Source of the DNA: Picosynechococcus sp. PCC 7117
Lineage (GTDB): Bacteria > Cyanobacteriota > Cyanobacteriia > Cyanobacteriales > MRBY01
Direction of reading: 5' to 3'
NCBI RefSeq assembly: GCF_001693275.1
Contig: NZ_CP016477.1
Location: forward strand, 558,001-622,000
DNA: 64,000 nucleotides
Shown here: piece by piece, positions 1-64,000 of the stretch
Numbering within the stretch: the stretch's first letter is position 1
How the letters are laid out: each line of letters begins with the position of its first letter
Program-made: the position numbers and the translations under genes
Notes under the pieces: model-generated
What the model saw: only the letters and a program-made list of their open reading frames with translations
The model's database searches: none
Told to the model about the DNA's origin: nothing

Positions 1-2
1 CC

Positions 3-494
3 TCTTTAGTGAAGCAACTCGAAGCCCTTGGCGGCGTGAGATATTTATTTTTAACCCACCGGGATGACGTGGCCGATCACCAAAAATTCCATGATCATTT
101 CGGTTGCGATCGCCTGTTGCACCGGGCCGATCTCCGGGAGGGAACAAAAGCCGTAGAAACCGTTCTCGAAGGCACCGAAGCGATCCCCTTTCTCAAGGAC
201 TGCCTAATTATTCCTGTGCCGGGCCACACCGAAGGCCATGCAGTGTTACTCTACCGCAATCAATATCTTTTTACCGGGGATCACCTGGCTTTTTCGGCGC
301 GGCTGGGTCATTTGACGGGCTTTCGGAATCACTGTTGGTATTCTTGGACAGCGCAAATTGAATCGATGAAAAAACTCCTTCCCTACCCGATCACCTGGAT
401 TTTGCCGGGCCATGGCCGCCGCTACCAGGCCGACAGCGCAACCCTACACCAAGATTTAAAAGCTTGTATTCAGTGGATGGAGTCCGTGGCATGA
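3..494 (+). CDS. Metallo-beta-lactamase-fold hydrolase (5' end cut by window)
   Basis: The reading frame is open to the window edge, so the GTG at 9 is probably internal and the N terminus is missing. The visible part is the metal-binding core of an MBL-fold hydrolase: THRDDVADH (possible variant of the HxHxDH motif), PGHTEGH, a TGDH aspartate/histidine and a terminal PGHG histidine. The family binds two metals and hydrolyses thioesters, lactones or phosphodiesters; no substrate can be inferred here. The stop codon overlaps the ATG of the next gene (ATGA), so the two are probably translated together. The fold is confident; the function is not known. Confidence 0.8.
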   Translation, partial: SLVKQLEALGGVRYLFLTHRDDVADHQKFHDHFGCDRLLHRADLREGTKAVETVLEGTEAIPFLKDCLIIPVPGHTEGHAVLLYRNQYLFTGDHLAFSARLGHLTGFRNHCWYSWTAQIESMKKLLPYPITWILPGHGRRYQADSATLHQDLKACIQWMESVA

Positions 495-796
495 GCGTAA
501 CGTTTTTCTGGCTGGTGGCGATCGCCAGTAATCTTTGTCTAATCGGGGTGAATTATATTCTCTGGCGAAAAGTTCGCCGTTGGCACCAGGATCTACGCCT
601 CAGTCGCCACCGTTTCGCCCTCAACGAACGCAAAATCAAAATTGTCGTAGAAGATTTAATTCAACAAGCGGACGTGATCCCCGCCACCACCCAACAGATC
701 CAGATGAAAAAACAGCAAGGGCAGCAAGTCATCGCCCAGATCAAGTTGCTCCAACAACTCCTCCGAGCCTTAATTTTCGTGCGGCGTCGCCTCTGA
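491..796 (+). CDS. Small single-pass membrane protein, unknown function
   Basis: 101 residues. I start at the ATG at 491 because it overlaps the upstream stop by four bases; a longer form from 464 would run inside the hydrolase gene. Residues about 3-23 form one hydrophobic helix. The rest is basic and hydrophilic, rich in Lys, Arg and Gln, with a likely amphipathic or coiled segment (about residues 45-95). No family is recognised. Coupling to the MBL-fold gene suggests co-expression only. It faces hisC tail to tail with a gap of ten bases. Confidence 0.6.
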   Translation: MSVTFFWLVAIASNLCLIGVNYILWRKVRRWHQDLRLSRHRFALNERKIKIVVEDLIQQADVIPATTQQIQMKKQQGQQVIAQIKLLQQLLRALIFVRRRL

Positions 797-806
797 AATT
801 ACCTGT

Positions 807-1928
807 TTACAAAGCCTGCAAGTAACCTGTTAACCGAGTTAAAGTGCGCTGATTTTCCGCTGGTGTTCCTACACTAATCCGCAGGCCGCCCCCCGTGTGT
901 CGAATTAAAGTCCCCTGATTTTTCAGAGTTTCGACGAGGTTTGCTAAGGCTTCTGCCTGGGGTTCCATCGCTGGCTGGAGGCGACCATAGAGGAAATTCG
1001 CATCGCTGGGCCACACCCGAAAATTCGGCAGTTGCCCTAACGCTTGGTAAAGTTTCCCCCGTTCCTGTTGAGCTTCGGGAATGGTTTCCAACAGGCGATC
1101 GCCATGGTCGAGGGCGAGTCGGGCCGCCGCCTGGGAAAAACTAGGCAAATTATAGGGGAGGCGTACCTTTTCGAGGGCTTGGATAATTTCTAAACTGCCC
1201 ACGGCATAGCCCACCCGCAGGGCCGCCAACCGGAACGCCTTCGAGAAGGTGCGCAGGATCACCCAGTTGGGCCGCTGTAGGACTTCTGCCACCAAAGTTT
1301 TTTGACTAAATTCAAAATAGGCTTCGTCCACCACCACGAGAATATCCGGCGGCAAAGACTGGAGCCAGCTAATTTCTGCTGCCGTGAGACATTGGCCTGT
1401 GGGAGAGTTGGGATGCACCACAAATACCACCCGCACCGGTGCCCCTTGGGGTTGGTCAATGGCGTTTTGGGCCGCCGCAAGATCCCAACTAAAGTCTTCT
1501 GGCTGTCGGGCGATCGCCACGGTGTGAATTCCCAAAGTTTGCGCCAAAATGCGGTACATCGAAAAAGTCGGCTCTGCCACCAGGATCGATCCTTCCCCGC
1601 CCAGGCAAGTGGCAATTAACAACGAGCGGATCAACTCATCGGAACCATTTCCCACGGAGATGTGGGCCGCTTGAATATCCCCGGTCAACTGCCCAGAACG
1701 ATTCACATAGTCGGCAATACCTTCCTTGAGCGCCCCATGGCCCCCGTCGGGATAGCGGTTTGTGGCAATTTGATTTTGATAATGTTGAGCCAGAATTTCC
1801 TTGAGATCCGCTGGGAGATCGTAGGGACTTTCATTGGTGTCGAGAATATCTACCGGCGTATTTACCGGGCCACCGGGGTGGGACACATAGGCTTTGAGTT
1901 GGGCCAAGTCAGAACGCAAAAAGGACAT
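807..1928 (-). CDS. hisC: Histidinol-phosphate aminotransferase
   Basis: PLP enzyme of class II aminotransferases that converts imidazole-acetol phosphate and glutamate to histidinol phosphate in histidine synthesis (cytoplasm). Visible marks: HPNSPTG substrate/PLP loop, VVDEAYFEF with the PLP-contacting Asp and Tyr, and FSKAF with the Schiff-base lysine, followed by [11 protein letters not shown] use the ATG at 1928 (373 residues, start MSFLRSDL) because the extra 11 residues of the longer frame are hydrophobic and unlike the family. Some cyanobacterial HisC paralogues accept aromatic amino acids, so substrate range is uncertain. It stands alone, divergent from the aspartate aminotransferase gene. 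Confidence 0.9.
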
Positions 1929-2146
1929 AGGTGCTGTGCAAAAAAGAAGAATGAAAATCAATTCCCCAAGGGCATTGAAACGAACGCAAATGAAATGTAA
2001 TCAATCTGTGAAATCGATCATAAGTTTAAGGTTGCATTATGTAAAAATAACGTTGGTGCGGTGGGGAGTCGCCTTAGCCTAAAAATTGGGAATTTTCCTG
2101 CACCGTTATTTCACGTTTTCCACTTCCTATCTAAACGCAAATCACC

Positions 2147-3316
2147 ATGAAATTGGCAGCCAGAGTCGGTCAAATCAAGCCTTCGATTACCCTCACAATC
2201 TCCGCAAAAGCAAAGGCCATGAAGGCGGATGGGATTGACGTGTGCAGCTTTAGTGCTGGAGAACCGGATTTCGACACCCCCGATCACATTAAAACCGCTG
2301 TCAAAGCCGCCCTTGATGCGGGAAAAACCAAATATGGCCCTGCCCCCGGAGAACCGGCCCTGCGTCAGGCGATCGCCAAAAAATTACAGACAGAAAATAA
2401 TCTCCCCTACAACCCCGAAAACATGATCGTCACCAATGGCGGCAAGCACGCCCTCTATGGTTTGATGATGGCGCTAATTGAACCGGGGGATGAGGTGATT
2501 ATCCCGACCCCCTACTGGTTGAGCTATCCAGAAATGGTGATTTTAGCGGGCGGCACCCCGATCTTCGTCGAAACCACGGCAGCAACGGGCTACAAGATCA
2601 CTCCGGATCAGTTGCGCCAGACGATCACTGACAAAACGAAATTATTTGTTTTCAATTCCCCTTCGAATCCCACCGGGGCCGTCTACAGTCCGGCAGAGGT
2701 AACGGCGATCGCCCAGGTTTTAGTGGAGAAACAAGTGTTGGTGGTGGCCGATGAAATCTACGAAAAAATTCTTTACGGGGATGCCGTGCACCAGAGTATT
2801 GGCTCCGTGAGTGACGAAATTTTTCCCCTGACCATTACTTGTAACGGCTTCGCTAAGGCGTTTTCGATGACGGGCTGGCGCTTGGGTTACATTGCCGCGC
2901 CGGTGGAACTAATTAAGGGTATGACGACGATCCAGAGCCACAGCACCTCCAACGTTTGTACCTTTGCCCAATACGGGGCGATCGCCGCCCTAGAGGGAGG
3001 ACTTGATTGCGTCCAGGAAATGTTAACCGCCTTTAGTAAGCGTCGGGAAGTAATGCTGGGGGCGATTCAAGATCTGCCGGGTTTGAGTTGTCCATCCCCC
3101 GACGGTGCCTTTTATCTCTTTGTGGATATCAGCGCCTACGGTCTCGATTCCCTTAGTTTTTGTAAACAGCTCCTCGCCGAGCAGCAGGTGGCGGCGATCC
3201 CTGGGGTGGCCTTTGGCAATGACCGCTGCATTCGTCTGTCCTACGCCACAGATCTCGGCACCATCGAAAAGGGAATGTCCCGTCTTGGCAAATTTCTCCA
3301 GTCCCTCTCAAGGTAA
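2147..3316 (+). CDS. aspC: Aspartate aminotransferase (class I, Ib type)
   Basis: 389 residues, typical length for a class Ib aspartate aminotransferase, which interconverts aspartate/2-oxoglutarate and oxaloacetate/glutamate with PLP. Seen: GEPDFDTP near residue 40, [11 protein letters not shown] near 175, [11 protein letters not shown] near 205, and [16 protein letters not shown] near 240 containing the PLP lysine. The ATG at 2147 gives [13 protein letters not shown], matching the usual N terminus. In some bacteria the same type acts as a prephenate aminotransferase; sequence alone does not separate the two. It is divergent from hisC across about 220 bases. Confidence 0.88.
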
Positions 3317-3380
3317 GTAAAATTTTGCCGAAGCCCAGTGCTTACTGCTATAAATCAGGGGTGAATTTCTAATTGACTTT

Positions 3381-4301
3381 ATGGCCGAGCTTGACGATCA
3401 CACTCTCCCCAATCCCGACTCAACATCGACGGAGTTTTCTTCTAACTCCAGTGAAAGCGCGACCCCGGAGATTGTTACGGAACGTGATGATCTCAACCCA
3501 AAAGAGCCAGAAGCAGTCATGGCGACCCCGGAGTTGCAGTTCGGCCTTGAAGCTGACCACCTCACCCTAGTCTTACCCACCACCCAGACCTATGAAATTG
3601 AGGCTTGGGACACAATCTGGGCCAATTTTCGGGAGCAGTTGCAGGCTGCTGCTGATTTTCCAGTCGCCCACGTTCACTTAATCGCTCAAAATCAACTGGT
3701 AGGGGGCCGTCAACTCCAGGAACTGGCTGACCTACTCAAACCCCACGACCTAAAGCTCAAACGCATTTACACCAACCGACGGCAAACGGCGATCGCCGCC
3801 GCTACAGCAGGTTATAGCGTCGATCAAGATCCCCCGAATCAACTGTTGGCGGATGTTCCTTTAAAGTTAAAACCGCTCTTGGCCCCCGATAAAGAACCGG
3901 AGGTGTTGTACATCGACCAAACCGTCCGCTCTGGGGTTGAAATCGTCTATCCCGGCTCGGTGATTGTCACAGGGGATGTCAATCCGGGGGGAAGTATCGT
4001 TGCGGACAAAGATATTGTGGTGTGGGGCTGTTTGCGGGGGGTTGCCCATGCTGGTGCAAAAGACGATCGCACGGGACGGATTATGGCGTTGCAAATGGAG
4101 CCGACTCAACTGCGCATTGCCGATGTGCTAGCCCGTGCTGCCCCCCAGGCCGTTGAGCAACGAAAGCCAGAGGTGGCCTATCTGACCCAAGAGGGAATTC
4201 GTCTAGCTCCGGCCCTCAAATTTTCGAAAAACTACCAATACCAAGCCGATCAACAGCATTGGCAGGAAACATCTGATCCCCTCTTACCTGTAATATCGTA
4301 G
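3381..4301 (+). CDS. minC: Septum site-determining protein MinC
   Basis: Inhibitor of FtsZ ring assembly, recruited to the membrane by MinD to keep division at mid-cell. 306 residues. The first about 50 residues are acidic, Ser/Thr/Pro-rich and probably disordered. A MinC_N-like region follows (about 55-150), and the C-terminal beta-helix domain (about 170-275) is clear from YPGSVIVTGDVNPGGSIVADKDIVVWGCLRGVAHAG read in pieces: the Gly-rich rungs and VWG-LRG motif are diagnostic. First gene of minC-minD-minE, 64 bases ahead of minD. A disordered N-terminal extension is usual in cyanobacterial MinC. Confidence 0.92.
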   Translation: MAELDDHTLPNPDSTSTEFSSNSSESATPEIVTERDDLNPKEPEAVMATPELQFGLEADHLTLVLPTTQTYEIEAWDTIWANFREQLQAAADFPVAHVHLIAQNQLVGGRQLQELADLLKPHDLKLKRIYTNRRQTAIAAATAGYSVDQDPPNQLLADVPLKLKPLLAPDKEPEVLYIDQTVRSGVEIVYPGSVIVTGDVNPGGSIVADKDIVVWGCLRGVAHAGAKDDRTGRIMALQMEPTQLRIADVLARAAPQAVEQRKPEVAYLTQEGIRLAPALKFSKNYQYQADQQHWQETSDPLLPVIS

Positions 4302-4365
4302 CTAAGCTGCCGCAACCCGTGGCTATGTCGTAAGCTTATTGAATTATTTATCCACCCAGAAGTCT

Positions 4366-5166
4366 ATGAGTCGCGTTATCGTTGTGACCTCCGGAAAAGG
4401 AGGCGTCGGCAAAAGTACCTGTACCGCCAACCTCGGTTCGGCCTTGGTCAAGCTCGGCAAAAAAGTGGCCCTGGTCGATGCGGATTTTGGTCTGCGAAAC
4501 CTGGATTTACTTTTGGGTTTAGAAAATCGCGTTGTCTATACGGCCATTGAAGCGATCGCCGGAGAATGTCGCCTCGAACAAGCTCTCGTGAAGGACAAAC
4601 GGCAAAATGGTCTCGTCCTCCTGCCAGCGGCCCAAAACCGGAATAAAGAATCCGTCACTCCCACCCAGATGAAACAGCTCATTATGCGGCTGAATAAAGC
4701 TTTTGATTATATTTTGGTGGACAGTCCGGCGGGTATCGAGATGGGTTTTCGGAATGCGATCGCCGCCGCGAGGGAAGCCCTGATCGTCACAACCCCCGAA
4801 GTGGCTGCCGTACGCGATGCAGACCGGGTTGTGGGTCTTTTAGAAGCCTATGGCATTAAACGGACGCGCCTCATTGTGAATCGCCTCAAGCCAGAAATGG
4901 TCAAGCAAAATGAAATGATGAGCGTCGAGGATGTCCTCGAAATTCTCGCCATTCCGCTCCTGGGGATTATTCCCGACGATAAACAAGTGATTGTTTCCAG
5001 TAACCGGGGCGAACCGTTGGTGCTAGGAGACAAACAAAACGACCTCCCTGCCACCGCGTTTATGAATATTGCCCGCCGTCTAGAGGGGGAAAAAGTGCCC
5101 CTGTTAAACCTAATGGCCAACCAAGAGGGATTCCTTGCCAAAATTCGCCGGATCTTTGCCAGTTAA
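4366..5166 (+). CDS. minD: Septum site-determining ATPase MinD
   Basis: 266-residue ParA/MinD-family ATPase that binds the membrane as an ATP dimer, recruits MinC and is released by MinE. Seen: deviant Walker A SGKGGVGKST at residues about 10-19, VDADFGLRNLD near 40, VDSPAGIE near 120, and a C-terminal amphipathic helix ending KIRRIFAS that would be the membrane-targeting sequence. I chose the ATG at 4366 (MSRVIVVTSGKGG); the upstream TTG adds nine residues before the conserved start. It lies between minC and minE, all on the same strand. Confidence 0.96.
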   Translation: MSRVIVVTSGKGGVGKSTCTANLGSALVKLGKKVALVDADFGLRNLDLLLGLENRVVYTAIEAIAGECRLEQALVKDKRQNGLVLLPAAQNRNKESVTPTQMKQLIMRLNKAFDYILVDSPAGIEMGFRNAIAAAREALIVTTPEVAAVRDADRVVGLLEAYGIKRTRLIVNRLKPEMVKQNEMMSVEDVLEILAIPLLGIIPDDKQVIVSSNRGEPLVLGDKQNDLPATAFMNIARRLEGEKVPLLNLMANQEGFLAKIRRIFAS

Positions 5167-5245
5167 CTGCTGTCTCTGATGCGGAATATCGCCCTCATTC
5201 CCCTCTATGCTGAAATCTAATTAATGTTTCCCTTTGTAATGAGTC

Positions 5246-5524
5246 ATGATCCAGGAATTACTTGAAAAGCTGCTCCATTGGCAGTCTCCCAAGAGCAGTG
5301 ACGAAGCAAAACGACGCCTCAAGCTGGTCATTGCCCACGACCGGGTGGGCCTCAGCCCCGAAAAAGTCGAGGAGATGCGCCAGGAAATTTTGGCCGTCGT
5401 CGCTAAATACGTCGAGGTGGATCCAGAGGAAATGGAGTTCGACCTTTCGAGTAGTGACCGGATGACGGCTTTGGTGGCAAATCTACCGATTCGTCGAGTA
5501 CGGGATATTCGTTCCCTAGAATAG
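5246..5524 (+). CDS. minE: Cell division topological specificity factor MinE
   Basis: 92 residues. MinE stimulates MinD ATPase and drives Min oscillation. The N-terminal anti-MinCD helix region (about 1-30) and the C-terminal dimerisation domain (about 35-88) are present, with RLKLVIAHDR and the terminal region LPIRRVRDIRSLE. It is 79 bases after minD and completes the minCDE set. No separate promoter or terminator is clear in the gap to the next gene. Confidence 0.93.
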   Translation: MIQELLEKLLHWQSPKSSDEAKRRLKLVIAHDRVGLSPEKVEEMRQEILAVVAKYVEVDPEEMEFDLSSSDRMTALVANLPIRRVRDIRSLE

Positions 5525-5595
5525 TTTTTTACGCGAAGATCCGATGATTCTGGCACAATAGGGCAAGCAGTTAGCATCAGTAGGAGTTGTTGGTC

Positions 5596-6519
5596 ATGTT
5601 GGCACAAATTTTGGCGATCGCCGTTGCTCTGGGGAGCGGGTTGCTATTTCTGACTGCCTTTATTTTCCCGAAACTCCACCGCCAAGATGACTTTTTTTGG
5701 AGCACTGTTGGTCTTTTCTACGCCCTCGTCCTTTGGGTTTGTGCCGGGCAAATGGCTGGGGCCATCCTGTTGGGGCAATTGGCCAGTGTGATCCTCCTCG
5801 GTTGGTTTGCTTGGGAAACCCTCCGACTCCGCCAGGCGATCGCCGACCCCAGTAAAATCCCCAACCTCGACAAAGTTTCCCTGGTTGGCTACGTCAAAGA
5901 CCGCTTTAAAAAACCTAAAGTCGCGCCGACCTCAGCCACCAAAACATCGAAAAAATCTTCCTTCGATTCCTCTAAAGCCCCTGACCCCGCAAAGGAAGCT
6001 CCAGAAACCTCTACACCATCTGAGTCTCCTGAAACGGCCCCAGTTACATCTCCCGAAACTGAAAAGCCGACCCCAGAACCAGCAACCCCCTCTGCTTCAA
6101 AAGATTTAGACAAAGCTGACTCGACAAAGCCCGTTCCCTCGCCAGAAGAAGCTTCTGAGACACCCACGGAAGTATCCGACACCCCAGAAACAGAAAGCGA
6201 CGCCATCACCGATCCACCGATTACGGCACAACCCTCTAAAAAAGGATTTTCCTTCGGTCGGCTATTTGGACGTAAAACCGCATCTACCGCAGCCCCAACG
6301 GAAACCAGTGCATCAGCAGGAGACGAAGATATTGAGCAAATTTTTGCCGAAGAAAAAGATGCGTCTGAGCCAGACACTGCTGTTAATGATGTCACCGACG
6401 AAACTTCCCCTCTAGAGGAACCCCAAGCTGAATCTGCCGAAGCAGCAACCCAGGCAGAAACAGAAGCCTCGGCTGAATTAGGCGAAACCTCCAAAACCGA
6501 AGATACTCCCAAAGATTAG
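5596..6519 (+). CDS. Ycf66-type membrane protein with long acidic low-complexity tail
   Basis: 307 residues from the ATG at 5596, chosen because AGGAG at 5582-5586 sits nine bases upstream. Residues about 1-100 hold two to three hydrophobic segments and the pattern GAILLGQLASVILLGWFAWETLRLRQ (given here in part) typical of the Ycf66 family, found in cyanobacteria and plastids and of unknown function. From about residue 115 to the end the protein is Pro/Glu/Thr/Ser/Ala-rich, mostly acidic, with a short basic KKGFSFGRLFGRK patch near 220. The tail looks disordered. The large antisense frame opposite it is a by-product of this composition. Family call rests on pattern recall. Confidence 0.7.
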   Translation: MLAQILAIAVALGSGLLFLTAFIFPKLHRQDDFFWSTVGLFYALVLWVCAGQMAGAILLGQLASVILLGWFAWETLRLRQAIADPSKIPNLDKVSLVGYVKDRFKKPKVAPTSATKTSKKSSFDSSKAPDPAKEAPETSTPSESPETAPVTSPETEKPTPEPATPSASKDLDKADSTKPVPSPEEASETPTEVSDTPETESDAITDPPITAQPSKKGFSFGRLFGRKTASTAAPTETSASAGDEDIEQIFAEEKDASEPDTAVNDVTDETSPLEEPQAESAEAATQAETEASAELGETSKTEDTPKD

Positions 6520-6581
6520 GGATCGCCCCAAGAATTCGCTATGATCTTTGACTGAAGCGTATCATTGATCTCCCGTGCCCT

Positions 6582-7793
6582 ATGGATACCAAAGCCTTTA
6601 AACGTTCCCTAAATCACTCTGAAAATTACTATCGCCAAGGATTTGGCCATAAAGATGAAGTGGCTGGCATGATGACCAGCGAATATCAAAGTAGCCTGAT
6701 CCAAGAGATCCGTGACAACAACTATGAGTTAACCCGTGGTGATGTCACCATTTACCTGGCGGAGGCGTTTGGCTTTTGTTGGGGAGTAGAACGGGCAGTG
6801 GCGATGGCCTACGAAACCCGCAAGCATTTCCCTACGGAAAAAATCTGGGTAACAAACGAAATTATCCACAATCCCTCGGTGAATAATCGTCTGAAGGAGA
6901 TGAATGTTCATTTTATTGAGGTGGTTGATGGCGCTAAGGATTTTAGTGGCGTGGCGAATGGCGATGTGGTGATTCTGCCGGCCTTTGGGGCAACGGTGCA
7001 AGAAATGCAACTGCTCAATGATCGCGGTTGCACGATTGTGGATACCACCTGCCCTTGGGTCTCTAAGGTGTGGAATTCCGTTGAAAAGCATAAAAAGAAA
7101 AATTACACTTCGATTATCCACGGCAAATATAAGCATGAGGAAACGGTAGCTACTAGCTCTTTTGCTGGCACTTATCTCGTTCTGCTGAACCTAGAAGAAG
7201 CGGAATATGTGCGGAATTACATTCTCCATGGAGGCGATCGCCAAGCGTTCCTCGACAAATTTAAAAATGCCTATTCCGAAGGGTTTGACCCTGACAAAGA
7301 TCTAGACCGTGTGGGCGTGGCGAATCAAACCACCATGCTCAAGAGCGAAACGGAACAAATGGGCAAACTGTTTGAACAGACGATGCTCGAAAAATTTGGC
7401 CCGACGGAAATTAATGACCACTTCATGAGCTTCAATACGATTTGTGATGCCACCCAAGAGCGGCAGGATGCGATGTTTGACCTCGTGGAAAAAGATTTAG
7501 ATCTGATGGTCGTCATCGGTGGCTTCAATTCTTCCAATACCACCCACCTCCAGGAAATCGCCGTCGAGCGCAATATCCCTTCCTATCACATCGACAGCGG
7601 CGATCGCCTTTTAGGGAATAACACCATTGCCCACAAACCCCTCGATGGTGAAATCACAACCCAAACCCATTGGCTTCCGGCTGGCAAACTAAAAATTGGT
7701 GTAACTTCCGGCGCGTCTACCCCCGACAAAGTCGTTGAAGACGTCATTGCGAAAATCTTTGCTGAAAAAGCCCAGCCAGCGGCCTTGGTCTAA
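6582..7793 (+). CDS. ispH: 4-hydroxy-3-methylbut-2-enyl diphosphate reductase
   Basis: Last enzyme of the MEP isoprenoid pathway: reduces HMBPP to IPP and DMAPP with an iron-sulfur cluster, supplying carotenoid, phytol and quinone precursors. 403 residues, the long form usual in cyanobacteria and plastids. The three cluster cysteines are visible in AFGFCWGVE (near residue 66), [11 protein letters not shown] (near 157) and [11 protein letters not shown] (near 288). The N-terminal extension [21 protein letters not shown] is also typical. Single gene; the next gene is convergent. Confidence 0.96.
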
Positions 7794-7878
7794 CTTTTTC
7801 AGACACCGTTAAACATCCGCAAACGTAAAAAATATTTACCCCGTTCTAATGCTGGCGATCGCCTGGGGATGGGGATTT

Positions 7879-8502
7879 TTATTGGGGAAATTCCTGGCTC
7901 GGTTGTCCTAAATATTTGCGCAAATAGGGCGAAAACACCTCATAAATCAAAGTTAAGGGTTTACCATCGTGCCAAAACAGATAATGGCGGCCCCAAAAAG
8001 GCCCTTCTTCCTGAAAAGCGGCTTCTAGGATTGGCGATCGCCCCAGATAAATTCCTTGAATATCCCGGTACAGTTCCGTGTGGAGCCGCGACAAACTCTC
8101 CCAAATAGGCAAACTGCGATTTTGCAAATAATCATCCACATGGTTTGCATCCCACCAGGAAGTTGCATAGGCCAAACGTTGTCCCCCCGCCGTTCGCAAC
8201 CACACCTGACGGCGTAAATGGGGTGTTGGAATCGCAGAAATCAAACTCGGTGCCCCATCATTATCCGTACCAATGGGGGACATATCGATCACATCGACCT
8301 CAATTTTTTCCCGTGTCAGCAGACCCAAATGGCGGGTCGGCGAACCATCCCCCAAGAGCAAAATTTGCCAGGGCGGGGCGAGTTGGCTGTGGGGGAGTCC
8401 CTTTTGTACTTCAGCCATCCCCCCTTGCCAGATGGGTTCTAAACAGTGCCACTGACGCTCTTTAGACGTTGCCAAAAACGGAGAATTGAGTGCTAGAGTC
8501 AA
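7879..8502 (-). CDS. Chorismate lyase-like protein (UbiC/DUF98 family)
   Basis: 207 residues. Resembles the cyanobacterial chorismate pyruvate-lyase family that makes 4-hydroxybenzoate, the ring precursor of plastoquinone. Seen: [14 protein letters not shown] near residue 50, [11 protein letters not shown] near 70, the arginine-containing [10 protein letters not shown] near 95, YATSWW near 113, and [22 protein letters not shown] near the C terminus (in part). These match the arrangement of the family, including the C-terminal glutamate region. Assignment is by recalled motif similarity. It stands alone, convergent with ispH and divergent from rpsP. Confidence 0.75.
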
Positions 8503-8587
8503 GATTCTTCACAAAACTTCAACTAAACTGATCATAAACAATTCTTGCCCACCCTGCCGCTGGGGTTCTCACTGTAACCAGGGCAAA

Positions 8588-8638
8588 TTGACATCCCTCA
8601 GTGCTTATGTTTTGATAGTATATTGGCTCTGTTATAGT
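8588..8638 (+). promoter_or_regulatory. Possible rpsP promoter
   Basis: AT-rich stretch 30-80 bases before rpsP. TTGATA at 8612-8617 and TATAGT at 8633-8638 could be -35 and -10 boxes, but the spacer is only 15 bases. A perfect TTGACA at 8588-8593 has no well-spaced -10. Weak evidence. Confidence 0.25.
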
Positions 8639-8671
8639 TATTTCTATAGAAATTTTTCACAGTTAAAACAA

Positions 8672-8914
8672 ATGGTAAAGCTCCGTCTAAAGCGTTTTGG
8701 TAAGAAAAGAGAAGTTAGCTATCGTCTTGTGGCTGCCCAAAGCACCAGCCGCCGCGATGGTCGTCCCCTAGAAGAACTCGGATTTTATAATCCCCGTACC
8801 GATGAAACCCGCCTGAATGTGCCGGCGATCGTGAAGCGCCTCAAAGAAGGTGCCCAACCGACAGACACAGTGCGTGACCTCCTCGAAAAAGCTAAAGTAT
8901 TCGACCAAGTTTAA
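8672..8914 (+). CDS. rpsP: 30S ribosomal protein bS16
   Basis: 80 residues starting [12 protein letters not shown] at the ATG at 8672; the longer frame upstream is non-coding leader. The S16 pattern is clear: [29 protein letters not shown] (in part) followed by [18 protein letters not shown]. It binds 16S rRNA in small-subunit assembly. The stop codon overlaps the start of the KH-domain gene (TAATG), so the two are translationally coupled, an arrangement seen in many bacteria. Confidence 0.97.
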
Positions 8915-9342
8915 TGTCTAATTTAGACGATCTGTCTAGTGCATCCCATTCGGCAACAGCAAACTACGAAAAATTAACCAAATTTCTTCTAGAGCCATTG
9001 CTTGATGACCCCCAATCCCTGGCGATAGATTGCGAACAGCTATCGAGTAGCAACCGGGTTTTGATCCGTGTTGCTTTTGAGCAAGAGGATAAGGGAAAGG
9101 TTTTTGGGCGTGGCGGCCGAAATCTACGGGCCATTGAAACCGTACTCAATGGGGCTGCCACCAATCCTCAGCAAAAAATTTCTTTGGATGTGTACGGTAG
9201 CCATGATGGCAATGGTGGCCAGAGAGAGCGTTCCTCTGGTTCTTCTCGTGGTAGAAGGGAAGACGGTCGGCGTGGTCGCACTTCCCGACGGCCCCGCACG
9301 CCGAAGCCCAGCCCCCAGTTGCGGAACTCCGACGAGGGTTAG
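8914..9342 (+). CDS. khpA: KH-domain RNA-binding protein (KhpA-like) with basic tail
   Basis: 142 residues. Residues about 18-96 form a single KH domain with the GxxG loop GRGG at 65-68, as in KhpA/YlqC, a small RNA-binding protein encoded next to rpsP in many bacteria. Residues 99-142 are an extra tail rich in Arg, Gly, Ser and Pro (GRREDGRRGRTSRRPRT), probably disordered and able to add non-specific RNA binding; the usual family member ends near residue 80-95. Start overlaps the rpsP stop by one base. A clear hairpin terminator follows at 9397. Confidence 0.88.
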   Translation: MSNLDDLSSASHSATANYEKLTKFLLEPLLDDPQSLAIDCEQLSSSNRVLIRVAFEQEDKGKVFGRGGRNLRAIETVLNGAATNPQQKISLDVYGSHDGNGGQRERSSGSSRGRREDGRRGRTSRRPRTPKPSPQLRNSDEG

Positions 9343-9396
9343 GCTATTTTTGCGTCGCGACAAAATTGAAACGGTATCCCTGGTGGATGCCTCCTG

Positions 9397-9435
9397 AGAC
9401 TCCAGTCGCCCTTTGGTTTGGAGTCTTTGTTATTG
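9397..9435 (+). terminator. Rho-independent terminator after rpsP-khpA
   Basis: Perfect 8-bp inverted repeat AGACTCCA (9397-9404) / TGGAGTCT (9419-9426), 14-base loop, followed by TTGTTATT. Placed 54 bases after the KH gene and before the convergent era gene; the T-rich side is only on the + strand. Confidence 0.65.
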
Positions 9436-9468
9436 GTGCTGCTATGCCTAGGCTTCAGTTTGGACGGT

Positions 9469-10410
9469 TCAGTTATCTTCGAGGCGATACCCAAGTTCGG
9501 CGAGGCGGGTGCGGGATTGGCGCCATTTGGGTTGAACTTTAACGAAGAGTTCGAGATAAACTTTACCGGCGATCAGTTTTTGGATTTGCTGACGGGCAGC
9601 GGTGCCAATGGTTTTAAGCATGGCCCCTTTTTTGCCGATGATGATTCCTTTTTGGGAATTGCGTTCGACGTTGATGGCGGCACGGACTTCGGTAATTTCT
9701 TCCCCTTCATTGACTTGTTCGATGGCGATCGCCACGGAATGGGGAATTTCCTGGCGGGTGTGGAGCAAAATTTGTTCCCGGATTAGTTCGGCCATAATAA
9801 AGCGTTCGGGCTGGTCGGTGACGAGGTCGGGGGGGTAGTAGTAGGGGCCAGGATCGAGAGCCTGAATAAGTTTGTCTTGGAGTTCGGGGAGGCGATCGCC
9901 AGCGAGGGCCGAAAATTCTTGGAGTTGCCAATGGTTTTGGGTGGCAAGGGCTTGGTAGGAGGCAAAAATCTCCGGGCGCTTGTCGGGGCGTTGGTCGATT
10001 TTGTTGACCCCAAGGATCACCTTGGCTTCGGTTTTGACCAAAAAATCCGCGATAAATTGATCGCCTTTACCCAAGGGAACCGCACCATCAACGATAAACA
10101 CCACTAAATCTACGGCCCCAACGGTACTGCGGGCGTTTTTGACCAAAATTTTCCCCAGCTCGTGGTGGGGTTTGTGAATACCGGGGGTATCGACAAAAAT
10201 GATTTGCGCTTGGTCAGTGGAGAGGATACCTCGCAGGCGATTGCGGGTGGTTTGGGCGACGGGGGAGGTGATCGCCACTTTTTGACCGATCAATTGATTC
10301 ATCAGGGTGGATTTGCCCACATTGGGACGACCGATCAGGGCAACAAAACCAGAGCGAAAATCGGCGGGGGCGACGGGAATAGTCGGGTTGAGATCAAAGT
10401 CTTGGGTCAT
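9469..10410 (-). CDS. era: GTPase Era
   Basis: 313 residues. Ribosome-assembly GTPase that binds the 3' end of 16S rRNA. G domain: G1 GRPNVGKST (about residues 27-35), G2/G3 with DTPGIHKP (near 75), G4 NKID (near 135), then a C-terminal KH domain with GKKGAMLKTIG (near 265) and the terminal KVQPKWRQS segment typical of Era. Its placement opposite the rpsP-KH genes puts three RNA/ribosome assembly genes together, on opposite strands. Confidence 0.96.
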   Translation of the reverse strand: MTQDFDLNPTIPVAPADFRSGFVALIGRPNVGKSTLMNQLIGQKVAITSPVAQTTRNRLRGILSTDQAQIIFVDTPGIHKPHHELGKILVKNARSTVGAVDLVVFIVDGAVPLGKGDQFIADFLVKTEAKVILGVNKIDQRPDKRPEIFASYQALATQNHWQLQEFSALAGDRLPELQDKLIQALDPGPYYYPPDLVTDQPERFIMAELIREQILLHTRQEIPHSVAIAIEQVNEGEEITEVRAAINVERNSQKGIIIGKKGAMLKTIGTAARQQIQKLIAGKVYLELFVKVQPKWRQSRTRLAELGYRLEDN

Positions 10411-10434
10411 GAATTTGTGCGATGTGGCGTGTTT

Positions 10435-11268
10435 TTATCTTACTGGGTGGAGGCGTTGCCAGAGACGGGGGATACCTTCTGTAACGATGAGGGCGATCGC
10501 CAAATAGCGACCATAGTTCACCAGGCCAATTGGGGGCAACACAAGACTTGCTCCTTTCAGCAAGAGATAACTGAGAATTAGGATCACCAACCCGCCGAAT
10601 CCGAGCATTATTTTGTCACGGTAGCCCTGGGGCGGCGTAAAAGTAAAACTTGGAAGCACCAAAAAACCGCAGAAGATCCCCAGTAAATCTGCTAATCCCG
10701 GCAAGGCGATCGCCACCAATCCCCCCAGGCCCCAAAAGCTAAGTTTTTGCCAAAGTTGATAATTCGGTAAGGGAATCATCCCGTTGAGCCACAGGCCAAC
10801 GCTAATCCAAAAAATCCCCAAAAGTATCCCAGCGGCCACATCCACCGGAAAATGAACGCCCAAATATAAGCGCGAGAGACAGACCAAAACAATAATTGCG
10901 ATCGCCACTAACCACAGCCAGATCTTGTGATGTAACCAGGCGATCGCCCCCCAAAATGTCGTGATCCCCTGGGCATGGCCGCTGGGAAAACTAAAACTAC
11001 CCTCCGTATGAAACGCTTCTGGGGTAATTACCGCCGGATTAACCACATAGGGACGGGGCAAGGCAAAGGCATTTTTCAGAACAAGATTACTGATCACACT
11101 CAGGGTCAAAATGAGGGTTAGTAGCCGACCCTGACGGGGATCTAGTAGCCAATAATACAAACTCAACAACAAAATATAAATTGCCTCTCCCCCCAGGTGC
11201 GTTACCCCCAGAAAAAAGCCCAAAAACCTGTCCCCAAAAACCTTCTGTAAAAACTCGATGAACAACAT
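10435..11268 (-). CDS. PAP2-family membrane phosphatase
   Basis: 277 residues from the ATG at 11268 (MLFIEFLQ); upstream residues of the longer frame are unlike a membrane protein and overlap the divergent promoter region. The acid phosphatase signature is present in three parts: KNAFALPRPY (KxxxxxxRP), SFPSGHAQG (PSGH) and SRLYLGVHFPVDV (SRxxxxxHxxxD). At least six hydrophobic segments. Probable substrates are lipid phosphates such as phosphatidate or undecaprenyl pyrophosphate; the sequence does not decide. 24 bases upstream of era on the same strand, so possibly co-transcribed with it. Confidence 0.88.
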   Translation of the reverse strand: MLFIEFLQKVFGDRFLGFFLGVTHLGGEAIYILLLSLYYWLLDPRQGRLLTLILTLSVISNLVLKNAFALPRPYVVNPAVITPEAFHTEGSFSFPSGHAQGITTFWGAIAWLHHKIWLWLVAIAIIVLVCLSRLYLGVHFPVDVAAGILLGIFWISVGLWLNGMIPLPNYQLWQKLSFWGLGGLVAIALPGLADLLGIFCGFLVLPSFTFTPPQGYRDKIMLGFGGLVILILSYLLLKGASLVLPPIGLVNYGRYLAIALIVTEGIPRLWQRLHPVR

Positions 11269-11318
11269 TGCGTTAAAGTAAAAACACGGAAAAACTTTGA
11301 ATTGCCAGCGCTTCGCCC

Positions 11319-12605
11319 ATGACTTCCATCCTAGTGCCCAGCCCACGCCTCAACCAACCAACGATTAAGACCCTGGCCAATGGGTTGACAATCATTGCCG
11401 AACAGGTGCCGGTTGATGCCGTGAGCCTCAATGTGTGGCTCAATGTGGGGTCTGCGGTGGAAGCCAACAGCATTAATGGGATGGCCCATTTCCTGGAGCA
11501 CATGGTCTTTAAGGGAACGCCCCAAATCGGCAATGGCGAATTTGAACAGCGCATCGAAGCTAAAGGAGCCGTCACCAACGCCGCCACTAGCCAAGAATAC
11601 ACCCACTATTACATTACCTGTGCGCCCCAGGATTTTGCGGAACTTGCGCCCCTGCAACTGGACGTGGTGCTAAATCCTAGCATTCCCGATGCTGCCTTTG
11701 AGCGGGAACGCCAGGTGGTACTCGAAGAAATTCGTCGTTCTGAGGATAATCCCCGCCGTCGCACCTATTTCCGCGCCATTGAAACGGGATTTGAGCGGTT
11801 GCCCTACCGTCGTCCGGTGCTCGGCCCTAGTGAGGTGATTGAAAATCTTCAAGCCCAACAAATGCGGGATTTCCACGGCTTTTGGTACCAACCCCAGCGG
11901 ATGACTGCTGCCGTTGCCGGAAATCTAGAAGGCGATCGCCTGATTGAATTAGTCGCCGCAGCCTTCGATAAACTGTATCAATCCCAACCCCCAGCAACCG
12001 TTCCCACCTTTGACGATCACTCTCCCGAAGCCCCTTTTGAAACAATTGTGCGTCGTCATTATGAAGATGAAGGCCTACAGCAAGCCCGTTTAGTGATGAT
12101 GTGGCGCGTGCCGGGGCTAACGGATCTCGAAGAAACCTATGCCCTCGATATTTTGGCGACGGTGTTAGGGCAAGGTAAAGTCTCGCGCCTCGTGCAGGAT
12201 CTCCGGGAAAAAAGAGGTCTGGTGACTCAAATCAGCGTTAGTAACTTCACCCAAAAACAACAGGGTGTATTCTATATTTCTGCCCAATTGCCAGCGGAGC
12301 ACATCCCTGCGGTAGAAGCGGCGATTCTTGAACAAATTCAAACCATTCGTACCGCTTCTATTTTGCCCAACGAATTAGAGCGGGTGAAAACTCAAGTGGC
12401 TAATCGCTTTATTTTTGGGAATGAACGGCCCAGCGATCGCACCAATTTATACGGTTACTATTACTCGCTATTACGGGATCTCGAACCCGCTTTAAATTAT
12501 CCGGAATTACTCCAAGCCATTACCCTCGAAACAATTCAAAAATCTGTACAAAAATATCTCAATCCCGAAGCTTATGGCATTGTCACCCTGACGCCACCTG
12601 CCTAA
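11319..12605 (+). CDS. M16-family zinc peptidase (processing-protease-like)
   Basis: 428 residues, one pitrilysin-type unit plus the inactive second half. The inverted zinc motif HFLEH (HxxEH) lies near residue 50, with the distant glutamate in the region around VVLEEIRRSED (near 130). Family members cleave peptides; related proteins include mitochondrial processing peptidase and bacterial PqqL-like proteases. Cyanobacterial members often occur as catalytic and non-catalytic partners; no second copy is adjacent here. Divergent from the PAP2 gene across about 50 bases. Confidence 0.9.
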   Translation: MTSILVPSPRLNQPTIKTLANGLTIIAEQVPVDAVSLNVWLNVGSAVEANSINGMAHFLEHMVFKGTPQIGNGEFEQRIEAKGAVTNAATSQEYTHYYITCAPQDFAELAPLQLDVVLNPSIPDAAFERERQVVLEEIRRSEDNPRRRTYFRAIETGFERLPYRRPVLGPSEVIENLQAQQMRDFHGFWYQPQRMTAAVAGNLEGDRLIELVAAAFDKLYQSQPPATVPTFDDHSPEAPFETIVRRHYEDEGLQQARLVMMWRVPGLTDLEETYALDILATVLGQGKVSRLVQDLREKRGLVTQISVSNFTQKQQGVFYISAQLPAEHIPAVEAAILEQIQTIRTASILPNELERVKTQVANRFIFGNERPSDRTNLYGYYYSLLRDLEPALNYPELLQAITLETIQKSVQKYLNPEAYGIVTLTPPA

Positions 12606-12713
12606 ACTTTGAAAGTATGTCAGTCTCTTCTTTAAGAATATTTTGCTTGTTGAAATAAGTTGGTAGTACGGACGATATCCTGAGGGAATAAACCCGTGGG
12701 TTAGGACAAGGCA

Positions 12714-13466
12714 GTGACAGACTATCAACTTTTAATCGACTTACATAAGGATGCTGAACGTCAAGGGCCTGGGGGAAATCCAGAAACTAAACTTGCCCTT
12801 GATTTGTTGGGGATAGATAAAACTGCTCCCTTAAAAATTGCTGATATCGGTTGCGGGACAGGGGCTTCGACATTGGTACTTGCGGAACAATTAAACGCGC
12901 AGATTACCGCAGTCGATTTCCTCCCGGATTTTCTCGAAGTCCTTGAAACGAGAGCAAAACAAAAGGAACTTTCTGAGAAAATATCGACCCTGTGCTGCTC
13001 CATGGAAAATTTACCCTTTAATGATGCAGAATTTGACGTAATCTGGTCTGAGGGAGCAATCTATAATATCGGTTTTGAAAAAGGGATCAAAGATTGGCAC
13101 CGTTACCTAAAACCAGGTGGATTATTGGTCGTTTCAGAAATCACTTGGCTTACAAATTTTCGTCCGCTAGAAATTCAAAAATATTGGGAAGTTGAATATC
13201 CAGAAATTGATCTAGCCTCTGCAAAGTTTGCTTTACTCGAAGAGCACGGGTATTCGCCAATCAGTTATTTTATTTTGCCAGAATATTGTTGGTTAGAAAA
13301 TTATTACCAACCGATGCAGGCGCGTTTTCAAGATTTTCTGAAACGAAACAATCATAGTGAGAATGCTCACAGTATTGTTGAAATGGAAACGCGCGAAATT
13401 GAATTATATGAACAATACAAAGCCTATTACAGTTATGGAGTATATATTGCCAGAAAATTGAATTAA
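12714..13466 (+). CDS. SAM-dependent class I methyltransferase
   Basis: 250 residues starting at a GTG (MTDYQLLIDLHKD). Motif I ADIGCGTGAST near residue 43, acidic residue of motif II in TAVDFLPDFLE near 68, and ENLPFNDAEFDVIWSEGAIYN (in part) near 105 mark a UbiE-like Rossmann methyltransferase. Substrate unknown; the layout resembles small-molecule methyltransferases. The DNA is visibly more AT-rich than its surroundings and has no HIP1 octamer, unlike most genes here, so transfer is possible. Followed after 40 bases by a small membrane protein with the same composition. Confidence 0.82.
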   Translation: MTDYQLLIDLHKDAERQGPGGNPETKLALDLLGIDKTAPLKIADIGCGTGASTLVLAEQLNAQITAVDFLPDFLEVLETRAKQKELSEKISTLCCSMENLPFNDAEFDVIWSEGAIYNIGFEKGIKDWHRYLKPGGLLVVSEITWLTNFRPLEIQKYWEVEYPEIDLASAKFALLEEHGYSPISYFILPEYCWLENYYQPMQARFQDFLKRNNHSENAHSIVEMETREIELYEQYKAYYSYGVYIARKLN

Positions 13467-13506
13467 AAAAATAGCTAAACCGTTTTTTACTTCAGGCCAA
13501 TGAACT

Positions 13507-13890
13507 ATGATTTTTAGAGCCTTTTTAGTTGGGATTCTAATTGCTTTTGGAGAAATTATTAATGGCAATTTTCGCGTTAGGTATCTCCAGAAAAAGTTTG
13601 GCCGCCGCAAAGGAAAAAATATTAGCCTCTGCTCAGGAATCTTGCTTTTTACCTTGATTGCCTACTTTTGCTTGCCTTGGATCAAGCCTCAAAATCTACT
13701 TGAGTGTGCTGGCATTGGCTTGATTTGGGTTATGGTGATGTTGTCTTTGGATTTGTACTTTGGCAGAGTTGTATTTCGATTACCGTGGCAAAAAATTGTG
13801 GATGATTTCAACCCACTCAAAGGTAATTTCTTAGGCATTGGTATGCTTGCTTTGTTGTTTTGCCCAAGCGTAATATTTTTACTCAAGTGA
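13507..13890 (+). CDS. Small multi-pass membrane protein, unknown function
   Basis: 127 residues with about four hydrophobic segments (roughly 1-20, 45-60, 65-85, 105-127) joined by basic loops such as RYLQKKFGRRKGK. No family recognised. AT-rich like the preceding methyltransferase and 40 bases behind it, so the two may form one transferred unit. It ends 33 bases from the convergent fabH, with a GGCGATCGCC-TTTTT element in the gap. Confidence 0.6.
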   Translation: MIFRAFLVGILIAFGEIINGNFRVRYLQKKFGRRKGKNISLCSGILLFTLIAYFCLPWIKPQNLLECAGIGLIWVMVMLSLDLYFGRVVFRLPWQKIVDDFNPLKGNFLGIGMLALLFCPSVIFLLK

Positions 13891-13923
13891 TCTTTTAAAA
13901 GCGGCGATCGCCTTTTTCTTTCA

Positions 13924-14982
13924 CTAATGAGGCATTCCCCATTTAAAGATTGCCGATCCCCAAGAGAGACCCGCCCCAAAGCCAGAGGTGGCCACCGTTT
14001 GACCCGGTTTGATTTTGCCAGCCCGCACCGCTTCATCGAGGGCAATGGGGATCGAAGCCGCCGAAGTGTTTCCATATTCCTGGAGATTGGCAATTACCTT
14101 TTCTGAGGGCAATTTTAAGCGTTTTGCCACGGCATCAATAATTCGTTGGTTTGCCTGGTGGAGGATGAGCCAATCAATATCTTCTGTGGTGAGACCTGCC
14201 CGAAATAGGGTTTTTTCAATGACTTCCGGCACTTTCGCCACCGCAAACCGATAGACCTCGCGCCCATTCATGGTGATTGCTCGATAGCCACCTTTTTGAA
14301 TTGACACATCATGGATTAAATATTTGGGATGCCCGTCGTAGGCAAGATTCAGGCATTCGTTTTGGCTACCGTCGCTGTACATCTCAAAGCCGAGCAACTG
14401 ATCCTGGGGACTGCTCTGACAAACCACGGCTCCAGCACCATCGCCAAACAATACACAGGTGGTGCGATCGCCCCAGTCTACCCACCGGGACAACACATCG
14501 GCACCAATCACAACAATTTTTTGAAAGGTGCCTGTCCGCAGATATTGGGCTGCTGTCACTAAACCGAAAACAAATCCAGAACAGGCCGCCGTCAGATCAA
14601 AGGCGGTGGCATTTTTCGCGCCGATCAACTGCTGCACTTTCCCGGCACTGCCAAACAAATCATCCGGTGTGGAGGTCGCCAGGATAATCAAATCAATTTC
14701 TTCTGGGTGTAAATGGGCGGCGGCGATCGCCTTTTTTGCCGCCTCTGCCGCCAGTTCACTCAAACTACTATCTTCTGGAAGTAAATGACGATTTGCGATC
14801 CCCGTTCTCGTGCGAATCCACTCGTCTGAAGTCTCTACCAACTGACTCAGATCATCATTATGGATGACTGCTTTTGGTGTGGCAGAGCCACTTCCTGTAA
14901 TGGCAATACCTGCCCCATCAAATTTCAATGCTCGACTCCCTTCCTTCCTCGGAGATGATTCATCTGATAGTAATTCATTCAC
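13924..14982 (-). CDS. fabH: 3-oxoacyl-ACP synthase III
   Basis: 352 residues. Starts fatty-acid synthesis by condensing acetyl-CoA with malonyl-ACP. Catalytic triad visible: Cys in TAACSGFVFG (near residue 140), His in LILHQANQR (near 275) and Asn in EYGNTSAAS (near 306). About 25 residues precede the usual FabH start (AGIAITGSGSATP), so an internal start is possible, but the ATG at 14982 overlaps the plsX stop by four bases, favouring the long form. Forms a plsX-fabH operon linking phospholipid and fatty-acid synthesis, a common bacterial pair. Confidence 0.95.
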   Translation of the reverse strand: MNELLSDESSPRKEGSRALKFDGAGIAITGSGSATPKAVIHNDDLSQLVETSDEWIRTRTGIANRHLLPEDSSLSELAAEAAKKAIAAAHLHPEEIDLIILATSTPDDLFGSAGKVQQLIGAKNATAFDLTAACSGFVFGLVTAAQYLRTGTFQKIVVIGADVLSRWVDWGDRTTCVLFGDGAGAVVCQSSPQDQLLGFEMYSDGSQNECLNLAYDGHPKYLIHDVSIQKGGYRAITMNGREVYRFAVAKVPEVIEKTLFRAGLTTEDIDWLILHQANQRIIDAVAKRLKLPSEKVIANLQEYGNTSAASIPIALDEAVRAGKIKPGQTVATSGFGAGLSWGSAIFKWGMPH

Positions 14983-16076
14983 TCGCTTTTTTCTATCATG
15001 GCACTGGATGCCACTTCAGAGAGTGTGGTGGTGGAGTTCGTTTGCTGCTCAAGCAGAGCTTGGTGTTCCTCCGTGTAATTTTGAATCCGTTGGATTACCT
15101 GGTTGTCAATTGCTTCTTTGGCTAAACGAATTGCATTAAAAATAGACGGCGCTTTCGAGCTACCGTGGCTAATGATACACACCCCAGCCACTCCAAATAG
15201 CAATGCGCCACCGTGTTCCGCATGATCAATGCGTTGCTTAATCCGTTTGAGGTTTGGAGTTAATACCGCCGCCCCAAGTTTGCCCCGCAGACCACGGGGT
15301 AATTCTTCTTTTAGGATTTGTAGGAGCACTGCGCCGACTGATTCTGCAAACTTTAGGAGGATATTCCCCGTAAAACCATCGCAGACCACCACATCAAACT
15401 CACCGGACAGCACATCCCGTCCTTCAGCGTTCCCTTTGAAAGGAATTGCAGGGTTACTACTCAATAGTTCGTGGGTTTTTAGGGCCAGTTCGTTGCCCTT
15501 GGAAGGCTCCTCACCAATATTCAATAAGCCCACCTGTGGTTCCCGGTTCCCCAGGACATACTTGCTGTAAATAGTCCCCATCAGGGCAAATTGTTCGAGA
15601 TATTTCGGACGACTATCGACATTCGCTCCCACGTCGAGCACAATTACTGACCGCTCAGGATCAAGGGTCGGAAATACAGCCCCGATTGCAGGCCGATCAA
15701 TGCCCTTAATGCGACCTAATTTCAAAAGAGCCGCAGCCATCGCCGCCCCAGAATGCCCCGCTGAAACAACGGCATCGGCTTGTTTTTTACGGACAAGCTG
15801 CATCGATAAATTAATTGACGCTTTGGGCTTGCGCCGAATGGCCACGAGGGGTTCTTCGCACATTTCCACCACTCCTTCGGCTTCTACCACATGGAGAAAC
15901 TGGTTAGCTGGAGATGAATGTTCGTCTAAATACTTTTGGATACGGACAGGGTCACCGACTAGAAAAACTTCTACATTGAGTTCTTCTACGGCTCGGATCG
16001 CCCCAGCAACGATTTCGTCTGGAGCATAATCTCCCCCCATAGCGTCTACGGCTATTTTTGCGCGTGTCGATGACAT
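14979..16076 (-). CDS. plsX: Phosphate acyltransferase PlsX
   Basis: 365 residues. Makes acyl-phosphate from acyl-ACP for the PlsY step of phosphatidate synthesis. Seen: the N-terminal AVDAMGGDYAP (near residue 9), SAGHSGAAMAAA (near 105), RPAIGAVFPT (near 126), VLDVGANVDSRP (near 145) and VVCDGFTGNILLK (near 232), all family hallmarks. First gene of the plsX-fabH pair; overlaps fabH by four bases. Divergent from the carboxypeptidase gene. Confidence 0.96.
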   Translation of the reverse strand: MSSTRAKIAVDAMGGDYAPDEIVAGAIRAVEELNVEVFLVGDPVRIQKYLDEHSSPANQFLHVVEAEGVVEMCEEPLVAIRRKPKASINLSMQLVRKKQADAVVSAGHSGAAMAAALLKLGRIKGIDRPAIGAVFPTLDPERSVIVLDVGANVDSRPKYLEQFALMGTIYSKYVLGNREPQVGLLNIGEEPSKGNELALKTHELLSSNPAIPFKGNAEGRDVLSGEFDVVVCDGFTGNILLKFAESVGAVLLQILKEELPRGLRGKLGAAVLTPNLKRIKQRIDHAEHGGALLFGVAGVCIISHGSSKAPSIFNAIRLAKEAIDNQVIQRIQNYTEEHQALLEQQTNSTTTLSEVASSAMIEKSE

Positions 16077-16207
16077 TTTTATCAGGAATAGAAGCCTTCA
16101 ACATATTACCAGAAGCCTGTTGGGTCACTGAAGTCACGGCTGAGAAGATTTTGATGTTGATATCATTGACCCAAATTTCGATTGTGATTTTGCATTGACG
16201 GGGATCA

Positions 16208-17518
16208 ATGGGGGTTTACGGTATGTTAAATGGGTTAACTTTGGGGATTTTGGGTTTTTTGGGCTTTTTTCAGCAAGGGGATGGCACGGATTTGGCGATC
16301 GCCTCCTACGCAAGCTTGCAATGGCAAGAAGCGGGCCTCTTCGAGATTCGCTACCAACAGGACACCAATACCCAAACCATTGTGGATCGATACTTAGCGC
16401 AATTAGATTCTGGCGGCAAAGATCCGGCGTTACAGGGCATTTGGCTAGAATCAGCCTGGTCAACCCTGGGGAACCACCAGGGAAATCAACCTCTGTCGGC
16501 AGCTTCACTAACGAAAATTGCGACCACCCTAGCGGCCCTGGAGCAGTGGCCGTTGACCCATCGCTTTACCACCCGTGTTTACACAACGGGGACGGTGGCT
16601 AATGGTCTAGTTCAGGGAGATTTGATTATTGAGGCAGGGGGCGATCCTTTACTTGTTTGGGAAGAGGCGATCGCCCTGGGCAATGCCCTAAATCAAGCTG
16701 GAATTCGTCAAATTGAAGGAGATTTAATTATTGTCGGTGACTTCATGATGAATTATGTCGCCGAGCCTGCCACATCTGGGGATAGTTTTCGCCTCGCCCT
16801 TGATCAACGCGCCTGGAACGACGCCATCGAAACCCAATATCAACAGATGTCGCCGCGTCCGTCTCGTCCCCAGGTGGCGATCGCCGGAAAAATCCTCACT
16901 CGCCAAGCCCTACCCGATGGTGCAACCCTCGTCCTTAGCCATCAATCCTTAACCCTGGCCGACATCCTCAAACAAATGAATCTCTACAGCAACAATGCTG
17001 TGGCCGAGGCGATCGCCCAAAACCTTGGTGGTGGCCCAGCCATGGGAACAGACATTGCCCAAAGCCTGAATATTCCAAGCTCAGAAATCCAGCTTATTAA
17101 CGGATCTGGCCTCGGTGTCGATAACAAAATCTCCCCCCGGGCTGCCGTAGCAATGCTCCAAGCCATCGACAGCAAACTCCAAGGACAACCCTTCACTGTA
17201 TTCGATCTCCTACCCATTGCGGGCCAAGATCACGGCGGCACCGTCAATAACCGCACCATTCCCCCAGGCATCGCCTTTAAGACGGGTACCCTTAATCAAG
17301 TCAGTGCCCTCGCTGGCATTATGCCAACCCAAACCCAAGGAAACGTCTGGTTTGCCATTATTAATAACGGCACCTGGGACGTTAGCGGCTATCGACAACA
17401 GCAGGATCAATTCCTACAAACCCTGAGTGAGCAGTGGCCAGTAATTCCCCCCATTGACTCAACTCAAAAATCTCCCCCAGACTATTTCGGCAATCCCGAA
17501 CGCATCCAAGCTAATTGA
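16208..17518 (+). CDS. dacB: D-alanyl-D-alanine carboxypeptidase/endopeptidase (PBP4, S13 family)
   Basis: 436 residues. Peptidoglycan-trimming enzyme of the periplasm. The three active-site motifs are present: SLTK (SxxK) near residue 98, SNN (SxN) near 260, and KTGTLN (KTG) near 358. N terminus has a hydrophobic stretch LNGLTLGILGFLGFFQQ suggesting a signal or anchor; start could also be the ATG at 16223. The insert between SxxK and SxN is typical for the low-molecular-mass class C group. Transcribed alone. Confidence 0.9.
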   Translation: MGVYGMLNGLTLGILGFLGFFQQGDGTDLAIASYASLQWQEAGLFEIRYQQDTNTQTIVDRYLAQLDSGGKDPALQGIWLESAWSTLGNHQGNQPLSAASLTKIATTLAALEQWPLTHRFTTRVYTTGTVANGLVQGDLIIEAGGDPLLVWEEAIALGNALNQAGIRQIEGDLIIVGDFMMNYVAEPATSGDSFRLALDQRAWNDAIETQYQQMSPRPSRPQVAIAGKILTRQALPDGATLVLSHQSLTLADILKQMNLYSNNAVAEAIAQNLGGGPAMGTDIAQSLNIPSSEIQLINGSGLGVDNKISPRAAVAMLQAIDSKLQGQPFTVFDLLPIAGQDHGGTVNNRTIPPGIAFKTGTLNQVSALAGIMPTQTQGNVWFAIINNGTWDVSGYRQQQDQFLQTLSEQWPVIPPIDSTQKSPPDYFGNPERIQAN

Positions 17519-17721
17519 AGACCCAAAACCCAATCATTCCAATGCACACGATTTCAAAATAATGTCGAAATACCCACCTACCCAGATATTTAAAAGCTTT
17601 GCAATGCAACTAATACCAAGTTAATTTTTCCCGGAGAACTACTCTAGCGGCTTTTCGGGTGTGTCAAAATTGTGGAGGACTACCTACAAATCCCAACAAC
17701 GCATAGGCAGAACAAAATACG

Positions 17722-18351
17722 ATGGAATGGCATCTGACCGACGCCCAAAGTTTAGCCCTCATTGATCGCGAAATTGGCAAGCACTCCTTTTCCCCTGCCG
17801 AATATGAAATTGTGCGTCAAGTCATTTACTGTACCGCTGACTTTGAGTATGCCCAACTGATTCACTTTTCAGAACACGCTCTCCAGGCTGGTGCAGCGGC
17901 CCTGGCCGCTCGCGGTACGATCATCGTCGATGCTCCGATGGTTCGTGTCGGCATCACAGAACAGCTTCAAAATTCCTTCGCCAATCCCGTTTACTGTAGC
18001 GCCGATACCCTCACCCGTCCCCAACGGGAAAAGACAAAAACCGCTTGGGGTATGGAAACCCTGGCGCGCCGTTATCCAGAAGCAATTTTTGTCATTGGCC
18101 AATCCCAAACCGCCCTGTCTAGTCTGGTCACTTTAGTCAAAAAAGGCATCATTCGCCCTGCGCTGGTCATTTTTACTCCTGCTAATTTTCTGACAGGCAC
18201 AGCGCCCCAAAAGTATTTAGAAGAAGCGGCGATTCCACACATTTGCATGCAAAGTCGTAAAGGTGGCGCGACCGTTGCCGTGGCGATTATCAATGGTTTG
18301 ATTAGTTTGTCATGGAAAGCCTACGGACAAGATGTAGGCGAAAACCCTTGA
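17722..18351 (+). CDS. cobH: Precorrin-8X methylmutase
   Basis: 209 residues. Moves a methyl group from C-11 to C-12 of precorrin-8X (or cobalt-precorrin-8) to give hydrogenobyrinate/cobyrinate in cobalamin synthesis. Family features: the YCTADFEYA segment near residue 34, the VDAPMVRVGI segment near 72 and the GMETLARRYPEAIFVIGQSQTAL region (in part) near 112 with active-site candidates. No other cob gene is in this window and no cobalamin riboswitch is visible in the 200-base leader. The stop codon lies inside a strong hairpin. Confidence 0.92.
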   Translation: MEWHLTDAQSLALIDREIGKHSFSPAEYEIVRQVIYCTADFEYAQLIHFSEHALQAGAAALAARGTIIVDAPMVRVGITEQLQNSFANPVYCSADTLTRPQREKTKTAWGMETLARRYPEAIFVIGQSQTALSSLVTLVKKGIIRPALVIFTPANFLTGTAPQKYLEEAAIPHICMQSRKGGATVAVAIINGLISLSWKAYGQDVGENP

Positions 18352-18376
18352 AGGAGAAGGGTTTTCACCCTGTTTT
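18340..18376 (+). terminator. Hairpin overlapping the cobH stop codon
   Basis: Perfect 10-bp inverted repeat GAAAACCCTT (18340-18349) / AAGGGTTTTC (18357-18366) with a 7-base loop. The cobH TGA (18349-18351) is at the top of the left arm. Downstream bases ACCCTGTTTTC are only weakly T-rich, so it may end transcription or protect the 3' end. Confidence 0.55.
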
Positions 18377-18514
18377 CGTTTCAATCCTCGAAGAAATTTC
18401 CCTTCAAGCAAGTAACAAAACGTTGCAAGATATCTGCACTTTTGTTAAATTAAGTATCAACTGGTTGACTAGAAAGCAACTATATACGTCAAGATTCTTC
18501 TGAGGAAATAAATT

Positions 18515-18658
18515 ATGGAAAATCAAGAAAGCAAATTTGGTTTTAGCGCCTTCGCTGAAAACTGGAACGGCCGCCTAGCAATGCTCGGTTTCGTGATCGG
18601 TCTTCTGACTGAGCTCCTAACCGGAAAAGGTATTCTGGCACAACTCGGCCTCATGTAA
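18515..18658 (+). CDS. hli: High-light-inducible (small Cab-like) protein
   Basis: 47-residue single-helix thylakoid protein. The light-harvesting signature ENWNGRLAMLGFVIGL lies at residues 15-30: Glu15 and Arg20 form the usual ion pair, and Asn18 (with Glu15) is a chlorophyll-ligand position. HLIPs bind chlorophyll and carotenoid and protect photosystem II assembly under excess light. Start ATG at 18515 has AGGA four bases before TTATG-like spacer (GAGGAAATAAATT). A perfect terminator follows at 18731, so this is a stand-alone transcript. No confident HLR1 element was found upstream. Confidence 0.93.
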   Translation: MENQESKFGFSAFAENWNGRLAMLGFVIGLLTELLTGKGILAQLGLM

Positions 18659-18730
18659 TTTCTGAGAACTGACGACATTCCAGGATCAGTTATCACAAAT
18701 TGATTGTTAAAAAAGCACTTAAAAGTCTGG

Positions 18731-18759
18731 GAGAGGATTAAGTTCCTCTCTTTTTTTTT
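18731..18759 (+). terminator. Rho-independent terminator after hli
   Basis: Perfect 7-bp stem GAGAGGA (18731-18737) / TCCTCTC (18744-18750), 6-base loop, then nine T. Strong classical terminator. Confidence 0.9.
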
Positions 18760-18839
18760 GGTTAGCTGTTGTTACTTTTGTCAGCAATTAGTCAAAAAGG
18801 CCCCCATCCCATGATGTCAGGAGGCTTAATGGACAATTG

Positions 18840-18862
18840 TTTAATTAATTTTTTTAATTAAA
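18840..18862. other. AT-only inverted repeat near crtQ 3' end
   Basis: TTTAATTAA (18840-18848) and TTAATTAAA (18854-18862) are perfect inverted repeats separated by five T, 11 bases beyond the crtQ stop. It could mark the 3' end of crtQ, but has no GC pairs and no T-run on the crtQ side. Confidence 0.3.
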
Positions 18863-18873
18863 GTAGTGCCGTC

Positions 18874-20337
18874 CTACACAACCGCAGGGGTTTTCTCGCG
18901 TGGTTCTTCGACGGTACGGAGGATTGCTGCTGCTGCTTGGCAACCGGAAATTGTTGCGCCTTCCATGCTGTCGATGTAGTCTTGCTGGGTATAGCTTCCG
19001 GCTAAGAATAAATTGTTGATGGGCGTCGCTTGGGCTGGGCGATATACATCCATGCCGGGGGCTTCTCGGTAAAGGGACTGGGCGAGTTTGACGACATTTG
19101 ACCAAGTCATATTAAGCTCTCGGGAAGAAGGGAAGAGTTTATGTACCTGGGCCAAGACGTGCTGGGCAATTTCTTCATTACTTTTTTTGATAAATGGATC
19201 GCCGGGCGTCAAAACCAATTGCATAAGAGAACCTTCACCTTCTTTGTAGTAATCGGCGGGACTGGCGAGAGCTAAATCGGCAAAACAGGAAAAATCGGCT
19301 TGATGGGTGTAGAGCAAATTATCAATACCGACCGCTTCTTGGAGTTGTTTACGTTTTTCGGGGTCGTTGAGTTCTGTTACCCAACCGTCAAAGCGCAGTT
19401 GTACGGTGGCGACAGGCACGGCTTCGAGATTGTAGATGTTGTCAAATTCTGACCATTGACGCCAAGCTTCGGGAATAATGCGCTGGATACCAGGGATATC
19501 AAGGGCAAAAACATAGGTATCGGCGGTGATGGTCTCGGTAGTTTCACCGTTGTTGATGACAAGACCATCAATTTTGGGTTGTCCTTCTAGGGTGTAGTGG
19601 ACATCGGTAAGCCGATGGCGGGTATGAATTTTGGTGCCCCGGGCTTCGAGGTAGTTGACAATCGGTTTGTGGAGATATTCGTGGGGAGAGCCTTCGAGCA
19701 TCCGCAGCACTGAGGCTTCAGTTTTTGCGGCGAAGAACATAAAAATCGTTAACATGCAGCGGGCGGAGATGTTTTCGGTGTCGATAAAACCAAGGGCATA
19801 GGCGATCGGATTCCACATTTTTTTCAGACTGCCATCGTTACCGCCATGGCTCCGGAACCAATCGGCAAAACTGATTTTATCGAGGTCGCGGATCGTTTTC
19901 ATGGCTCCGTCAAAATCAACGAGGCCACGCACAATGGGACTCGTCCCTAGGGCTAGGGAGTTGGCGGCTTTGTCGATCGCCGAAAGTTGAGAAGAGGTAA
20001 AGAATGCTTTGAGACCATGGAAAGGAGCACCGACGGGAAAACGGAAATCGAGTTCGCCAATTTTGCCCCCTTCGTTAATGAATTGGTGGGTGTGTTCCTT
20101 GAGGCGGAGGTTATTGCCGGCACCGACTTTTTCCATCAGGGCAAATAGGTTGTAGTAGCAACCGAAGAAGACATGGAGGCCCATTTCGATGTGATTGCCG
20201 TCTTTGTCAACCCAACTGCCGACTTTTCCACCGACAAAGGGGCGAGCTTCAAAGATTTCGACTTCATGGCCTGCATCGACCAGTTCAATGGCGGTGCTGA
20301 GTCCGGCGAGGCCTGCTCCAACGATTGCTACACGCAT
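18874..20337 (-). CDS. crtQ: Zeta-carotene desaturase
   Basis: 487 residues. Plant-type desaturase that converts zeta-carotene to lycopene via neurosporene. N-terminal FAD-binding fold [17 protein letters not shown] (GxGxxG at about 7-12) with [16 protein letters not shown]. The [19 protein letters not shown] region (in part) near residue 55 separates Zds from phytoene desaturase in my recall. C terminus has the second FAD motif [18 protein letters not shown] (near 450). Thylakoid or plasma membrane associated. Monocistronic. Confidence 0.93.
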
Positions 20338-20578
20338 TACTTTTGTCCTACGGTTTGATTCTCAAAAAAGTATTAATTATTGTAAACGATTGGTGGGGGT
20401 CTCTTCGGGGCGATCGCCTTTCTTTCTGGTTGAATCGGTGCGGGTTCAGGAAAAGTTCAAGTCAGAATGTTTAAGATATTCAACAGAAAATTCGGGGTAA
20501 CAAGACGGGGAGTTTAGGGTAGAGACAATCAAGAAGGTTTTGGCCCATAACTTTCCCCACTGATTCGGGAGGACCCCC

Positions 20579-21001
20579 ATGCAGACGGCAGATAAAAACA
20601 AACAACTTTTTAAAATTCTTTTTAGTGCCGCTTGGATCGACGGCGAAATCCAGGTAGAAGAACGTCAATATCTCCACCAAATTGCGGATCAAAAAAACCT
20701 CTCCCAAGATCCGGATATTCGGGCTTTGTTATGTGAGGCGGTTCCTGTTAAACCAGAGGATTGTTACCGTCTCGTTGAAGAATATATTGATGACCATACC
20801 AACGAGGCGGAATACCAAGAACTGCTCGATGCGGTTAGCCACATGGTCTACAGCGATAGTCAAATTGAAACGGAAGAGGCGAAATTGCTTAATCGCTTGC
20901 AATCTCTAGCGCCGGAGTCCCAGCACGCAAACTCTCCTTTTCAGCGGGTGATCAAGTCCATCCAAAAACTCTACAAAGGGGCGATCGCCGAGATGAACTA
21001 A
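20579..21001 (+). CDS. TerB-like (tellurite-resistance-type) protein
   Basis: 140 residues, acidic and all-helical. The N-terminal LFKILFSAAWIDGEIQVEER (in part) followed by a second SHMVYSDSQIETEEAKLL repeat-like unit is the pattern of the TerB domain, whose acidic residues (DGEI, DSQI) may bind metal. Function in cyanobacteria unknown; the name does not imply tellurite resistance. Good ribosome binding site GGGAGG before the ATG at 20579. Followed 68 bases later by the helicase gene on the same strand. Confidence 0.75.
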   Translation: MQTADKNKQLFKILFSAAWIDGEIQVEERQYLHQIADQKNLSQDPDIRALLCEAVPVKPEDCYRLVEEYIDDHTNEAEYQELLDAVSHMVYSDSQIETEEAKLLNRLQSLAPESQHANSPFQRVIKSIQKLYKGAIAEMN

Positions 21002-21069
21002 CCGAACCCTGCCACGCCGGGGAGTATGTCAAAATAAGGTCTCTCCTTGTGCTGTGAACCTTACCTTCC

Positions 21070-23436
21070 ATGTCTGACTTGTTAGCCCAACTCAACCCCT
21101 CCCAACGTCGTGCTGTTGAACATTTTTGTGGGCCACTCCTGGTGGTGGCTGGGGCTGGCTCAGGCAAAACCAGGGCCTTGACGTTTCGCATTGCCCATTT
21201 GATCCGCAATCACCGTGTTGATCCAGAAAATATTCTGGCCGTCACCTTTACGAACAAAGCCGCCCGCGAAATGAAAGAACGGGTGGAACTGCTCTATGCC
21301 CAACAACTCGCAGAACTGCAACATGGTAAACCCTTGGGAGGGCTGCCGGAGTTTGAGCAAAAAAAATTGCGATCGCAGGTTTACAAACAAGTTACCAAGC
21401 AGCTCTGGATTGGCACGTTTCACAGCCTATGCGCGCGAATTCTCCGGTATGACATCAACAAATATCAAGACGAACGGGGCCGCACCTGGCAGCGCAATTT
21501 CACCATCATGGACGATAGCGACGTCCAGACATTGATCAAACGAATTGTCACCCAGCAACTAAACCTAGACGATAAAAAATTCAATCCCCGCACCATCCGC
21601 TATCAGATTAGTAATGCCAAAAACCTCGGCCTTGCTCCCAACGATTATGCCCGGCAGCAGGGGGGTTACAAAGGCAAAGTGGTGGCGGAGGTTTATGAAG
21701 CCTATCAAACGGCCTTGGCGGCGAATAATTCCCTCGATTTTGATGATTTAATCCTGATTCCGGTGCGGCTGTTCCAACAAAATGAATCGATCCTCGGCTA
21801 TTGGCACAGTCAATTTCACCATATCTTGGTGGATGAATATCAGGATACAAACCGGATTCAGTATGAGTTGATTCGGCTACTCAGTACCAATGGCGAAACA
21901 AACCAGGCCGCTTTGGGTTGGCATAATCGCTCTTTGTTTGTGGTAGGGGATGCGGATCAATCCATTTATTCGTTTCGGATGGCGGACTTCACAATCCTGC
22001 TGGAATTCCAAGAAAATTTTGGCGATCGCCTCCCCGATGACGAAACCCAGACGATGGTTAAGTTGGAGGAAAATTACCGCTCCCGGGAAAATATTCTGAA
22101 AGCCGCCAATGCCTTGATCGAGCAAAATAGCCAACGCATCGATAAAGTGCTCAAGGCCACCCGGGGCGCTGGAGAGGAAATTTATTGCCACAAGGCGGAT
22201 AACGAAAACGAAGAAGCGCGGTTTGTTTTAAATCAGATCCTCGGTCTGCGGCGCAAAAATCCAGAACTCGACTGGGGCGACTTTGCGATCCTCTACCGCA
22301 CCAATGCCCAATCCCGCCCTTTTGAAGATCTCCTGATTCGTAACAACATTCCCTACCAAGTAGTGGGCGGCTTTAAGTTCTATGACCGCAAAGAGATTAA
22401 AGATGCCCTCGCTTACCTCAAGGCGATCGCCAACCCCGCAGATACCCTGAGCCTGATGCGGGTGATCAATACTCCCAAGCGGGGCATCGGCAAAACCACC
22501 GTCGATAAACTTAACCACGCCGCCCAAGAATTAGGTTGTCCCCTCTGGGAAATCCTCAGCGATGAAACCTCTGTGGCCACCATCGCTGGACGGGCCGCTC
22601 GGAAAATTAACGAGTTTGCTGGGCTGATCCAGGAAATGCAAGGCAAAATGGCGACCATGCGCGGTGCCGATATCCTCGATTATGTGATGGAAAATTCCGG
22701 CTATATCGATGATTTAAAAATGCAAGGTACCGAAGAAGCCGACAGCCGCGTCGAAAATATTTCCGAGCTTTACAACGCAATGCTGCAATTCCAAGACGAA
22801 AATGAAGACAGTAGCTTAAATGGCTTTCTGGAAAATGCGTCCCTCGCTTCGGATCTCGATAACCTCAATGATGAGTCCCAGCAAGTTTCTTTGATGACGC
22901 TCCATTCAGCGAAGGGTTTGGAATTTCCGGTGGTCTTTTTGGTAGGGCTAGAGCAGGGGCTATTTCCCCATACCCGCTCCTTAAATGATCCCATTGCTTT
23001 AGAAGAAGAACGACGGTTATGTTACGTGGGTCTGACCCGCGCCCAGGAGCAATTATTCCTCAGCTATACCAGGGAGCGGTATATGTGGGGTTATCGGGAG
23101 CCTGCCGTTGCCTCGCAATTTCTCGCGGAACTTCCCCAGGAGTTGGTAACTTCCAATGGGCGATCGCCGGCGCCAATGCCCCCGAAGCAGGAGCCAAAGA
23201 TGATGTCCATTAGCCAGAAGCAACGCTCCCAGAAAAGACGGGAACGACAGGCCGCCCGCACCGAAGTGGCCCAACAAAAATGGGACATTGGCGATCGCGT
23301 CCACCACAACGTCTTTGGGGAAGGGGAAGTGATTAAAATTTTTGGGGATGACAAAAAGACCAACCTGGCGATCCAGTTTCCCAATCTCGGTAAAAAAATC
23401 ATTGATCCCCGGGTGGCCCCGATGAAAAAGCTTTAA
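21070..23436 (+). CDS. pcrA: ATP-dependent DNA helicase PcrA/UvrD family
   Basis: 788 residues, superfamily 1A 3'-5' helicase for repair and removal of RecA or stalled complexes. Motifs: Walker A AGAGSGKT (near residue 29), Ia VTFTNKAAREMK (near 60), II VDEYQDTN (near 257), III VGDADQSIYSFR (near 297), IV YRSRENI (near 340), V TLHSAKGLEFPVVF (near 612), VI EERRLCYVGLTRA (near 650). The C-terminal tail has DRVHHNVFGEGEVIKI, the Tudor-like RNA polymerase-interacting domain of PcrA/UvrD. Complete. Confidence 0.96.
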   Translation: MSDLLAQLNPSQRRAVEHFCGPLLVVAGAGSGKTRALTFRIAHLIRNHRVDPENILAVTFTNKAAREMKERVELLYAQQLAELQHGKPLGGLPEFEQKKLRSQVYKQVTKQLWIGTFHSLCARILRYDINKYQDERGRTWQRNFTIMDDSDVQTLIKRIVTQQLNLDDKKFNPRTIRYQISNAKNLGLAPNDYARQQGGYKGKVVAEVYEAYQTALAANNSLDFDDLILIPVRLFQQNESILGYWHSQFHHILVDEYQDTNRIQYELIRLLSTNGETNQAALGWHNRSLFVVGDADQSIYSFRMADFTILLEFQENFGDRLPDDETQTMVKLEENYRSRENILKAANALIEQNSQRIDKVLKATRGAGEEIYCHKADNENEEARFVLNQILGLRRKNPELDWGDFAILYRTNAQSRPFEDLLIRNNIPYQVVGGFKFYDRKEIKDALAYLKAIANPADTLSLMRVINTPKRGIGKTTVDKLNHAAQELGCPLWEILSDETSVATIAGRAARKINEFAGLIQEMQGKMATMRGADILDYVMENSGYIDDLKMQGTEEADSRVENISELYNAMLQFQDENEDSSLNGFLENASLASDLDNLNDESQQVSLMTLHSAKGLEFPVVFLVGLEQGLFPHTRSLNDPIALEEERRLCYVGLTRAQEQLFLSYTRERYMWGYREPAVASQFLAELPQELVTSNGRSPAPMPPKQEPKMMSISQKQRSQKRRERQAARTEVAQQKWDIGDRVHHNVFGEGEVIKIFGDDKKTNLAIQFPNLGKKIIDPRVAPMKKL

Positions 23437-23460
23437 GTAGATACCAAATTTAAAAAGATT

Positions 23461-24042
23461 ATGATTGCCCTCAGTGACCATTCATACCTAACCCCAGAAG
23501 AATATCTCGCCTTTGAAGCCACCAGTGATATCCGCCACGAATATGTCGATGGTGAAGTTTATGCCATGGCTGGCGGCACAGGAAACCACAATTTAATCAG
23601 TTTGAACTGTGCCATGTTGTTGAGAAATCATCTAAAAGGCTCTGGCTGTCTGACGTATATGTCTGACATGAAAGTAAATGTCAAAAATCAGCAACGCTTT
23701 TTTTATCCAGATGTCCTTGTAACCTGCGATCGCCGCGATGATCCGGCCCAGACTTATCTCAACTTTCCGAAACTGATCATCGAAGTGCTTTCTCCCTCGA
23801 CGAAAAATTTCGATCAAGCCGCCAAATTTTTGTACTATCGCACCCTGCCCAGCCTAGAAGAATATTTACTTGTTGGGACAGAAAACCCCTTTGTGCAATG
23901 TTTCCGCCGACAGACCCAAGATATTTGGACAGTACAAATTTACGAAGGGCTTGAGGCGATCGCCCATTTAGAATCCTTTGATCTTGATGCCCCCCTCACG
24001 GACATTTACGAAGGAGTAACTTTCACTGCGCCAACTCCGTAG
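23461..24042 (+). CDS. Uma2-family restriction-endonuclease-like protein (DUF820)
   Basis: 193 residues. Uma2/DUF820 proteins have a PD-(D/E)xK nuclease fold and are multiplied in cyanobacteria; their function is unknown. Seen: LTPEEYLAFE at the start, IRHEYVDGEVYAMAGG near 24, YPDVLVTC near 83 (Asp), and LIIEVLSPSTKNFD near 107 (Glu, then a lysine), the family active-site order. It starts 24 bases after the helicase stop and could be co-transcribed with it. Confidence 0.88.
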   Translation: MIALSDHSYLTPEEYLAFEATSDIRHEYVDGEVYAMAGGTGNHNLISLNCAMLLRNHLKGSGCLTYMSDMKVNVKNQQRFFYPDVLVTCDRRDDPAQTYLNFPKLIIEVLSPSTKNFDQAAKFLYYRTLPSLEEYLLVGTENPFVQCFRRQTQDIWTVQIYEGLEAIAHLESFDLDAPLTDIYEGVTFTAPTP

Positions 24043-24172
24043 CGATGGTCGCACAGTCCCTTGAGAACCGTTCCCCAAGGGGGCAGGCCTATCGATTATC
24101 ATGAATGTCGAGCGGCAAACGCAATTATCCCCAGCCCCCGAACCGCACTTTTTGGAAGAGGAGAATCTTCGC

Positions 24173-25597
24173 ATGGCAAATCAACCCTGGCAAACCGATG
24201 ACAATCACGATCCCCTTGGGGCTTTTTTAGATGAACTGACTGATCCAGAGGTGGCCGAAGCGGAATTTCGGAGTGATTTTTTCCAGGGATTAGGGGGACG
24301 TCGTAAAAAGTCAGCCTTGATGCTCAGTTTCATCTGGGCGATCGCCTTTGTCCTGCACAGTGTGAGCTGGGGGTCAACGGCGGTTTTGGGGGCCACGGGT
24401 CTGCTTTTGATTCAGGCGATCCGTTTGGTTAGCGCCCAGCCTGATCCTCAACCCCAACCCCTAGCTGACGCAGATTTAACCACTGCCCCCATCGTTTCCC
24501 TCATTGTCTCGGCGAAGAACGAAGAGGCAGTGATTGGGCGTTTAGTAAAAAATCTCTGCCAACTAGATTACCCGACGGCGAAATGTGAGGTCTGGTTAAT
24601 TGATGATGCCAGCACCGACAAAACACCCCAAATCCTCGATCAATTGGCCCTGGAGTATCCCCAGTTAAAGGTGGTGCATCGCTCTCCCAATGCCGGTGGT
24701 GGGAAGTCAGGTGCCCTCAACCAAGTTCTAGCCCAAACCCAGGGAGAAATTATTGCCGTCTTTGATGCCGATGCCACAGTACCGCCAGAATTTTTGCGCC
24801 ATGTGGTGCCCCTCTTTGCCGATGAGAATGTCGGGGCGATCCAAGTCCGGAAGGCGATCGCCAACGAACCGCTAAATTTCTGGACGAAGGGTCAAGCCAC
24901 AGAAATGATCCTCGACAGCTATTTTCAACAACAACGGATTGCCCTGGGGGGCATCGGTGAACTGCGGGGTAATGGTCAGTTTGTGCGCCGTTCTGCCTTG
25001 GATCAATGTGGTGGTTGGAACGAAGAAACGATCACCGACGATTTGGATTTGACCATCCGTCTCCACCTGGACAATTGGAAAATTGGCTTTTTGCTTAATC
25101 CCGCCGTTAACGAAGAAGGAGTTACCAAGGCGATCGCCCTCTGGCACCAGCGCAGCCGTTGGGCCGAAGGGGGTTACCAGCGCTACCTCGACTATTGGCG
25201 ATATTTCTCGAATAAGCGCCTCGGCTTTGGTAAAAAAGTCGATCTCTTTTCCTTTATTTTGATGCAATATTTGCTCCCCACTGCGGCTATCCCTGACTTT
25301 ATTTTTGCGGTACTGAAGGGCCATTTACCCGTCCTGATGCCAATGACGACCCTCGCCCTTGGCCTATCCCTCTGGGCAATGGTGCAGGGAAATATGCGTG
25401 TCTATCGCGAGTTGCCCTGGACTTGGGCGAAGGTCACAAAAATTTTTACGGCCTGTGGTCTGACGATGGTTTATATGCTCCACTGGATGGTCGTGATGCC
25501 CCTAACTACGGCCCGGATGTCGGTGCGTCCCAAGCGACTCAAGTGGGTTAAAACCACCCACCAGGGAGAAGAAGAAAGTTTTGTTTCCCAAACCTAG
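24173..25597 (+). CDS. mgdA: Monoglucosyldiacylglycerol synthase, glycosyltransferase family 2
   Basis: Transfers glucose from UDP-glucose to diacylglycerol, the first step of cyanobacterial MGDG/DGDG synthesis before epimerisation. 474 residues from the ATG at 24173 (MANQPWQTDD), preferred over the ATG at 24101 because GAGGAG lies about ten bases upstream. Seen: two N-terminal hydrophobic helices (about 55-90), GT2 VSAKNEEAVI and WLIDDASTDKTP, VFDADA (DxD), GELRGNGQFVRR, TDDLDLT and the QxxRW-type WHQRSRWAEGG, then four C-terminal hydrophobic segments ending RMSVRPKRLKWVKT. This matches Synechocystis Sll1377 as I recall it. A terminator follows. Confidence 0.85.
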   Translation: MANQPWQTDDNHDPLGAFLDELTDPEVAEAEFRSDFFQGLGGRRKKSALMLSFIWAIAFVLHSVSWGSTAVLGATGLLLIQAIRLVSAQPDPQPQPLADADLTTAPIVSLIVSAKNEEAVIGRLVKNLCQLDYPTAKCEVWLIDDASTDKTPQILDQLALEYPQLKVVHRSPNAGGGKSGALNQVLAQTQGEIIAVFDADATVPPEFLRHVVPLFADENVGAIQVRKAIANEPLNFWTKGQATEMILDSYFQQQRIALGGIGELRGNGQFVRRSALDQCGGWNEETITDDLDLTIRLHLDNWKIGFLLNPAVNEEGVTKAIALWHQRSRWAEGGYQRYLDYWRYFSNKRLGFGKKVDLFSFILMQYLLPTAAIPDFIFAVLKGHLPVLMPMTTLALGLSLWAMVQGNMRVYRELPWTWAKVTKIFTACGLTMVYMLHWMVVMPLTTARMSVRPKRLKWVKTTHQGEEESFVSQT

Positions 25598-25625
25598 TGA
25601 ATTTACAGGAAATAATTGACCCTTG

Positions 25626-25650
25626 AACGGAGTTAACCCTCCGTTTTTTT
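25626..25650 (+). terminator. Rho-independent terminator after mgdA
   Basis: Perfect 7-bp stem AACGGAG (25626-25632) / CTCCGTT (25639-25645) with 6-base loop and a T-run to 25650. It overlaps the last codons of the convergent transporter gene. Confidence 0.8.
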
Positions 25651-26865
25651 GTGGGTGATGAGGGTTTCGAGGTACCGCAAGGTCAACAGACAAGGGACAA
25701 TACTCACTGCCCCCGCCAGCCAAAATCCATGGGCGATCGCCGGCACCTGATCCAAGGCCCAACCGCCGATCGGTGGCCCAATTAAATAACCAATCGCCCA
25801 ACATTGGGAATTCAGTGCGAGGTAAACACCCCGTTGGGAGGCTGGGGCGAGATCAACCACTAAAGCAGAAGCGGCTGGGGTATAGGCATCGGTGGCTAGG
25901 GCTAAAATCCCCAAACTGGCGATCACACCCACCAGGGCCGGAATTGCACCAATACCCGCTCCCCACATCACCGTAAAACCCATGCCCCATAACAGGAGGG
26001 AAACCATCAGGGCATGGGGTCGGCTCAAGCCATTTAAACGCCGGGCAATGGGCAACTGACAGACGGAAGCAAACACGATATGCCAGGCAAACAGGCCACT
26101 AATCACCTGGGGCGAAAATTCAATGAAATTCGTGAGGTATAGGGGCGCGGTGCTTTGGATCTGGGCGATATACAGCGTAAACATCACATTGACCGCCATA
26201 TAAATTACCAGCCGTTGATCCTGGAGGGCCGTTAACCAGCTATTACCTTCAGCTTGGACATCCTCGTGGCTTTGGTAGGTTTCGGCGATCGCCACCCAGA
26301 TCACCCCAAAAAACACCACAAAACTGATGCCATCGAGGACAAACAGCAAACGATAATTTTGAATCGTCGCAATGATCAAGCCCCCCAGCATCACCCCTGT
26401 ACCGAGGCCAATGTTGTCCGCCAGGCGCACCAGGGCAAAGGCTTCATTACGCTGACTACCGCTGGTTAAATCTGCCACCACTGTTTCTGTCGCAGGCCAA
26501 TACAAACCGATCCCCAAGCCCATTAACAAATTTCCCAACACCAACAGCCAAAACGTATCTGCCGTTGCCAAAGCCACATCGGCGATCGCCGAAACCCCTG
26601 CGGCGGCCAGCAGCGTTTTTTTGCGTCCCCAGGCTGGATTATCCGCCCCTGTTCCCCCTAGAAAACGGCCCACAACCCCCGAAACCGAGGCACTCCCTAA
26701 CGCAAGGCCCACCTGGGTCGCTGACAAGCCCACCTGATTTACGAAAAAGATTGGCGCATAAAAGGCAGTGAACCCGGTGCCAATCTGGGAAAGGAGTCGG
26801 CCTGCTGCGAGGATCCAGATCTGGCGATCAAGGCCCAACAGCCAAGTTTTTGATGCATTACCCAT
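25633..26865 (-). CDS. Major facilitator superfamily transporter
   Basis: 410 residues with about 12 hydrophobic segments, the size of a standard MFS carrier. The motif A-like loop GRFLGGTGADNPAWGRKKTLL (in part) after helix 2 and the GLGTGVMLGGLI region of helix 5 suit drug/sugar efflux carriers. Substrate unknown. The next gene on this strand begins 38 bases beyond its start, so it may be the downstream member... in fact it lies upstream of nothing else here and downstream only of itself; the O-antigen-ligase-like gene reads toward it and could share a transcript. Its 3' end carries the mgdA terminator on the opposite strand. Confidence 0.85.
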   Translation of the reverse strand: MGNASKTWLLGLDRQIWILAAGRLLSQIGTGFTAFYAPIFFVNQVGLSATQVGLALGSASVSGVVGRFLGGTGADNPAWGRKKTLLAAAGVSAIADVALATADTFWLLVLGNLLMGLGIGLYWPATETVVADLTSGSQRNEAFALVRLADNIGLGTGVMLGGLIIATIQNYRLLFVLDGISFVVFFGVIWVAIAETYQSHEDVQAEGNSWLTALQDQRLVIYMAVNVMFTLYIAQIQSTAPLYLTNFIEFSPQVISGLFAWHIVFASVCQLPIARRLNGLSRPHALMVSLLLWGMGFTVMWGAGIGAIPALVGVIASLGILALATDAYTPAASALVVDLAPASQRGVYLALNSQCWAIGYLIGPPIGGWALDQVPAIAHGFWLAGAVSIVPCLLTLRYLETLITHKKTEG

Positions 26866-26903
26866 GAAATTTTTAAATTGCGCTTAAATGTTGACCGTGA
26901 AAT

Positions 26904-29417
26904 TTATTGTTCCCTGAGTTGGAAATCGTTTTCAGTGGGGTGAGGCAGGCCCAACGCCTCGGTACGGACATCGTTGATCAGCTGATCTAAAACCGGGAAC
27001 GTGCGGGGATAACCACTTCCCAGCCCCAACAGTGACAGGAGACGAAACGTCTGGAGATCATCGGGACGCAACACCGTATCCACCGCTTCAAAATCCTCAC
27101 TACGGTAGAGCAATCGGGAAGCCAAGCGCTCACTACCGACGGGTTTGGCAAGTTCGGCAATCTGCTTCAGCCATGCCTGGAGCGTTACTCCTTCGGCACG
27201 GCGGGAGGTCAGGAGATAGGTTTGGGAGTCTTCTGCATCGGCTTGTTTGAGGTTTAGATTTAGATTAAAATCCGGCTGAAACCAGGCCTTGAGAATGAGC
27301 CAACGGGTATTATTGTCTGGGTTTTGGGCAATTTGTTGGTCGATAATTTTCAGGGCTTGTTCGGGTTGGCGATCGCCTAAAATCAACGCTTGCACCATCG
27401 GTGAAAATTGGCTGAGATGATCCCGGTGGGGAATCGGCAGACCGTGCCACCAGGCCAACCAAGCCATTCGTTCCTGGAGGGTGATGATGTAAGGATCTTG
27501 GGGATCAAGACGTTCAAGTAGATCCTGGTACAAAGCGAGGGACGCTTCGACAGCCTCCACCCGCACCGCCGCAAAGGGTTCTTGCTCCCATTGGCCGAGG
27601 GTCATGATATTGGGGTCGACTAAGCCCTGGAGCGAAAAGGCGGCGATCGCCTTTTCCCGTTGATCGGTCTGGAGGTAGGTTTGACCGAGGAGAAAATAGG
27701 TAGGTTCTGCTTCCCGCGATAACAGCTGGATTGCCCGTTCAAAGTATGGTTGCGCCAAGCTTGGGTCTAATTCCCGCAGCACAACCCCTGTATTAACGTT
27801 GGCATAGTAATCATTGGGGATCAGGGAGTGGGCATCGAGAAAATATTCCGCCGCCAGTTCTGTGGTTTGCTGGTTGCTTTCTGGGTTATCCGTTGCCTGG
27901 CGCGTTCCCCACAGCCACAGGCCCAAGCGGAGGGGATAATTCACATTCCAGCCATTGAGGGCATAGGCGCGGTTCACTGCGGTAAAGGCTGCTTCCGGTT
28001 GCCCATTGGCCCAGAGAGTCTGTCCCCGCGAAAAAAGATACATCCCAGCACTGTAGGGCACTGCAACTAACAAGGCTCCCAGAAAACCAGCGAGGCTTCC
28101 TAAGCTCCACAAACGGCGCTGAGGAATGGGCAAGGGTTGGGGAGTGGCTTCGTTTAAAACCTGATCCGCAACGCTCAGTAGCAGCACAATCGTTAAAGTC
28201 AGGGTAAGACTGATCGGGATATTTTCTAATTGATAATCGGTGAGGGTCGCCATGGCGTAGGCAAACCAACCGCCCCCCAAACCATAGAGTAACCGTTTGA
28301 TTTGCGGGTTATCTGTGTGGTGATGGATACGATGACCGAGCCGAATTAGCTGCACCAAGAAAAAGGCGATCGCCACCCCACCGATTAAACCCAGTTCTCC
28401 CAGGAGTTGGATCGGATTGCTGTGGAGTTGTTGGATGTGGGCGGCGCCGGAGCCGACATTGATCGGACGGTAGAGGTTATATTCCCGGGACATATTCCCA
28501 GGGCCGACCCCCGTTAAAGGGCGATCTCGCAAAATATTTAAGCCCGCCTGCCACATAAACAAGCGGTCTTCGGTTTCCCCATCCACCTGGAACTGCACCG
28601 TTGGGAGGCCATCGTTGAGATCAATTTGAATCAGCCGCTGCACCCGGGGGTGTTGTAACCCCGCTGTCACCATGATCCCCAACAGAAATAGGGCAATGGT
28701 GCCGGAGATTAAACGTTTTTTTCCTTTTGTGCGGCCAATAACGAAGGCGATGGTGGCGATCGCCCACAAAAATAACCCCACAAATCCCCCCCGGGAAGAG
28801 CAAGTGTAGAGGAGATAGAGGAGGGGGGCACTTAGTACCAAGAGTAAACCCCGCATTTTTCCCCGGTGGGCAAGGGCAAAGCTCAAGATCATCGGCAACA
28901 CAAGACAGAAATAGGCCGCCATAAAGTTGTGATGGCCCAGGGGAATGGAGTTGCGTTCTAGCTCGCCAGCGGTCATTAACCAACCAATCAGGCTCACGAA
29001 ACTGATCCCAAAGCCCAGCCCCACGAGGCCCCGCCATTGATTTTGCCAAGTCCAAACACCCAGGCCGCCAAGGTTCCGGAGACCATAGAGGACAACGCCA
29101 TACCCGGAAACAGTGACGAGATTAAATAGGGCAACCCCTTTAAACGGCGCAAATACGGTGGATAGTCCACAGGCGATCGCCACCGCGAGAATGCCCCAAT
29201 CCAAACCATAGCCTAGGGGACGAAAAGGCAGCTCAAATTTCCGGAGCATCACCAAGAGTGCAAGACCCAACAGTAAGAATCCCCCCTGCCAGAGTAAGAT
29301 CCAAGGGAAGGCAGCCATGAGGTAATAACTCGGCGGCAAAAACATAAAAAAAATCAAGAGTACCAAGCCCCCGCAGGCGAGCCAGCGTCCCATTGTCATC
29401 TCAGCAAAAGTCTTCAT
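26904..29417 (-). CDS. O-antigen ligase/polymerase-like membrane protein with soluble TPR-like tail
   Basis: 837 residues. Residues about 10-480 hold some 11-12 hydrophobic segments with the Wzy_C/O-antigen ligase signature GVGPGNMSREY near 305 and the histidine-containing QQLHSNPIQLLGELGLIG (near 335). Residues about 490-837 are soluble and helix-rich with repeats such as AAFTAVNRAYALNG, AQPYFERAIQLL and KAIAAFSLQGL, typical of TPR. Probably acts in polymerising or attaching exported polysaccharide or glycan to lipid or protein. No polysaccharide cluster is adjacent. Reads toward the MFS gene 38 bases away, so the two may be co-transcribed. Confidence 0.8.
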   Translation of the reverse strand: MKTFAEMTMGRWLACGGLVLLIFFMFLPPSYYLMAAFPWILLWQGGFLLLGLALLVMLRKFELPFRPLGYGLDWGILAVAIACGLSTVFAPFKGVALFNLVTVSGYGVVLYGLRNLGGLGVWTWQNQWRGLVGLGFGISFVSLIGWLMTAGELERNSIPLGHHNFMAAYFCLVLPMILSFALAHRGKMRGLLLVLSAPLLYLLYTCSSRGGFVGLFLWAIATIAFVIGRTKGKKRLISGTIALFLLGIMVTAGLQHPRVQRLIQIDLNDGLPTVQFQVDGETEDRLFMWQAGLNILRDRPLTGVGPGNMSREYNLYRPINVGSGAAHIQQLHSNPIQLLGELGLIGGVAIAFFLVQLIRLGHRIHHHTDNPQIKRLLYGLGGGWFAYAMATLTDYQLENIPISLTLTLTIVLLLSVADQVLNEATPQPLPIPQRRLWSLGSLAGFLGALLVAVPYSAGMYLFSRGQTLWANGQPEAAFTAVNRAYALNGWNVNYPLRLGLWLWGTRQATDNPESNQQTTELAAEYFLDAHSLIPNDYYANVNTGVVLRELDPSLAQPYFERAIQLLSREAEPTYFLLGQTYLQTDQREKAIAAFSLQGLVDPNIMTLGQWEQEPFAAVRVEAVEASLALYQDLLERLDPQDPYIITLQERMAWLAWWHGLPIPHRDHLSQFSPMVQALILGDRQPEQALKIIDQQIAQNPDNNTRWLILKAWFQPDFNLNLNLKQADAEDSQTYLLTSRRAEGVTLQAWLKQIAELAKPVGSERLASRLLYRSEDFEAVDTVLRPDDLQTFRLLSLLGLGSGYPRTFPVLDQLINDVRTEALGLPHPTENDFQLREQ

Positions 29418-29468
29418 CTATCCCCGTTAATTCGTCGATATTACGCAAAACATGAGTTCAAACAGATT

Positions 29469-29993
29469 GTGTTTTCCTCGGCACAACCCCCATCGCATTT
29501 TCTCATTGGTGCCCCTGGTTCTGGCAAATCTACCTTTGCCCAGTGGTTGCGCCAAAGTATGCCCCAGGCTTGCTTAATTTCTACCGATGGGATTCGGGCG
29601 CAATTGTACGAGGATCCAGGGATTCAAGGGGATTGGCCCACCATTGAGGCGATTGTGCTGTGGCGGCTGCACCAGGCGATCGCCCAGGGAAAACCTGTCA
29701 TTTATGATGCCACCAACTGCCATCAACCCTGGCGATTAGATTTTTTAGAAAAATGCCCGCCCATGGATTGGCTGGCTTGGTATTTAGCTTGTCCTCTAGA
29801 GGTTTGCTTGGCCCGTAACCAAAGGCGATCGCGCCAGGTTCCCCCAGAAATTATCGAAAAAATGATCCACGATCTCGAAGCCGCGCCACCCCAGGCCCAG
29901 GAAGGCTTTCTGGAAATCATTACTCTCCCGGATTTGCAACCAGAAACCCTTAAGGCCCTGAAAAAACAGCAGCTTCAATATCTCGACGGCTAA
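29469..29993 (+). CDS. P-loop kinase-like ATPase
   Basis: 174 residues from a GTG start; no in-frame ATG gives a better N terminus. Walker A GAPGSGKST at about 14-22, a YDATNCHQPWR segment near 78 typical of polynucleotide/zeta-toxin-like small kinases, and a C-terminal lid-like region ARNQRRSRQVPPEIIEKM (near 115) with several arginines. Phosphorylates an unknown substrate. Its last 44 bases overlap the end of the convergent DUF3143 gene. Confidence 0.75.
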   Translation: MFSSAQPPSHFLIGAPGSGKSTFAQWLRQSMPQACLISTDGIRAQLYEDPGIQGDWPTIEAIVLWRLHQAIAQGKPVIYDATNCHQPWRLDFLEKCPPMDWLAWYLACPLEVCLARNQRRSRQVPPEIIEKMIHDLEAAPPQAQEGFLEIITLPDLQPETLKALKKQQLQYLDG

Positions 29994-30225
29994 GGGAATA
30001 TTTAAACGAACGCTCGATGTCAGAACCATCGGCCCCCGCTTTGAGGTAGGACACCGCCAGCTCTTCGATTTCGAGGCGAATTTCTGCTTGCCAACCAGGG
30101 CGGCCGACTGTCCAACAGTGGAGATTTTGGGGATCTTGCTCGCAGCCCATCTCCCGGAGCCACTGCTCAATTTTGGGGAGGGGATGGTTGTAGAGGGGGC
30201 TATCAAGGGAAGGCATCGTGGACAT
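29950..30225 (-). CDS. DUF3143 family protein
   Basis: 91 residues, conserved in cyanobacteria, function unknown. The family pattern PLYNHPLPKIEQWLREMGC (in part) at about 10-28 and LHCWTVGRPGWQAEIRLEIEELAVSYL (in part) at about 34-60 is clear. Start ATG at 30225; the upstream longer frame is not needed. Overlaps the convergent kinase gene by 44 bases. Confidence 0.85.
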   Translation of the reverse strand: MSTMPSLDSPLYNHPLPKIEQWLREMGCEQDPQNLHCWTVGRPGWQAEIRLEIEELAVSYLKAGADGSDIERSFKYSLSRRDIEAAVFSGP

Positions 30226-30310
30226 GGTTTTGGTAGAGGGTGATTGGCTTGGCTCAAAAGGCCACAGTTCAGTCTACCAATTTCTTTTTGGTGACAACTG
30301 CACTAAAACC

Positions 30311-30796
30311 CTAAAACAATCCCTCTAGATTTAGGTCTTGGCGGCTAATCCCTAGGGCGATCGCCAACAATACACAACCGACAAAAGTTAAACCCATAAT
30401 AAAAAGCGCGAAAATTTCCCCCGCCGAGAGGGGCCGATCCGTCGGATCTAGATAGGCAGAATTTGAATAACCACGCTCTCCCTGCTCATGTTGTAAGGGT
30501 TGGATCACGCTGTAGCGAGAAAACCCAATCTGCAAATCGTAACGCGATCGCCGCTCCGGACTGCTTAAAATGCCGTAGGCTTCATTTAGACGTTGAAACT
30601 TTGCCGTGGCTTCCGCTTCCGGTAAAACCGTCGTATCGGGGTGAAACTGCTTGCTGAGCTCCCGGTAACGTTGGCGGATTTCTAGCGGCGATGCCGTCGG
30701 TGATAGGCCCAAAAGACCATAATGACTCTGGGCAATGCGTGTTTTGACATCAAGGACTTTTTCGGTGGTGCGAGACCGTTGGGAAGAACGAGCCAT
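30311..30796 (-). CDS. Membrane-anchored J-domain protein
   Basis: 161 residues from the ATG at 30796 (MARSSQRS); the longer frame would overlap the divergent gene. J domain about 24-90 with HPD at 52-54 (KQFHPDTT), required to stimulate Hsp70/DnaK ATPase, and YGILSSPERRSRYD at its end. A single hydrophobic helix lies at about 126-149 near the C terminus, so it would be a tail-anchored co-chaperone presenting its J domain to the cytoplasm. No zinc or substrate-binding DnaJ domains, so it is a class C J protein. Divergent from the DUF721 gene. Confidence 0.85.
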   Translation of the reverse strand: MARSSQRSRTTEKVLDVKTRIAQSHYGLLGLSPTASPLEIRQRYRELSKQFHPDTTVLPEAEATAKFQRLNEAYGILSSPERRSRYDLQIGFSRYSVIQPLQHEQGERGYSNSAYLDPTDRPLSAGEIFALFIMGLTFVGCVLLAIALGISRQDLNLEGLF

Positions 30797-30931
30797 CGTG
30801 AACAAACCCCAAAGACTTGCCCCATATTTTATCGTTCTCTCTCCCCAGAGGTAATGTGGTAGTAACAGACAAAAGGCGATCGCCCTTTCGCCATTTTCCT
30901 TTGTCCCTTGCCCTGCATTCTCCGACGCCCC

Positions 30932-31579
30932 ATGGGATTCCAATCCATTGATCATCTCCTCAACCATCTGCTCGACCAACCCGCCTGGGCGCACCAAAAA
31001 CGTTTTACAGCCGTTAATAAGCGTTGGCAAAAGATCCTGCCGAAAAAAAGCCTGGCTAACAGTCATCCCATTCGGATCATTGATGACGTTTTGTGGGTCG
31101 CCACCCCCAATCACACCTGGTCACAACACCTGAATCTCCAGCGCCGCCGCCTGCTGGCCCAGCTCAATGCCCAACTAAACCCTCCCCTCAAGGATCTCCG
31201 GTTTTCTACCGTCCATTGGCACCGACGGCCTGCCTATTCCCCCCTGGCCGCCGACCCAAATCTCCCCCATCCGAGCCAGATCCCCCCTCGTCCAGACCAA
31301 CTCCAGCGCCCGGATGCTCGTCAAACAAATCAAGATCCCCTCGAAGCCGCACGCCACTGGGCCGAAACCCAACAGCAACTCTTCGCTGGGTTACCTGCCT
31401 GTCCCCGTTGCCAAAGAGCGACGCCCCCTGGGGAACTACAACGGTGGCAGGTTTGTAGCTTTTGCATTGTGCAGGTTTGGCAGGAACAACAACCCTTAGG
31501 TTTGGGCCTTCCCCCTGAATCTTCGGCCCCGGAAACTTCTACCGAGCCAGAAAATGCTCCCCCTGAGGATGATCCCTAA
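30932..31579 (+). CDS. DUF721/DciA-like protein with C-terminal zinc ribbon
   Basis: 215 residues from the ATG at 30932 (MGFQSIDHLL), preferred to the TTG at 30908. Residues about 5-100 match DUF721/DciA: W32 region RWQKILPKKSLANSHP, then DDVLWVATPNHTWSQHLNLQ (in part), the KH-like fold of DciA. In bacteria lacking DnaC/DnaI, DciA helps load the DnaB replicative helicase. Residues 157-178 carry CPRC...CSFC (Cys157, 160, 175, 178), a likely zinc ribbon, then a Pro/Glu-rich acidic tail. The zinc ribbon is an extra not found in short DciA proteins. Role in helicase loading is inferred from family. Confidence 0.75.
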   Translation: MGFQSIDHLLNHLLDQPAWAHQKRFTAVNKRWQKILPKKSLANSHPIRIIDDVLWVATPNHTWSQHLNLQRRRLLAQLNAQLNPPLKDLRFSTVHWHRRPAYSPLAADPNLPHPSQIPPRPDQLQRPDARQTNQDPLEAARHWAETQQQLFAGLPACPRCQRATPPGELQRWQVCSFCIVQVWQEQQPLGLGLPPESSAPETSTEPENAPPEDDP

Positions 31580-31998
31580 CTTACTTTTTGCAGGGAATAA
31601 AGCAAAGCGCCGGAATCGCGACTGTTGAGCTGTGGGAATTCTGAAATGTTCAGTAAAAATTTGACGATCGCCAAGGTTTTTTTGGACGTAATCACTGGCT
31701 TATTTTATTTTTCTGGGGGAATACAGAGAAAAAACATCTTGATTGTTAAATGATCCCCATAGTGAATTGACTGCGTTTTTGCCATATCTTAGGGGGTTAC
31801 AGGCACATATACCTATTTAAAATTACTGTTAAGAAGTTGAAACATCAAATATAAAAAAAAACAAACTTTAATTGTGCCTTGATCCGGGTTAATCAAGGGC
31901 AGGGATTAAGCTTCAGGGGATCTGGTGATCTGGGTAACAGTCACATAATGAAAACATAAATAAAATTTTTATGACATGGGGTCCCTAGGGGAGCGTTT
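31580..31998. other. Gene-free AT-rich interval
   Basis: 419 bases with no frame I can support. Becomes strongly AT-rich after 31,650. Contains a TTGAT/ATCAA inverted repeat around 31878-31895 and a short direct repeat GATCTGG at 31919-31925 and 31927-31933. Presumably holds the promoter and leader of the Cys-rich gene at 31999; no promoter boxes are convincing and no known small RNA motif was seen. Confidence 0.5.
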
Positions 31999-32274
31999 AT
32001 GAAACCGCAAAGTTGCTCAGTCTCCACTTGTAAGCATTGTCGTTGTTTTCAGGCTGAAGGGCGTCGTGGCGGCATCTGTAAACGCTTCGAAACGTTTGCG
32101 GCAGGGGACTGGACAAGCTGTCCCTTTGCACTCCCTATTTTTGAAGACAGTTGGGAACCCACAACGGATCTGGTATTGCTCGAAAAATCTTTTTCGTTGG
32201 AATGTGTGGCCCAAAAAGTACCAACGGCGATCGCCCCGCTGCCAACGACCTATTCTGAGATTCATCCCCAATAG
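31999..32274 (+). CDS. Small cysteine-rich protein, unknown function
   Basis: 91 residues. Cysteines at 6, 11, 14, 16, 27, 41 and 69; the first half reads CKHCRCFQAEGRRGGICKRF, suggesting a metal or Fe-S site. I recall similar short proteins with CKHC-R-EGRRGG in other cyanobacteria, but know no function. The second half is acidic and without motif. ATG at 31999 has GGGGAG about eight bases upstream. A strong terminator follows at 32341, so it is a single-gene transcript. Confidence 0.75.
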   Translation: MKPQSCSVSTCKHCRCFQAEGRRGGICKRFETFAAGDWTSCPFALPIFEDSWEPTTDLVLLEKSFSLECVAQKVPTAIAPLPTTYSEIHPQ

Positions 32275-32673
32275 TCGGGATTAACTCTCTGGCCGACAAA
32301 GAAATGGCTTTAAAAACAAAAAATTGATGGCAAAAAACTTAGCATGGGCAACCATGCTTTTTTACTGGTGTTGTTCGGCAAAAAAATAACGGCGATCGCC
32401 CCCGTGGTGTAAAAATTAATTTTGGGAAATACTTTTATTTTTTTGTTGGTAAAACTTAATATTGTTTTAAGAAAAATTATCGGCAATTAGGGTATTTGAA
32501 GGGGGTTTTTATTGTTGCGCGAAGAGCCGAGATCTCCTTTAAAAAGGAAAAAAATCAGCGCCAATTCACAAAAATCGCTAAAATAGGGCCAAGAGAAACA
32601 GGTATCAGGTGACACAATAACCGTTTCCCTCTGTACCCAGACTCATCTACTGTTTTTTAAATCTTCCGTGACT
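32275..32673. other. AT-rich interval before the DUF6761 gene
   Basis: 399 bases without a supportable gene. First part holds the terminator at 32341; the rest has a perfect 14-base palindrome TCCTTTAAAAAGGA at 32535-32548 and one HIP1 site at about 32392. The remainder is probably promoter and leader of the next gene; no clear -35/-10 pair. Confidence 0.5.
32341..32363 (+). terminator. Rho-independent terminator after the Cys-rich gene
   Basis: Perfect 7-bp stem AGCATGG (32341-32347) / CCATGCT (32352-32358) with a GCAA tetraloop and T-run 32358-32363. Very good terminator. Confidence 0.88.
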
Positions 32674-32931
32674 ATGCTCCAAGACAGTCTCACCATCCGC
32701 TACTATCAACGCTTAACGGACGCCATGGTAGAACTGTGGCGCAGAGGCAACCGTTATGAAGATATTCGTCAATACATGGACGGTTATATTGCCTGTCTTC
32801 ACCACACGGGAGCCCTTGAAGTGTATAAGATTCACCGCTTAGAAGAAGAAGTTTTTCGTTTTCTGCGGGATCCATCCAATTTTGAGATGGCCTACCCCCA
32901 AACCCAAACGGAAACAGATTTTTATTACTAA
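32674..32931 (+). CDS. DUF6761 family protein
   Basis: 85 residues from the ATG at 32674 (MLQDSLTIRYYQ), preferred to the GTG two codons upstream. The pattern QRLTDAMVELWRRGNRYEDIR and YIACLHHTGALEVYKIHRLEEEVFRFLRDPSNFE (both in part) matches a short family restricted to cyanobacteria that I know as DUF6761. Function unknown; all-helical prediction. Preceded by a long AT-rich leader. Confidence 0.75.
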   Translation: MLQDSLTIRYYQRLTDAMVELWRRGNRYEDIRQYMDGYIACLHHTGALEVYKIHRLEEEVFRFLRDPSNFEMAYPQTQTETDFYY

Positions 32932-32976
32932 AGCTGCCGTCGGGGCAAGGGAATTTTTGTCCCTGGGGCGTTGTTT

Positions 32977-33312
32977 TTACCAGGGAGCATCAACAATGGA
33001 AGCAGATTGTAGGGTCACGGCCTGACCGGCAAGGCGTTCAACCGTTGCTTCAAGGTGATCCTCCCCAACCACTTCACTCTGGAAATCCCGAAGACTTTCT
33101 AGGCCAGGATACTCATCAAGCAGCTCTTCTCGTAATTCGTAGCCACTGACCCGAAAAAGCCAGGGAACCCTATCAAAGTTGGGATGCTTGGTAGGTATAC
33201 TTTTGACACCAGAAACGGTGATGTAACGGCGGTGACCGGCACATAGCGGGGGGAGCTCGGCAGCAAGCTTCTCCCCTCGTAGTAGGCGCTTATAGAGATC
33301 GGGGCTAAGCAT
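32977..33312 (-). CDS. Conserved-looking hypothetical protein
   Basis: 111 residues. No family recognised. Starts MLSPDLYKRLLRGEKLAAELPPLCAG (in part); the middle GVKSIPTKHPNFDRVPWLFRVSG is basic, the C terminus acidic. Codon use and length look like a real gene and no competing frame is better. It lies on the same strand as grxD and the BolA gene, 119 bases downstream of grxD, so it might share their transcript. Nothing more can be said. Confidence 0.5.
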   Translation of the reverse strand: MLSPDLYKRLLRGEKLAAELPPLCAGHRRYITVSGVKSIPTKHPNFDRVPWLFRVSGYELREELLDEYPGLESLRDFQSEVVGEDHLEATVERLAGQAVTLQSASIVDAPW

Positions 33313-33431
33313 AACCTGGGGATTTTTGGCCTATCTGAGACGGCCAGAATGTAGGGAAACAGCCTCTGACTTCGCAGGTATATGGCGCTGTTTCCCAAAG
33401 TTATTTTTTCGTTTTCGAACAGGCGATCGCC

Positions 33432-33761
33432 CTAGGACGCGAGGGCGACCTCAAGCATCTCATGGAGTTCTTTTGAGTTGTAAAGCTCGATCATGATGTC
33501 GGAACCACCCACAAATTCTCCATTGACATAGACCTGGGGAATCGTCGGCCAGTTGGAATATTCCTTAATGCCTTGGCGCACATCGTAGTCTTCTAGAACA
33601 TCAAAGGTCTGATATTCAACGCCGAGACTGTTAAAAATTTGCACAACGTTGTTAGAAAAGCCACATTGGGGCATTAGCTTACTGCCCTTCATGAACACAA
33701 AAATTTTGCTGCTGTTGACCAATTGATCAATTTTTTCGCGGGTTTCAGGGGTTAAAGACAT
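33432..33761 (-). CDS. grxD: Monothiol glutaredoxin (CGFS type)
   Basis: 109 residues, single-domain class II glutaredoxin. The active-site CGFS in LMPQCGFSN (near residue 32), the cis-proline WPTIPQVYVNGEFVGG and SDIM glutathione-binding residues are present. CGFS glutaredoxins bind a glutathione-ligated [2Fe-2S] cluster and act as Fe-S carriers or iron sensors rather than disulfide reductases. Encoded 60 bases after a BolA-family gene on the same strand, the classic physical partner. Confidence 0.95.
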   Translation of the reverse strand: MSLTPETREKIDQLVNSSKIFVFMKGSKLMPQCGFSNNVVQIFNSLGVEYQTFDVLEDYDVRQGIKEYSNWPTIPQVYVNGEFVGGSDIMIELYNSKELHEMLEVALAS

Positions 33762-33821
33762 TTATTTTTCCTCATAGTATGGGTTGACAAGGGTTCAGGA
33801 AAACATTGTTTCCCCGACCGT

Positions 33822-34082
33822 TTAAGTGGGTTGACCCACTTCTGCCCATTTCTCCGGGGTGAAAGTCCGCAGGGCTAAAGCATGGATCGCTTCTGAGGCT
33901 AAATCCTCCTTGAGGGCAGCATAGACCATTTGGTGTTGGCGTACCCGGGATTGACCTGCAAAGTCGGGGGAAACGACGATGGCCTCTAGGTGATCGCCGC
34001 CACCGGTGAGATCTTTCACGAACACTTGGGCTCCGGAAAGATGGGTTTCAATGGAGGTTTTGACTGCCGATAAGCTAACCAT
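33822..34082 (-). CDS. BolA-family protein
   Basis: 86 residues, one BolA domain: a glycine-containing loop [33 protein letters not shown] (in part) at about 22-55, and the invariant-type histidine in [13 protein letters not shown] near the C terminus. BolA proteins pair with CGFS glutaredoxins to form a mixed [2Fe-2S] complex in iron-sulfur trafficking. First gene of the bolA-grxD pair. Confidence 0.92.
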
Positions 34083-34178
34083 AGGTAATTAGTGTGAAAT
34101 CAATCCTAAATGTAAGCAGGAATACTTAAGCCATTGTATCTTTAGTCTTCCGTCTCTGGATTTGCTGGGGTGAATGAT

Positions 34179-34868
34179 TTAGGCGATCGCCAACTCTGCT
34201 TGAATTTTCTGCCAAGCCGCTTGGGGATCTGCGGCCTGGGTGATCGGTCGGCCAATGACGAGGTGATTTGCTCCCTGTTGGAGCGCCGCCTGGGGAGTCA
34301 TGACCCGTTGTTGATCCCCTGATTGAGCCCAGGTGGGCCGCACCCCTGGACAAACCAAGGTGAAATCTTGACCGCAACATTGCCGCAGCATCGCCACTTC
34401 CTGGGGGGAACACACCGCCCCATCTAACCTAGCGTCTTGGGCTAGGTTGGCCATGTGTTGGGCAAAGGCATCGAGGGGCAGATCCACTTGCAAATCGTCC
34501 CGCAACTGGTCTGGACTAATACTCGTAAGGACGGTAATTGCAATTAGTTTAGTCGGAGAATCTCCGAGGGCTTCTTTGGCAGCCGTTAAGGCGATCGCCC
34601 CGGCAGCACCGTGGATAGTCAGAAGATCGACCCCATAGGCCCGTGCCGAACGGCAGGCACCAGCAACGGTATTGGGAATGTCGTGGAATTTGAGATCAAG
34701 AAAAATGCGTTTGCCCTGGTCTTTGAGATAGCGCAAAATATCCGGCCCAGTGGCGACAAATAACTCTAGGCCCACTTTCCAGAAAGTGACCTCCGGTAAG
34801 CTCTCGACTAAGGCGATCGCCGCAGGGAGATCCGGCACATCCAGGGGCACAATCACAGTATCTTGCAT
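34179..34868 (-). CDS. pyrF: Orotidine 5'-phosphate decarboxylase
   Basis: 229 residues, last step of UMP synthesis. TIM-barrel enzyme with the catalytic Lys-Asp pair in [12 protein letters not shown] (near residue 57), PLDVPDLP near the start, a TVLTS strand near 117 and [19 protein letters not shown] phosphate-binding region (in part) near 185 followed by GRPITQA. Start ATG at 34868. Single gene. Confidence 0.95.
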
Positions 34869-35070
34869 CAGTTATTGCTTGCGTAAATTTCATTAGAGAC
34901 GGTCATGTTCAGCATAACGGTGTTTTGAGCTTTTTGAGACAAGGCTTACCCATTGGCAAAATCCCACCGGGGACTAGGTTAAAATAAACCCCTTGCGGCG
35001 TAATATGCCCAATGACGAGTGGTTTTCCTTTACGCTCTTTTTCTGTACAAAATATTCCAATCCAGACGCC

Positions 35071-36072
35071 ATGACAGAAACGCCTAATCCAGACACGAAA
35101 CCAGCCACAGCCCCAGAGGAACAGGGTTCTAAAGCTCGCCAACTCCTCGGCATGAAAGGCGCCGCTGGGGGGGAAACCTCCATCTGGAAAATTCGCCTGC
35201 AATTAATGAAACCCATCACCTGGATTCCGCTGATCTGGGGGGTTGTTTGCGGGGCAGCATCCTCCGGTGGCTATGTGTGGGGAGTCGAAGATTTTCTCAA
35301 GGCCATGACCTGTATGTTGTTGTCAGGGCCTTTACTCACGGGCTATACCCAAACCCTTAATGATTTCTATGACCGGGAGATTGATGCGATCAATGAACCC
35401 TACCGTCCCATTCCTTCGGGGGCAATTTCTGTACCCCAGGTAGTGACGCAAATTCTCGTACTCCTGGGTTCTGGCATCGGTTTGAGCTATCTCCTCGACC
35501 GTTGGGCTGGCCATGATTTCCCCGTGATGTTGGTCTTAACGGTGGTGGGCTGCTTCATTGCTTACATTTATTCTGCGCCGCCGCTGAAGCTGAAACAAAA
35601 TGGTTGGCTTGGGAACTATGCCTTGGGAGCGAGTTATATTGCGCTGCCTTGGTGGGCTGGCCACGCGCTGTTTGGGACGTTGACGCCGACGGTGATGGTG
35701 GTGACCTTGATCTATAGTTTTGCGGGTCTAGGGATTGCTGTTGTAAATGATTTCAAGAGCGTCGAAGGCGATCGCCAACTGGGTTTAAAATCTCTCCCGG
35801 TCATGTTTGGAGTCGGAACTGCAGCTTGGATTTGTGTGCTGATGATTGATATTTTTCAGGTGGGCATTGCGGGTTACCTGGTCAGTATCCACGAACAGTT
35901 ATATGCCACGATTCTCTTGCTGCTTGTGATTCCCCAAATTACCTTCCAAGATATGTATTTCCTGCGGGATCCCCTGAAAAATGATGTGAAATACCAAGCC
36001 AGTGCCCAGCCTTTTTTGGTGTTGGGGATGCTGGTGGCAGGCCTTGCGATGGGTCATGCGGGGATTTCCTAA
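35071..36072 (+). CDS. chlG: Chlorophyll synthase
   Basis: Esterifies chlorophyllide a with phytyl (geranylgeranyl) diphosphate, the last step of chlorophyll a synthesis, in the thylakoid membrane. 333 residues from the ATG at 35071 (MTETPNPDTK); the upstream in-frame extension is not family-like. UbiA prenyltransferase motifs: NDFYDREIDAINEPYRPIPSGAIS (in part) with the Asp-rich site near 105-125, and a second NDFKSVEGDRQLGL near 225. About eight to nine transmembrane helices. Single gene. Confidence 0.95.
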   Translation: MTETPNPDTKPATAPEEQGSKARQLLGMKGAAGGETSIWKIRLQLMKPITWIPLIWGVVCGAASSGGYVWGVEDFLKAMTCMLLSGPLLTGYTQTLNDFYDREIDAINEPYRPIPSGAISVPQVVTQILVLLGSGIGLSYLLDRWAGHDFPVMLVLTVVGCFIAYIYSAPPLKLKQNGWLGNYALGASYIALPWWAGHALFGTLTPTVMVVTLIYSFAGLGIAVVNDFKSVEGDRQLGLKSLPVMFGVGTAAWICVLMIDIFQVGIAGYLVSIHEQLYATILLLLVIPQITFQDMYFLRDPLKNDVKYQASAQPFLVLGMLVAGLAMGHAGIS

Positions 36073-36319
36073 GCTTTATTTTCTCGGCTTCACCTGGCTC
36101 TTGTTTGCTTAAATTTTCGGCAATGCAGATCGGGTTCTTTCTCTCCGGGTCGTTGAGGACACGGGGGGATTTTTTAATGGTGCTGCCCAAGGGCAAAAAT
36201 CTTTGCTATCTTGTTTGTAACAATTTGCAATATCTAATCTTTTTTTCAGGTTTTCTTTACCCTTTTATTACCATCCCGCTCGCCCTTTAAATCTGCGATC
36301 GCCAAAGATCGCCTTCGCC

Positions 36320-37009
36320 ATGACTTCTACTTTGTCTGTTCCAAGTGCGGCTCAAGATTTGCAAGCGCTCGAAAAGGCTTGGCGCAGTCTAACGGCAACC
36401 AGTTGCCCCAATCAATACAACTTCCACATGCATTCGGTCTGTTCCGATGGTCAGCTCACCCCCAGAGAAATTGTTGACCAGGCGATCGCCATCGGTCTAA
36501 AAGGCTTTGCGATCACTGACCACCACACGCTCCAAGGTTACCAACAAGCCCAAGGCTACCTCAGCCGACAGCAGAACGAGACGACACGACCCTTGCCCCA
36601 CCTCTGGACGGGCATCGAAATTAACGGCATCCTCCTTGATACCACGGTACATATCCTCGCCTATGGGTTTAACCCCGATCACAGTGCGATCGCTCCTTAC
36701 TTTAACCGGGAAATTCCAGAGGGCGATCGCGCCGCAGCAGTAGCAATCATTGACGCGATCCATGCCGCTGGAGGGTTAGCTGTTCTGGCGCATCCCGCCC
36801 GTTATCGTCGTCCTGCCACGGAGTTAATCCCGGCAGCCGCATCCCTTAACATTGATGGTGTAGAAGCCTATTACGCCTACGACAACCCGAAACCCTGGGT
36901 GCCTAGCCAAAAACACACCCCGGTAGTGGCTGCCCTCGGCCATCAGCACAATCTATGGCTCACCTGCGGCACAGATACCCATGGTCGCAGCCTCCAGCAA
37001 CGACTTTAG
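36320..37009 (+). CDS. PHP-domain metal-dependent phosphoesterase
   Basis: 229 residues. Metal ligands of the PHP fold are visible in order: NFHMHSVCSDG (near residue 33), ITDHHTLQGY (near 67), GIEINGI (near 98), LAHPARYRR (near 155) and CGTDTHG (near 216). Stand-alone PHP proteins of this kind hydrolyse 3',5'-bisphosphates or short RNA 5' ends (YciV-like), but this protein is shorter than the YciV group. Alone, about 250 bases after chlG. Confidence 0.85.
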   Translation: MTSTLSVPSAAQDLQALEKAWRSLTATSCPNQYNFHMHSVCSDGQLTPREIVDQAIAIGLKGFAITDHHTLQGYQQAQGYLSRQQNETTRPLPHLWTGIEINGILLDTTVHILAYGFNPDHSAIAPYFNREIPEGDRAAAVAIIDAIHAAGGLAVLAHPARYRRPATELIPAAASLNIDGVEAYYAYDNPKPWVPSQKHTPVVAALGHQHNLWLTCGTDTHGRSLQQRL

Positions 37010-37252
37010 GGATCGCTGCGAAACTTTGATCCCCGCATAGCAAAATTCTGGCCTAAAATAAACTTACCCAAGGAATATTTTCTTCCTTTGCCCCCATTAA
37101 TCATGCCGCGACCCTTAAAACGAGATTAAGTGGGGTTAAAGCCTTTGTGGATTTTGTCCCTCAAGGCATTCATTGACGTGGTATTGTAGCCATCGTAACC
37201 GCTGAATTTCCTTACTCTTTTTCACCCACTAACTAGGAGTGCAACCTGTAGG

Positions 37253-38722
37253 ATGACTGTCCCTCAAACTGTCTATGCCAACGATCTCCCCGACAAACCC
37301 AAGGAATACTGTGGTGTTTTCGGCATCTATGCCCCAACGGAAGAAGTGGCAAAACTGGCATATTTCGGACTCTTTGCGCTCCAACATCGGGGGCAAGAAT
37401 CCGCAGGGATCGCGACCTTTGACGGTACGCAGATGCACGTGCACAAAGGTATGGGCCTTGTTTCCCAAGTCTTTAGCGAAGAAAAACTGCAGGAACTGCC
37501 TGGGGTTTGGGCTGTGGGCCACAACCGCTACTCCACAACTGGCTCTAGCCATAAGTGCAATGCCCAGCCTGCCCTTGAAGAAACTCGCCTGGGGACTTTG
37601 GCCCTCGCCCACAACGGCAACCTGGTAAACACCATTGAGCTGAAGGATAAGTTGTTGTCCCTTGCCGATGGTCTAGATTTTCAGACGACCACAGACTCAG
37701 AAATGATTGCTAAGGCGATCGCCATCTATGTCGATCAGGGGAAGGATTGGACTGAAGCGGCGATCGCTGCCTTTAATCTCTGCTCCGGTGCCTATAGCTT
37801 AGTCATCGGCACCCCGGACGGCATTATTGGTGCGCGGGATCCCCAGGGGGTTCGTCCCCTTGTCATTGGGACTCTCACCGAGGGAGATGGCAGCACCCGT
37901 TATGTTCTGGCTTCTGAAACCTGTGCCCTCGACATCATTGGTGCGGACTATCTGCGGGACGTCGAACCAGGCGAAATGGTCTGGATTACCGAATCTGGCC
38001 TAACTGCCCAGCAGTGGTCTGAAAAACCAGACCGAAAGCTCTGCGTTTTCGAGATGATCTACTTTGCCCGTCCCGATAGCATTGTCCACGACGAAACTCT
38101 CTTTAGTTACCGTCTCCGCCTGGGAGCGCAATTGGCCAAAGAATCCAACATTGAAGCCGATCTCGTCATGGGGGTTCCTGACTCTGGCATTCCCGCCGCC
38201 ATTGGTTTTTCCCGTGCCTCTGGGATTCCCTTTGGGGAAGGACTCATTAAAAACCGCTACGTAGGCCGTACCTTTATTCAACCGACCCAGCACATGCGGG
38301 AAGTAGGGATCCGCATGAAGCTCAACCCCCTAAAAGATGTCCTCCAAGGTAAACGAATTATCATCGTGGACGACTCCATTGTGCGCGGCACTACCAGCCG
38401 TAAAATTGTCCGGGCACTCCGGCAAGCTGGGGCCGCCGAAGTCCATATGTGCATTTCTTCGCCCCCTGTGACCCATCCCTGTTTCTACGGCATCGACACC
38501 GACAGCCAAGATCAACTAATTGCCGCGACAAAGTCCTTGGCTGAAATCGAAAAACAAATTGAAGTTGATTCCCTGACCTACCTCAGCAAAGAGGGCATGC
38601 TGGATGTCACCAACGAACGCACTTCTAGTTTCTGTACTGCTTGCTTCGATGGTCACTATCCCATTGAAATTCCGGACGCGATCAAGTCATCTAAGCTAAT
38701 GTTAGAAAAAGCCACTGTCTAG
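37253..38722 (+). CDS. purF: Amidophosphoribosyltransferase
   Basis: 489 residues. First committed step of purine synthesis: PRPP plus glutamine to phosphoribosylamine. A short propeptide precedes the nucleophile cysteine in CGVFGIY (near residue 24), as in the Fe-S containing B. subtilis type. Glutaminase HNRYST and NLV motifs follow; the PRPP site is IIIVDDSIVRGTTSRK (near 365). Cysteines in HPCFYG and SFCTACFDG near the C terminus would hold the 4Fe-4S cluster. Start ATG at 37253. Confidence 0.96.
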   Translation: MTVPQTVYANDLPDKPKEYCGVFGIYAPTEEVAKLAYFGLFALQHRGQESAGIATFDGTQMHVHKGMGLVSQVFSEEKLQELPGVWAVGHNRYSTTGSSHKCNAQPALEETRLGTLALAHNGNLVNTIELKDKLLSLADGLDFQTTTDSEMIAKAIAIYVDQGKDWTEAAIAAFNLCSGAYSLVIGTPDGIIGARDPQGVRPLVIGTLTEGDGSTRYVLASETCALDIIGADYLRDVEPGEMVWITESGLTAQQWSEKPDRKLCVFEMIYFARPDSIVHDETLFSYRLRLGAQLAKESNIEADLVMGVPDSGIPAAIGFSRASGIPFGEGLIKNRYVGRTFIQPTQHMREVGIRMKLNPLKDVLQGKRIIIVDDSIVRGTTSRKIVRALRQAGAAEVHMCISSPPVTHPCFYGIDTDSQDQLIAATKSLAEIEKQIEVDSLTYLSKEGMLDVTNERTSSFCTACFDGHYPIEIPDAIKSSKLMLEKATV

Positions 38723-38764
38723 CAAAGCCGTTCCCATGGATTGAGAGCGGTAAAGGAAGTATTA

Positions 38765-39721
38765 ATGCCGACCTATCCCGGAATTTCTAGCGAAGCCTTT
38801 CGTCATCCCCTCGATCGCCAAGCGGAAGAAGCCCTCCGTAATCTGCCCGGTTTTAAGCTGTTGGCCAGTCGTTTTGTGGAATATATCTACGAACGACCCC
38901 AGCAGGTTTTTTTAATGGGCAACAATATCAAAGCTGGCCCTCGTCAGTATTCAACCCTGTACGGCATGTTTCGGGAATGTGTCCATGATTTGGATATTTC
39001 CCCAGAGCCGACCCTTTATGTCAACCAAAATCCGATGGTGAATAGCTATGCCCTCGGCCATGATCATCCTTACATTGTGGTGAATACGGGGTTAATGGAT
39101 TTACTTGATGAAACAGAGTTACGGACGGTAATGGCCCACGAGTTGGGCCACATAAAATGCGACCATACGATCTTGATCCAAATGGCAATGTGGGCCATGG
39201 GGGCAGCTTCTTTCCTGGGAGAAATCACCCTTGGCCTCGGTAATGTCATCACCACAGGGTTACTTTACGCTTTTTATGAATGGCGGCGGAAGGCAGAACT
39301 TTCGGCGGATCGGGCCGCTCTCCTGGTGATGGATGATCTCAACCCCATTTTGCATACCATGATGAAGCTCGCCGGCGGTAGTACGAAATACGGCCACGAA
39401 ATGAGTTTGACTGAGTTTACCCAACAGTCCCAGGATTACGATGAACTTGATCAGGATCAATTGAACCAGATTTATAAGTTTTTGATCTATAATGGCGGTA
39501 ATGGAACATTTTTAAGCCATCCTTTCCCGGTGGAACGCTTGAGTTTTATCAAGACCTGGGAAGCTTCTGAGGAATATCAACGGATTAAGCAGGGTCATTA
39601 TGCCCAAGCAGGCACTGGTTCAGTGGATGTCAGTGCCGAAGATGAAAGTGATCTAGACAGTTTGCGTCGCCAAATTGAAGAGCTCAAAGCAGAAATCAAA
39701 AAGGCCAAAGGAGCCGAATAA
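38765..39721 (+). CDS. M48-family metallopeptidase (HtpX-like)
   Basis: 318 residues from the ATG at 38765 (MPTYPGISSEAF), preferred to the upstream GTG-like extension. Zinc motif HELGH (near residue 126) with the downstream E in the AELSADRAALL segment (near 178), a hydrophobic region between them, and a charged coiled C terminus (EIEELKAEIKKAKGAE). Related proteins degrade membrane or misfolded proteins; whether this is membrane-bound is uncertain. 42 bases after purF, so possibly same transcript. Confidence 0.88.
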   Translation: MPTYPGISSEAFRHPLDRQAEEALRNLPGFKLLASRFVEYIYERPQQVFLMGNNIKAGPRQYSTLYGMFRECVHDLDISPEPTLYVNQNPMVNSYALGHDHPYIVVNTGLMDLLDETELRTVMAHELGHIKCDHTILIQMAMWAMGAASFLGEITLGLGNVITTGLLYAFYEWRRKAELSADRAALLVMDDLNPILHTMMKLAGGSTKYGHEMSLTEFTQQSQDYDELDQDQLNQIYKFLIYNGGNGTFLSHPFPVERLSFIKTWEASEEYQRIKQGHYAQAGTGSVDVSAEDESDLDSLRRQIEELKAEIKKAKGAE

Positions 39722-39816
39722 ATCCCGTGGGGGATAAAAGATTGGAGGGGTATGGCTAGGGCTGAGGTTAGAATTGCGATGTTGAGCGATGCCAGCAATG
39801 CACCCACTGCACCCCC

Positions 39817-40503
39817 TTAATGCAGGCTTGTAATTGCCCCAAAGTCCGTAACTTGCTGATGGGTCGGAGAAGCAGTTGTTCCGGGGCGGACGAGTTGCCA
39901 TGCTTGGTATCCGGCTTGGATCGCGGCGTCTAATTCGGCAGGGACATCCGATAGAAACAGGATTGCCTCAGGGGGCAGTTGCACGGCCTGGGCGATCGCC
40001 TGATAAGATTGCACATCTCGTTTTTGGCCGACCTTGAGATCAAAGAAGTAATTGAAGTAGCCCGTGAGGTCGCCGTAGTCAGAGTAGCCGAACAGGAGTT
40101 TTTGGGCCTTAACCGAGCCAGAGGAATAAATCCCCAACTGGAGGCCCTCTTTTTGCCACTCTTTTAGTTTGGGCAATACATCTGGATAAACATGGCCCCG
40201 GAAATCGCCATTTTTGTAACCCTCTTCCCACAAAAATCCTTGCATTGCTTTCAAGGGAGGAACTTTGCGGTCTTCCATTGACCATTGGTGTAATGTGGCG
40301 ATCGCCCCAGTTTGATCGAGAGATATTCCGGTTTCGGCAAGAATTAAATCTTGTACTTGCTTGAGGATTGCCGCAATTTCTGGTTCCTCGGCCCGGTTGG
40401 CAATGCTTTGGATATTGTCCCGAAAGTAAGGAAACAACACATCAAACACAAAACTCACGGAGGTGGTTGTGCCCTCGATGTCCATCAAGACAAACTGAAT
40501 CAT
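39817..40503 (-). CDS. mtnC: Enolase-phosphatase E1 (MtnC)
   Basis: 228 residues, HAD-family bifunctional enzyme of the methionine salvage pathway: 2,3-diketo-5-methylthiopentyl-1-phosphate to acireductone. HAD motif I MDIEGTTT (near residue 8; Asp-x-Glu), motif II GIYSSGSVKAQ (near 125) and motif III LFLSDVPAELDAA (near 180) are visible. Last gene of mtnB-mtnD-mtnC; overlaps mtnD by four bases. Confidence 0.93.
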   Translation of the reverse strand: MIQFVLMDIEGTTTSVSFVFDVLFPYFRDNIQSIANRAEEPEIAAILKQVQDLILAETGISLDQTGAIATLHQWSMEDRKVPPLKAMQGFLWEEGYKNGDFRGHVYPDVLPKLKEWQKEGLQLGIYSSGSVKAQKLLFGYSDYGDLTGYFNYFFDLKVGQKRDVQSYQAIAQAVQLPPEAILFLSDVPAELDAAIQAGYQAWQLVRPGTTASPTHQQVTDFGAITSLH

Positions 40504-41030
40504 AGGGTAATGGCGCGGTATTGTTGTTCAACTTGGGATCCGGTGTAGTGGGGCGTCCAGCCTGCGGTATCCGAGAAAATACGAATGGCTTTCACATTGG
40601 GCACTGGCCCCGCATCAAACCAGTGCTTAGTACCCTGGGGGACAGAGATCAAGTCACCAGCTTCGCAACAAACATTAAACACGGCGGTACCGTCGAGGTT
40701 AAACCAAAATAAACCCTGACCCGCGACAAAAAAGCGCACTTCATCTTCGGAGTGGGTATGTTCTGCGAGAAATTTTTCGCGGATCGCTTGGTAGTTTTCA
40801 ATGCCACTGTGGATATTCACCACATCGGCGCTTTGGTAACCATTGGCCGCCATGAAAGGATCGAGCACATCGGCATAGGCGGCGAGAATGTCTGCTTGGG
40901 ACGCCTCCTGGGTTAACTGGGCAGGTGTTTCCCATTGCTCAAACCAAATACCATGGCTTTTTAAAAAATCTTTGATCGTCGCGGGGTCGGTTAAGGTTTG
41001 TTTCGATTCGGTCTGATATAACGTCGTCAT
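40500..41030 (-). CDS. mtnD: Acireductone dioxygenase
   Basis: 176 residues, cupin enzyme that cleaves acireductone to 2-keto-4-methylthiobutyrate and formate with Fe(II), or off-pathway products with Ni(II). Metal ligands HTHSEDE (near residue 92) and the downstream His in TKHWFDAG (near 135). Overlaps both neighbours by four bases (ATGA type), so the three mtn genes are coupled. Confidence 0.94.
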   Translation of the reverse strand: MTTLYQTESKQTLTDPATIKDFLKSHGIWFEQWETPAQLTQEASQADILAAYADVLDPFMAANGYQSADVVNIHSGIENYQAIREKFLAEHTHSEDEVRFFVAGQGLFWFNLDGTAVFNVCCEAGDLISVPQGTKHWFDAGPVPNVKAIRIFSDTAGWTPHYTGSQVEQQYRAITL

Positions 41031-41665
41031 CGGGCAGCCAAGGGGGGCGTGATTTTCAATTGCTCAAGCTCGCATTCTAACATGAACTCCCAAACCTCTA
41101 GATGACGCTTGGCGATCGCCAAGGTTTCTCCCCAGGCATAGAGGCCATGTTTTGCGATCAAAAAGCCGTAATTATTTAACTCCTCCTGTCGCTGAGCGAG
41201 TTGTTGACAAAATGATTTCATGTCCTGCTCATTAGCAAAAATCGGTAAGGCGATCGCCGTTTCGTGGGTGGTTTGACCCGCAATCCCCTTAATTACCTCG
41301 TAGCCGCTAAAAGTAACAGCCTGTTTCGCCGCAAATATCCCAGACAACAACGTTGCCGCCACCGAATGGGTATGCAACACACAGGTAATTCCCGGAAAGT
41401 TTTGATAAATAAAGCAGTGAATTAAAGTTTCTGCCGAAGGCTTAATTCCTTCATTGGGGGGCAGCGGCAAACCCGTTGTATCTACTGCAATAAAATCCTC
41501 CGGTTGAAATTGAGATTTATCAACGCCACTGCGGGAGACAAAAATAACTTGATCTTCGTCCAAAAATGAATAATTCGTTGAAGTGGCCGGTGATTTTCCC
41601 TGGGTATGGAGTTGCCGTATCACAGCACATAGCCTTTCTTTTTGGGTCTGGTTCTCTAAAGACAT
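41027..41665 (-). CDS. mtnB: Methylthioribulose-1-phosphate dehydratase
   Basis: 212 residues, class II aldolase/adducin fold; dehydrates methylthioribulose 1-phosphate in methionine salvage. Metal-binding histidines in CVLHTHSVAATLL (near residue 100) and KRHLEVWEF (near 190), and the GLYAWGETL segment near 174 agree with the family. First gene of the mtnBDC operon. mtnA, mtnK or mtnP are not in this window. No riboswitch was evident in the 230-base leader. Confidence 0.92.
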   Translation of the reverse strand: MSLENQTQKERLCAVIRQLHTQGKSPATSTNYSFLDEDQVIFVSRSGVDKSQFQPEDFIAVDTTGLPLPPNEGIKPSAETLIHCFIYQNFPGITCVLHTHSVAATLLSGIFAAKQAVTFSGYEVIKGIAGQTTHETAIALPIFANEQDMKSFCQQLAQRQEELNNYGFLIAKHGLYAWGETLAIAKRHLEVWEFMLECELEQLKITPPLAAR

Positions 41666-41896
41666 TTGGGCACAAATAAAGCAGAAAAAATAAAAGCAAA
41701 TCTTAATATTTTACTGATTGATGTCATGGTTAGCGCAACATTTCTAGCGACAACTGGGCCTTTATCTTTTTACGGGAAATTTTTAGCCAAAACACCATTG
41801 CAGATAAGTGTTTTTACTCAACTTTTAGTTGTTTTCTTTGTTAATTGATGTTGCAACTTTGACCATTCATTCTCATAAATCGTTTACAACCAAAAC

Positions 41897-42286
41897 ATGA
41901 TGCTGACTACAATCAGTCATCTTTGGCTAAAAACAAAAATAAAAATTAAAAATCAATTATTGATGATGGATAACGAAATTAAAAAATACCGCATGGTTTG
42001 CACCCTAACCTTTGGCGATATCTATGGGCAAATTATTGTTTGGCTGATTGTCATCTTTCTGAGTCTTGCGACCACCCTCGCCCTTTGGAGTGCAACCCGG
42101 CAAGTTTATGCCCTGGCCACCGTTGCCCTTGTTGTTGTCTTATCTTTGCCCTTTCTCTTATTTGCCTTTGTGACAACGCTACTCAATCACATTGAATTCG
42201 TGCCCATGGGCGAATCCGAATCTTCTAAAACCTTCCCAAGCCGTCGTACGCCCCCTTCCTCTACTAATCCGGCAACGGCAAGCTAG
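41897..42286 (+). CDS. Hypothetical protein with two membrane segments
   Basis: 129 residues from the ATG at 41897; shorter starts at 41963 or 41966 (MMDNEIKKYRMV) are as likely, since the first 22 residues are basic and poorly conserved-looking. Two hydrophobic segments (about 45-65 and 70-95 of the long form) and a Ser/Thr/Pro-rich tail. No family recognised. The surrounding DNA is AT-rich at the 5' side. It is alone between mtnB and the anti-sigma-like gene. Confidence 0.5.
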   Translation: MMLTTISHLWLKTKIKIKNQLLMMDNEIKKYRMVCTLTFGDIYGQIIVWLIVIFLSLATTLALWSATRQVYALATVALVVVLSLPFLLFAFVTTLLNHIEFVPMGESESSKTFPSRRTPPSSTNPATAS

Positions 42287-42405
42287 GGATGAATTACGGA
42301 AGTGATGGCCCAGCCAGAGATAACAGTTAAATAGCCCCATGAAACAGGGGCGCTAGGGTTGCACTAGAGAAATCTGGAAAAATTTTGAGGACTTTCTGGG
42401 GCCGC

Positions 42406-42870
42406 TTAATGGATTGACGGTGCAGAGTCTAGGGAGATCACCGGGGCGCTACTGAAGCGTTTACTTAGGCGTAATTGATTACCGGCGGCGTTCCAGTGAA
42501 TTTGGTCGAAAATTTGATAGAGCAAACAGAGGCCACGACCACATTCATCTTCTTCAGGGGGGAGGAGATCATCATTTAATTGACAACATTGAGCCTGACG
42601 GTCAAAGCCTTGACCCTCATCGGTAATAATCCATGAGCATTGTTCTGCCCCCATGTAGAAATGAACAATGACTTTTTTGCTGGGATCTAGTCGATTACCA
42701 TGTTTGGCCGCATTAATCAGTGCTTCCTGGAGACCGAGTTGAACTTCGTAGCGCCAGTCACTGGGGATACGGTCTAGGAGAAGATCGAGAATCGGGACTA
42801 AGTAGAGGGTAGAGGCAAAACTGAGGGTCGTCCAATGGGATTTTAGCGGCGGCAATGAAATCGCGATCAC
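42406..42870 (-). CDS. Serine/threonine kinase-like ATPase (anti-sigma factor type)
   Basis: 154 residues from a GTG start (MIAISLPPLK). GHKL ATPase fold of the HATPase_c_2 group: N box LQEALINAAKHGN (near residue 46), G1 DEGQGFD (near 85) and G2 region GRGLCLLYQ (near 113). Proteins of this size resemble RsbW/SpoIIAB, which phosphorylate anti-sigma antagonists and hold sigma factors. No partner anti-sigma antagonist (STAS) gene is adjacent, so the target is unknown. Confidence 0.85.
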   Translation of the reverse strand: MIAISLPPLKSHWTTLSFASTLYLVPILDLLLDRIPSDWRYEVQLGLQEALINAAKHGNRLDPSKKVIVHFYMGAEQCSWIITDEGQGFDRQAQCCQLNDDLLPPEEDECGRGLCLLYQIFDQIHWNAAGNQLRLSKRFSSAPVISLDSAPSIH

Positions 42871-43039
42871 AGTTAATGCTCCTTTGGGGATGTGCGCAGG
42901 GATGAATGGGGAAAACTGGGCTCAGTGGGGTAGCTTATGGCATAAACCCAAAAAGTAGTGGTCACAACATAGTTTGTTTGCCTGTAGGGAATCCCGAACG
43001 ATCTTGTCGTGGTTTCTGCCTTGTATTATACAAAAAATT

Positions 43040-44398
43040 TTAGGTTTCCACGAAATTCAAGAGAACGGCGCATTCGACATGGGGCGTTTGGGGAAAGAAG
43101 TCGGCGGGCTGCACCCACTGGATTTGGTACTGTTGAGTGGCACAAAGATGTTTGAGGTCGCGGGCAAGGGTTGCAGGATTACAACTGATATAGACAATTT
43201 GCTTGGGTTTGCTGTGAAGGAGAGCATCGAGCACTTGGCGATCGCAGCCTTTACGGGGGGGATCAAGGAGTACAATATCAGCGGTGACATCCAGACTAGG
43301 TAGAATTGACTCCACGGTGCCAGCGTAGAATTCCACATTATGGATATCGTTGTGGTGGGCATTTTCCCAGGCCTGCTGGATCGAGCTTGCTTGAACTTCG
43401 ATGCCGATCGCCTGCTGGACTTTTTTCGCTAGGGGCAGGGTGAAGGTTCCCACACCACAGTAGGCATCGACGAGGATTTCTTCGCCCGTAAAGGTAAGCT
43501 GTTGAGTAATTGCCGTAAGGAGGGCTTCGGCGGCGCTGGTGTTGACTTGGAAAAAGGTTTCAGGCCGGAGCTTGAGGGTTAGTCCCGCAAAAATTTCTTC
43601 GAGGTAGGGACGACCGGCGATCGCTTTTGTGGTGTCACCCCAGATAAGGTTGCCTTTTTTCGGGTTTTCGTTCAAACAAACTCCCACGAGACCGGGATAT
43701 TCTTCGAGCCAGGTTTCAGCTTGGGTTTCTAGGTTCACCAGATCAGCACTGGTTGAGATCAAAGTAAGCAGCATTTCCCCGGTGCGCTGGCCAATGCGGA
43801 GGGCGAGGTGCCGGAGTTTGCCCTGGTGTTTGGTTTCGTTGTAGATCGACCAGCCTTGGTTTTGGATGTCAATTTTGATGTTGCCCAAGAGGGGATTGAG
43901 GCGCGAATCCTGTACTGGGCATTGGTTGAGGTTGATCAGTTGGTGGCTGCCTTTGCGGTAATACCCGGCTTGCACATTGCCCATACTACTGGAACGACCC
44001 AGGGGATAGGTGGCCTTATTGCGATAACTCAATGGCCCATCACCACTCAGGATCGGCTGAATGTCGAGATCCTGGAAACCACCAATGCGCTGGAGGGCCT
44101 GTTGAATTTCGTTGGTTTTGACCTGCTGTTGTAGAGAATCTTCTACCTGGAGCCACTGACAACCACCGCATTTGTCCGCCACGATGCAGGGGGGACGCCG
44201 CCGCTCTGGGGCTGGTTCTAAAACTTTTTGCAGTTGACCGATGGCGTATTGGCGCTTGAGACGGACGATCCGCACCTGGAGGCGATCGCCTGGCACCGTA
44301 TCCGGCACAAACACGACTTGATCCCCGTGGCGACCGACCCCAGCCCCCTGGCTATTAAGGTCATGGATGGAGAGTTCAATCAGATCGCCTTGGTGCAT
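43040..44398 (-). CDS. rlmD: 23S rRNA (uracil-5-)-methyltransferase RumA/RlmD-like
   Basis: 452 residues. N-terminal TRAM domain (about 1-60) with GDLIELSIHDLNSQGAGVGR (in part), then a 4Fe-4S cysteine cluster PPCIVADKCGGCQW (near 72) with a fourth Cys in NQCPVQ, and a C-terminal SAM fold with VDAYCGVGTFTLPLA (near 308), DPPRKGCD (near 375) and the catalytic YISCNPATLARDL (near 398). Makes m5U in 23S rRNA or tRNA; which position is not decided by sequence. Confidence 0.9.
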   Translation of the reverse strand: MHQGDLIELSIHDLNSQGAGVGRHGDQVVFVPDTVPGDRLQVRIVRLKRQYAIGQLQKVLEPAPERRRPPCIVADKCGGCQWLQVEDSLQQQVKTNEIQQALQRIGGFQDLDIQPILSGDGPLSYRNKATYPLGRSSSMGNVQAGYYRKGSHQLINLNQCPVQDSRLNPLLGNIKIDIQNQGWSIYNETKHQGKLRHLALRIGQRTGEMLLTLISTSADLVNLETQAETWLEEYPGLVGVCLNENPKKGNLIWGDTTKAIAGRPYLEEIFAGLTLKLRPETFFQVNTSAAEALLTAITQQLTFTGEEILVDAYCGVGTFTLPLAKKVQQAIGIEVQASSIQQAWENAHHNDIHNVEFYAGTVESILPSLDVTADIVLLDPPRKGCDRQVLDALLHSKPKQIVYISCNPATLARDLKHLCATQQYQIQWVQPADFFPQTPHVECAVLLNFVET

Positions 44399-44467
44399 GG
44401 TGCTAAGTTCGCTTTCAAAGTGCCTTCACACTTTAGCCTTTCTTGTGGTCAATCTTGCAGTTTTTCC

Positions 44468-45055
44468 CTAGAGGGTCGAGAAATAAGCCTGGGCTTCGCT
44501 TGGGTTTGGCACCATGGTGCGATCGCCCACTTGCCAATCGACGGGACAAACTTCATTGTGATTAGTCTGGACGTGCTGAATCGCTTGGAGTACCCGCAGG
44601 GTTTCGTCAAGGCTGCGGCCAAAGGAAAAATTATTCACGGTGATGTGTTGGATCATTCCTTCCGGGTCAATGATAAAAAGTCCCCGGAGAGCGATCCCCG
44701 CTTCCGGTTCGAGGACGCCGTAGGCCGTGCTAATGGTTTTGTTTAAATCAGACACCAGGGGAAAGGCTAAATCTCCTACACCGCCTGCTTTTCGCTCCGT
44801 TTGGATCCAGGCTAAATGTGCAAATTCACTATCTACAGAAACACCCAATACTTCTGTATTGAGTTTTTGAAATTCCCCGTGGCGATCGCTAAAGGCTCCT
44901 ACTTCTGTTGGACAGACAAAAGTGAAATCGAGCGGGTAGAAAAACAACACCACATATTGCCCCCGATAGTCGGACAACTTAATGGTTTTGAACTCTTGAT
45001 CAATGACGGCGGTAGCGGTAAAGTCCGGTGCCAATTGTCCCACTTGTGCAGCCAT
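44468..45055 (-). CDS. 2-Cys peroxiredoxin
   Basis: 195 residues, typical 2-Cys Prx that reduces H2O2 and alkyl peroxides using thioredoxin. Peroxidatic Cys in [15 protein letters not shown] (near residue 50), resolving Cys in HNEVCPVDW (near 171), and the GGVGDL and C-terminal YF motifs that make eukaryote-type enzymes sensitive to overoxidation. Cytoplasmic antioxidant. 69 bases from the rRNA methyltransferase on the same strand. Confidence 0.95.
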
Positions 45056-45137
45056 GGTTATCGTGTCTCAACGCAAAATCTTTCCCCAACAAGGTATCAC
45101 ACTGCTATTTTGCGTCCCGAAAACCAGTGAAAATGGG

Positions 45138-47621
45138 TTACAAAACGCCCTGGGCCTTGAGGGTTTGCACCACTGACCAGGCTTTGAAGAGTTTCCCCTG
45201 GAGGAGCGCCGCCACCCCGGCGATCGCCTGAATTTCTGGGACATCCCCTAGCTTGTCTAAAACTGGCGTAATGGCCAATTCCGCCTGTCTGGGTTCCCAA
45301 CGGTACAGATGCACAAAAGCAATGTAAGCATTCACCCAGGGATCATCTGGGGTCAGTGTTTGCAGTTCGGTCAGGGTCTCGATGGTGGCCTGAGATTCCT
45401 CTTGGAGAGCATGGGCAAGGATTTTGGCCCAGTACCAATCCCGCAGTTGGGGACGGTTTGTTGCGTTGGCTGGCGTTTGTGTGAGGCGATAGGCAAGGCT
45501 ATCTTCCACTTGCTGTAAATAATCCTGGACTGGATCGTACTGATTGAGCCGTTCGACGTGGGCAAATAATGGCTCTAAACCCGCAATGCCTCCACCAAGT
45601 TGGGGCGCAATTTTCCGCAATTGGGTCAGCCAATCTAAGGCCACTAATTGCGTTGGTGTTAAGGCTTCACCTGTGGCCGACAAAATTCCTACAGTGACTG
45701 TCGGTTGGTTCAAGGGGCGAGCTTCCCCAGTAGCCGGATCGAGATACTGAACCGCCAAAGTGTAACGGCCCGCTGGTAAATCTGCTGGCGGTAGAGTGGC
45801 GGTGCGTTCAATAATTTCGAGGCGATCGCCTTTGTTCTCTGCATCCTCCCGTAGCATCCCGAAGGCTAACTGATGATCCTGGATCCAAAACTGTTCGCCG
45901 TTCGACCAAGTGAGTAACGCCATACCCTTGGTTAAATCCTGCCGATTTCCCGACCAAGTGTAGGTAATCGGAAGAGGTTGGCCGGCGATCGCCTCTGATG
46001 CGACGGCCACATTTTTTAATGCCACAGGACTTTGAGTGGTATCAGCAGCTTCGACAGAAACCAAAGGTTGGCGACGGTGATAGAGCTTTAGCTGATCTTG
46101 ATCCGGCAGTGGCCAACTCCCCTGGAGCAGAAACTCAGGATCAGTATCTAAACTCGCCGCGAGGGCCAACTGATCCGCGTTGCGGTGGGGGTCCTCTCCT
46201 GTTTTCGTGAGGAACCAATCAAAGGACTCTTTGTCTTGAGCCAACTGTTCTGGAGTACTCCCTAAATTCCGCCCATACACCTGAAAATCCCGTAGAGCGC
46301 CATAGTAATTGAGCGTGTGATTATTGGCGATCGCCACCCCAGGGATCACCCCCAAGTTACTTCTTAAATTTGGAGTTTCCTGAATAATTTCCTGGATAAT
46401 TTCTGGGTGGGGATAGGTCTGCCGATCCGGATAATTAGGATCTGGTACCAGTCCCGCAATGACTGGCAAAGGAAACAATTGGATGAGCCAAAAGATTGCA
46501 GCTAAACCCACGGTTCCCCAACGCACAGGTTGCCATTTACCGCGCCACTGGGTCAGGCCATACCCCAAGAAAACCGCCACAATTGGCAGATAGGGCATGA
46601 TATAGCGGCCATCTTTGTTGTACATCGCTGATAGCAGCAAATAAGCACCACCAAAATAAATCCCTAACCAATACAAACTTTGCCGCTCAGGAAGTTGATA
46701 TTTAGCGTTTTGGGTAGGAAAACGACGTAGTAAGTGCAACGCAATACCAACAAGGGGCACCAGCAACAGAATCCAGGCGATCGCCTGGGGTAAATCCAAC
46801 CAATAGTAAACCCATGCCCCCAAGGTATTTAGAGGAGGATCTCCTTCCCTTGCTGCCGACGCGACGTTGGCGCGCTCATAGGTACTGAATAAGTAGATAA
46901 AATTTGTGCGATACCAAATTCCCCAGATCGGAAGGGAGAGCAGCAGACCGCAGAGAAGTTGTAGAACCCTTGCCCATTGCTTCTGCCAGAGTTGAGCGGC
47001 CAAGGAAAATCCTGTCGGCACAAACAAAAAAAAGAGAGCGGTTTGTTTTGTCATCAGGGCACACCCAGCACTGATCCCAAACCCTATTACCCAGAGCCAT
47101 TGGGCGCGACGGGTTTGCGCAAAATACCAATAGGTTAAACAACAAAATGCCAATGGCGTGACAGCAGCAAGGGGAAAATCCGTCACATAGTAAAGTCGAG
47201 GGAACGTCAAGCGGGGCATTAAAAGGGCGATCGCCGCACTCCACAAACCCACCGAACGATTAAATAATCGCTGGCCAATGCCGTAAACCACCAGCATTAG
47301 AACACCGCTAAATACCAGATTCATCAGCAGAGCTTGATCATTTCCCGGCCCAAAAATGAGTTGAAATGGCGCCGCAATAAAATGGGTGAAGGGAGGAATC
47401 TTATTGGATAAGCGCCAAAAATTCTCCCAGCCGGGGAACTGGCGAAATGCGGCAACGTAGTTCAAACTCTCCGTGAGATAGTCGGCATGATCCCAAGAAG
47501 GTACACTTTGATCGAGCCATAACCACAGGCGATCGCCGAGATTAATTCCCAGCCACAACCCCAATAAAAGTAACCCAGTCTTCCAAGGCGCTCTGGGTGA
47601 TTTTGCGACCTGATCCTGCAA
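45138..47621 (-). CDS. Family 39-type membrane glycosyltransferase with soluble tail
   Basis: 827 residues from a TTG start (MQDQVAKSPRAPW); AGGGGAG lies about nine bases before it, which supports the choice. Residues about 15-440 have 10-12 transmembrane segments and the PMT_2/ArnT-like early DHADYLTESLNY segment (near residue 41), where an acidic residue follows the first helix. The C-terminal 380 residues are soluble, with an extracellular-type beta domain (about 450-640) and then helical repeat-like segments. Likely transfers a sugar from a polyprenyl phosphate donor to lipid or protein; acceptor unknown. Confidence 0.8.
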   Translation of the reverse strand: MQDQVAKSPRAPWKTGLLLLGLWLGINLGDRLWLWLDQSVPSWDHADYLTESLNYVAAFRQFPGWENFWRLSNKIPPFTHFIAAPFQLIFGPGNDQALLMNLVFSGVLMLVVYGIGQRLFNRSVGLWSAAIALLMPRLTFPRLYYVTDFPLAAVTPLAFCCLTYWYFAQTRRAQWLWVIGFGISAGCALMTKQTALFFLFVPTGFSLAAQLWQKQWARVLQLLCGLLLSLPIWGIWYRTNFIYLFSTYERANVASAAREGDPPLNTLGAWVYYWLDLPQAIAWILLLVPLVGIALHLLRRFPTQNAKYQLPERQSLYWLGIYFGGAYLLLSAMYNKDGRYIMPYLPIVAVFLGYGLTQWRGKWQPVRWGTVGLAAIFWLIQLFPLPVIAGLVPDPNYPDRQTYPHPEIIQEIIQETPNLRSNLGVIPGVAIANNHTLNYYGALRDFQVYGRNLGSTPEQLAQDKESFDWFLTKTGEDPHRNADQLALAASLDTDPEFLLQGSWPLPDQDQLKLYHRRQPLVSVEAADTTQSPVALKNVAVASEAIAGQPLPITYTWSGNRQDLTKGMALLTWSNGEQFWIQDHQLAFGMLREDAENKGDRLEIIERTATLPPADLPAGRYTLAVQYLDPATGEARPLNQPTVTVGILSATGEALTPTQLVALDWLTQLRKIAPQLGGGIAGLEPLFAHVERLNQYDPVQDYLQQVEDSLAYRLTQTPANATNRPQLRDWYWAKILAHALQEESQATIETLTELQTLTPDDPWVNAYIAFVHLYRWEPRQAELAITPVLDKLGDVPEIQAIAGVAALLQGKLFKAWSVVQTLKAQGVL

Positions 47622-47742
47622 TGTTAAAACTCCCCTGATGGATTTAGCCTAGCTGCAATGTATCGGAAAAAATCCCTCAAGGTAAAGCTTCTCTTTATCC
47701 TTGCCATAGACAAAAATAATTTCTCAAATCACCACACCTTGC

Positions 47743-47769
47743 TTGACCCTTGGGGCACTAGGATAAAAT
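47743..47769 (+). promoter_or_regulatory. Possible ndhL promoter
   Basis: TTGACC at 47743-47748 and TAAAAT at 47764-47769, spacer 15 bases (or AATAAT with 18), about 35 bases before the ndhL ATG. Weak. Confidence 0.3.
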
Positions 47770-47802
47770 AATCCCCAAGCAAATCATCACCACCACAAAC
47801 CC

Positions 47803-48036
47803 ATGCCCTTTGATATTCCCGTTGAAACCCTCCTGATTGCCACCCTCTACCTCAGCCTCAGCGTGACCTATCTGCTCGTTTTGCCTGCTGGTCTCTATTT
47901 TTACCTCAATAACCGTTGGTATGTCGCCAGTTCCATCGAGCGACTTGTGATGTATTTCTTCGTTTTCTTTTTGTTCCCTGGGATGCTACTCCTAAGCCCT
48001 TTCCTGAATTTCCGTCCCCGTCGTCGCGAAGTCTAA
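47803..48036 (+). CDS. ndhL: NAD(P)H-quinone oxidoreductase subunit L
   Basis: 77 residues with two membrane helices (about 9-31 and 45-65). Matches cyanobacterial NdhL, a small subunit of NDH-1 in thylakoids for cyclic electron flow and CO2 uptake. The NNRWYVASSIERLVMYFFVF segment (in part) and basic C terminus RPRRREV are characteristic. First gene of ndhL-DUF3007-trpA, an order I recall in other cyanobacteria. Confidence 0.92.
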   Translation: MPFDIPVETLLIATLYLSLSVTYLLVLPAGLYFYLNNRWYVASSIERLVMYFFVFFLFPGMLLLSPFLNFRPRRREV

Positions 48037-48087
48037 GGCTTTGCCGAATGAATTCTCCCATCCTTGCCAACTTCTCCCCCTAAAACC

Positions 48088-48408
48088 ATGCGACGCATTG
48101 ATATCTTGGCCATCAGTTTCGGTATTTTCATCGTTGGTGGGCTGCTCTATGGTGGCCTCAAAGTTGCGGGCCTCGAAAGTTTAGATGCAGGGATCTGGTC
48201 CCAGGCGTTGCTGGTAATTGTGGTGTTTGTCTGGGTGGGAACCTATCTGTTTCGGGTAGGAACCCGCAATATGACCTTTCATCAACAGCGGCGAGATTAC
48301 GAAGAAGCAGCCCTGCAGCGGCGCTTAGATGAGATGAGCCCCGAAGAATTAGCCCAACTCCAGGCAGAACTCGAAGCAACGGAAGATCAAACTTCGCCAA
48401 AAAAGTAA
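48088..48408 (+). CDS. DUF3007 family protein
   Basis: 106 residues from the ATG at 48088 ([12 protein letters not shown]). Two transmembrane segments (about 5-25 and 40-60) and a charged helical tail [28 protein letters not shown] (in part). Family conserved in cyanobacteria and plastid-bearing plants; function unknown, though it has been placed near NDH-1 by genome context. Lies between ndhL and trpA. Confidence 0.82.
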
Positions 48409-48478
48409 CGGCAATCTTTACCGAAGGGGGAGTTGGGGACGTACAATAACCCCTTGTGTGTTTTTATCGAACAAAATC

Positions 48479-49273
48479 ATGACCTCTGTTTCTGAACGTT
48501 TCCGATCCCTCAAGCAGGCGGGCCAATGTGCGCTGATTCCCTTCATTACAGCGGGTGACCCAGATTTAGAAACGACAGAACAGGCCCTCAAAATTTTAGA
48601 CGCAGCCGGGGCTGATTTTATTGAACTCGGCGTCCCCTATTCTGATCCCCTCGCCGATGGGCCGACAATCCAAGCGGCGGCAACCAGGGCCTTGAGTCGG
48701 GGCGTCACCCTTGAGCAAGTTTTAGTGATCGTGCAACGAGTCCATGGGCAATTAACAGCACCGATTATTTTATTCACCTATTACAATCCGATTTTTTATC
48801 GGGGCATTGACGCTTTTATGGCCCAAGTGGCAGCGGCGGGAGTCAAAGGTTTGGTGGTCCCGGATCTGCCCCTAGAGGAATCCCAGATGGTGCTGGATGC
48901 AGCAACGAGCCATGGTCTTGATTTGATTTTATTGGTGGCTCCCACCAGTCCAACGGAACGGATCGAGGCGATCGCCAAAGCCTCCCAGGGTTTTATTTAC
49001 CTCGTGAGTGTGACGGGGGTCACGGGAGCGAGAACCTCTGTGGCCAGCCGTGTCGGGGAACTGTTGCCGAAGTTACGTCAAGTGACCGATAAGCCCATCG
49101 GAGTTGGTTTCGGGGTTTCGGATCCAGCTCAAGCGAAACAACTAAAAGAATGGGGCGCGGATGGCGTGATCGTCGGCAGTGCGGTGGTCAAACGCCTCGC
49201 AACTGGAACGCCCGCCGAAGGTTTAGCGGCAGTCAAAGAATTTTGTGAGTCCCTCAAGGAGGCGATCGCCTAA
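48479..49273 (+). CDS. trpA: Tryptophan synthase alpha chain
   Basis: 264 residues from the ATG at 48479 ([11 protein letters not shown]). Cleaves indole-3-glycerol phosphate and passes indole to TrpB. TIM-barrel marks: PFITAGDPD (near residue 20), [18 protein letters not shown] (near 45, with the catalytic Glu and Asp), [11 protein letters not shown] near 101, and the phosphate site [12 protein letters not shown] (near 211). 70 bases after the DUF3007 gene. Confidence 0.96.
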
Positions 49274-49307
49274 CGATGGGCCTGTTGTAGATCGAGAAAA
49301 TGAAAGA

Positions 49308-51953
49308 TCATTCGGGGTCAGTAACATCTAAGGCCCCCCGAATAATTACCACTGTGCGGTTTGTCCCCTTGGCGATCGCCTCCGGAATATTTCCATGGAG
49401 CGCCTTTTGGAATAAGCTTTCTCGGCTAGCTCCCAGAATCACCAGATCGTAGGTTTCTTCTTTGATTAAGCGGATTAAACTGTCAGCAATGTGGGACGAG
49501 CGAATAGGTAGGGGAATAATGGGAATTTCGACCAGGGGATCCAGGCCTCGCTTGGCCTGGACGAGCAGCGGAAAATGTTGGGGGCGTTGTTGGGGTTGAT
49601 AGACCTGACAGAGGCAAATTTGGGATGGCAGGGAATAGCGCACCACCTCTGGGGACAGGTGCAACAGTGCCGGAATGAATTCCTGGGCGCGTTCGGCGTT
49701 GGGGCCGCCAGCAATGGGAACAAGGGCGCGGATTTTTCCTGGTTGAGCCTTAAACTGGAGGGGATGGGCGTGGCTCGTTTTCACCAAAATCACATCACAG
49801 GGCACTTTTTTCACGAGATATTCCATCACACTCCCGAACAGTTGCCCCCTTGGGTGGCGATCGCCTTGCCAACCCAAGATTAACCCCTGATCCTTGCTCG
49901 AAATTTCCTGAAGAATGGCCCCGGCCACATCGTAGGCGAGGATCACCTGGGTGTGGATCGAAATTCCCAATGTTTCCCCAAGGCGTTCGAGTTTTTCCAT
50001 CAGATGCCGTTCTGGATAGGTGTTCATGTGGGCATCGGTGAGGGGATAGGTTGCTGCCACCTGCACCACATTTAGGCAATAGACCATGGCATTTTTTTCC
50101 TTGGCAATGGCCGCCGCAAAGGTGATGAGGGCTTCGGCGGTATTGGGATTGGCGATCGCCACCCAGAGTTTGCGCTTGTAATTGTCGCTGGTGTGGGTTT
50201 GATAAACGCAATAGGACGGCGTGCGCTGTACCGCATGGTGACTTTTCCCAAGGAGTTCCTGGGCTTCGGCGCGAATAATATCTGACCGGGTGATAATGCC
50301 CTGGAGCTGATCATTATCGACAACGGGTAGGCGGGAAATTTGATAGCGATTGAGCAGGTACAAAACATCACTAAGGGAAGCCCGGGGAGAGACCGTAATC
50401 ACCTTGCGCTGCATCACCTGGGCCACCGTTAAATTCTTTCCCTGGGCCGCCATTTGGGCTAAATCCCCTTGGGTGACGATGCCAACGAGCTTGCCCTGTT
50501 TTAAAACCGGAAAACCCCGGTGGGGTGATTCGGAGAGGATGGGGACTAAATCTTTTAAGTTGAGATGGCTTTCGAGGGTTTCTACTTCCGGTTGCATCAC
50601 CTGAGCGGCGGTGAGATCCGTTAACACCTGGGGATTTTTTTCCTCCTCTAGGTGAATGCCGCTGGCCTCCAGGAGGTATTCGTAGATCGAACCTTTAAAA
50701 ATGCTTTCCGCCACAATGAGCGCTGTCACCGAAGCCAGCATTAAGGGGAGGACTAAATTAAAATCCGTGGTCAGCTCAAAGACAATTACAATCGCGGTCA
50801 CTGGCACCCGCGCCACCCCTGTAAAAAAAGCCCCCATCCCCGCAAGGGCGTAGGTATATTGGGTCGCCTCTGGCACAAAGATCTCGGCACAGGTACCCAC
50901 CAAATAACCGAGGGCCGTGCCTAAAACGAGGGTCGGTGCAAATAGTCCCCCCGGTGCGCCGGAGCCATAGGCAATCAAGCTTAGGAAAAAATGGGCGACA
51001 AAGGCGATCGCAATTACCTGCCAGCCCGCATCCCCCGTAAGCAAAAAATCCCGTAGCCCTGCATTGTCCCGGAAAAAAGGCGGCAAAAACGCGACCACAG
51101 TGCCCGAAATCGCCCCGGCGATCGCCATCCGCACCCCCAAGCTCAAGCGGAGACGACGATTAAACCCCAAAACCGTCAAGATACCGCGATTGAATAAAGC
51201 CCCCAAAACCCCTGCCAAGCCCCCCAACAGCAAATACCAGGGGATTTCTGCCAGATAAAAATTACTTTGATTCGCCGCGTTTAATAGCTCTGCGGGCAAA
51301 TTCAGATCCGAAGTGCCAAACCAGCGGGAGACCACCGAACCTGTAAAAGAGGCAACGATCGCCGTTTCTAAGGTCAGCCCTGACATGTCCCGCATCAGTT
51401 CTTCGACCACGAACAGTACCCCAGCAATGGGAGTATTAAATCCCGCCGCTAAACCCGCCGCTGCTCCGGCTGCAATCATTTGCCGTCGGTGGTTTGGGGT
51501 TGTCGGGAGCCATTGACTGAGTTGAGCTGCGAGAGCCGCACCGATATGGACACTGGGGCCGCGCCGTCCGAGAGTTAATCCGCCACCCAGAACCAAAATC
51601 GTGCCAATGGATTTAGCTAAGGCTACCTTCCAATTTAGCGGCAGGGGAAATTGGGCCAGGACAACCTTGACCTGGGGGACGCCGCCCCCCTTGGCTTCTG
51701 GGGCAAAGGTCTCTAGGAGATAGCCCGCAAACCAGCCGCAAACCACCCCAAATAGAGGCAGGATTAACCAGGCGCCGTATTGACGACTCAGGATGACCCG
51801 ATATCCCCCCACGAAACCGATGCCTTGTTTGAGGAAAAGGGCCGCCAAACCGGAGATGACACCAATGAGGCAGGCTTCGATTAATAAATAGTTATTGTTT
51901 AAGCTGTGCTGGCCTAAGGATCGAAAAATCCACCAATTTCGCACAGAAGCCAT
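49308..51953 (-). CDS. ClC chloride channel/antiporter with CBS pair and USP domain
   Basis: 881 residues in three parts. ClC core (about 20-440): KGGGVPQVK takes the place of the first selectivity motif GSGIP, GRRGPSVH (residues 129-136) that of GREGP, and GGLFAPTLVLG is the third motif. The external gating glutamate, normally in GREGP, is Arg131 (codon at 51561-51563); the internal FVVEEL glutamates remain. CBS pair about 450-580, then universal-stress-protein-like domain(s) about 590-880 with repeated VAIAGGP/ILGASRE patches. Inner-membrane Cl- transport regulated by nucleotide binding is the likely role. Confidence 0.88.
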   Translation of the reverse strand: MASVRNWWIFRSLGQHSLNNNYLLIEACLIGVISGLAALFLKQGIGFVGGYRVILSRQYGAWLILPLFGVVCGWFAGYLLETFAPEAKGGGVPQVKVVLAQFPLPLNWKVALAKSIGTILVLGGGLTLGRRGPSVHIGAALAAQLSQWLPTTPNHRRQMIAAGAAAGLAAGFNTPIAGVLFVVEELMRDMSGLTLETAIVASFTGSVVSRWFGTSDLNLPAELLNAANQSNFYLAEIPWYLLLGGLAGVLGALFNRGILTVLGFNRRLRLSLGVRMAIAGAISGTVVAFLPPFFRDNAGLRDFLLTGDAGWQVIAIAFVAHFFLSLIAYGSGAPGGLFAPTLVLGTALGYLVGTCAEIFVPEATQYTYALAGMGAFFTGVARVPVTAIVIVFELTTDFNLVLPLMLASVTALIVAESIFKGSIYEYLLEASGIHLEEEKNPQVLTDLTAAQVMQPEVETLESHLNLKDLVPILSESPHRGFPVLKQGKLVGIVTQGDLAQMAAQGKNLTVAQVMQRKVITVSPRASLSDVLYLLNRYQISRLPVVDNDQLQGIITRSDIIRAEAQELLGKSHHAVQRTPSYCVYQTHTSDNYKRKLWVAIANPNTAEALITFAAAIAKEKNAMVYCLNVVQVAATYPLTDAHMNTYPERHLMEKLERLGETLGISIHTQVILAYDVAGAILQEISSKDQGLILGWQGDRHPRGQLFGSVMEYLVKKVPCDVILVKTSHAHPLQFKAQPGKIRALVPIAGGPNAERAQEFIPALLHLSPEVVRYSLPSQICLCQVYQPQQRPQHFPLLVQAKRGLDPLVEIPIIPLPIRSSHIADSLIRLIKEETYDLVILGASRESLFQKALHGNIPEAIAKGTNRTVVIIRGALDVTDPE

Positions 51954-52081
51954 GGCGATCGCCCGTAAGATGCTTCAAAAGATTTAGAAACGCTGGTTTC
52001 AGCTTTCCCCTAGCAGATTAGCACGATCTTTCCCTGGGCCTTTCAGGAAAATTTTTGGCAAGTTTTAGCTCAATCGTTGAC

Positions 52082-52110
52082 AAAAAAAACCTGACCTTGG
52101 CAGATCAGGT
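52082..52110 (-). terminator. Rho-independent terminator after the VKOR-thioredoxin gene
   Basis: Read on the minus strand: ACCTGA stem (52105-52110) and TCAGGT (52089-52094) with a 10-base loop, then a run of eight T (complement of A at 52082-52089). Ends 47 bases after the stop. Confidence 0.75.
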
Positions 52111-52156
52111 GATGCATTTCAGGGATGTAAAAGCTGATGGGGAATGCACTCACTCC

Positions 52157-53146
52157 TTAACGGGGCAAGGCATATTTAAAATCAGTGGAACCTTGGTAAC
52201 CAGAAAGCTCTGCCAGGCGTTGTAGCGATTGGGTGCCAGCATAACGTTCCCCATTAATCTCCCAGGTAGGGAATCCTTCTAGCCCAGCGGCGGCACAAAC
52301 ATCAGGCTGGCCATTTTCTCCTTCGGGGGCGCATTCAATGTAGGGCACTTTGGCAAAGGCTTCTTTTCCGAACAACTGTTTTTGGTCGTAGCAGTGGGGA
52401 CACCAGTAAGCGCCATATTCTTTCGCCCCAATTTCTGTGAGGTGTTCGGCTAGGGCAATTTCTGCGGGGCCAGAGGTGGTGGTGATTTCCCAGCCTGTGG
52501 GCGGTTCGGGGGCGCGGTTGGGGACTGGGGTAATAATTTCTTGGCCCTGGTCATTAAGCACCGGGACGTTGCCTTGGATATCGCGTTCAATGCTGTTATA
52601 TAAGCCGAGAGTGCCGAGGGCGGTAATGATCGCCACCACAAAAATTGTCAGGAACACTTCACCCCAATCGTCCCAAAAGCGACCAAAGAGGGTTAACAGC
52701 AGAAAACTCGCGGCAAAGGTGGCCGAGGTAATGCAGTAGAGACAAACGCCGCCAATTTTCGCAAAGAGAATGTACATCAGGTAGGCACTAAACAGGCTCA
52801 TGGCGGTGGCACCAATGAGGAGAAAGAGCCATGTCCAATCTTCGTATTTGTTCCGCAGTTTTTTGTTGTCTTCGGGATTAATCGCCAGGGGCACTAGGGA
52901 AAAACCGGCCATGGCGAGATAGGCGATCGCCCCAAACAGTGACAAGGGCAAGCCAAAGACAAAGGCGTAGGGACTAGAGAGTACATCACTACAGCTCGCT
53001 GCTGCTTCTGTACCACAGGCCACCTCTGCCCCGAAAAGTTTGGAGATCGTCAGGTAACTGGTGAGCAAAAAGCCAATGATGGCGATCGCCCCAATAATAG
53101 GGCGGGACCACTGATGGATCCAGGGTTGAGAACGTCGGCGTACCAT
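52157..53146 (-). CDS. VKOR-thioredoxin fusion (disulfide bond-forming protein)
   Basis: 329 residues. N-terminal VKOR domain with four to five membrane helices (about 15-200): loop cysteines ACGTEAAASC and the quinone-reducing CLYC (near 130). C-terminal thioredoxin-like domain (about 215-329) with YWCPHCYD (CxxC near 250) and a further Cys pair ECAPEGENGQPDVC. Bacterial VKOR homologues fused to thioredoxin form disulfides in the periplasm or lumen; the plant counterpart LTO1 assists photosystem assembly. Single gene with its own terminator. Confidence 0.92.
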   Translation of the reverse strand: MVRRRSQPWIHQWSRPIIGAIAIIGFLLTSYLTISKLFGAEVACGTEAAASCSDVLSSPYAFVFGLPLSLFGAIAYLAMAGFSLVPLAINPEDNKKLRNKYEDWTWLFLLIGATAMSLFSAYLMYILFAKIGGVCLYCITSATFAASFLLLTLFGRFWDDWGEVFLTIFVVAIITALGTLGLYNSIERDIQGNVPVLNDQGQEIITPVPNRAPEPPTGWEITTTSGPAEIALAEHLTEIGAKEYGAYWCPHCYDQKQLFGKEAFAKVPYIECAPEGENGQPDVCAAAGLEGFPTWEINGERYAGTQSLQRLAELSGYQGSTDFKYALPR

Positions 53147-53186
53147 AGCGCGTCAAAAAAATTTCAAGCAATAAATTGTCTACATC

Positions 53187-53699
53187 TTAAACCTGCGGGG
53201 CGGCGGGTTGCAGTTGGCTGACTAAATGGCGCAGTTCCGGCAAAATGAGTTTTTCCATGGCTAATCGCACCGCCCCAGTCGATCCGGGTAAGGAAAATAA
53301 AATCATGCCTCGATAGGTGCCTGCCACCGCCCGGGAGGCGATCGCCCTAGAGCCAATTTCCTCGTAACTCAAGGCCCGGAAAATTTCCCCAAACCCCGGC
53401 AAGGTTTTTTCTAAATGTTTGGCCAGCATATCGTAGGTGTTGTCCCGGTGGGCGATGCCGGTGCCACCACTGAAAATTAATGCTTCCAAATTCGCGTGGG
53501 CGAGGTGCTCTAAACGGTGGGCGATCGCCTCTGGATCATCTTTAATCACCTCATAATCCCCGATTTCATGGCCTGCGGCGGTGAGTAATGCTTGAATTAA
53601 CTGGCCGCTTTTATCTGTTTCTGGCGATCGCGTATCGCTGACAGTGATAACCCCACAACGGACGACACGCGCAGCAGGATCAGGATGAGGTTGCAGCAT
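53187..53699 (-). CDS. moaB: Molybdenum cofactor biosynthesis protein B
   Basis: 170 residues from the ATG at 53699 (MLQPHPDPAARV), preferred to an upstream TTG. MoaB/MogA family: GVITVSDTRSPETDKSG (in part) near residue 18, IFSGGTGIAHRD near 85, and the LPGSTGAVRLAMEKLILPELRH region (in part) at the end. Thought to adenylylate molybdopterin, though some MoaB proteins are inactive. Other moa genes are not adjacent. Confidence 0.9.
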   Translation of the reverse strand: MLQPHPDPAARVVRCGVITVSDTRSPETDKSGQLIQALLTAAGHEIGDYEVIKDDPEAIAHRLEHLAHANLEALIFSGGTGIAHRDNTYDMLAKHLEKTLPGFGEIFRALSYEEIGSRAIASRAVAGTYRGMILFSLPGSTGAVRLAMEKLILPELRHLVSQLQPAAPQV

Positions 53700-53759
53700 G
53701 ATCAGCAAAGATGATTAACAATGGTTGTGACAACAAACCCCTACAGGAGAAGTTAAAAA

Positions 53760-54242
53760 ATGCTAGACGAACAGGCCAAAAAAACAATGCTCCTCCACAT
53801 TCCCCACGCATTATATATCTGCGGTGTGCGGGATGGTGATGAGATGAATGGCTTTACTGCCAGTTGGGTGATGCAAGGTTCCTTTAAGCCCCCCCTCGTG
53901 GTCAATTGTGTCCGCTCCGATTCTGGTTCCCACGCCATGCTCAAAAAAACCGGCGTCTTTTCCCTGAGTTTTCTCGACGACTCCCAGAAAGATATGGCCG
54001 CTAATTTTTTCAAGCCCAAACGTCGGGTCGGCAACAAATTTGAAGATGTGGAATTTTACGAAGGGGCTGAAACGGGCTGCCCCGTGATTAAAGATTCCCT
54101 TGGTTATGTGGAATGTAAAGTGGTCGGGGCCGTTGAACAGGGCGATCACACGGTCTTTGTGGGCGAAGTGATCGGCGCTGGGGTACATCGGGAAGGCAAA
54201 ATTCTTGACCTAGAGAGCACGGGTTGGAGTTACGGCGGCTAA
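53760..54242 (+). CDS. Flavin reductase-like FMN-binding protein
   Basis: 160 residues, flavin reductase domain (split barrel). Seen: GFTASWVMQGSFKPPLVVNCVRSDSGSH (in part) near residue 31-58, the substrate/FMN-binding segment, and a C-terminal VFVGEVIGAGVHREGK stretch. Probably reduces FMN or a flavin-type electron acceptor with NAD(P)H; partner unknown. 65 bases before the MIF-like gene on the same strand. Confidence 0.85.
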   Translation: MLDEQAKKTMLLHIPHALYICGVRDGDEMNGFTASWVMQGSFKPPLVVNCVRSDSGSHAMLKKTGVFSLSFLDDSQKDMAANFFKPKRRVGNKFEDVEFYEGAETGCPVIKDSLGYVECKVVGAVEQGDHTVFVGEVIGAGVHREGKILDLESTGWSYGG

Positions 54243-54307
54243 AAGTAAAGCTTTATTTTGCCGAAAACCGACCTAGTCTTTTAACAAAATTTTCCTGATT
54301 TAAAACG

Positions 54308-54658
54308 ATGCCTCTGATTAAAGTTCAAACATCTTTACCGCCCGCTTCCCAAGGGGATGTAGAAGCCCTTTTGCTCAATTTGTCCCGCAAACTCGCGGCG
54401 CACCTCGGCAAGCCAGAAGCCTATGTGATGACCGCTTTTGAGGCCGGGATTCCCATGACCTTTGGGGGGTCGATTGATCCGGCTTGTTATGTGGAGATCA
54501 AAAGTGTGGGCACCATGGGCGATCGCACCCGCACCATGAGTGAAGACTTCTGTAATGAAATTCACCAGAGTCTCGGTGTTGCCAAAAACCGTATCTACAT
54601 TGAGTTTGCCGATGCCAAAGGCAGTATGTGGGGCTGGAATGGTTCGACTTTCGGTTAA
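54308..54658 (+). CDS. Macrophage migration inhibitory factor-like tautomerase
   Basis: 116 residues. MIF/D-dopachrome tautomerase fold. Pro2 (Pro1 of the mature protein) follows the initiator Met, which serves as the catalytic base; Lys5 in MPLIKVQT, the SIGS-like CYVEIKSVG strand near residue 60, and the FADAKGSMWGWNGSTFG tail (in part) are typical. Cyanobacterial MIF homologues are known but their role is not settled. Terminator follows at 54730. Possibly co-transcribed with the flavin reductase. Confidence 0.9.
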   Translation: MPLIKVQTSLPPASQGDVEALLLNLSRKLAAHLGKPEAYVMTAFEAGIPMTFGGSIDPACYVEIKSVGTMGDRTRTMSEDFCNEIHQSLGVAKNRIYIEFADAKGSMWGWNGSTFG

Positions 54659-54729
54659 CCGCAGCCGATGACCAAAGCGATTCAATTAAGTTTGGGTTTA
54701 TCTTGACAAACGCCAACTAATCCCAAGGA

Positions 54730-54764
54730 GCTGCCGCATCTATAATTTGGGGCGGCTTTTTTTT
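54730..54764 (+). terminator. Rho-independent terminator after the MIF-like gene
   Basis: Stem GCTGCC (54730-54735) / GGCGGC (54751-54756), one G-T wobble, 15-base loop, followed by eight T. Confidence 0.7.
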
Positions 54765-54980
54765 GCGGCAAAGCTCACAATCTTTAGGCGATCGCCGGAG
54801 GCAAATTAGGTAATTTACAGTAGTTAAAAATACTTAGAATGGGACAGTTTGCTGATGTCGGCAGGATCAAAGAAACATTTCCTGGCTGATTGTTTCACAA
54901 AACAATTTAAAAATCCGAATATCTGCGCCAAAATGCGGAAAAAGTGAGCTTTGACGTCCAAATTCAAGCTTTATTTTCGC

Positions 54981-55053
54981 TGAGATAGTACAACGATCAA
55001 TAGCTAGTTCTGATCGCTGTTTTTTGCAAAGCTATCTCAATTTCAATCAGGAG
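54981..55053 (+). promoter_or_regulatory. Structured leader and ribosome binding site of the CHRD gene
   Basis: Outer perfect repeat TGAGATAG (54981-54988) / CTATCTCA (55032-55039) encloses an inner perfect stem CGATCA (54994-54999) / TGATCG (55011-55016) and, after CTG, six T (55020-55025). The Shine-Dalgarno AGGAG is at 55049-55053, five bases before the ATG. The inner stem plus T-run could be a weak attenuator and the outer stem could lie in the mature leader; not shown. Confidence 0.5.
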
Positions 55054-55058
55054 TTCCG

Positions 55059-55595
55059 ATGAAAAGTCAAACAAAACGCCTAAGACGCGCTTGTAGTTAT
55101 CTCGTCCTCGCCCTTAGTGCAATGGTTCCCTCGGTTGCCCTCGCCGGCCATACCAATACTATTTTGCACACGATGATGGATGGTAGCGCAGAGGTGCCAG
55201 AAGACGGCAATATGGAAATGCTTGTCGGTGATGCCAATGGTGAAGGCCATGCCTACGTTTTTGGCATTGATAATGATCCGACTACCCTTTGTTATTCGAT
55301 GACGGTCACTGGGATCCAACTCGTTCCCGTCGGCTCTGGGATGGCGGCCCATATTCACGAAGGCGCAATGGATGAAAATGGCCCAGTGGTCGCAGTTTTA
55401 GCCGGGCCAGAGGATGGCAATGCTGCGGACTGCCTGACAGAAGGGGAAGAAGGGAAATTTCCCACGGGTGAAACCGGAATTGTGCAACGTATTTTAGAGA
55501 ATCCCAGCGATTTTTATATCAATGTTCATAATCCCCAGTTCCCGAACGGTGCTATTCGGGGTCAACTGAGTTCTATTCATTCCCATTCTCATTAG
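55059..55595 (+). CDS. Secreted CHRD-domain protein
   Basis: 178 residues. Signal peptide about 1-29 (basic start, hydrophobic LVLALSAMVPSVALA, cut after ALA). The rest is one CHRD domain: beta-strand pattern with GDANGEGHAYVFGID, MAAHIHEGAMDENGPVVAVL (in part) and NPSDFYINVHNPQFPNGAIRGQL (in part). CHRD proteins occur in chordin and in bacteria as exported proteins of unknown function. Ends in a His-rich HSHSH. Single gene with its own terminator and leader. Confidence 0.9.
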   Translation: MKSQTKRLRRACSYLVLALSAMVPSVALAGHTNTILHTMMDGSAEVPEDGNMEMLVGDANGEGHAYVFGIDNDPTTLCYSMTVTGIQLVPVGSGMAAHIHEGAMDENGPVVAVLAGPEDGNAADCLTEGEEGKFPTGETGIVQRILENPSDFYINVHNPQFPNGAIRGQLSSIHSHSH

Positions 55596-55648
55596 GGATA
55601 GGGCTTACAGTTTCACAAGATTTTCTGCTGAATTTTTTGGGGCGATCG

Positions 55649-55703
55649 CCCGCAGTTTCTTTTGTCTTTCCGAGGGGAATTTCATCAAAGACTGCGGGTT
55701 TTT
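55649..55703 (+). terminator. Long-loop rho-independent terminator after the CHRD gene
   Basis: Perfect 8-bp stem CCCGCAGT (55649-55656) / ACTGCGGG (55691-55698), partial pairing inside the loop, five T at 55699-55703. Its left arm begins inside a HIP1 site. Confidence 0.65.
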
Positions 55704-55730
55704 CTGATTACTTGAAGCCTGGGCCAAACC

Positions 55731-56090
55731 TTACTGGAGGTAAGCGCCTTGGCTATCGGGGTGATCCATTTGGGGTAAGCCCATGCTGAAGTTCATTACC
55801 CGTGAGTCGAGGTTATAGCGGAGTTCACCTTTTTGGAGGAGGTCACGGATAAAGGCTTCTAGGTCGGAGCCGATCCGCCGCAGGTTGTATTCGGTTAAAT
55901 CCTCGCCGCTGTTACTTTCCACGAGGGCATCGAACTGGCGATAGACTTTCTGGAGACTTTCTTCGGGCCAAACGAATTCGTTATCTGGATCGACATCCAA
56001 GGTGAGCACGGTTTCACTGGGGATTAATTCATTTTTCTGAATTTCGGCAGTGTAGATGCGGACGTGGCGGGTCGTGGATTTAAGCAGCAT
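55731..56090 (-). CDS. ndhM: NAD(P)H-quinone oxidoreductase subunit M
   Basis: 119 residues, no membrane segment. Matches NdhM, a peripheral-arm subunit specific to cyanobacterial and plastid NDH-1 complexes. Recalled marks: MLLKSTTRHVRIYTAEI at the start, LTLDVDPDNEFVWPEESLQKVYR (in part) and LTEYNLRRIGSDLE near 63. Start ATG at 56090. Single gene, divergent from the lipoprotein gene. Confidence 0.93.
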   Translation of the reverse strand: MLLKSTTRHVRIYTAEIQKNELIPSETVLTLDVDPDNEFVWPEESLQKVYRQFDALVESNSGEDLTEYNLRRIGSDLEAFIRDLLQKGELRYNLDSRVMNFSMGLPQMDHPDSQGAYLQ

Positions 56091-56217
56091 AGGACTTAAC
56101 AGATAAGATGAAAATTATTCTGCAACAATTGCTATTGTGACATTTCCCCAGTGTACAGATAAAGTTTTCCTTGGTGCGGCGACGAACCATGCGCCAGGGT
56201 TACCAATCTTCCAAAAA

Positions 56218-56646
56218 ATGAGGCTCCAGTGGAAACGTCTGGGGCAGCTCGTCATTTTCGGTGTCATTTTACTCAATCTTTGGGGTTGTACTGGGACGGA
56301 GGCTCCCCGGGAATTTGCCCCGGACGGTGAAGTGATCCAACGGGCGATCGCCACCAAACTCAAAAGCCATTACCAACAACTGAGCCAGACTATTAATGCG
56401 CCGCCGCCCAACTTGGAACTGAAAAATATCCAGGTCAAAAAGCTCGATTCTTTTTTTCTCCAGGCACTGCCGGTTTATCACCTCCAGGGCACCTATGATG
56501 TGGTATTGAATTTTCCTTCCCAGCGCACAGAAAATCGTCGCCGCAATCCCTTTGAGGTTTATCTCCAGCGGCAACCGGAAGGAAAAACCTGGCGATCGCT
56601 CGAAAAAAATCCCCAGGGTTGGCGATCGCAACAACTCCCTCGATAA
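56218..56646 (+). CDS. Predicted lipoprotein, unknown function
   Basis: 142 residues from the ATG at 56218 (MRLQWKRLGQ). Hydrophobic signal FGVILLNLWGC ends in a lipobox with Leu at -3, Gly at -1 and Cys at about 24, so it should be processed by signal peptidase II. The mature part has no family I recognise. The frame from 56137 would add residues incompatible with a signal peptide. Alone between ndhM and the RDD gene. Confidence 0.7.
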   Translation: MRLQWKRLGQLVIFGVILLNLWGCTGTEAPREFAPDGEVIQRAIATKLKSHYQQLSQTINAPPPNLELKNIQVKKLDSFFLQALPVYHLQGTYDVVLNFPSQRTENRRRNPFEVYLQRQPEGKTWRSLEKNPQGWRSQQLPR

Positions 56647-56712
56647 GCCGCATCCCCGTTTCCCTGACCCTCTACAATAAAAGCAATCCGTCTTTGCCCG
56701 ATTTCCCCGCCT

Positions 56713-57252
56713 ATGTATGACGAAGAAGATTACCGTCCCGTCCGCCGTTTCCCAAAAGTCCCCCTAGACAGACGCTTTTGGGCTTTTTTTGTGGATTTTA
56801 TCGTCGCTTGGATTGTCAGTGGCTTAGGGGGTTTAACCCTACAGTGGTTGGTTTTTCTCGTCGTCTGGTTTGGCCTGCGGGTCTTTCTCGTCAGCCGTAA
56901 CCAGGGTCAAAGCCTGGGTAGTTGGGCCTTTGATATCAAAGTCATCGACATCCGTTATCGAGTGCCAGAAATTATCAACCTCAGCAAACGAGAAGGCATT
57001 TTAGGGTTTGCCGCCATGCTTGCCATGTATGGGATCCAAAGTTTTTTTCTGATGGGGAACGGCATTTCTTTGATTTTGTTAATCTCTCCCCTGTTGGCCT
57101 CCTGTGGCGTGGCGATCGCCGACGAAGAATTTAACCAAGCCTTCCACGATCGCATCGCCGAAACCTATATGATCCAAACCCAGCGCGGTTTTTCCCTAGA
57201 TTTACGTCTCAAACAAATCCTTGCCGAGCTAAGACAAAATATGCAAAAATAG
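56713..57252 (+). CDS. RDD-family membrane protein
   Basis: 179 residues with three to four hydrophobic segments. The RDD pattern begins RFWAFFVDFIVAWIVSG (near residue 20) with a conserved Arg and Asp, and continues QGQSLGSWAFDIKVIDIR (in part) near 62. Function of RDD proteins unknown, possibly transport. Ends 52 bases before rpmG. Confidence 0.82.
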   Translation: MYDEEDYRPVRRFPKVPLDRRFWAFFVDFIVAWIVSGLGGLTLQWLVFLVVWFGLRVFLVSRNQGQSLGSWAFDIKVIDIRYRVPEIINLSKREGILGFAAMLAMYGIQSFFLMGNGISLILLISPLLASCGVAIADEEFNQAFHDRIAETYMIQTQRGFSLDLRLKQILAELRQNMQK

Positions 57253-57304
57253 AAATTTGTGTGTAAACCTTAGCGATCCACAACCGCTAATCTAGTAAAA
57301 AATT

Positions 57305-57499
57305 ATGGCAAGCAAAAAAGGCGTCCGCATTACCATCACCGTGGAATGCACCGAATGTCGCACCAATACCAACAAGCGCTCCAATGGCGTTTCCCGCTAT
57401 ACCACTAGCAAAAACCGTCGGAACACCACCGGGCGGCTCGAAATCAAAAAATTCTGCCCCCACTGCAACGCGCACACTGTCCACAAAGAAATTAAGTAG
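57305..57499 (+). CDS. rpmG: 50S ribosomal protein bL33
   Basis: 64 residues. L33 pattern [30 protein letters not shown] (in part) then [16 protein letters not shown]; four cysteines (two CxxC pairs) would bind zinc, the C+ form. Starts at the ATG at 57305. Followed by rpsR after 64 bases, the usual L33-S18 order. Confidence 0.96.
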
Positions 57500-57563
57500 G
57501 TAATTCCTTTACCACTGAAATTTTATCGACAAATTTTTTATTTTTTAACGTTATTTATTAACC

Positions 57564-57779
57564 ATGGCCTACTACCGTAAACGTCTTTCTCCGATTCCTC
57601 CTAGCCAGCCGATCGATTACAAAGATGTCGAACTCCTCCGCAAATTCATCACCGAGCGCGGCAAAATTTTACCCCGTCGGATCACCGGCTTAACAGCGCG
57701 TCAACAACGGGATGTCAATACCGCCATTAAGCGGGCACGGATGCTGGCCCTGTTGCCCTTCATCAACAAAGAAGGCTAA
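57564..57779 (+). CDS. rpsR: 30S ribosomal protein bS18
   Basis: 71 residues. S18 marks: [48 protein letters not shown] (in part), a very conserved block. Small-subunit protein next to S6 in the platform. Followed 71 bases later by an RNase II-type gene. Confidence 0.97.
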
Positions 57780-57850
57780 AGTGATGCCAAGCAATTCTAG
57801 GTGTTGAGTTTAGGATTGCTCTTATATAGTCGCGTTAGGCAACAAAGCTG

Positions 57851-59863
57851 GTGGAAAAAGGACAACTGATTGAGTTTCGGCTACAGGGAGAACGAGTACT
57901 TGCTGTCGCTGAGCGTCCTGAAGGAAAAAAAGATTGGATCGTAATCGATGGACGGGGGCAATCCCATAAGCTGCGTCCCCAAAGGGTTGAATACACCGTG
58001 GCGGGTTCCCCCTACGATCCAACTGAGATCCCCAGCTTTTTCACAGCAAGTCAGGCATTAGTTGATCCCGACAATCTGGCTGTCGCTTGGGAATTTCTTG
58101 TCGAAGCCTCGGAACCGGCAACCCCAGAATCCCTCGCGCAACTTTTGTTTTCAGCCAAAACGCCCCAGCAATGTTATGCCTGTCATTTGATGTTGGCGGA
58201 AGATAAGATTTTCTTCAAACGCAAAGGGGATTACTACGAACCCCGTGCAGAGGCGCAGGTCCGCGAAATTCAGCATCAGCTAGAAATTGAAGCTCAGAAA
58301 GAACGTGAAAAAACAGAATTTTTACAGCGGGTTAACCAGGCGATCGCCGGAGAAACAGTAACCTGGGAAGACAGTGATCGGCAACGTTTCGAAAGCCTAG
58401 AAAAATTTGTCCTCTACCCGGAGCAGTCAGCCAGAGCCGCCCACGACCTCCTCGAAATGCTGGGGCGATCGCCCACGACAGAACAGGCTTTCCGCCTCTT
58501 GGTCTCCCTTGGCTGGTGGAGTTCCCACGAAAATCTTGCTCTCCTCCGGAGCGGTTACCCCAGAAAATTTTCTCAGAAGGTACTCGATGTGTCCCATGCC
58601 CGCCTGTCAGCCTCGCCCGGTGATACCGATGAGGGGAACCGTCTCGATTTAACCCATCTCAAGACCTACACCATTGACGATGAGAGTACCTCAGAAATTG
58701 ACGATGGCCTCAGTATCGAAACCCTAGAAAGTGGCCGCCATAAGGTTTGGATTCACATCGCGGATCCCACCCGCTTGTTAAGCCCTGGGGATGAACTCGA
58801 TCTAGAAGCCCGGCGTCGTAGTACCAGCCTCTATTTGCCCACGGGGATGATCTCCATGTTCCCGGAAGAGCTGGCGACGGGGCCGATGAGCTTACGCCAA
58901 GGTCAGGTCTGTGCCGCCCTCAGTTTTGGAGTTTTGCTCACAGAAAACGGGGCGATCGCCGATTATGAAATCACCCCCAGTTGGGTCAAGCCTACTTATC
59001 GCCTCACCTATGACGATGTGGACGAAATGCTCCATCTGCGGATCCAGGCCGAATCAGAAATCGCCCTCCTCGCGGATTTTGCCCACAAACGCCGAAAGTG
59101 GCGGGATGCCCAAGGCTCCATCAGTATTAAGATGCCAGAAGCCTCCATTAAGGTGCAGGACGAAAACATTTTCATCGAAGTCCTCCATGCCTCCATGTCC
59201 CGGGAACTGGTTGCTGAAATGATGATCCTCGCTGGCGAAGTGGCAGGCCATTATGGGCGGACCCATGGTTTACCCCTGCCTTTTCGGGGACAACCCCAAC
59301 CGGAACTCCCCCCCCAAGAGGAACTGTTATTATTACCTGCTGGGCCTGTGCGCGCCTGTGCGGTACGGCGTTGTATGCCCCGCAGTGAAATGGGCACCAA
59401 TCCCGTACGCCATGCCAGTTTGGGGTTAGATTCCTATATCCAAGTCACATCCCCCATTCGTCGTTACACTGACCTGTTGGCCCATTTTCAAATTAAGGCC
59501 CATTTGCGGGGGGATGAACTGCCTTTCTCGGTGGATGAACTCAAGGAAATTCTCTACAGTGTCGTCACTTCCAGTCAGGAAGCTGTCCATGTAGAGCGCC
59601 AAACCAATCGCTATTGGAGCCTCGAATACTTACGTCGTAATGCGGATCAAGTGTGGCAAGGGTTAGTCCTACGCTGGCTCCGGGAAGATGAAAAATTAGG
59701 CATTATCCTCCTAGAAGAACTGGGTCTAGAACTTCCCCATCGCTTTGAACGGGCCGTTGCCTTGGGCGATCGCCTGGAAGTAAAAGTAAGCCAAGCCGAT
59801 CCCCATAAAGATGAAATTCGCTTCCGGGAACTGCTCGAAACGGAGATTGCGGCGGCTTCCTAG
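57851..59863 (+). CDS. RNase II/R-family exoribonuclease
   Basis: 670 residues from a GTG start. RNB catalytic domain centred near 270-600; the acidic site reads D276...E282-D284-D285 (TIDDESTSEIDDG), with Glu where E. coli RNase II has Asp207. The SPIRRYTDLLAHFQIKAHL segment (in part, near 535) and a C-terminal S1-like region DRLEVKVSQADPHKDEI are present. N-terminal cold-shock-like domains are divergent. Processive 3'-5' degradation of RNA is the expected role. Encoded right after rpmG-rpsR. Confidence 0.9.
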   Translation: MEKGQLIEFRLQGERVLAVAERPEGKKDWIVIDGRGQSHKLRPQRVEYTVAGSPYDPTEIPSFFTASQALVDPDNLAVAWEFLVEASEPATPESLAQLLFSAKTPQQCYACHLMLAEDKIFFKRKGDYYEPRAEAQVREIQHQLEIEAQKEREKTEFLQRVNQAIAGETVTWEDSDRQRFESLEKFVLYPEQSARAAHDLLEMLGRSPTTEQAFRLLVSLGWWSSHENLALLRSGYPRKFSQKVLDVSHARLSASPGDTDEGNRLDLTHLKTYTIDDESTSEIDDGLSIETLESGRHKVWIHIADPTRLLSPGDELDLEARRRSTSLYLPTGMISMFPEELATGPMSLRQGQVCAALSFGVLLTENGAIADYEITPSWVKPTYRLTYDDVDEMLHLRIQAESEIALLADFAHKRRKWRDAQGSISIKMPEASIKVQDENIFIEVLHASMSRELVAEMMILAGEVAGHYGRTHGLPLPFRGQPQPELPPQEELLLLPAGPVRACAVRRCMPRSEMGTNPVRHASLGLDSYIQVTSPIRRYTDLLAHFQIKAHLRGDELPFSVDELKEILYSVVTSSQEAVHVERQTNRYWSLEYLRRNADQVWQGLVLRWLREDEKLGIILLEELGLELPHRFERAVALGDRLEVKVSQADPHKDEIRFRELLETEIAAAS

Positions 59864-60019
59864 GATAAAAAGCCGACAAAACATCAAGATTTATAACAGA
59901 CTCTGCGGGTTCCCCATTGAGAAATATTGCAGTTCTCCGGAGGGCGTCCGTTGTTTCTCCTGGGCATGGTAACCTCATAGCCAGCGAACTTGAAATGTTT
60001 TCGAACAACTGTGAAAGCA

Positions 60020-60223
60020 ATGACTGCTATTTACTCTACAAAGAATCAAGTCAATCCCTGGGCAGAAGAGATGGGTGAATACGTGGCCCAACTGCAACTC
60101 CATATGGCACTCCAGGCCAAGAATCTCGTGCCTTCCCTAGAACATCCTCAGGATGGTCGGCATCAGTTGCTCCATGAATCCCAACTCCACTTGGAAAAAT
60201 TGGCTTCCCGCCAAATTGCCTAA
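60020..60223 (+). CDS. Small hypothetical protein
   Basis: 67 residues from the ATG at 60020 (MTAIYSTKNQ). Helix-rich, His- and Gln-rich: MGEYVAQLQLHMALQAKNLV and HQLLHESQLHLEKLASRQ (in part). No membrane segment and no family recognised. Codon use is normal for the region. Convergent with the GDSL gene. Confidence 0.5.
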   Translation: MTAIYSTKNQVNPWAEEMGEYVAQLQLHMALQAKNLVPSLEHPQDGRHQLLHESQLHLEKLASRQIA

Positions 60224-60273
60224 AAAAATCTAGGGATGATGCTCGGAATCTTATCGGGTTTAACTTCTAAAAA

Positions 60274-61149
60274 TCATTGGGCCAAACAATCTTCTAGGCG
60301 TTGTAAAGCCCCCTGCCATTGGGCATAGCCAGCATCGCTCAAGTGGAGGCCATCGGTGGTTAGCTCCGACCGGAGTCCACCATTAGCGTCGGTGAATAAA
60401 GGATAAAGATTGAGGTAATTGACACCTTCTTGGGAGGCGATCGCCTGGAGTTGTTGATTAATACGAATGGCCCGGTCTTTGCGTAAATAACCGTGATTCG
60501 TGGGTAAAAGGGACTGCACGACGATCACTGACTCAGGATGTTGACAGCGTAATTGACGAATGATTGCCCGCAAATTATTCAGTACCGTTGTCTCAGAAAC
60601 TCCCTGCTTGAGATCATTGACTCCGGCCATAAGATAAATCGTGTCTGCTTGGAGGCCATGAAGCGTTCCGAGGCGCGCCAGGATTTGACTCGTATTTTCA
60701 CCTGAAATCCCTTGGTTCAGCCAAATTTTAGAAGCCGGTAAAAGGTCATTGGGAAACCAGAGGCTCAGGGAATCCCCCAACAAAATGCCGAGGGACTGCC
60801 GCCCTTGATATTGGGCCGCTAAGTGTACTTCTTGGCTCAAGAGCTGTTGCCACTGCTGATAGGTGGGTTGGGGCGCGCCATTTGTCCATAGCCGGGTACT
60901 TGCCCCTGCCTTAAGGGCGGTTTGGATCTGTCCCCGTAATAAAGCATTGAGACGAAAAGTATAGAGTTGCGCCCCGGAACGAAAGCGAGGGCTCGCTAAA
61001 TATTGCGGTGTCGCTGTTGCCCAAAGGTTGGTAGCCGTTGGATTGCTTGCCCTTTGGACACAGGTTTGGGGGGCGATCGCCTTGACCGAATGAACAGCAG
61101 TCGGCGTTCGGCATAATAGATTCGCAACTAAAAATAACGGTTCTGACAT
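60274..61149 (-). CDS. SGNH/GDSL hydrolase
   Basis: 291 residues from the ATG at 61149 (MSEPLFLVANLL), preferred to an upstream GTG. Blocks of the SGNH family: catalytic Ser in GDSLSLW (near residue 127), GISGENTSQIL (near 143), the AGVNDLKQ block (near 175) and DGLHLSDAGYAQW (catalytic Asp and His, near 270). Probably an esterase or acetylhydrolase acting on lipids or polysaccharide; N terminus of about 100 residues precedes the fold. Confidence 0.88.
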   Translation of the reverse strand: MSEPLFLVANLLCRTPTAVHSVKAIAPQTCVQRASNPTATNLWATATPQYLASPRFRSGAQLYTFRLNALLRGQIQTALKAGASTRLWTNGAPQPTYQQWQQLLSQEVHLAAQYQGRQSLGILLGDSLSLWFPNDLLPASKIWLNQGISGENTSQILARLGTLHGLQADTIYLMAGVNDLKQGVSETTVLNNLRAIIRQLRCQHPESVIVVQSLLPTNHGYLRKDRAIRINQQLQAIASQEGVNYLNLYPLFTDANGGLRSELTTDGLHLSDAGYAQWQGALQRLEDCLAQ

Positions 61150-61373
61150 GGCAATTTCCAGGGCAAACACCTTCTAATTATTGTCCCAAAACGAAAAGTT
61201 GCCGATAAATCCGTCAAGAATAAACCCTTTAATGATCCAGGGGTTTGTTACATTAATCTGGTAAAACGCGACCAGGAAGCCTCTGGTTATTCTGCCCCGT
61301 TTTTTGACCGAAGCCAAACCTCCCCGGACAACTTTGGTCCCTACGCTTGTCGTTACCTTGTAATCAAAAATTC

Positions 61374-62744
61374 ATGCCGTATTTTCAATCGTTCCTTCTC
61401 AATGCGCCCCCCGCCAGTGAAGCAGCGGAACCCTCCATGATTCTGGCTGCGGTGCTACTGAGCCTTGTGGTTATCTACTTTGCAAGTAAAGTGGGCGGAG
61501 AGCTGTGTTCCCGCATCAACCTCCCCCCAGTACTGGGCGAATTAGTCGGCGGAGTATTGGTGGGCGTATCTGCTCTGAGTTTACTGGTCTTTCCAGAAGG
61601 GGGCATCGAAGCGTCCCAATCACTACTGATGCAATTTCTGCAAAATACAGCCGGTTTAAGTCCTGAAGCAGCCCCGGCAGTGTTTGCCACCCAAAGCGAA
61701 GTGATTTCTGTCCTCGCAGAACTAGGGGTCATTATCCTTCTGTTTGAAATTGGTCTTGAATCGGATCTACAAGAATTGATTAAAGTTGGCCCCCAAGCCG
61801 CCATTGTCGCCGTGGTTGGGGTAGTGGCACCTTTTGCCGCAGGGACAGCAGGTTTAGTCTTTTTATTCCATCTCAGTACAGTGCCAGCGATTTTTGCGGG
61901 GGCAGCCCTCACGGCAACCAGTATCGGGATTACCGCGAAGGTGCTAGCAGAATTGGGTCAACTGACCACCAAAGAAGGACAAATTATCATTGGCGCGGCT
62001 GTACTCGATGATGTCCTCGGCATTATTGTCCTCGCTGTGGTTGCAAGCTTGGCGAAAACAGGAGAAGTGCAGGTTGTCAGCACTATCTGGCTCATTGTGA
62101 GTGCTGGGGCGTTTCTCATTGGTGCGATTATTGTCGGTCGTCTCCTGAGTCCTTTATTTGTCAGTTTGGTGGATGGGATGAAAACCAGAGGCCAACTGTT
62201 AACTGTATCCGTCGTTTTTGCTTTTGTGCTGTCCTACATTGCAACGGTAATCCAACTGGAGGCGATTCTTGGGGCCTTTGCGGCTGGACTGATTCTGGCG
62301 GAAACGGATAAACGGGGCGAACTAGAAGAACAGGTATTGCCGGTGGCGGATTTGTTTGTCCCCATCTTTTTTGTTTGCGTCGGTGCAAAAACAGACCTCA
62401 GTGTCCTCAACCCGGCGGTTCCGGCCAACCGTGAAGGATTAATTATTGCGGCCTTTTTGATCGTGGTCGCAATTGTCGGTAAGGTCATTACGGGCTTTAC
62501 CGTCTTCGGCCAAGACCAGTTGAACAAGTTGGCGATTGGGGTAGGCATGATTCCCCGGGGCGAAGTGGGCCTTGTGTTTGCAGGGGTTGGTTCGGCCAGT
62601 GGCGCCCTCTCGGAATCGACGGAAGCGGCAATTATTATGATGGTCATCTTGACGACATTTATTGCACCGCCATTTTTGCGTTTGGTCTTTAAGGAACCCC
62701 AGGCGGCGATCGCCACTGGAGAGACGCCGGAGAAGCTACAATAA
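61374..62744 (+). CDS. nhaS3: Cation:proton antiporter, CPA2 family (NhaS3-like)
   Basis: 456 residues from the ATG at 61374, preferred to a TTG nine codons upstream. About 12 membrane segments. The LPPVLGELVGGVLVGVSALSLL (in part) near residue 50, LAELGVIILLFEIGLESDL (near 120) and TSIGITAKVLAELGQ (near 185) patterns fit CPA2 and closely recall Synechocystis NhaS3, the essential thylakoid Na+/H+ antiporter. Assignment to NhaS3 itself is inferred. Single gene. Confidence 0.8.
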   Translation: MPYFQSFLLNAPPASEAAEPSMILAAVLLSLVVIYFASKVGGELCSRINLPPVLGELVGGVLVGVSALSLLVFPEGGIEASQSLLMQFLQNTAGLSPEAAPAVFATQSEVISVLAELGVIILLFEIGLESDLQELIKVGPQAAIVAVVGVVAPFAAGTAGLVFLFHLSTVPAIFAGAALTATSIGITAKVLAELGQLTTKEGQIIIGAAVLDDVLGIIVLAVVASLAKTGEVQVVSTIWLIVSAGAFLIGAIIVGRLLSPLFVSLVDGMKTRGQLLTVSVVFAFVLSYIATVIQLEAILGAFAAGLILAETDKRGELEEQVLPVADLFVPIFFVCVGAKTDLSVLNPAVPANREGLIIAAFLIVVAIVGKVITGFTVFGQDQLNKLAIGVGMIPRGEVGLVFAGVGSASGALSESTEAAIIMMVILTTFIAPPFLRLVFKEPQAAIATGETPEKLQ

Positions 62745-62890
62745 TTCAGCCTTGGGCAACCATTGAAACATATCCTAAGCGACCCACGTCCCTTGGGAGA
62801 AGGTAGGAAGAGGTTTTATCTCTATCCACCGGAATTGTTCTATATCTTGAGGGCGTGGCATTTTCCCTTGTGAGTCGAGGATTTTTAACT

Positions 62891-64000
62891 GTGAGATTTT
62901 TCTGGTTTTTTCTGACGCTACTGACGCTATCCACTTGGCAACTACCGGCTTGGGCAGGTCAATTGGTCTTTTGGGAATTTAATACCCAACGACGTCAATT
63001 GCAGTTTCGCACCAATGAACGGGTGCAGCCCGAAGCGCAACTGATCCCAGATCCCAGCCGCTTGGTGATTGATTTACCGGGTACTGTCCTGGGAAGCTCC
63101 ACGGTCAATCGCAGCTATGGCGGCAAAATTACGAGCGTACGGCTAGGTCAGTTTGCGCCAGATGTCACACGGTTGGTGGTGGAATTAGCCCCTGGCTATA
63201 CCTTAGATCCTGAGGCAATCCGTTTTGAAGGGCGATCGCCGACGGATTGGGTTGTGAATTTACCAGAACCTGAACTCATTCCCGTGGCCCCAGTAGCTCC
63301 CAGTACCCCAGAAATTTTTAACAATTCTGCCAATCCTGGAAATCCCAGTAACGCCGCTCCAGAAGAAGCTTTTTTTAATAACTTGGTGCGGGTGACCCAA
63401 CAGGGATTCCTCGTGAACCTGGATCCCCGGCCCGGTAGTCGCATCACTACCGACCAAGATGGTGATCGCCTTACCTTTACCCTGCGGGATTTGCAATTGC
63501 CCCGGAGCTTAGAAAATCAGACCCTAGATGTTAACCGCTACAAAGTCCGCCAAATCAAATTTGAGCAACCCAGCCGTACCGAAGCCCGCATTACCTTAAA
63601 TTTAGAACCCGGTAGCCCTCGGTGGCGCGCGCTGTATACCACCTACGGTGATGGCGGTTTGGTACTGCTTCCGGATGGGGGCACCAGTAGCCTAGGGGGA
63701 AGAGAAACCGGGGCGATCGCCGTCCCCACCCAACAATCAGTCGCCACAGCCCAACCCCAACAAACCATCGTTGAAGCCCTAGAACTTGCCCGCAACAGTA
63801 CCCAGTTAGTCATCCGTGGCAGCGATCGCCTCCAGGCCGACGGTGGTTGGAATCGTAACGCCGGCTTCTACCAAATTCGCATTAACAACGCCCGCCTTGC
63901 TCAACCTGTGCGTGGCCCCCAGTGGGGGGGAGATAGTCCCATTTCCCGCATTGCCATCCGCCAGGAAACGGCCAATACGGTGCTCGTCCAGATTGAACCT
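62891..64000 (+). CDS. amiC: AMIN-domain N-acetylmuramoyl-L-alanine amidase, 5' part (cut by window)
   Basis: Open to the window end: 370 residues from the GTG at 62891, with another in-frame GTG at 62870. Signal peptide about 1-22 (FFWFFLTLLTLSTWQLPAWA). First AMIN domain about 25-125 with PSRLVIDLPG and GKITSVRLGQFAPDVTRLVVEL (in part); a Pro-rich linker; a second AMIN-like domain from about 150. AMIN domains target enzymes to peptidoglycan at the septum or poles. The catalytic Amidase_3 domain should lie beyond the edge. A PilQ-type secretin could also start like this, but the AMIN sequence resembles cyanobacterial AmiC. Confidence 0.75.
   Translation, partial: MRFFWFFLTLLTLSTWQLPAWAGQLVFWEFNTQRRQLQFRTNERVQPEAQLIPDPSRLVIDLPGTVLGSSTVNRSYGGKITSVRLGQFAPDVTRLVVELAPGYTLDPEAIRFEGRSPTDWVVNLPEPELIPVAPVAPSTPEIFNNSANPGNPSNAAPEEAFFNNLVRVTQQGFLVNLDPRPGSRITTDQDGDRLTFTLRDLQLPRSLENQTLDVNRYKVRQIKFEQPSRTEARITLNLEPGSPRWRALYTTYGDGGLVLLPDGGTSSLGGRETGAIAVPTQQSVATAQPQQTIVEALELARNSTQLVIRGSDRLQADGGWNRNAGFYQIRINNARLAQPVRGPQWGGDSPISRIAIRQETANTVLVQIEP

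Follow-up and report, generated by a model that had tools for sequence, protein, structure and literature searches.

Arginine at the gating-glutamate position in a clade of cyanobacterial ClC-CBS-USP proteins

The ClC-CBS-USP gene and its gate codon

The window, by which we mean the whole 64,000-nucleotide stretch of Picosynechococcus sp. PCC 7117 DNA that was analysed, carries an open reading frame (49308..51953, minus strand, stop codon included) for a ClC-CBS-USP protein of 881 amino acids. All window features described below lie on the same strand. Pfam assigned the Voltage_CLC domain (PF00654) to residues 72-415 (50709..51740), with a profile match of 306 bits (cut-off 24.8) that covers positions 1-345 of the 346 of the domain. 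This is the only PF00654 match in the window genome; within the same genus, one match each was found in genomes G001, G002 and G005 and two each in G003 and G004. The CBS pair (50268..50609) was recognized by Pfam as two stretches, the best one spanning residues 510-562, and its first limit at about residue 449 was taken from the secondary structure of the predicted model. Pfam also returned two USP stretches, with limits given for the best one only. The first USP domain comprises residues 594-725 (49779..50174) and contains a GxxG-9x-G motif at 694-707, and the second comprises approximately residues 740-873 (49335..49736), as judged from the secondary structure of the model.

The minus-strand codons CTC GGA CGG CGC GGC CCC translate to L-G-R-R-G-P, in which CGC at 51563-51561 encodes residue 131 in the context LGRRGPSVHIG. 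A phmmer comparison with solved structures placed Arg131 (51561..51563) opposite E148 of ClC-ec1 (1kpk, LGREGPTVQIG), and the alignment is gap-free nearby. The replacement of the external gating glutamate by arginine, which the initial annotation had read from the GRRGP motif, is thus borne out by both the codon and the alignment. That annotation had also named two faults that could undo its reading, namely a glutamate elsewhere in the protein and a sequencing error at the codon. We found neither of them. No spare glutamate adjoins Arg131 in the alignment, where residue 130 corresponds to R147 and residues 132-133 to G149-P150 of ClC-ec1. GRRGP is also read in another genome of the genus, whose ClC domain is 99% identical, and in four more with 84-87% identity; a sequencing error is therefore excluded. 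The gap-free alignment and the agreement of independent genomes together rule out an error or misalignment at this codon.

Other hallmarks of the family are in place. The GGLFAP motif lies at the equivalent of ClC-ec1 354-359, and Glu184 and Glu185 correspond to E202 and E203, so that the motif and the internal glutamates are intact as originally described. Glu185 (51399..51401) is the internal, or proton, glutamate. Lys114 (51612..51614) and Tyr424 (50682..50684) are the kept counterparts of K131 and Y445 in the alignment, and Arg130, Phe172, Phe181 and Phe338 match R147, F190, F199 and F357. Two changes beyond the gate had previously gone unrecorded: the serine of the central site, S107 in ClC-ec1, is replaced by Gly90 (51684..51686) within the filter sequence GGGVP, and D54 is replaced by Lys42 (51828..51830).

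Distribution and evolution of the gate residue

ClC domains were searched in 60 near relatives (E up to 1e-3) and in 386 genomes of the phylum (E up to 1e-20), two partly overlapping sets in which 58 and 204 genomes, respectively, gave a match. The 133 rows longer than 750 aa reduced to 130 distinct full-length cyanobacterial proteins of the ClC-CBS-USP type, a census from which one split gene (L133) was excluded and outside which lie 16 further full-length ClC-CBS-USP-like matches. The gate residue is Arg in 43 of these proteins, Gln in 75 and Glu in 12. A domain scan found ClC, two CBS and one or two USP stretches in nine of nine long rows, and the remaining rows were assigned by length and alignment. 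The window protein itself has the ClC domain, two CBS stretches and the USP stretches, and its place in the clade was given by the tree. Gate Glu is present in all 12 other cyanobacterial ClC rows analysed (L135-L146, 453-649 aa), which make up less than half of such matches, and also in the shorter relatives L132, L134, L147 and L148. The suggestion that other cyanobacterial ClCs share the arginine therefore stands for one clade of ClC-CBS-USP proteins; as a trait of cyanobacterial ClCs in general it is ruled out by the Gln and Glu rows. In these alignments Arg is the extreme, in a single clade, of a broader loss of the glutamate, mostly to Gln.

Two of the shorter relatives, L147 and L148 (582 and 606 aa), are the reverse of the window protein: they keep the gate Glu, have Gly at the S107 position and carry Asp or Val in place of the internal glutamate. 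No USP match was detected in the short L147 by the domain scan. Another locus (L056:343-5657, minus strand) carries a tandem pair of full-length ClC-CBS-USP-type genes, one with gate Glu and one with gate Gln, and offers a natural comparison of coupled versus uncoupled forms.

The reach of the arginine form was estimated with a degenerate DNA pattern for stretches like G..[LF]GRR[GA]P in 84,980 bacterial and archaeal species genomes. It returned 59 stretches, each of which contains a ClC open frame having the gate Arg. The pattern is restrictive, as it demands a GR directly ahead of the gate and surroundings resembling the window's, and leaves contigs shorter than 3,000 bases outside, and the count therefore bounds this exact form only; the window's own record may be absent from the scanned species genomes. 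Fifty-seven of the 59 are labelled cyanobacteria, and the genera with Arg include Microcystis, Crocosphaera, Synechocystis, Spirulina, Pleurocapsa, Xenococcus, Prochloron and Limnothrix, together with cyanobacterial endosymbionts living in the diatoms Epithemia and Rhopalodia. Doubt attaches to the remaining two labels. L169, given as Chloroflexaceae, matches L010 at 100% identity over 814 aa, and the genome of L010 is placed in the order of the window organism; L177, given as Gracilibacteria, shares 95.8% identity with L204 from a Hydrococcus MAG. Judged by these identities, both are probably mislabelled or misbinned MAGs, and we rejected them as cases of Arg outside the cyanobacteria.

A tree of 173 rows was built with both trait columns removed and with SH-aLRT support by the quick method. 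All 82 Arg rows fall on one side of a single branch (support 100), which amounts to one change, and this clade contains no row with a different gate residue; the Glu, Gln and Arg states together require four changes. A second tree, of 151 rows, again supports the Arg clade at 100 (44 rows, with the window counted twice) and, when rooted on distant ClCs, places it among Gln rows. In this tree L135 and L136 are found next to L147 and L148, close to the base of the long clade; their branch is very long and its position unsure. A single step separates the Glu codons (GAR) from the Gln codons (CAR), and another the Gln codons from the Arg codons (CGR).

All six arginine codons are used at the gate among the named loci (CGC 15, CGG 12, CGA 11, CGT 10, AGA 9, AGG 2), and the membrane-domain dN/dS within the Arg clade has a median of 0.059 and a largest value of 0.26 over 75 non-independent pairs with dS between 0.1 and 1. 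From the codon variety and the low dN/dS we conclude that the gate Arg is kept by selection, which upholds the earlier impression that the protein does not look dead. A relaxed or dead gene, or a sequencing error, is hardly credible as the source of the arginine. One Arg-clade gene, L133 (genome G044, on a single contig), is indeed split between two frames by a frameshift, a pseudogene state or an assembly error; against this, the agreeing independent genomes, the six codons and the median dN/dS refute the explanation at the level of the clade, and four genomes labelled diatom-associated endosymbionts or uoEpiScrs1 carry the gene.

Predicted structure and other pore residues

An AlphaFold2 model built on 60 sequences (mean pLDDT 85.6, pTM 0.58) has Arg131 as the first residue of a helix spanning 131-147, the place taken by E148 on helix F of ClC-ec1, with a local pLDDT of 92-95 in the blocks of residues 121-140. 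Structural comparison gave a Z of 52.9 with 1ots (422 residues, rmsd 5.3, 28% identity) and of 52.6 with 6lsc (408 residues, rmsd 2.1), and the structures of the E148A and E148Q mutants of ClC-ec1 scored within 1 Z of the 1ots match. At a pTM of 0.58, the modelled placing of the CBS and USP domains relative to the pore is unsure. The window protein shares with ClC-ec1 (ClcA, 1ots/1kpk) the predicted fold, the internal glutamate and the counterparts of Tyr445, Lys131, Phe190 and Phe199, whereas it differs in the native gate Arg, in Gly at S107, in Lys at D54 and in its CBS-USP tail.

The pore residues were compared over 167 rows, including 80 distinct Arg rows longer than 650 aa, some of them loci picked for having Arg. 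Every one of the 80 Arg rows keeps the equivalents of E203, E202, K131, R147, F190 and F199. Y445 is kept in 76 rows and replaced by Asp or Glu in four, F357 is kept in 71 and replaced by Leu in nine, and the G149 position carries Ala in 41 and Ser in one. At the S107 position 77 Arg rows have Gly and three have Ser; the unselected set shows Gly in 42 of 43. The Gln-gate ClC-CBS-USP proteins, such as L028 and L113, belong to the same clade, have a similar length and contain the ClC, CBS and USP domains; unlike the window protein they have the gate Gln and, in 73 of 75 distinct rows, Ser at S107, and E203 is kept in 73 of 75. Apart from the three Arg rows with Ser, the pairing of Arg with Gly has one exception among the Gln rows, which carries Gly. 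We discarded the correlation between Arg and Gly90 as an independent signal, as Arg has one origin (a single independent pair); for the same reason, finding Arg together with Gly90 and Lys42 adds no independent evidence.

The replacement of coordinating residues in the Arg rows (S107G in 77/80, G149A/S in 42/80, F357L in 9/80 and Y445D/E in 4/80), together with the large cytosolic CBS-USP part, would suit an anion sensor. In such a protein the pore would bind anions without conducting them: Arg131, as a tethered cation, would hold an anion in either the external or the central site and pass a signal on through CBS-USP. We regard a sensor as unlikely, since K131, F190 and F199 in all 80 rows, F357 in 71 and Y445 in 76 are kept as expected of a conducting pathway, and the Gln relatives resemble ordinary uncoupled pores. 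A changed substrate has also to be weighed. S107 is thought to set the anion choice, and its replacement by Pro is described as favouring nitrate (PMC5362633); a pore with Arg and Gly90 could then serve nitrate, nitrite, bicarbonate or another anion, not chloride. The predominance of Gly at this position (77 of the 80 Arg rows) agrees with this proposal, as do the differences between Arg and Gln rows at ClC-ec1 positions 399 and 402. It nevertheless strikes us as decidedly improbable: Pro occurs at S107 in none of the 167 rows, and the only clues from expression relate to Synechocystis under salt shock or ammonium stress (PMC8670252, PMC10094980). Natural filter variants of ClC are also found in the CLC-F fluoride exporters, which, unlike the window protein, are reported to keep GREG and to replace GSGIP by GNNL-, GMNL- or GMGL- (PMC5100911).

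Lys occupies the D54 position in all of the 77 aligned Arg rows. Of the 75 Gln rows, 73 have Lys or Arg there, but only three of the 12 Glu rows have a basic residue. Simulations of ClC-ec1 describe D54 as stabilizing, via a water, the protonated gate outside the pore (PMC7274781). By these counts, which are inflated by relatedness, the loss of the gate glutamate and a basic residue at D54 go together.

By the internal glutamate, positions 51366-51401 of the window (residues 185-196) contain the pair Arg188 and Glu196, at ClC-ec1 positions 206 and 214. R at 206 is found in 78 and E at 214 in 75 of the 80 Arg rows, and the Gln rows have mostly Gln/His and Gly. The pair may be a salt bridge special to the Arg clade.

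The regulatory tail was judged by its motif. GxxG-9x-G is mostly kept, its first Gly being present in 63 of the 80 Arg and 74 of the 75 Gln sequences, yet the S/T that would follow is not conserved, and a stricter USP pattern fits only 10 of the 80 Arg and 19 of the 75 Gln sequences. We therefore do not take the motif as a proven nucleotide site.

Proposed anion pathway and the Synechocystis counterpart

Arginine has a high pKa and does not titrate near physiological pH. The window protein resembles the ClC-Ka/Kb kidney channels in the natural loss of the gate glutamate; it differs from them in keeping the internal glutamate, which those channels have also lost. Of the two glutamates of a ClcA-type Cl-/H+ exchanger, the external one is replaced by Arg131 and the internal one is present as Glu185; the NCBIfam equivalog model for the ClcA exchanger scored 277.9 bits, under its cut-off of 350. 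The residue at the gate of ClC-K is Val (Val166) and not Arg (PMC5362633). The E148A and E148Q mutants, which lack a gate glutamate like the window protein, are described as passive conductors, i.e. uncoupled (PMC12873427, PMC5362633). By the logic of these mutants and of the ClC-K Val, Arg131 would abolish coupling; the Gln found in most relatives surveyed is a mimic of protonation. The channel behaviour that the initial annotation described for ClCs lacking this glutamate is a reasonable expectation for the Arg131 protein by analogy with E148A/E148Q and Val166. The opposite loss is reported for AtCLCe of Arabidopsis thylakoids, a ClC with cyanobacterial homologs that keeps the gate glutamate and has Ser in place of the proton glutamate (PMC4746265).

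We lean towards a functional ClC-family anion pathway without proton coupling, i.e. an uncoupled, domain-regulated channel or uniporter. In the ancestor of one cyanobacterial branch, which lies among Gln relatives in the rooting used, a protonatable gate would have been replaced by Arg. An Arg gate cannot release and take up a proton physiologically, nor can it plug the external site in the way a carboxylate does. The side chain of Arg131 most likely faces the outer vestibule, where Lys42, Arg130 and Arg131 would form a permanently positive funnel that attracts anions. Gly90 would weaken the central site, and opening is probably controlled by the cytosolic CBS and USP domains. More tentatively, the protein might be pictured as a former exchanger whose titratable gate is now a permanent cation and which works either as an anion channel with a fixed charge or as a receptor that reads anions, under the control of CBS and USP.

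Several observations count against an uncoupled pathway. The changes S107G, G149A/S, F357L and Y445D/E could mean a poorly conducting pore, and a fully kept internal glutamate would not be needed by an uncoupled channel. Earlier studies linked disruption of the central site to uncoupling, and the same section of that source argues that weak binding need not uncouple (PMC12873427), so that Gly90 lends weak support to uncoupling. The internal glutamate, kept in all Arg rows and in 73 of 75 Gln rows, would be in line with a protein that is still a proton exchanger, in which this glutamate and waters, or another residue, carry the protons. We consider an exchanger very unlikely, as ClC-ec1 E148A is described as completely unable to move H+ (PMC12873427) and a comparison of charged positions found no new acid in the sequence around the gate; those enriched in Arg rows lie at ClC-ec1 positions 30 and 214, away from it in the chain. 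If the uncoupled reading is true, the only ClC found in the window organism would leave it no ClC-type Cl-/H+ exchange.

Both gating and coupling in ClC proteins turn on the gate glutamate. An Arg-gate clade under selection is therefore a natural experiment on a pore with a fixed positive charge, and a series of Glu, Gln and Arg gates is available within one protein family. In the open-licence literature we found no Arg mutant at the gate under the spelling E148R (ClC-ec1 numbering), no earlier report of a natural Arg-gate ClC variant and no work joining ClC, universal stress protein, chloride channel and cyanobacteria.

The clade also bears on chloride handling by cyanobacteria, whose chloride export is called not well understood in a review (PMC4390839). 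L141 is a near copy of Sll0855 over the whole length (E 3.5e-271 against 3nd0), and its genome was therefore taken as Synechocystis. Sll0855, a slow Cl-/H+ antiporter, is a cyanobacterial ClC like the window protein; it differs in its separate clade, its 454 aa and its kept gate glutamate (L141 reads AGFEGPT). The ClC-CBS-USP protein of the same genome, L014, has Arg at the gate and shares 97.8% identity with locus L165 of Synechocystis salina. From these matches sll1864 of PCC 6803 is likely an Arg member. A release-factor neighbour that would link L165 to sll1864 was not recognized within 8 kb, by eye and by a GGQ text match. Sll1864 is described as a candidate chloride exporter whose mRNA is transiently raised after salt shock and whose protein was not found in the proteome of that study (PMC8670252). 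If the Arg reading holds, sll1864 would encode a passive pathway. In Synechocystis 6803, the transcript of NirP1, a regulator of nitrite reductase, is reported to overlap sll1864 on the opposite strand (PMC10907346).
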